Virus record (IMG/VR): IMGVR_UViG_3300025853_000868
Span: 1 to 20,296 of that record
From: a virus
Length of the DNA stretch: 20,296 bases
Reading direction: 5' to 3' (one strand)
Position numbers and translations under genes: made by a program. The first letter of the stretch is position 1, and the number at the start of each line of letters is the position of its first letter. The notes beneath the pieces were generated by a model, which worked only from the letters and a program-made list of their open reading frames with translations, was not told where the DNA came from and searched no databases. This document shows positions 1-20,296 of the stretch, in pieces.

Positions 1-561
1 GGGGTGGGCCTGGAGGAAGCTGTTGTAGCTGTCCTCGGCGGCCATGGTTTCGTATTCCTGCTGCATCGGCGCCAGGACCTCCTGGAGCCGGCGGTTGACC
101 TCCGCCTCAATCCGGGCGTTGATACTGGCCTCATTGAAGGGGTCGTAGTCGGGGACCTCCACCTCCTTCAAACTCTCGGCGCCCTTCATCAGCGCTTCCC
201 GCTCCCGCACGAACTCCCGGCGTTGGTCCGCCAACTCCTGGGTCTTCCGGGTGTAGTCGGCCCTCATGTTCTTCATCAGCTTGGCAATGTCGGGCGGGAC
301 CTGGCCGATGGCGTCATCCCAGGACAGGTTCCGGCGCCGGGGCTTCCCGTCTTCGCCGGTGTCTTCAATCTCCACGTCCCCCTCCTCGGCCATGGCTTCC
401 ACCATGGAGGGTTCCACGTCCGGGGATTCGGCCGTGGCCGAATCGGTGGCCGAATCGGTGGCCGAATGGGCGGCCTGGGCCTCGGCCAGGACCGTCTCCG
501 CCACGGACTGGTGGTGGGAAGGGGCGTTGCTCGGTGCGGTCAATACGTCGGGGGTGCTCAT
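1..561 (-). CDS. scaffold-like head assembly protein, C-terminus beyond window
   Basis: Partial gene: 187 codons are visible and the frame is still open at base 1. The start is the ATG at 559-561, behind a weak AAAGGGAC-type ribosome site. Residues 1-55 are low complexity and Ala/Ser/Thr/acid rich, with a small tandem SATD repeat near residues 33-44. From about residue 95 the chain becomes highly charged and helical (ADYTRKTQELADQRREF), typical of a coiled coil in phage scaffolding proteins. Its place downstream of portal, where scaffold and major capsid usually follow, supports the same role. No sequence signature is strictly diagnostic, so scaffold is inferred from composition and position. 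An internal head protein is the main alternative. Confidence 0.6.
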   Translation of the reverse strand, partial: MSTPDVLTAPSNAPSHHQSVAETVLAEAQAAHSATDSATDSATAESPDVEPSMVEAMAEEGDVEIEDTGEDGKPRRRNLSWDDAIGQVPPDIAKLMKNMRADYTRKTQELADQRREFVREREALMKGAESLKEVEVPDYDPFNEASINARIEAEVNRRLQEVLAPMQQEYETMAAEDSYNSFLQAHP

Positions 562-584
562 GGGTGAGTCCCTTTGCTTGGGGT

Positions 585-1088
585 TTAGATGAGGAGGTCG
601 GACACGTCCTCGGCGTCAATCATCTGCAGGGGCGTGCCCACGCGGAAGTACCATCCCGGGTTCCAGCCGGGTGCGGTCACGAACTGGACGGGGCGGCCGA
701 ACATGCGGGACCCCAGCTCGAAGACGGACACGTTCTGGATGCGGCTGATGATGAAGGTTCGCCACCCCGGGAGGTCCCCGGTAGCGGAGGCGGACTGCGG
801 GTCCACGTACAAGTGGAGGTACACCGTTCCGTTCTTCCCGCGCCAGATGGCGTGCGGGTTGCCCACGCGCGTCCCGTACTTGCCCAGGACGCCCTCAGGC
901 TGCCACTTGTCATTGTAGAAGAAGCTGACGGGGTTCTTTAGGTCAATGGCCTTCTGCAACTCCCGCATCGGGTCCCCACCGAAGGCCGCCACGTACTGGG
1001 CGGACCTGGTGCGGGGGATGACCGTGCGCGGCCGCCGGCCGAAGCCGAAGGCCTTGGCGAGCTGGGCGCGGATGCTGGTGAAGGCCAT
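585..1088 (-). CDS. WYL-like domain protein in the head gene cluster
   Basis: A 167-residue protein starting at the ATG at 1086-1088. Residues 1-30 are basic. Residues 41-125 show the pattern of a WYL domain: a helix with LQKAI, then PVSFFY, a strand with GTRVGNPHAIW, YLHLYVD, then WRTFIISRIQNV. WYL domains are Sm-like folds known from bacterial transcription regulators and defence-linked proteins, where they sense ligands or nucleic acid. Residues 126-167 are hydrophobic with several aromatics (GWNPGWYF). No helix-turn-helix is attached, so it is not a complete WYL regulator. It lies between two probable head genes, suggesting an assembly or DNA-associated role. The family match is by eye and the function is unknown. 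Confidence 0.55.
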   Translation of the reverse strand: MAFTSIRAQLAKAFGFGRRPRTVIPRTRSAQYVAAFGGDPMRELQKAIDLKNPVSFFYNDKWQPEGVLGKYGTRVGNPHAIWRGKNGTVYLHLYVDPQSASATGDLPGWRTFIISRIQNVSVFELGSRMFGRPVQFVTAPGWNPGWYFRVGTPLQMIDAEDVSDLLI

Positions 1089-1094
1089 GGGGGA

Positions 1095-1607
1095 CTACCG
1101 CCGCATCCGGCTGGCGAAGTCGAAGGCCTCGGCCTCCTCCTCCTCTTCCGGCATGACCTCGACGGACACGGACACGTCCGCTTCTTCCCCCTCGGCTGGC
1201 ATGTCCAGGAACTCCTCAAACTTGGAGTCCTTGGCCAACTGGATGAGGGCGGCCGTCAGGGTGGTGAGGTCCGCTTCCGTGCGGAGCTGGTCGAGCTCGA
1301 TGGGCAGGGGCTTCCCGTAGTCCTCGGCGGCCGCTGCGGCCATGGCGAGGAACCGCACCACGTCCGGCTCCAGCTCCATCACGGGCTCGGTGTACTTGTC
1401 GGGGACAATGTCCATCCCCATCACCCGGCCCACGTCCGCGATGGCCTTGGCCAGGGCGTTCATCACCTTCACGTTGATGGGCTTGTCAAAGGCCGGGACC
1501 AGGGCGGCGAGCTCGGAGCCGATGATGGCGTCCGCATCCTGGGCGGCCTCCATGAGGTCGGGGGGCATTCCGTCGGAGGGCATGGAGGGGCCGTAGTCGA
1601 GGGGCAT
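1095..1607 (-). CDS. hypothetical acidic protein between portal and WYL-like gene
   Basis: A 170-residue protein starting at the ATG at 1605-1607, three bases after the portal stop codon, with a GGAG ribosome site inside the portal end. It is acidic and mostly helical in composition. There is a run of alanines near residue 90 (LAMAAAAAEDYG) and a strongly acidic stretch EEEEEAEAFDF near the C-terminus, ending in a basic RMRR. No membrane segment, signal peptide or enzyme motif is seen. Its place directly after portal suggests an accessory head protein expressed with the packaging genes. I do not recognise the family. Confidence 0.75.
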   Translation of the reverse strand: MPLDYGPSMPSDGMPPDLMEAAQDADAIIGSELAALVPAFDKPINVKVMNALAKAIADVGRVMGMDIVPDKYTEPVMELEPDVVRFLAMAAAAAEDYGKPLPIELDQLRTEADLTTLTAALIQLAKDSKFEEFLDMPAEGEEADVSVSVEVMPEEEEEAEAFDFASRMRR

Positions 1608-1610
1608 GGG

Positions 1611-3326
1611 TCAGACTCCAGGAACGGGGCCGGGCGCCCCTTCGATGGGGAGGCCTTCGGGCGGGAGGCCTTCGGGCGCGGGGGGTGCCACCTCGGGGGG
1701 AGGCGGGGCAGGGGTAGACAGGTTCTCCGGGAGCTGGAACACCCGGACCATCTCTTCGAGGATGAGGGCCGGGTCCGCCCCGAGCTGGACCAAGATGGGC
1801 GCCAGGCGCTCCAGGCTCTGCTGCTTGGCCAGGTCACTCATGGGCGTGGTGCCCGCGTCCACGGCCCAATACGAAAAGTCACCGGTGAGGTCATCGGCGG
1901 AGAGGATGGTGGGGCCTACCGGGTTGGGCAGGGCCAGGGGCTCCGCGTCATCCCCGAGGACCACCGACAACATCACGTTGTAGGTCTGCGCCAGGCCGGT
2001 GATGACCGCATCCCGGATGCGGGCCATCCGTCCCAGCTCGGAGGAGGTGTAGGCGGCCAGGAGGTTCTGTTCCGTGGCCGTGGACCTGGTGACCTCCCCA
2101 CGGGTGAACGGCGCCAGGAGGCCGGCGTCCCGGATATCCATGTCCACCGTGGTCGCATAGGCGGCGATATCGCCGGGGATGGGGGCCTGGGGGACCGGCA
2201 GAATGTTGCCGGCCAGGTCCGCCCCGGGCGCCAGGTCCACCTCCACGAACTCCCCGTCGAGGCCCTGGCTAATCTTCGCGCACGAGTCCTCGGAGAGGAA
2301 GCCGGCCCGGACCATCCACTGGCGGGCCATCCGCCGGACGCCCTGGGCCTGGTAGGTCCTCATCACGTTCATCTCCCGGAACTGGTCCAGGCTGCGGTGG
2401 ATGAGGCTGTAGCCCCGGAGCGGGGTGTCCGGGTCGCGCGAGAAGTAGAGCGGGAGGATGGGCACCACGGGGCGGCCGGACGCACTCTTGTAGGGGATGC
2501 CCGTGGTTTCGTGGACAATCTCACCCTCGGGGGTCTCGGCCTCGGCCTCGGCCTCGGGGTCGAGGGCGCCCACCTGAACGCGGACCCCCTCGAAGAGGTA
2601 GGCGTCCCCGTCTTGGTGGTCGGGCGACCACACCAGGAGCCGGTCTTCCTGGAGGTCGTAGAGCTCCACGATGCGGACCCACCGGTCCGAGTCGGGCACG
2701 GCCCCCGCGTTGGAGTCAATGCCCAACATGGTGTCCTTCCCGGCAATGCCCGTGGCTTCAATCCACTTCGAGTACGCCCGGGTCCTGAACTCCGTGGACT
2801 CCTTGCCGTAGCGCTCCGAGGCCTCGGCCACCGGCATGAGGTACACGTGGCCTACGTGGCGCTGCTGGTCCCAACTGCAGGCCGTGGCGTCCACGATGAC
2901 CTCCCAGGGCGGGAGTGCAGCGCAGGACACCCGCTTCAACGGGTCCACGGACTCCACCGGCGCCAGCTTCATGAAGGCGCACGGGTAGATGAGCGCCAGG
3001 CGGGTGGCGTCTTCGAGCTGCTCCCGGATGGTGAGCAGGTACTGGTTGGCCGTGGCCTGGGCCACCTCGGGGTTGCCCCGGTCCCGGAGGTCCGGTTCCA
3101 CCCGAACCGCCGGGTTCTTGGCGTAGAGGCTTCCCAGGTAGGACTCCACCACGGCGTAGGCCTTGGGGACCTCGGTGCGGAGGATGCCGTCAAGGGTGGG
3201 GTAGGTCTCGGACTCCCAAAAGCGCGTCATGTAGAGGCGCCGCAGCTCCCGTAGCTGGTCCCGCCGCTGGTCCCAGTACAGGTCATGCTGTTCGCAAATG
3301 TCGCGAATGTCCGAGGGTTCGAGCAT
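1611..3326 (-). CDS. portal protein
   Basis: A 571-residue protein directly downstream of TerL, the usual place of the portal gene. Portal forms the dodecameric ring at one capsid vertex through which DNA is pumped and leaves. The N-terminus (residues about 1-60) is helical and carries the Trp- and Tyr-rich segment RRLYMTRFWESETYPTL. The middle alternates mixed strands and helices and includes LPPWEVIVDATA, a type of sequence common where portals describe a fixed wing domain. A helical region around residues 300-420 fits the stem and crown. The last 35 residues are Pro/Gly/Glu repeats (PEGLPPEGLPIEG), probably disordered. The start ATG at 3324-3326 lies 8 bases after the TerL stop. Identification rests on length, fold pattern and synteny. 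Confidence 0.8.
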   Translation of the reverse strand: MLEPSDIRDICEQHDLYWDQRRDQLRELRRLYMTRFWESETYPTLDGILRTEVPKAYAVVESYLGSLYAKNPAVRVEPDLRDRGNPEVAQATANQYLLTIREQLEDATRLALIYPCAFMKLAPVESVDPLKRVSCAALPPWEVIVDATACSWDQQRHVGHVYLMPVAEASERYGKESTEFRTRAYSKWIEATGIAGKDTMLGIDSNAGAVPDSDRWVRIVELYDLQEDRLLVWSPDHQDGDAYLFEGVRVQVGALDPEAEAEAETPEGEIVHETTGIPYKSASGRPVVPILPLYFSRDPDTPLRGYSLIHRSLDQFREMNVMRTYQAQGVRRMARQWMVRAGFLSEDSCAKISQGLDGEFVEVDLAPGADLAGNILPVPQAPIPGDIAAYATTVDMDIRDAGLLAPFTRGEVTRSTATEQNLLAAYTSSELGRMARIRDAVITGLAQTYNVMLSVVLGDDAEPLALPNPVGPTILSADDLTGDFSYWAVDAGTTPMSDLAKQQSLERLAPILVQLGADPALILEEMVRVFQLPENLSTPAPPPPEVAPPAPEGLPPEGLPIEGAPGPVPGV

Positions 3327-3334
3327 CGGGGGCC

Positions 3335-4909
3335 TCAGAAGGGCAGGGAAGAAGAACGGATGCGCCGGGCACGGCTGGCCGCGATGAGGTCATCTATCCG
3401 CGTTCGTTGGGAGTGTAGCGCGTGCGTGCGCCACGTGGCAGGAACATCCCGGAGGCAACGGTAGGCGAGGGCGCAGGCCATCGCCGCGTCATCGTGGGAG
3501 CCTTTCGGCGCCTCGGGGGCCACCTTCCCGGCGGGGATGGTGAGGGACCGCAGCTCCAACCAGGTGGGCCGGTCCAGAATCTGGATTAGCTGCAGGCTTT
3601 CGCGCAAGGTGTCGAAGGCGTCCAGCTTCGACTGGAGGCTGGTCACCCACGGCTTCCCCTTCGGTCCGCGCCACTGTTGCCGGTACCCACAGTGGTCCAT
3701 TTCCAGGAGGAAGGCGTGGCCGTGGTTGTTGGACTCGGCCAGAACCAGCGCCTGGTTGTAGCGGCTGGCTACCTGGATAGCGCGGTGGGACCAGGCCGCC
3801 GGTGTCACGCGGTTGTTTCGCTCGGTGTAGACCACCTGGCGGGTGGAGACGGACACCACGCAAAGGGCGGAGTAGTCGCCCCCGACGCCTCCCCCGATGT
3901 CCACGCCCATCACGTACCGGTCATGGGGGTGCGGCGGTTCAATCTCCCGGCCGTGGCTCTCCCCGTGGAGCTGGTGTTCCACGACGTGGATGTTCCCGAG
4001 GAGTTCGTCCTCGAAGTACCCGCCCTCCCGGTCCAGGAAGCAGTCATCCATACACCCGGGGTACTCCCGGCGGAACTTGTGGGTGGACCCGATGCGCTTC
4101 TCCGTCCGGCGCCGCCAGTGGAGCTGGCCCGGCCGTAGGCTGTACTCCCGCTGTATGTCGCGTTCGTAATCGGACAGACTGTCCATGAAGTCCGCCGGCA
4201 CCATGTCCGGCGGGTCTTCGTAGGCGGGGTGTTCCCACCACCACATCGTCAGGAGGTGCCAGCCGTTCTCCGGGGCGGCCCGGACAAGCTGGGAGAAGAA
4301 GTCCCCGGGGTTGTTGGCGGTGCTCTCCACCATGAGCAGCCCTTCCCCTACGGCCGCGTCGAGCTGGGCGATGGTCTCCTCCAGGTCCGGCGCGAAGGCC
4401 GCCTCCGAGAGGACCGCCGCTGCAGGGGTGAAGGAGCGGAGGCCGGTGTTGGACCTCGACGTGAAGGCCTGCAGGCTGGCGCCGGTGTCATCGTACTGGA
4501 TGCACCCGCGCGCCTGGGTGCGGATGGGGCGCTGTAGCAGGGCGGGCGGGTCCTGGAGCCAACGGCGGGCGTCGTTCAACAAGGCCGTGGCCGAGTCGTC
4601 CCGCATGGAGATGACGGCGTGCATGGCCTCGAAGCGGGTGGCCGTGGCCATCCAGTGGAGCACCATCTTGCAGCCGGTGGTGGCGTAGACCTGGCGCGCC
4701 TTGATGACGATGATGCGCTTGTGCCCCGCCTCGACGGCCGCGAATATCTTGCGCTGCATCGGGGAGGGCACGAAGGGCCGGGGCTTCTTGCTGTCCTTGT
4801 CCTGGACCTGGTGGAGCTGGGAGAAGGCGGACAGGTCCGACAACAGGTGTTCCACCCGCAGCGTCATCCCCGGCGGCACCCTCCCGGGGACGAAGGGGCG
4901 GGCCTTCAC
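3335..4909 (-). CDS. terL: terminase large subunit (packaging ATPase and nuclease)
   Basis: A 524-residue packaging motor that pumps phage DNA into the prohead and cuts it. The N-terminal ATPase shows a P-loop-like KARQVYATT at residues 70-78, an acidic Walker B position in AAVLSEAAF with Glu169, and a coupling motif VESTANN at 194-200. The C-terminal RNase H-type nuclease shows GVDIGGGVGGDYSA (Asp337, Asp345), AESNNHG (Glu392) and KGSHDDAAMA (Asp473, Asp474). The start is a GTG at 4907-4909 that overlaps the stop of the upstream 80-residue gene as GTGA. The Walker A lacks the usual GKT/S ending, a variant seen among terminases that keep the Lys-x-Arg-Gln core. Portal follows immediately. Confidence 0.93.
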   Translation of the reverse strand: MKARPFVPGRVPPGMTLRVEHLLSDLSAFSQLHQVQDKDSKKPRPFVPSPMQRKIFAAVEAGHKRIIVIKARQVYATTGCKMVLHWMATATRFEAMHAVISMRDDSATALLNDARRWLQDPPALLQRPIRTQARGCIQYDDTGASLQAFTSRSNTGLRSFTPAAAVLSEAAFAPDLEETIAQLDAAVGEGLLMVESTANNPGDFFSQLVRAAPENGWHLLTMWWWEHPAYEDPPDMVPADFMDSLSDYERDIQREYSLRPGQLHWRRRTEKRIGSTHKFRREYPGCMDDCFLDREGGYFEDELLGNIHVVEHQLHGESHGREIEPPHPHDRYVMGVDIGGGVGGDYSALCVVSVSTRQVVYTERNNRVTPAAWSHRAIQVASRYNQALVLAESNNHGHAFLLEMDHCGYRQQWRGPKGKPWVTSLQSKLDAFDTLRESLQLIQILDRPTWLELRSLTIPAGKVAPEAPKGSHDDAAMACALAYRCLRDVPATWRTHALHSQRTRIDDLIAASRARRIRSSSLPF

Positions 4910-5148
4910 TCCCCAACCAGGGTCAACACGTTCCGCAGCTCCTCCACCTCGGGGGTGTCCAGCTCGGGGGCTTCGTACCCCCGGGCCAGGTCCAGGACCC
5001 GGAAGGCCGTGTCCAGGACCGTGCGGTTGGGGGACTGGGTGCCACGCAAGGCCCGCTCAATGCAGGCGATGGCATCCGGCGCCAGCTCGGCCAGGGAGCG
5101 GTCAATCTGTGCCGGGGTGAGGACTCGGGGCTCAACAGGGTGGTCCAT
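4906..5148 (-). CDS. small protein upstream of TerL, candidate small terminase
   Basis: An 80-residue protein, first gene of the leftward late operon. The ATG at 5146-5148 has a clear AAGGAG ribosome site (complement of 5154-5159) spaced well for initiation. The chain is acidic and helical: LTPAQIDRSLAELAPDAIACIERAL, then a Leu-rich helix and an acidic tail. It overlaps terL by four bases (GTGA), so the two are translationally coupled. Position fits a small terminase subunit, which recognises the packaging site and regulates TerL. However, it is shorter than typical TerS proteins and no helix-turn-helix is obvious. It could instead be a regulatory or unknown protein. Confidence 0.6.
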   Translation of the reverse strand: MDHPVEPRVLTPAQIDRSLAELAPDAIACIERALRGTQSPNRTVLDTAFRVLDLARGYEAPELDTPEVEELRNVLTLVGE

Positions 5149-5170
5149 GGGGACTCCTTAGGTGATTCCT

Positions 5171-5204
5171 ACAGTGCAGGGTTGACCCGTCTACCATGCA
5201 CTGT
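5171..5204. repeat. AGTGCA element inverted pair I
   Basis: ACAGTGCAGGGT at 5171-5182 faces ACCATGCACTGT at 5193-5204. The arms match at 11 of 12 positions across a 10-base spacer that contains the end of GTTGAC. Arm centres are 20 bases apart, about two helical turns, as expected for one dimer or tetramer bound on one face of the DNA. It lies just upstream of the first late gene, so occupancy could control leftward transcription. Confidence 0.85.
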
Positions 5205-5238
5205 GAGACTATGCGGTCTTCCCCGGCTTTCGGGAGAT

Positions 5239-5329
5239 AGTGCAGGGTAGTGCAGGGTTTAGGCCCTCCGTATGTAGTATACATATCACTCCATTGCTCT
5301 ATAGGAATAACCCTGCACTGCCTTGCACT
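5239..5329. repeat. symmetric four-copy AGTGCA array around AT-rich centre
   Basis: Two perfect tandem copies of AGTGCAGGGT (5239-5248 and 5249-5258) point rightward. Two head-to-tail copies point leftward at 5310-5319 (ACCCTGCACT, perfect) and 5320-5329 (GCCTTGCACT, variant). The result is a large inverted repeat with two 20-base arms and a 51-base centre. The centre is AT-rich and holds its own palindrome at 5271-5285. The 10-base periodicity of the tandem copies puts them on the same DNA face. Confidence 0.85.
5271..5285. repeat. AT-rich palindrome inside the symmetric array
   Basis: TATGTA at 5271-5276 and TACATA at 5280-5285 are perfect 6-base inverted arms around a 3-base spacer. The element lies close to the symmetry centre of the four-copy array. 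It could be an unwinding site, a second operator half-site pair, or part of a promoter. Confidence 0.7.
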
Positions 5330-5363
5330 ATTGCCCTATAAGGGAGGAAGAATGGTAATCCTC

Positions 5364-5405
5364 ACAGTGCAGGGTAGACACGTCAACTTGTCAACCCCGC
5401 ACTGT
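5364..5405. repeat. AGTGCA element inverted pair II
   Basis: ACAGTGCAGGGT at 5364-5375 faces ACCCCGCACTGT at 5394-5405, matching at 11 of 12 positions. The spacer is 18 bases. GTCAAC occurs twice, at 5382-5387 and at 5390-5395, the second running two bases into the right arm. It is the counterpart of pair I on the early-gene side of the control region. A single half copy, AGTGCAAG at 5448-5455, lies further right and is followed by another GTCAAC at 5457-5462. Confidence 0.83.
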
Positions 5406-5536
5406 GGCCGAAAGGTCAGGTTTGAGGGGGCTACTTCTCGGTAGAATAGTGCAAGCGTCAACGGGTATTTGGGGCTGGCGGGCTTTTGGTGCTTTTCTTG
5501 TTGCATTCCTCCGCTACTCCATTACTCCAGTGTGGA

Positions 5537-5554
5537 GCGTGGGAGACACCACGC
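5537..5554 (+). promoter_or_regulatory. leader hairpin before the first early gene
   Basis: GCGTGG at 5537-5542 and CCACGC at 5549-5554 form a perfect 6-base stem with a 6-base loop. It ends 6 bases before the AGGAG ribosome site at 5561-5565. In the early mRNA it could affect ribosome access or transcript stability. There is no U-run after it, so it is not a typical intrinsic terminator. Confidence 0.45.
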
Positions 5555-5571
5555 CACCCCAGGAGAGCCAC

Positions 5572-5736
5572 ATGGAATACGGTATGCACCCGCTTGACCC
5601 CACCGACGACTACAACCCCGACGACTACCCGACCCCGCCGACCCCGCCGTCCACGGACCTCGGGGAGCTGCTGTTCAGCATCTTCGCGGCCGCCGGCATC
5701 ATGCTGGCCATGTGGTTCTGGATGCTGGTGCTGTGA
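5572..5736 (+). CDS. early membrane microprotein
   Basis: A 54-residue protein and the first gene of the rightward operon. The ATG at 5572 has an AGGAG ribosome site at 5561-5565 with 6-base spacing, which favours it over a longer in-frame reading from 5404 that runs through the repeat region. Residues 1-30 are soluble, acidic and Pro-rich (DPTDDYNPDDYPTPPTPP). Residues about 33-54 are a hydrophobic helix rich in Met, Trp and Leu ending at the C-terminus. This predicts a tail-anchored, single-pass inner membrane protein. Its stop overlaps the next start as TGATG. Early membrane microproteins of phages often act on the host envelope or block superinfection, but nothing here proves that. Confidence 0.75.
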   Translation: MEYGMHPLDPTDDYNPDDYPTPPTPPSTDLGELLFSIFAAAGIMLAMWFWMLVL

Positions 5737-6104
5737 TGGGGAAGCCTACCGACTCCGAAGTCTTGACCCTGGTGGACCTCCACACCATGGCCCGCGACAT
5801 TCAGGACCGGATGGAGGGCCTGGACACCCCGTGGACCCTCGACGTTCACGTGGGCCAGAAGGGCCTCCGGTCCTGGGGCGCGGTCACCTTCGAGTTCGCC
5901 CCGCCGGACCGCTACCACATGGGCCTCTTGGGCGCCGCGCGTGTCCGCCTCCCTGAGAACGCGCGCGTGCGGGACTACAACACCGGCCGGTGGAAGCACG
6001 CCAGCTACCGCATCAACAACGACTGGACGCTGGAAGTCACCCGGGAACTCATCAACCCCGTCTTCCCCGTCGAGGAGTTCAGCGTCCCGAAGGGGGAAGA
6101 GTGA
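5736..6104 (+). CDS. hypothetical early protein
   Basis: A 122-residue protein. I chose the ATG at 5736, which overlaps the upstream TGA as TGATG, over an earlier in-frame ATG at 5712 inside the microprotein gene. It begins with a helical segment (TLVDLHTMARDIQDRM), then has alternating strands with many aromatics (TPWTLDVHVG, AVTFEFAPPDRYHMG, KHASYRINNDWTLEV). This suggests a small alpha/beta or beta-rich fold. No catalytic motif, signal peptide or membrane helix is seen. I do not recognise the family. Its place between the membrane microprotein and a DNA-binding protein implies early expression. Confidence 0.75.
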   Translation: MGKPTDSEVLTLVDLHTMARDIQDRMEGLDTPWTLDVHVGQKGLRSWGAVTFEFAPPDRYHMGLLGAARVRLPENARVRDYNTGRWKHASYRINNDWTLEVTRELINPVFPVEEFSVPKGEE

Positions 6105-6544
6105 ACGCCCGGCCCCACCTTCCCCCGTCCCATGAGGACATTCTGACCGCCCTGCGGCGGTACGGCCCCCTCACCAAGGGAGACGCCTCCCGCCGGTCCG
6201 GCTACGCCATGAGCACCACCCACGATGCCATGCGGCGCCTGCAGCGCTTCGGCCTGGTCGAAGTCGTGATGACGGTGCGAGGGGAGGCCCGGGGCCGCAC
6301 CCGCAACGTCTACGGCCTGGTGGGTGTCCACCGGCGCCTCCGCTCCCGCCGCACCTTCATCTTGGAGTTGGTGGAGACGTTGCGCGCGGTCACCACCCAG
6401 GAGTTGGCCGCCCACGTCGGCATCAACCCGAAGACGGCCGACTACTACATCAAGGAGTTCCGGGAGGAGGGCGCCATCCGGCTGGTGGGCTGGGAGTTCC
6501 GCCCCACCGGGGGACGCCCGGCGCCGCTGTGGGGGGTCGCATGA
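6101..6544 (+). CDS. double winged-helix DNA-binding protein
   Basis: A 147-residue protein starting at the GTG at 6101, which overlaps the previous stop as GTGA. Residues about 8-65 form one winged helix: HEDILTALRRYGPLTKGDASRR, then the recognition-like helix AMSTTHDAMRRLQRFGLVEVV and a wing ending in NVYGLV. Residues about 80-147 form a second: LELVETLRAVTTQELAAHVG, NPKTADYYIKEFREEGAIRLV and a wing rich in Gly/Pro. Two such domains in one chain would bind two half-sites, or one longer site, as a monomer. It is the only clear sequence-specific DNA-binding protein near the AGTGCA array, so it is the leading candidate for operator or origin binding. That pairing is inference. Confidence 0.75.
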   Translation: MNARPHLPPSHEDILTALRRYGPLTKGDASRRSGYAMSTTHDAMRRLQRFGLVEVVMTVRGEARGRTRNVYGLVGVHRRLRSRRTFILELVETLRAVTTQELAAHVGINPKTADYYIKEFREEGAIRLVGWEFRPTGGRPAPLWGVA

Positions 6545-6786
6545 GTCGCCCGGAATGGCGACCCCGCCGCAACTGCTACAGCTGCGCCCGGGATTGGTAC
6601 GACCTCGACGACGACTACCACTACTGCCTTGTCATGGATGGCTCCGACCTCTACGCGCCGGTCATGGAGTGGGTCGACGCCCATGTGGCGACGGAGCCGG
6701 GCACCATGCCCCGCCCCGAGGCCGACGGGTGCCCCGGTTGGGTGCCGCGAGCGTGGCTGGCGCCGGTTTACGGAGGTGAGGAATGA
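6541..6786 (+). CDS. small Cys-containing hypothetical protein
   Basis: An 81-residue protein from the ATG at 6541, overlapping the upstream stop as ATGA. It is acidic and aromatic. An N-terminal CYSC pair (Cys12, Cys15) is followed by Cys29 and Cys64, which could form a small zinc site, although the spacing is irregular. There is no membrane segment. It has the look of short phage proteins that carry a CxxC followed by a Tyr-Cys pair, but I cannot assign a function. It is the first of four small overlapping genes between the winged-helix gene and the primase. Confidence 0.7.
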   Translation: MSRPEWRPRRNCYSCARDWYDLDDDYHYCLVMDGSDLYAPVMEWVDAHVATEPGTMPRPEADGCPGWVPRAWLAPVYGGEE

Positions 6787-7181
6787 GCCGCACCGCAGAG
6801 GAGTGGGGCCGCCTCGCCGTCAGCCTGCCGGGTTGGCGGTGGATGGCGGGGATGCGGTATTTCTACGGAGGTTTCAGCGCGTCAACGGGAGCGAGCGAGA
6901 ACTACGTCGATCGACTGTGGGAGGACGACGCAGGCCCATACGACCACGCCATCTTCCCCGCTCCCGACCCCGACGACCCCGCGACCGCCGGGTGCCTGCT
7001 TCGGCTGCTGGGTGACGGCGTCCGGCAGGTGTTCCCACCGTTCCGGAACGCGACGGCCCGCAACTGCTCGTGGTGGTGCATCTATCTGTCGGGTGGTGGC
7101 TGCGTTGAGGCACCGACCCTCGGACGCGCCTGCATCGCCGCCGCCGCTGCCCTCGGGCGGTGGCCGGGGGGTGAGGAGTGA
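6783..7181 (+). CDS. phage accessory protein of the GWRWM type
   Basis: A 132-residue protein from the ATG at 6783, coupled to the gene before it by ATGA. It opens with EEWGRLAVSLPGWRWMAGMRY, then has a charged middle with PDPDDPATAGCLLRLL and a C-terminal CVEAPTLGRACIAAAAALGRW. This layout recalls a widespread but uncharacterised type of small protein in prophages and phages, with a Trp-rich start, a DP-rich centre that leads into a helix, and an Ala-rich final helix. No enzyme motif is visible. It is probably cytoplasmic and early. The resemblance is from memory of the family pattern, not from a search. Confidence 0.7.
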   Translation: MSRTAEEWGRLAVSLPGWRWMAGMRYFYGGFSASTGASENYVDRLWEDDAGPYDHAIFPAPDPDDPATAGCLLRLLGDGVRQVFPPFRNATARNCSWWCIYLSGGGCVEAPTLGRACIAAAAALGRWPGGEE

Positions 7182-7456
7182 GCCCCCGACTGACCCCGGA
7201 CCGCGTGCGCCGCAAGCTGCTGTTGGCCGTCGGGAAGCGGGTGTCCTGGTCCATCGTACTGGCCGGGCCGCCCCTTGCCGGCTGGGCGCCCCTCCGCCGC
7301 AACACCGGGGAGCGCATCTGGCTCCGGGTGTCCGGCGGCCGCCCCGTCCTCCGCTACACCGAACCCCGCGTCTACCGTGACGCCAAGAACGCCCTGACTC
7401 CCAATGAGGCCTTGGCCTTGAAGTGTGAGTTCTACTACCAGGAGACTGACCGATGA
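7178..7456 (+). CDS. basic hypothetical early protein
   Basis: A 92-residue basic protein from the GTG at 7178, overlapping the previous stop as GTGA. The first half is Arg/Lys/Leu/Val rich (DRVRRKLLLAVGKRV), followed by short strands around WLRVSGGRPVLRYTEPRVY and a final helix NALTPNEALALKCEF. It has no clear membrane helix and no Cys pair. The basic character would fit nucleic acid contact, but no named domain is recognised. Its stop overlaps the ribbon-helix-helix-like gene as ATGA. Confidence 0.65.
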   Translation: MSPRLTPDRVRRKLLLAVGKRVSWSIVLAGPPLAGWAPLRRNTGERIWLRVSGGRPVLRYTEPRVYRDAKNALTPNEALALKCEFYYQETDR

Positions 7457-7671
7457 GTGACACCCCGAAGGCCAAGAGTGATGCCCCGAAGGCCAAGAAG
7501 TACCGCGTGGAGCTGTCCAACGACCATGAAGTGGAGATGAAGATGGCGGCCGTGGCCGCCGGCCTCTCCGTCCCGGACTACATGGAGCAGGTGGTCCGGC
7601 CCGTGGTCCAGGAGGACCTGTCCCGCCGCCTCCGCGCCGGCGCCCTGGCCGCCCTCTTGCCCGTTCAGTAG
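7453..7671 (+). CDS. ribbon-helix-helix-like small DNA-binding protein
   Basis: A 72-residue protein from the ATG at 7453. The N-terminus has a near-duplicate TPKAKSDAPKAKK linker, mirrored in the DNA by a repeated CCCCGAAGGCCAAGA. Then come KKYRVELSND (the strand of a ribbon-helix-helix), a helix EVEMKMAAVAAG, a turn GLSVPDY and a second helix MEQVVRPVVQEDLSRRL. This order and length match Arc/ParD-type domains, which dimerise and place the strand in the major groove. It could regulate the early operon or help load the downstream primase-helicase. It may also be a non-DNA-binding relative. It ends 8 bases before the primase start. Confidence 0.6.
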   Translation: MSDTPKAKSDAPKAKKYRVELSNDHEVEMKMAAVAAGLSVPDYMEQVVRPVVQEDLSRRLRAGALAALLPVQ

Positions 7672-7679
7672 GTCCCCCC

Positions 7680-9935
7680 ATGGATGCCAACACCGCACGG
7701 GTATGGCCCACGCCGCCCGAAGGCCACACCTATGTCCGCCAGTCCCTTCGGGGCGGGGACTACATCTCCACCGGCTACTTCCCCCAGCGGATGGTGGACC
7801 GGCACGGCCGGGGGAGGACCGTCCACAACTGCGCCTCCGTGACCTCCCTGTTCTTTGACTGTGACCTCCTCGGCCTCTACGACGCGGCCCGCCAGGCGCG
7901 GGGGCACGTCCTCGAAGCGCGGGCGGCGGAGCGCAAGGCCAAGCTCTACAAGGAGGCGCCGGACGTGGTGGAGGGTCTGCGGGCGCTCCTCCTCGATGAG
8001 GTGGTGTCGTGTGTGGAGCGGGCGGTTGGCCTCCCCCCCACCCTCCTCCTGGACTCCGGCTGGGGGTTCCACGTCCACTACGCGGTGGACCCGGAGATGG
8101 GCGGGGAGCTGGTGGCGCTGCAGCAGATTGCGGCCGCCATCATCGATGAGTCCAACCGCCTGGCCTACGAAGTGGGGCACACCTTCCAGCCCCGCTTGGA
8201 GCTCCCCAGCGCCTTCGACGCCACCCACGACGTGGGCGCACGCTTGGCCAGGGAGCCGGGGAGCACCAACACCAAGGCGCCGGGGAACCCTCGGCCCGTG
8301 CGGGTCATCACCTCCGCGCCCACGGTCCTCGGCCGGGAGAAGCTGGCGGAGCTCCGGGACGCCTACCTCCGCCCCGGTGTCCTCCCCGATGCCCGCGATG
8401 AACCCGGCCCGGTGCCGAAGGTCAAGCGCCCGAAGCAGGCGACCCAGGTGGACGTGGACTTCCGCTCCATGCGCCTGGCCGATGGCCGGACGTGGCAAAC
8501 CATCGTAGACGCCCTGTCCCCCGGGGAGCGGGCCAAGGTCATCTGCCCCTTCGGCGGTTCGACCGTGGGCAGCGGCTTCTTCTTCATCGAACCCGATGGC
8601 CGAGGGCGCTACCACAGCGGCCCGCAGTCCTGCACCTACTGGAACAGCTACCGGGGCGGAGGCACCACCGGCCTCGCGGAGCTGGTGCGGGGAACCAGCC
8701 GAGACGGGAGCCCGGCTGGCCCGCTCAACACGGTGACCAACCTCTACAAGATGCTGTCCGAGGACTCCAACTTTGACCTGTGGTTCGATGCCTTCCGGGG
8801 CCTGGAGATGGATGGCACCGAACCCCTCCAGGACGTGGCGTGGGTCAAGGTCCTGCAGCACATGGACGCGGGCTATGGCTGGTTGTGGCGCCCGGGGCGG
8901 GAACTCATCTGGTCCACCCTGGAACAGGTCTGCAGGGAGCGCACGGTAAACCCCCTCCAGGACTACCTGGCCACCCTGAAGTGGGACGGGGTGCCCCGGT
9001 GCCACCGGTGGATTGCGGATGTGTGTGGCGTCGAAGACCGGGACGTGTACCGCGCCTACTCCCTCCGGTGGTGCATCGGCCTGGCGGCCCGTGCCCTGGA
9101 CCCCGGCTGCAAGCTGGACACGTGCTTGGTGTTGACCGGCCCGCAGGGCTTCGGGAAGTCCTCGTTGTTCCGGGAGTGGGCCAGCATCCCGGACGTGGGC
9201 GAGCTGTTCTCGGACACCCGCTTCAACATGAAGGACAAGGACGCCTATCTACAGCTCTACATGGCCTGGATTTACGAAGACGCGGAGATGAGCGGCCACA
9301 GCTCCGCCGACAAGGAGGTCCGCAAGGGCTTCCTGTCTTCCCAGGTTGACCGCATCCGCCCACCCTTCGGCCGCAAGGTCCGCACCTTCAAGCGCCACAC
9401 GGTCATTGTGGCCACGTCCAATGAACGGAACATCTTGCGAGACTCCACCGGTGACCGTCGGTATTGGGTGGTCCAGGTGCCGAAGACCGGCCAGGCGGAC
9501 CTGGAGTGGTTGCGGCGCCACAAGGGGCAGTTGTTTGCCGAGGCCGTCCACCGGTTCAAGGCCGGGGAGCCCTGGTGGTTGACCCGCGAAGAAGAAGCGC
9601 TCCGCAGCAAGAACAACGAAGCCTTCCGGTATGTGGACTGGTACACCGAATGTGCCGGCATCGTGTACCGGGCGAACCAGGGCGGACCCCGAAACCGGTT
9701 CACGGTCTCTCAGTTTGCCCGCGCCATCGATGACCACATCAACCCGCAGGCGCGTGGTCTGTCCCTTTCCGCCGCCCTTCTGCGGGTCGGCTTCGAGCGT
9801 ACCCGTAGCAACGGGACCACCTGGTACGAGAAGATGGGAGCTTGTACCGGGAATGACAACGGACTGCAGGCCATCCGCCAGTTGTCCACCAACAACAACC
9901 CACACGTGTACGAGGCGTACACCCCAGGAGACTGA
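7680..9935 (+). CDS. PrimPol-type primase fused to SF3/VirE-like helicase
   Basis: A 751-residue replication protein that would prime and unwind phage DNA. The N-terminal archaeo-eukaryotic primase (about 1-230) shows FFDCD (Asp60, Asp62) and SGWGFHVHY at 126-134. It also has REPGSTNTK at 191-199, the usual PG(T/S)xNxK end of this domain. A linker at 288-320 has CPFGGS and SGPQSC, possibly a reduced zinc or DNA-contact element. The C-terminal superfamily 3 helicase, of the virulence-associated E type, shows LTGPQGFGKSS (Walker A, 485-495), AWIYEDAEM (Walker B, 529-537), VATSN and STGDRRYW (588-596). The ribosome site before ATG 7680 is weak, so coupling to the upstream gene is likely. ERF follows after 3 bases. 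Confidence 0.9.
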   Translation: MDANTARVWPTPPEGHTYVRQSLRGGDYISTGYFPQRMVDRHGRGRTVHNCASVTSLFFDCDLLGLYDAARQARGHVLEARAAERKAKLYKEAPDVVEGLRALLLDEVVSCVERAVGLPPTLLLDSGWGFHVHYAVDPEMGGELVALQQIAAAIIDESNRLAYEVGHTFQPRLELPSAFDATHDVGARLAREPGSTNTKAPGNPRPVRVITSAPTVLGREKLAELRDAYLRPGVLPDARDEPGPVPKVKRPKQATQVDVDFRSMRLADGRTWQTIVDALSPGERAKVICPFGGSTVGSGFFFIEPDGRGRYHSGPQSCTYWNSYRGGGTTGLAELVRGTSRDGSPAGPLNTVTNLYKMLSEDSNFDLWFDAFRGLEMDGTEPLQDVAWVKVLQHMDAGYGWLWRPGRELIWSTLEQVCRERTVNPLQDYLATLKWDGVPRCHRWIADVCGVEDRDVYRAYSLRWCIGLAARALDPGCKLDTCLVLTGPQGFGKSSLFREWASIPDVGELFSDTRFNMKDKDAYLQLYMAWIYEDAEMSGHSSADKEVRKGFLSSQVDRIRPPFGRKVRTFKRHTVIVATSNERNILRDSTGDRRYWVVQVPKTGQADLEWLRRHKGQLFAEAVHRFKAGEPWWLTREEEALRSKNNEAFRYVDWYTECAGIVYRANQGGPRNRFTVSQFARAIDDHINPQARGLSLSAALLRVGFERTRSNGTTWYEKMGACTGNDNGLQAIRQLSTNNNPHVYEAYTPGD

Positions 9936-9938
9936 CCC

Positions 9939-10604
9939 ATGATTGAGACTTCCCCCGAGACGGGCGCACTGTTCAAGGCCTTGGCCGCAGCGCAGTCCCA
10001 GATGCTCCCCGCCGTCAAGGACGGCAAGAACCCCCACTTCCGCAGCCGGTACGCCACCCTGGGCGCCGTGCTCCAGGCCATCCTCCCGGCCTTCAACGCC
10101 CACGGCTTGTCCCTGTCCCAGCATCCCGGCATGGACGGCGCCACGGTGACCGTGGACACCCTCATCACCCACGAGTCCGGCCAGTGGATGCTGTCGTCTG
10201 CCTCGGCCCCCATCGGTGGCCGCAAGGACGTGCAGGCCGTGGGCTCGGCCATCACGTACCTGCGCCGCTACGCCGCCCAGTCTATCGCCGGCCTCCCCGT
10301 CGAGGATGATGACGGCAACAGCGCAAGCGCCCCGCGCCAGTCCCGCCGGGACCCCGTTGTCCCACAGCGTCCCACGATTGTCCCACAGAAGGCGTCCCTG
10401 GAGCTGGTTACGGTGGTGGGTCGCCTGGAGGCCTTGGACCTCACCGTCGGGGACCTGGACACCTGGTGTCAGGCGATGGGCAAGCCAGTCCCCGCCGACA
10501 TGGACGGGTCCACCCTCGCCACCCTGGTTCACTGGCTCGAAGGGCCGGGCGCCGCCAAGGTCCGCCAGTGGTTCCAGGACCGGGCGGATGGGGGTGCGGC
10601 GTGA
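9939..10604 (+). CDS. erf: ERF family single-strand annealing recombinase
   Basis: A 221-residue protein from the ATG at 9939 with AGGAG at 9926-9930. ERF proteins anneal complementary single strands and promote circularisation or recombination of linear phage DNA. Residues 1-125 carry the family pattern: an N-terminal helix, NPHFRSRYATL, then HGLSLSQHP, alternating strands, and DVQAVGSAITYLRRYA followed by GLPVEDDDGN. A linker at about 128-150 contains VPQRPTIVPQ, encoded by a phased repeat, and a small helical C-terminal domain follows. It sits between the primase-helicase and RuvC-like genes, as expected for a replication-recombination module. Its stop overlaps the next GTG as GTGA. Confidence 0.92.
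   Translation: MIETSPETGALFKALAAAQSQMLPAVKDGKNPHFRSRYATLGAVLQAILPAFNAHGLSLSQHPGMDGATVTVDTLITHESGQWMLSSASAPIGGRKDVQAVGSAITYLRRYAAQSIAGLPVEDDDGNSASAPRQSRRDPVVPQRPTIVPQKASLELVTVVGRLEALDLTVGDLDTWCQAMGKPVPADMDGSTLATLVHWLEGPGAAKVRQWFQDRADGGAA
10359..10386 (+). repeat. three phased GTCCCAC repeats in the ERF linker
   Basis: GTCCCAC occurs at 10359-10365, 10369-10375 and 10380-10386, with 10- and 11-base spacing. The first and third lie within an identical TTGTCCCACAG. In protein they encode the short linker VPQRPTIVPQ, so simple coding repetition is possible. The near one-turn spacing could also suit a DNA-binding protein. Confidence 0.6.
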
Positions 10605-10885
10605 ACGCGATTGTGGGGAAGACGGTCACCGCCCTGGTCCGCGATGAGGAGTTCGAAGTGTGCTTGACCATCGTGGGCCTGGTGGTTGCCATCAGCTTGG
10701 AAAGCTACGGCGCCGATGGGGCTGGCGGGTGGAAGAATGGTCCCCGGTGCCGGGGGCCGCGCTTCCGGGTACTGGTGTACTGCCAGGATGGGGAGTACCG
10801 GAACTGCTGGGCGGATGACTGCCTCCCCATGCCGGGCTCCTACTCGCACTGGGATGAGTTCAACAAGGACCGCGCCGATGGGTGA
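10601..10885 (+). CDS. hypothetical protein between ERF and RuvC-like genes
   Basis: A 94-residue protein starting at the GTG at 10601, which overlaps the ERF stop (GTGA). It begins with strands MNAIVGKTVTALVRDEEFEVCLTIV split by turns, then a Gly-rich loop and FRVLVYCQDGEYRNCW. The pattern suggests a small beta barrel with a variable loop. Four cysteines (in EVCL, PRCRG, YCQ and NCW) and one near the end (DDCL) are scattered rather than paired. Its end overlaps the RuvC-like gene by 8 bases, so the two are made together. I do not recognise the family. Confidence 0.65.
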   Translation: MNAIVGKTVTALVRDEEFEVCLTIVGLVVAISLESYGADGAGGWKNGPRCRGPRFRVLVYCQDGEYRNCWADDCLPMPGSYSHWDEFNKDRADG

Positions 10886-11393
10886 CCGCTTCATCCTCGG
10901 AATCGACCCCGGCCCCACCACCTCCGGGATGGTCCTCTACCGCCTGGCCGAGGACCCCCGGACGGGGTGGGGGCGCGTCATCCGCTCCCGCAAGGATGCC
11001 AACCTGGTCGAGCTCCGCGCGGAGCTCACCGGGGGGGATGTGCGGAACGGCCTGCGCCCCGGCTCCTTTGAGGTGGTCCTGGAGTGTACCCAGGCCGGGC
11101 CGCCGTCCACGGCCGTCGTGAAGACCACGGAGGTTGTGGGCCGCCTCATGGAGGCCTGCGACACCCGGGGCATCCGCTGGCACGCCTACTACCGGCGGGA
11201 AGTCCTGCAGGCGCTGGACTGCGCCAAGAAGGGCAACAAGGACGCCCTGGTCCGCGCCGCCCTCATCGAGATTCATGGCGGCACCCGTCAGGCCGCCATC
11301 GGTACGAAGAAGTCCCCCGGCCCCCTCTACGGGGTCTCCTCCCATGCGTGGCAAGCCCTCGGGGTTGTCGCCGCGCACCTCCTCCCATTCTGA
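10878..11393 (+). CDS. RuvC-like Holliday junction nuclease, variant active site
   Basis: A 171-residue RNase H-fold protein from the ATG at 10878 with AAGGA at 10865-10869. It has ILGIDPGPTTSGMVLY (Asp10), VVLECTQAG (Glu69) and a helical region with KKGNKDALVRAAL. RuvC-type enzymes cut four-way junctions formed in recombination and before packaging. The usual C-terminal DxxDAL pair is replaced by SSHAWQALGVV at 154-164, so His or Asp122 may take over metal binding. Its place after ERF and before SSB strongly supports a role in recombination-dependent DNA processing. The fold is fairly sure; junction cleavage is inferred. Confidence 0.8.
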   Translation: MGDRFILGIDPGPTTSGMVLYRLAEDPRTGWGRVIRSRKDANLVELRAELTGGDVRNGLRPGSFEVVLECTQAGPPSTAVVKTTEVVGRLMEACDTRGIRWHAYYRREVLQALDCAKKGNKDALVRAALIEIHGGTRQAAIGTKKSPGPLYGVSSHAWQALGVVAAHLLPF

Positions 11394-11412
11394 ACAACAC
11401 CAGGAGAACATC

Positions 11413-11841
11413 ATGCCCGCCACCATCATCATCACCGGCCGCCTCTTCCGGGACCCCGAGATGAAGACCACCAGCTCCGGGAAGGAGATGGCCAAGCTGG
11501 TCATCCCCGTGGATTCCGGCTTCGGGGACAAGAAGTCCACCACCTGGTGGACCGTCACCATTTGGGGCCGCCGGGCCTCCGTCGCCGGCCAGTACCTCTC
11601 CAAGGGGTCCTGGGTGACCGTCACCGGCCGCCCCCAGGTCCGCCAGTTCGAGAAGCGCGACGGAACGCGGGGCTTCAACCCCGAGGTGGACGCCGACACC
11701 TGGGACTTCGTGGGGCCGAAGCAGTCCAACCGCGCCCCCACGTACCCGGATGACGCGGCCGTGAACCGGCGCCCGGATGCGCCCCGCTACGACCAGGGCG
11801 CCGCCACTCAGGGGCTGGACGACTCGGACTTGCCCTTCTGA
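11413..11841 (+). CDS. ssb: single-stranded DNA-binding protein
   Basis: A 142-residue protein, the last gene of the early operon. The ATG at 11413 has AGGAG at 11402-11406. Residues 1-103 form the OB fold of bacterial-type SSB: ATIIITGRLFRDPEMK, WWTVTIWGRRA, YLSKGSWVTVTGRPQVRQF. Residues 104-135 are a polar, probably disordered linker. The end DDSDLPF is the classical acidic tip by which SSB recruits partner proteins. It would coat single strands made by the helicase and hand them to ERF. The last 34 bases overlap the convergent gene from the minus strand. Confidence 0.95.
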   Translation: MPATIIITGRLFRDPEMKTTSSGKEMAKLVIPVDSGFGDKKSTTWWTVTIWGRRASVAGQYLSKGSWVTVTGRPQVRQFEKRDGTRGFNPEVDADTWDFVGPKQSNRAPTYPDDAAVNRRPDAPRYDQGAATQGLDDSDLPF

Positions 11842-12191
11842 TTCAGCGCCTCCACCACCAGCGCCTCTACTGCATCACAGTCGGGGCGCTGGGCGGCGGA
11901 CTGGCCGAAGGCCCAACACGCCATCAAGGCGCACTGTGCGCTCATCGGGTCCCCGCCCAGCTTGGAGATGCAGGCGGGCGGGACCTCCGCGAGACTGGCG
12001 CGGACCTCCGCATCGATGACCACAGGCCGGCCGGCCGCCTCGACAAGGGCGCGCTGGCCGTCTTGAATCTCCCCAATCAGTTCCGTCTGGGCCTCGATGA
12101 CCTCCCCGGTGCGGTCCCGGCCGAGGGCGAACCCGGCGGCGCCGCCCCCCACGAAGAGGAGCACGCCGGCCGTGATGAGGACCCCGACCAC
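11808..12191 (-). CDS. spanin-like membrane protein next to endolysin
   Basis: A 127-residue protein starting at the GTG at 12189-12191, which shares one base with the endolysin stop. Residues about 1-22 are a hydrophobic anchor (GVLITAGVLLFVGGGAAGFALG). A helical stretch follows (TGEVIEAQTELIGEIQDGQRAL) that could form a coiled coil in the periplasm. A C-terminal domain carries four cysteines (ACIS, AQCALMACW, PDCD), which might pair as two disulfides. An N-terminal anchor plus periplasmic helix after an endolysin fits an inner-membrane spanin of the Rz type. No outer-membrane partner lipoprotein is visible. The 3-prime end overlaps ssb on the opposite strand. It could also be an unrelated membrane-anchored protein. 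Confidence 0.6.
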   Translation of the reverse strand: MVGVLITAGVLLFVGGGAAGFALGRDRTGEVIEAQTELIGEIQDGQRALVEAAGRPVVIDAEVRASLAEVPPACISKLGGDPMSAQCALMACWAFGQSAAQRPDCDAVEALVVEALNQKGKSESSSP

Positions 12192-12607
12192 TACCGGGGG
12201 TCCAGTTGGAAGTGTGGACCATCCGGGAAGCTGCGCCACGTTCCCCCCCACGTCAGTTTGAACTCTCCGCTGGTCCGGCCGTCGAGGACCAGCATGGCCC
12301 ACGTGTCCAGGATGTGGTCCGCCAACGGGTTGAAGTCGTCCCAGTCCCAACTGATGGTCCCATTGACCCACGGGGCAATATCCACGGCCATGCTGGGGAA
12401 GGTGTTGTGCTTCGAGTTGGGGTAGCGTAGCTGACTCTTCCCCGCCGCCTGGAGTTCGTTCTGGCGCTCCTCCCCTCGGTGGCCCTCCAGGACCGTGAAG
12501 TCCATGGGACAATCCGGGGACCACAGGGCCTCCCGCATGAGGAGCTGTAGGTCTTGGTGACAGCTCTGGAGCCGTTGCCGGCTACGCTGGCCGAACACGT
12601 ACCCCAT
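12191..12607 (-). CDS. M15 family endolysin (L-Ala-D-Glu peptidase type)
   Basis: A 138-residue peptidase that would cut peptidoglycan cross-bridge peptides during lysis. The ATG at 12605-12607 overlaps the upstream stop as TGATG. It shows FTVLEGHRGEERQNEL (38-52, the usual G-x-R-x-x-x-x-Q start), SKHNTFPSMAVDIAPW with zinc ligands His67 and Asp76, and WGGTWRSFPDGPHFQL with His132. These three elements are typical of the M15C group. The full domain is present with no signal peptide and no cell-wall-binding domain, so it probably needs a holin for export. A spanin-like gene lies directly downstream. Confidence 0.9.
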   Translation of the reverse strand: MGYVFGQRSRQRLQSCHQDLQLLMREALWSPDCPMDFTVLEGHRGEERQNELQAAGKSQLRYPNSKHNTFPSMAVDIAPWVNGTISWDWDDFNPLADHILDTWAMLVLDGRTSGEFKLTWGGTWRSFPDGPHFQLDPR

Positions 12608-12963
12608 CAGTACTTCCCGGCCTTCTTCTTCCCCGCCTTGGACAGGGCGATGGCCACGGCCTGGCGCTGCGGCTTGCCGGCCTTCATCTCCTTCTTGATG
12701 TTCTCGGAGATGGTCTTCTTGCTGCTTCCCTTCTTCAACGGCACGGCGGCCTCCAGTGCCTTGCAGGCTTGGCGGGTGAGCTCCAGGTACTCCGAAACGG
12801 ACATACGGTCCGGCCTGGAGTAGCCCACCCGGCATAGGTCCGGGCGGTCTTCGTAGATGGTGCAGAGCTTCGTGGCTTCATCGTACATCGGGCAATCCGC
12901 CAACACGCAACAGGCGCCACACTGGGTGCAGTCGTAGTCCAGTTGCCAGGCGGGGCGGGTCAT
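12607..12963 (-). CDS. YkgJ-like Cys-cluster protein with a basic C-terminal tail
   Basis: A 118-residue protein from the ATG at 12961-12963. The N-terminal half has the Cys pattern of the YkgJ family: DCTQCGACC (Cys12, 15, 18, 19), Cys24 in ADCP, KLCTIYEDRPDLCR (Cys34, Cys44) and Cys67. Such clusters bind zinc or an iron-sulfur centre. Residues about 78-118 are a separate lysine-rich helix: KKTISENIKKEMKAGKPQRQ and AVAIALSKAGKK. This tail resembles short phage domains of the DUF6496 type, seen in small structural or DNA-associated proteins. Function is unknown. It is coupled to both neighbours (ATGA before, TGATG after) in the lysis block. Confidence 0.75.
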   Translation of the reverse strand: MTRPAWQLDYDCTQCGACCVLADCPMYDEATKLCTIYEDRPDLCRVGYSRPDRMSVSEYLELTRQACKALEAAVPLKKGSSKKTISENIKKEMKAGKPQRQAVAIALSKAGKKKAGKY

Positions 12964-13307
12964 CGCTTCGGGGTCCGCTTCGAGGGTGCGCGCTTCCCGC
13001 TCCGCTTGCGGAACAGCGCCTCCTGTACGTCCTTCTTCGTGGCGCGGGTGGAGGGCGTCTTCTTCTTGCTGACCACCTTGGAGGGTCGGCAGTACTGGGA
13101 CTTCGCATCCCCGCTGTGGCCGCAGGGCTTCCCCGTGGCCTTGTCCACCCACTTCTCCTTCGCCCATCGGCGGAGGCTGGTTCCCTTCTCCGTCTTCCGC
13201 ACCTGGCCCTTGCGCTTGCGACACTTGGCCACGGCCTGGGAGGCGCGGGCCGAGGGCCACACCTTGTACCGGGCCTTCACTTCCTTGGTGCAAGCGTCAT
13301 CCGCCAT
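12960..13307 (-). CDS. basic Cys-containing protein resembling DUF5872
   Basis: A 115-residue, strongly basic protein. I chose the ATG at 13305-13307, which overlaps the upstream stop as TGATG. It has ACTKEVKARYKVWPSARAS near the start, LRRWAKEKWVD at 45-55, then CGHSGDAKSQYCRPSKVVS and TPST. The combination of KWVD, a CRPS motif and TP matches the DUF5872-type proteins I recall from large DNA viruses and some phages. The four cysteines (6, 29, 62, 73) could bind zinc. The last third is Lys/Arg/Ser and probably disordered, fitting nucleic acid contact or packaging with the genome. No tested function is known to me. Confidence 0.7.
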   Translation of the reverse strand: MADDACTKEVKARYKVWPSARASQAVAKCRKRKGQVRKTEKGTSLRRWAKEKWVDKATGKPCGHSGDAKSQYCRPSKVVSKKKTPSTRATKKDVQEALFRKRSGKRAPSKRTPKR

Positions 13308-13561
13308 CACTTCACCAGCTTGGAGACGGGCTTCTTGGACCACAGCTTGCAGCTATGGTAGCGCGCCTTGTTGGGCGGCCCGGGGTCATCGCACCCGTGC
13401 CGGCTACGGAAGTTCTTGCGGGCCTTGGGGTCATCCCGGCGGATTTCCATGTCCGGGTCCCCGAAGCGCACGGTGTAGGGCTTCCCCTTGTAGGTGCCCG
13501 TCGCCACGAACTTCTTGCGCCCGTGGCCCGGCTCGCCCTTCTTGATGCGGCGGACCGGCAT
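13307..13561 (-). CDS. basic small protein resembling DUF5754
   Basis: An 84-residue basic protein from the ATG at 13559-13561, sharing one base with the upstream stop. The N-terminus is RRIKKGEPGHGRKK. The core has KKFVATGTYKGKPYTVRFGD, PDMEIRRDDPKARKNFRSRH, then GCDDPGPPNKARYHSCKLW. A GDP-x-M segment, an Arg-rich FRSRH and a Cys plus CKLW ending is a pattern I recall from marine phages and algal viruses (DUF5754-like). It pairs with the DUF5872-like gene next door. Two cysteines (57 and 71) and His56 might form part of a metal site. Role unknown. Confidence 0.7.
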   Translation of the reverse strand: MPVRRIKKGEPGHGRKKFVATGTYKGKPYTVRFGDPDMEIRRDDPKARKNFRSRHGCDDPGPPNKARYHSCKLWSKKPVSKLVK

Positions 13562-13809
13562 CAGTGGACCTGGTGGGGACAGTTGATGCGCTCGGCCAAG
13601 TGGTCCAGCCCCTCCATGATCTTCTGATGCTCCTGACTGTGCATCTTCATCATCCCGTCCACCTGGTCCAGGTGCCGATTGATGCCGGACTGCATCATGG
13701 GCGCGAACACGTCCTTCAACAGCTTGTAGACGGCCATTCCGATGAGGAGGCACACCACCAGCGCGGAGGCCGGCCCGGTGACCTGGGGGATGAGCGCTTC
13801 GGTGGTCAC
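13561..13809 (-). CDS. small membrane protein, candidate holin
   Basis: An 82-residue protein starting at the GTG at 13807-13809, overlapping the previous stop as GTGA. Residues about 11-30 form one membrane helix (GPASALVVCLLIGMAVY). The rest is a charged helix with several His residues (HLDQVDGMMKMHSQEH) and ends PHQVH. One N-terminal membrane helix with a long charged tail upstream of an endolysin fits a single-span holin. It could equally be a membrane anchor for another lysis protein. Holin assignment comes mainly from size, topology and context. Confidence 0.6.
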   Translation of the reverse strand: MTTEALIPQVTGPASALVVCLLIGMAVYKLLKDVFAPMMQSGINRHLDQVDGMMKMHSQEHQKIMEGLDHLAERINCPHQVH

Positions 13810-14051
13810 GGGGCCTCCGCTGCCTTCTTCAAAGCGTCAAGGACCGCCCGCGCGATGATGCGGGAGTCGGCGGCCGAGGGGCTGTAGTCGTTGTCCGGGT
13901 CGTAGGCCGCGAGCCACGGCCCCGCCTGGTCCAGCGGGATGCAGACCGGGATGGAAAAGACCCCGTTCTCCCAGGGCGTTCCGTCGGTATCGGTGCTGCC
14001 GATGGAGGCCGCTACCTGAACCGCAGGGAAGTCAATGTGAAGAGACGGCAT
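13806..14051 (-). CDS. hypothetical protein at the head of the lysis block
   Basis: An 81-residue acidic protein from the ATG at 14049-14051 with a weak ribosome site. It reads as a short beta-rich N-terminal part (SLHIDFPAVQVAASIG, GVFSIPVCIPL) and a C-terminal helix (AADSRIIARAVLDALKKAAE). One Cys only. No membrane segment. It is coupled to the holin-like gene and follows a probable structural gene after 7 bases. Family not recognised; a virion accessory role is as likely as a lysis role. Confidence 0.65.
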   Translation of the reverse strand: MPSLHIDFPAVQVAASIGSTDTDGTPWENGVFSIPVCIPLDQAGPWLAAYDPDNDYSPSAADSRIIARAVLDALKKAAEAP

Positions 14052-14058
14052 GAGGCAC

Positions 14059-14835
14059 CTACACGGGCATGGTGAACTTGATGACGCGATACCACGCCTT
14101 GAACTTCACGTCATCGCCGGCGCCGATGGTGGCGGACCCATTGGTGCCCACGCCCACCATCAGCTTCATCCCGATGGTGCCGTTGTCGTAGGTCATCGAG
14201 GCGTTCCGCGTTCCGCCCGTGATGGCGGTCCCGGTGTTGTCCAGGTTGACGTAGCCACCGCCCTGCCCCCGGACCCCGCTGTGCAGGAGGGTGCAAGTGC
14301 TGTGGTCGTTGCTGGCGCTTGCGTTGCTTGCGTACCCGTTGAACGTGAAGATACCGTATTGGATATTTCCGGTTGCATTGTACCGAATCAAACCGCCCAT
14401 GGCGTCGTTGGTAAAGCAATCCAGGCCGGTCCCGTCCACGGAGCTGGCCACCACCACCTCCGAGGCGAACCGGTTGTCCGGGGTCTGGAACTGAACCACG
14501 GTCTGGAGGATGAACGTGTCCCCGGACTGGACCTGGACCTCCCCGCCCGTGGCATCCTCGGCGGACAGGTCCTTCACCCAACGCGGCGCCCGCTGGTTGT
14601 TCCCGCTTCCCCAGGCGTAGTCCGTGGACCCAACCGCCAAGGCGTTGAACACCACCTGGTTGACCCCGGACGCGCTGGAGCTGGTGTCTACCAGGCTGTC
14701 CGGGTCCGTCAGGGTGAAGCCGTCGGTAATGTCGATGGCGGTGAAGCCGAGGGCGGACAGGTCCGCGCCGCCGCCTCCCGGCTGGGCTCCGCCGCTGGCC
14801 CCGGTGGTGGGGTCGAAGCATGGCGCGATGGGCAT
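14059..14835 (-). CDS. probable virion structural protein, beta-rich
   Basis: A 258-residue protein from the ATG at 14833-14835, with AGGAG (complement of 14842-14846) at good spacing. It is rich in Gly, Ser, Thr, Asn and Asp with alternating strands such as GDTFILQTVVQFQTPDNRF, a composition typical of phage tail, fibre or capsid decoration proteins. An N-terminal Gly-rich linker (GGAQPGGGGADL) precedes the folded part. The end KFKAWYRVIKFTMPV is a typical strand-rich virion end. No glycan hydrolase motif is visible. The neighbouring 148-residue gene is probably a partner. The exact location in the particle is unknown. Confidence 0.65.
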   Translation of the reverse strand: MPIAPCFDPTTGASGGAQPGGGGADLSALGFTAIDITDGFTLTDPDSLVDTSSSASGVNQVVFNALAVGSTDYAWGSGNNQRAPRWVKDLSAEDATGGEVQVQSGDTFILQTVVQFQTPDNRFASEVVVASSVDGTGLDCFTNDAMGGLIRYNATGNIQYGIFTFNGYASNASASNDHSTCTLLHSGVRGQGGGYVNLDNTGTAITGGTRNASMTYDNGTIGMKLMVGVGTNGSATIGAGDDVKFKAWYRVIKFTMPV

Positions 14836-14838
14836 CGG

Positions 14839-15285
14839 CTACTCCTGCCAGGTGATGCAGGACTGGGCGAAGGTCGGGACTTGCGTGGCGTCATCCACCT
14901 TGGCGAACAGGTACAGGTTGCCGTTGCCGGGGCCGGCCAGAATCTGGAACAGCGGGAGCTGCACGCTGAACGCCGCACACTGGCTGGTCGTCGTGGTCAC
15001 GCCCGGGACAAGGGTGGCCTCCGTGTCCGGGACCAGGGTGTAGTCCCCGTCCGCGTCCGCGCAAATGCGGATGGTGATCTTGGTGGCCGAGGGGGCGCCG
15101 CCATTGGTGAGGCGCACGTGGATGCCCTCCACGATGCCCTTGAAGTTCCGCTTGTCCTTCTGGAAGGCGGGGAGCTCCGCCTGGAGGTCATGGACGTGAA
15201 CGTCCGCCGTGTTGAAGGCGGTACCCAGGGCCTGACTCCCGGTCTGGAGGGAGTCGTGAAGGAAGTGGGTGATGCGGGTGGGCAT
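14839..15285 (-). CDS. probable virion structural protein, partner of downstream gene
   Basis: A 148-residue protein from the ATG at 15283-15285, with a strong GGAGGA-type site (complement of 15294-15299). It starts with helical MPTRITHFLHDSLQTGSQ, then NTADVHVHDLQAELPAF, followed by a beta-rich half (KITIRICADADGDYTLV, TQVPTFAQ). The layout suits a head-completion, neck or fibre-base protein. It lies between the giant internal protein and the beta-rich 258-residue protein. No motif fixes its role. Confidence 0.65.
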   Translation of the reverse strand: MPTRITHFLHDSLQTGSQALGTAFNTADVHVHDLQAELPAFQKDKRNFKGIVEGIHVRLTNGGAPSATKITIRICADADGDYTLVPDTEATLVPGVTTTTSQCAAFSVQLPLFQILAGPGNGNLYLFAKVDDATQVPTFAQSCITWQE

Positions 15286-15319
15286 GGTGGGGTCCTCCTC
15301 ATGCGCGGACGGCTCGCCG

Positions 15320-18300
15320 CTACTCTATCGCGGTTTGCTCCCGAATGTCCCGAACTTGCGCGGCCTGGCGCTCCAGGGCCTGCTCCACATCGCCCGGCCC
15401 GCGTCCCATGAACGTCTCCAGGGCGGCGCCTCGGAGCGTGGTGGGGAGGGCGCCTTCCGTGTAGACGCGGCGGGGCGTCTCGGGGCGCTCCCGCTCGGAC
15501 AACACGGCGTAGAAGGGGAGCACGCGGTCCAGGTCCGCCACGTCCAACGCCCTGGCCTGACGGATGAAGGCCAAGGCCTTGTCCGTCGGCTTGGCCGCGA
15601 AGTAGACCGGCTCCCCGTCAATCACGTCGTAGAGGTAGTGGGGGACGCCCTCGGGGGGCTGGCGGCGCCAGGCGCCGGGGATGGTCCGGCTGGCGAATTC
15701 CTCCGGGGGGTTGACCTGTTCCACGGGGAGGTAGGTCTCGAAGGCGTTCCACAGTCCGTTCTTGTGTTCGGGGTCCCGGTTGTTGGCGATGAGCATCATG
15801 GCCCAGAACACCTTCTCATCGCTCAACGGCTCGGCTTCGGGTACGTCGGTGGGCTGGTACTCCTGGCCTCCCTTGAAGCGCTCCCAGGCATCGAAGACGG
15901 CCGGGGTGATGACCTCCCCGCCGAACTGGATGGCATCGGCCACCGCCATGCGGTCCCCGGGCAGCTCCGCCCGCGTGGCCTGCAGCTCCTTCGTGGCGAA
16001 CTTGATATCCGCCATGATGTTCCCCACAGACCGCAGGCTCCCCACGAAGGCCTCCACGGGCAAGAAGGCCGGGTTCTCGGGGAGGAAATAGGTGTCCTCC
16101 TTACGTTCCCCGGGGAACATTCCCAGGGTCTTCAAGGCCTTGTCTCCGTGGATGTTGTAGGGGTCCTGGGCCTCGGCCTTGGCGCGCATGGCCCGGAGGA
16201 TGGGGCCGGCCCGCTTCGGGTTCTCCGCAATCGCGGTCATGCCCTCGATTCCCAACCGGTAGAGGAAGGCCGACTCCGCGAACATGCTTCCCAAGCGCGT
16301 CCGCACCGCGTCCGGCACCTCGGTAAGGTCAAGCTGGGAACGGCGGGCCAGCTCGGCCGCATCCTGGGGGGCGTCGCCCCGGGCCAGGGCCATCTCAAAC
16401 ACGGACCGCCGGAAGTTCAGCTCCAAGGCCTCCGCCGTCCGCAGGAAGAAGCCCCGGGAGAAGGGGTCCAGCTCATCCAAGGCCGCCGACATATCCACGC
16501 CGCCGACCCCCCGCGCCCTCCGCTGAACCGCGCGCTGCAGGTCCCGCGCCAGGCTTCCCACCCGCTCGGACTCCAGGGTGGACACCCCCAGGGCGTAGTC
16601 GTCGGCCAGGTCTTCCAGCATCTTCGGAGAGTAGTAGACCCCGGCCGGGTCCGTGATGCCGCCCCCGAGGAGGCGCCGGCGGGTGACTGCGGAGAGGGCC
16701 TTCTGGCCGGCCCGGTCGAAGGCGCCCAGGGTGTTGCGGGCGCCGATGGTCACAAGGGGAACGATGCCCAGCTTCAACAGGCGCCCCGCCTGGGCCGGGA
16801 TGTTGGGCAGGATGTAGCCGTAGTAAAGGCGCTCCGTGACGTTGCGGCGGAGTCGGGCCACGGAACTGAACCACTCCTCCGCCATCTTCCCCACATCGGC
16901 CCGAACCGTCAGGGGCACGGAGTCCAGGGTCTGGGCCAGCTCTGCCCCGGCTGCGGCCAGCTTCTGCTCCGCGATGCCGGCGCCCTTGTCATAAACCTGC
17001 ATCCGGTTGCCGAGGCGGCGGGCGGCCTTCTCGGACAAGCGGGAGGGCAGCGTAGCGCCCTTGCCCGGCACCGGGAGCGCCCGGCGCGCTCGATCGAGGA
17101 GGGTGTCCGTGTGGAGCTTGGACAGGTCCGTCCCCAGGATGAAGTCATCCACAGCCGTCTGGACGGCGCCCGTGATGGTCTTCCGGGCGCCGATGTTCTT
17201 TCGGATGCCGTTGTCCAGGATGACCCGCAGGAGGCCGTTCTGGAAGTCGGGGGTGATGATGCCCCCCAGGCCCAGGCCCTCCGCAATGTCTCCCAACTTC
17301 GGCGTGACACCGGGGAGGGGGTCATCCACCCCGGAATAAAGCCGGTCAATGGCGCGGGCGGACTCAACGGACGGGAAGTTCCAAAAGTCCCCGTTCTCCT
17401 TCATGGGGAGCGTGCCATCCGCGCGCACCGCCTCCAGGAGCTTCTCCTTGGTTGAGTCCCCATACAGGGCGGACCACAGCGCCTCCCAGGCCTGGGTGGG
17501 CGTCTCACCGGCGGCCGTCAGCTCCTCCACCAGGACCTCCTCCAAGGCCTTGTTGAAGTCCCCGTGGAGCTCGATGCGCGCGTCCAGCTTCTTCTCCAGG
17601 GTCCGTAGGGCCTGCTTCCCGGCCACCTGAATCTCCCGGGCGATGTTGGCCGCTGCGGCCGTCTCCGTCTGCAGGCTCCCGCGCCGCGCCAACACCCGCC
17701 GCATCCGGGGGCTGTCAAGGATACGGGACCGCAACGGGTTCCCCAGCCCTTCTTCCACGGTCTTGAAGTAGAGCTGGGCGCGGGTGGTGTCCCGGGTGAG
17801 TCGGGCGCCCTTGGCCAGCTTCGGAGCCACGCCCACGTCGTAGGTGTCGATGACCGCGCGCCGAAGGTCGGCGGGCACATCGTCCCAGTTCTTGAAGCGG
17901 CGGAGTTCCTGGTAGAGCGGGGTGTCCCCAATCTGGACCTCGGCCGGCTTGCGCTGGTCGAGACGGCGCGCGAAGTCGAGGGGGTCCGCCTCGCCTACCT
18001 CCCGTGCGGCCGCTCTGGCCGCCTGCTCCACCTGGCGCCGCAGCGGCTTCGGGAGGGCGCTGTAGCCCCGCCCGGGGACCGCCCGGAGGTCCTGGGCCGC
18101 CTGCTCCACCCGTGCCCGTGCCGGGCCTTCGGGCATCCTCCCGGCCAGCGTGGACAGCTCCGTGGACATCTCCGAGGTGTCCCGGACGAAGAGGCTGGCG
18201 CGGTGTTCCCGCAACGCCTTCCGGGCCTCGGGGAGCTGGCGCCGGGGAACGGCCACCGTGTCCGTGAGGAGCACGAAGTCCCCCGGAAGGTTGCGGTAGA

Positions 18301-20056
18301 CCATCTTGGTGACCCGGGCCACGTCGTCTTCCGGGAGCACGCGCCGCAACACGTCGCCCACCTCGGTAAGGGTCTCGGGCGCACCCTTCCCCCGCAGCAG
18401 GTCCTGGGCCGCCTTTGCCTCTTCGGGCAAGCGCTTCCCCACCACCTTGTCCACGGCCTTCTGCGACACCTTGCGGAGCAGCGGGGGGTCGTAGTCGGCG
18501 GCCGCGTCTGCAAGCTCTGTATGCTTATTCACGGCCTGGGCGGCCGTTTGGCGGAGCCGGGCCACCTGTTCCGCAGGCTCCCCCGCCGCCTCGGCAACCC
18601 GCACCGCCTGGGTAGCAGCCGTGGCCGCCTTCTCCGCGTTGCGGATGGCGCGGCCGCTCCGAAGCAGCTTCAAGACGCGGGCGCCTCCGCCCACCATGTA
18701 CCCGGGGACACCAAGCAACAGTTCCGGGCCAGGGATGAGCACTTCGGGAAGCATCCCCGCCAAGTAGGCGTCATCCTCATCCCCCGTGGTGGCCGCGTAG
18801 AAGTCCCGCGTGGCCGGGGTGTCCAGGTACTCATCCATAAACGTGCGGCCCTTGGCCACGTTCTGAGTGATACGCCGGGCCTCCGCTCTGATGAATCCGC
18901 CGGGGTCATCGGTAAAGCTGGGGAACTGCACGTCCTCCACCCGCCGCCGGCCCTCGGGGTCGAAGGCGGTGACCTTGCGGGTTTGGGACTCGGTGGCCAC
19001 GCCCGGGAGGGGGATGGCAAACTCCGGGACCGCGCGCACTAGGTTCCGCAGGGTGGTCACCGTCTCGGGGGACGCCCCGGTCTGCTTCCCGTAGTAGTCC
19101 ACGGCCTCGGCCAGGCCGCCCCGCATGCTGATGACTTCGGGGAGGCCCAGCGCCCGCCGGGCCTTGGCCACCTCGAAGCCCCAATCCGTGGGGTCAATCG
19201 GGAACCCGTTCTCATCCACTTCGTAGCCGAGGCCACGGAAGTACCCGTCCGCCGCTGCAGCGCTTCCCCAGGACAAGACGGACCGCAGGAACGCGCCCAG
19301 CTCCGTCTCCACAATGCCCTTGCCCTGCTCCGCTTCCGTCAGGACCCCGGAGATGGGCGAGCCCACGTAGCGCTTGAAGAAGGGCACCGGCTCCCCGGCC
19401 GCCAGGGCCTCATCAATCTCCCGCTGCTCCTTGGCAAGCTCCGCCTGGCGCTCCCGGAGGCCGGCTTCCCCGCGTTCCGTCTGCAGCGCGAAGGCCTCCC
19501 GGAACTCTTCGCCCAGGGTCGGCTCCCGGTACTCCCCCGTCTCGGGGTCCTGGTACATGCGCCGCAACACGGGCGCCATGGTCAACGGCTCGAAGGGCGC
19601 CGGGAGGTCCGCTTCTGCCACGAAGGTCGGCTCCGGGGCATCCCGAAGCACGCCCGCACCCTCGACGGGTTCAAGCTGGAAGGCCTGGACCGTCTCGATG
19701 CGGGAGGGGCGGAGCGGCGCCTCCTCGGGGATGGCCACCGGCTCCGCCACCCCAGGCATGGCCACCCGGCCCCGCCGCCGTTCAAGCTCCGCCAGGGCCT
19801 GGTCCCGCAGCCGTTCTTGGCGGGCCAACACGTCCACACCCGCAGGGGTGAACACCCCGGGCGCTGCTACCTCCTCCCGTGCGGCCTCCGCCGCTGCGGC
19901 CCGTGCCTCGGCCTGGACTGCTGCAGGCGGGGCGAACTCGACGGCGGGCGCGGCCACCCTCGGCAAGGGCGCCGCCAGGCGCTCCCGCTCGGCCTGCTCC
20001 CGGCGCGCAAGCTCCCGCCGGGCCAGCTCCTGGAGGGCGGCTTCCTGGGGAGTCAT
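15320..20056 (-). CDS. giant probable internal virion or ejection protein
   Basis: A 1578-residue protein from the ATG at 20054-20056, which overlaps the upstream stop as TGATG. The first 120 residues are an Ala/Glu/Arg coiled coil (QELARRELARREQAERE). A hydrophobic stretch near 433-455 (LIPGPELLLGVPGYM) and another near 1078-1110 (YYGYILPNIPAQAGRLLKL) might contact membranes. Long helical segments fill most of the rest. Size, helical bias and position among virion genes match the very large internal proteins of some podophages and related phages, which enter the host with the DNA. I see no transglycosylase, protease or RNA polymerase motif. It could instead act as a tail-tube or polyvalent protein. 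No frameshift is apparent. Confidence 0.7.
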   Translation of the reverse strand: MTPQEAALQELARRELARREQAERERLAAPLPRVAAPAVEFAPPAAVQAEARAAAAEAAREEVAAPGVFTPAGVDVLARQERLRDQALAELERRRGRVAMPGVAEPVAIPEEAPLRPSRIETVQAFQLEPVEGAGVLRDAPEPTFVAEADLPAPFEPLTMAPVLRRMYQDPETGEYREPTLGEEFREAFALQTERGEAGLRERQAELAKEQREIDEALAAGEPVPFFKRYVGSPISGVLTEAEQGKGIVETELGAFLRSVLSWGSAAAADGYFRGLGYEVDENGFPIDPTDWGFEVAKARRALGLPEVISMRGGLAEAVDYYGKQTGASPETVTTLRNLVRAVPEFAIPLPGVATESQTRKVTAFDPEGRRRVEDVQFPSFTDDPGGFIRAEARRITQNVAKGRTFMDEYLDTPATRDFYAATTGDEDDAYLAGMLPEVLIPGPELLLGVPGYMVGGGARVLKLLRSGRAIRNAEKAATAATQAVRVAEAAGEPAEQVARLRQTAAQAVNKHTELADAAADYDPPLLRKVSQKAVDKVVGKRLPEEAKAAQDLLRGKGAPETLTEVGDVLRRVLPEDDVARVTKMVYRNLPGDFVLLTDTVAVPRRQLPEARKALREHRASLFVRDTSEMSTELSTLAGRMPEGPARARVEQAAQDLRAVPGRGYSALPKPLRRQVEQAARAAAREVGEADPLDFARRLDQRKPAEVQIGDTPLYQELRRFKNWDDVPADLRRAVIDTYDVGVAPKLAKGARLTRDTTRAQLYFKTVEEGLGNPLRSRILDSPRMRRVLARRGSLQTETAAAANIAREIQVAGKQALRTLEKKLDARIELHGDFNKALEEVLVEELTAAGETPTQAWEALWSALYGDSTKEKLLEAVRADGTLPMKENGDFWNFPSVESARAIDRLYSGVDDPLPGVTPKLGDIAEGLGLGGIITPDFQNGLLRVILDNGIRKNIGARKTITGAVQTAVDDFILGTDLSKLHTDTLLDRARRALPVPGKGATLPSRLSEKAARRLGNRMQVYDKGAGIAEQKLAAAGAELAQTLDSVPLTVRADVGKMAEEWFSSVARLRRNVTERLYYGYILPNIPAQAGRLLKLGIVPLVTIGARNTLGAFDRAGQKALSAVTRRRLLGGGITDPAGVYYSPKMLEDLADDYALGVSTLESERVGSLARDLQRAVQRRARGVGGVDMSAALDELDPFSRGFFLRTAEALELNFRRSVFEMALARGDAPQDAAELARRSQLDLTEVPDAVRTRLGSMFAESAFLYRLGIEGMTAIAENPKRAGPILRAMRAKAEAQDPYNIHGDKALKTLGMFPGERKEDTYFLPENPAFLPVEAFVGSLRSVGNIMADIKFATKELQATRAELPGDRMAVADAIQFGGEVITPAVFDAWERFKGGQEYQPTDVPEAEPLSDEKVFWAMMLIANNRDPEHKNGLWNAFETYLPVEQVNPPEEFASRTIPGAWRRQPPEGVPHYLYDVIDGEPVYFAAKPTDKALAFIRQARALDVADLDRVLPFYAVLSERERPETPRRVYTEGALPTTLRGAALETFMGRGPGDVEQALERQAAQVRDIREQTAIE

Positions 20057-20296
20057 CAGAGGCCCGCCATGCGGCGGAGTTCTTCGTCCGTCATCTTCGA
20101 GAAGTCGGGAAGCTCGGCCGGCGCTGCGGGTGCCGGTGCGGGTGCGCGGGCCGTAATCTGCTCCTCCTCCATCACCAGGCGCCCGTCTGGTTCCCGCTTG
20201 GGGGCGGGTGCGGGTGCCGGCGGAGGCGCCGGGGGCAACGGCTGGCCGCCGGCCAGGGTCCGCTCAATGGAGGCGAACGGGACCGTCCCCGGCGTG
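20056..20296 (-). CDS. C-terminal end of a virion-region gene, start beyond window
   Basis: The frame is open from the right edge of the window down to a TGA at 20056-20058, giving about 79 visible residues. A TTG at 20236-20238 could start a 60-residue protein, but the reading upstream (VPFASIERTLAGGQ) looks like ordinary coding, so I treat this as the end of a larger gene. The visible part has a Pro/Ala-rich linker, an acidic stretch (LVMEEEQITAR), a second Pro/Ala linker and a final helix DFSKMTDEELRRMAGL. This type of C-terminus occurs in phage structural or peptidoglycan-active proteins. It is coupled to the giant protein by TGATG. Confidence 0.65.
   Translation of the reverse strand, partial: TPGTVPFASIERTLAGGQPLPPAPPPAPAPAPKREPDGRLVMEEEQITARAPAPAPAAPAELPDFSKMTDEELRRMAGL

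Follow-up and report, generated by a model that had tools for sequence, protein, structure and literature searches.

The array described here lies in a window of 20,296 nt (the whole stretch of viral DNA analysed), where it occupies the gap between a leftward gene resembling those for small terminase subunits (terS; start at 5148) and a rightward early operon (Table 1). It begins 25 bp from the terS-like start codon and ends 2.3 kb upstream of the start of a gene for a VapE-like primase-helicase. The 80-aa terS-like protein gave no family match in profile searches; by eye, set beside the longer TerS of two relatives (L009 and L012), it appeared to match their C-terminal part only and to lack the N-terminal part. 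In the nearest relative (L002; TerL 99% identical), an extra gene, absent from the window, was present between terS and terL.

The original prediction had called this gap the only control region of the phage. No other divergent intergenic region occurs in the window; the window itself, however, is probably a fragment rather than a whole genome, because the contig of a relative (G001, 3300017909_002920) measures 30,405 bp and carries a 141-bp terminal repeat, which suggests that this relative's genome is complete at about 30.3 kb.

Table 1. Positions of the iterons, the AT-rich centre and the neighbouring genes in the window
Feature	Position	Strand	Remarks
80-aa small-terminase (terS)-like gene, first left of the array	4906..5148	-	Synteny with terL in relatives
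Iteron 1 (F), AGTGCAGGGT, outer left pair	5173..5182	+	Kept in four relatives
Iteron 2 (R), AGTGCATGGT, outer left pair	5193..5202	-	46 bp before FF, like L070 and L075
Iterons 3 and 4 (FF), tandem, 10 bp apart, left inner block	5239..5258	+	Starts 5239 and 5249; fully invariant in five phages
AT-rich centre between FF and RR, candidate DNA unwinding element	about 5259..5309 (51 bp)	.	39% GC
Iterons 5 and 6 (RR), tandem, 10 bp apart, right inner block	5310..5329	-	Starts 5310 and 5320 (AGTGCAAGGC)
Iteron 7 (F), outer right pair	5366..5375	+	
Iteron 8 (R), AGTGCGGGGT, outer right pair	5394..5403	-	
Claimed ninth copy, AGTGCAAGCG	5448..5457	+	Three mismatches; lost in L044, L047 and L048
147-aa protein, two winged-helix domains	6101..6544	+	Pfam HTH matches
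72-aa ribbon-helix-helix-like protein (RHH72), possible accessory factor	7453..7671	+	Kept only in the phage group of the window
VapE-like (SF3, D5-type) primase-helicase, 751 aa, proposed iteron-binding initiator	7680..9935	+	PF05272, E 3.9e-66; PHROG DNA helicase/primase
C-terminal winged-helix domain of the helicase, about residues 654-717, proposed iteron binder	9639..9830	+	AlphaFold H-H-H-E-E

Eight iterons, each of them AGTGCAGGGT or a close variant, span positions 5173 to 5403 in the order F R FF RR F R (F, forward; R, reverse), with start-to-start distances of 20, 46, 10, 61, 10, 46 and 28 bp. This order is its own reverse complement and reads the same on both strands, so the symmetry originally described (F-R, FF-RR, F-R) was confirmed for the eight copies. 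The nine-copy array first claimed at 5171 to 5455 was in turn shortened by one: since the copy at 5448 differs at three positions and was lost in three more distant relatives, it is probably not an array member. The sequences CTTGCACTATT (5322 to 5332) and AATAGTGCAAG (5445 to 5455) form a perfect 11-nt inverted pair that joins the RR block to this weak ninth copy.

Exact GTGYAGGGT occurred five times in the window, always within the array, versus 0.32 expected, and none of 100 shuffles reached five. The best 10-mer family of the gap had seven members at one mismatch or less, while 200 dinucleotide shuffles mostly gave two or three and a maximum of six, reached once. When two mismatches were allowed, the element showed no genome-wide excess (21 seen versus 21.9 expected), and therefore the signal consists in clustering, order and conservation. 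An RNA element or a tRNA was discarded as a reading, given that the array region rendered no Rfam or tRNA match and no terminator-like stem.

Relatives of the phage were gathered by scans with TerL, with the primase and with the repeat pair, which yielded four contigs with the full array. Loss of the copies in related phages had been named beforehand as the result that would speak against the element; all four relatives (TerL 83 to 99% and primase 76 to 97% identical) retained the eight copies, at near-identical spacings of 20, 46, 10, 59 to 61, 10, 46 to 48 and 28. Across the window and these relatives, 75 of 80 positions within the sites were invariant (94%), versus 55 of 153 between them (36%). 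In the 30,405-bp relative, all eight exact AGTGCANGGT sites fell in one array. A further group, with TerL 66 to 68% identical, showed the layout R-36-FF-73-RR-36-F, and two more distant contigs (L045 and L046; primase 53 to 55%) contained degenerate copies only. The array remained in the gap between terS and the early operon throughout the TerL group. A second inverted element, GAGAAYGC, was observed in the same gap in L045 (6302 to 6532), L012 and L009, where AGTGCA copies were reduced or lost; it is possibly a replacement of the iteron in these phages.

The centre between the FF and RR blocks is the lowest-GC 51-bp stretch of the window, whose mean is 68%, and an AT-rich centre was found at the equal position in the relatives and in the Lactobacillus phage phiadh (see below). 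Within it, GCTCTATAGG (5296 to 5305), located 4 bp left of RR, was, apart from the iterons, the longest block invariant in all five phages. The cumulative GC skew showed no minimum at the array, but it follows gene orientation and was set aside as uninformative for locating an origin.

The element had been taken as specific to this phage, which proved incorrect: about 16 other lineages carry the same iteron and layout next to a D5/VapE-type helicase gene. A scan of viral contigs for two adjacent GTGYAGGGT words recovered arrays in phages without the TerL, portal or RHH gene of the window. In all nine such arrays outside the phage group, the neighbouring gene encoded a D5_N/DUF5906/VapE primase-helicase. 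The VapE-like helicase was the only gene family of the window common to array carriers beyond its phage group; no relatives of RHH72 (by tblastn), the 147-aa protein, terS or terL were detected among those carriers.

A layout pattern fixed beforehand (R, 26 to 46 bp, F, 0 to 2 bp, F-like) matched 56 viral contigs, against a roughly estimated chance expectation below one. Among the 41 new contigs, DUF5906 was present in 35 and VapE in 22, and the 6 without DUF5906 were fragments of 4.3 to 9.6 kb. The control, a motif with the same composition in scrambled order, matched eight contigs, none with DUF5906, D5_N or VapE (Fisher p of 7e-6 for the presence of the helicase in pattern contigs versus this control, the contigs not being independent). 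By flanking DNA, the pattern contigs fell into 10 clusters, each with at least one contig carrying such a helicase; no such helicase was found on the contigs of two related array fragments (L082 and L084). Within the allowed 26 to 46 bp, the distance from R to FF took only the values 27 to 28 or 35 to 40, which differ by about one helical turn. The array started 6 to 76 bp past the 3' end of the helicase gene in 18 of 19 whole contigs; the remaining contig is a member of the window's own group, in which the array does not lie at this typical spot directly behind the gene.

The GTGYAGGG word was not universal among such helicases. When D5/VapE phages were sampled by helicase similarity, 21 of 22 loci contained 0 or 1 copy, and since most of the sampled phages lack such an array, a single iteron for all these helicases was excluded. 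The layout, in contrast to the word, was encountered elsewhere. The Pseudomonas phages Lodos and PG1 showed FFF-20-R-45-FF-about 100-RR(R)-46-F, with TGTGTYGGGT (TGTGTTGGGT or TGTGTCGGGT) in nearly all copies. A motif-free layout scan beside the primase gene, blind to sequence and with a rule tuned on known arrays, retrieved layouts of this kind written in unrelated words: Marinobacter phage PS3 with the word GGTCATCCC and the order F-20-R-45-FF-about 77-RRR-36-F-20-RR, together with similar layouts in Bacillus phage rho14 (TTGTTACTT), mycobacteriophage Ekdilam (GGGCACAG, with a clearer left half) and the unannotated Pseudomonas phage KT1 (TGGTTAGGG). Scores of 5 or more were obtained for 5 of 26 D5/VapE phage loci, 1 of 21 control loci and 0 of 208 shuffles; the one control contig (L116) had itself been selected for a tandem repeat.

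Layout and initiator thus appear to stay while the word changes (Lodos, PG1 and PS3). It is likely that D5/VapE phages share an origin grammar in which the layout is fixed and the iteron word varies between lineages. This grammar would comprise an outer F-R pair, an R copy and a tandem FF separated by 36 or 46 bp (values one helical turn apart), an AT-rich centre and the mirror image of these elements, written with words such as GTGYAGGGT, TGTGTYGGGT, GGTCATCCC, TGGTTAGGG and TTGTTACTT. With so few loci and a rule fitted to known arrays, we regard the general grammar as a strong lead and not as proof.

The helicase encoded in the window matched PDB entry 7pds (titled PriRep1 with dsDNA), a VapE-like protein, with an E value of 6.9e-36. 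Its C-terminal domain was modelled by AlphaFold with pLDDT mostly between 73 and 84, within a poor overall model (mean pLDDT 52.8), and the structure matches of this domain were winged-helix chains, PriRep1 7pds among them. Several conserved specific repeats, a D5/VapE-type helicase on the same replicon and an AT-rich stretch between the iterons were all found, as in an iteron origin. The array is very probably the replication origin of the phage, its 10-bp iterons being recognised by the phage's own VapE/D5-type SF3 primase-helicase, most likely through the C-terminal winged helix. An iteron origin had been one of the readings first offered, and it now has strong support from the layout beside D5/VapE-type helicase genes, the conservation of the copies and the AT-rich centre. 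The pairing of helicase and iterons is drawn from their co-occurrence and position; binding, melting, ring loading and origin activity are inferred. According to the proposed model, the helicase would bind the iterons, and the convergent FF and RR blocks would seat two helicase rings head to head over the AT-rich 51-bp centre. The centre would then melt and the rings would unwind outward, while the R and F copies lying outside these blocks (at about 36 or 46 bp) and the next pair outward (at about 20 bp) could stabilise or phase the complex.

Given its place in a divergent control region, the proposed origin of the window's group may have an additional effect on transcription. The array would then be a dual element, origin and operator at once for the divergent terS-terL and early promoters, in which binding of the initiator would couple replication to transcription. 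This extension, compatible with the origin model, is possible but tentative. The array fills the divergent gap up to the vicinity of the terS-like start codon, stays there across the TerL group, and by inspection has TTGAC-like words overlapping its outer iteron pairs; however, no sigma-70-like promoter was found between 5000 and 5700 (other promoter types are possible), and elsewhere the array lies behind the helicase gene, so that it need not control anything.

Binding of the repeats by RHH72, either as an operator or as a partition-like centromere, is improbable. RHH proteins such as Omega and ParG bind short repeats in mixed orientation, the structure model of RHH72 shows the RHH helices, and its gene was retained throughout the TerL group. 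Nevertheless, tblastn detected no relative of it in the other lineages with the same iteron and layout; an Omega/ParG-like array, in which the RHH gene accompanies the array in all carriers, was accordingly rejected.

Even less credible is an operator for the 147-aa protein, acting as a phage-specific switch between early and late genes. This protein has two HTH domains by Pfam, and its gene belongs to the early operon adjoining the array, but the protein was restricted to the window and its closest relatives; it was absent from L044, L047 and L048, which retain all eight copies, and from all other array carriers searched. A phage repressor array, with a cognate repressor conserved together with its sites, was discarded on the same grounds. 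With the 147-aa protein missing from most carriers, RHH72 confined to the group and no sigma-70-like promoter found, the early/late switch of the original prediction found no support as the main function. Since the same layout occurs beside one helicase type in many unrelated phages, the array is better explained as a shared origin design than as a private switch. A packaging (pac/cos) site read by the terminase, suggested by the adjoining terS-like gene in the window's group, is equally hard to credit and was rejected, because in other lineages, where terS and terL relatives were undetected, the array follows the helicase gene.

The closest known systems include the SaPI and SCCmec origins. 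The SaPI Rep protein, a D5/VapE-like self-loading helicase, is reported to recognise iterons directly behind its gene through its C-terminal domain, apparently as two hexamers (PMC7581432). SaPI origins resemble the array in having several short repeats, the element's own D5/VapE-like helicase as the (here proposed) initiator and two proposed hexamers, and they resemble most array lineages in the position of the repeats directly behind the helicase gene. Unlike in SaPI, the array of the window's group lies in a divergent control region upstream of that gene. For the shared GTGYAGGGT word and the palindromic 36/46-bp order, no description was found in the open-licence papers searched. In the putative origin of SCCmec Cch2, the isolated C-terminal domain of a D5-type helicase binds direct repeats behind the gene (PMC7581432). 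The Cch2 iteron AAGTG shares AGTG with that of the window, possibly by coincidence, but only three 5-nt iterons are present and no eight-copy palindromic order is described. Lambda-type operator arrays also place repeats in a divergent control region; in the present case, however, no cognate repressor was conserved with the sites and the layout followed the helicase.

In Lactobacillus phage phiadh (AJ131519), such an array falls inside a deposited rep_origin feature (13084 to 13469), directly behind a D5-type primase gene. Like the window, phiadh combines GTGTAGGGT and GTGTATAGT iterons, with F and R blocks flanking a very AT-rich centre; unlike it, phiadh is an unrelated phage with mixed iteron words and with all right outer copies in R orientation. 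No description of GTGTAGGGT origins was found in the open-licence literature, which gave only the SCCmec/SaPI work, an absence that weighs little because only open-licence papers were covered. The array would thus be an origin of the self-loading-helicase kind, known in type, with a widely shared layout that is undescribed as far as could be searched.

D5/VapE-type primase-helicases are common in phages and satellites, 624 to 1,393 of 50,697 phage records matching single queries, yet known origins for them are scarce. With a fixed layout that can be searched for, such origins could be found from sequence, and the DNA-binding domain of each initiator would be tied to a known word. Such a layout would also impose a geometric constraint (9 to 11, about 20, and 36/46 bp) on the loading of two SF3 rings. 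If the layout is indeed fixed while the word changes, both the position of the origin and the specificity of the initiator could be read from sequence.

Some carriers departed from the usual arrangement. In L150, the array, near 6100, lay inside a single 1748-aa open frame (3049 to 8292) with a DUF5906 match and a polymerase-like end; if real, this would be an origin within a coding frame. In the uncultured Ruminococcus RUG12253 (G021), units of the form FF-about 107-RR with GTGTAGGGT were observed at several places of the genome (L057, L059 and L064), one of which (L057) adjoins a D5 gene; these scattered units are possibly several integrated elements or solo copies of the origin.
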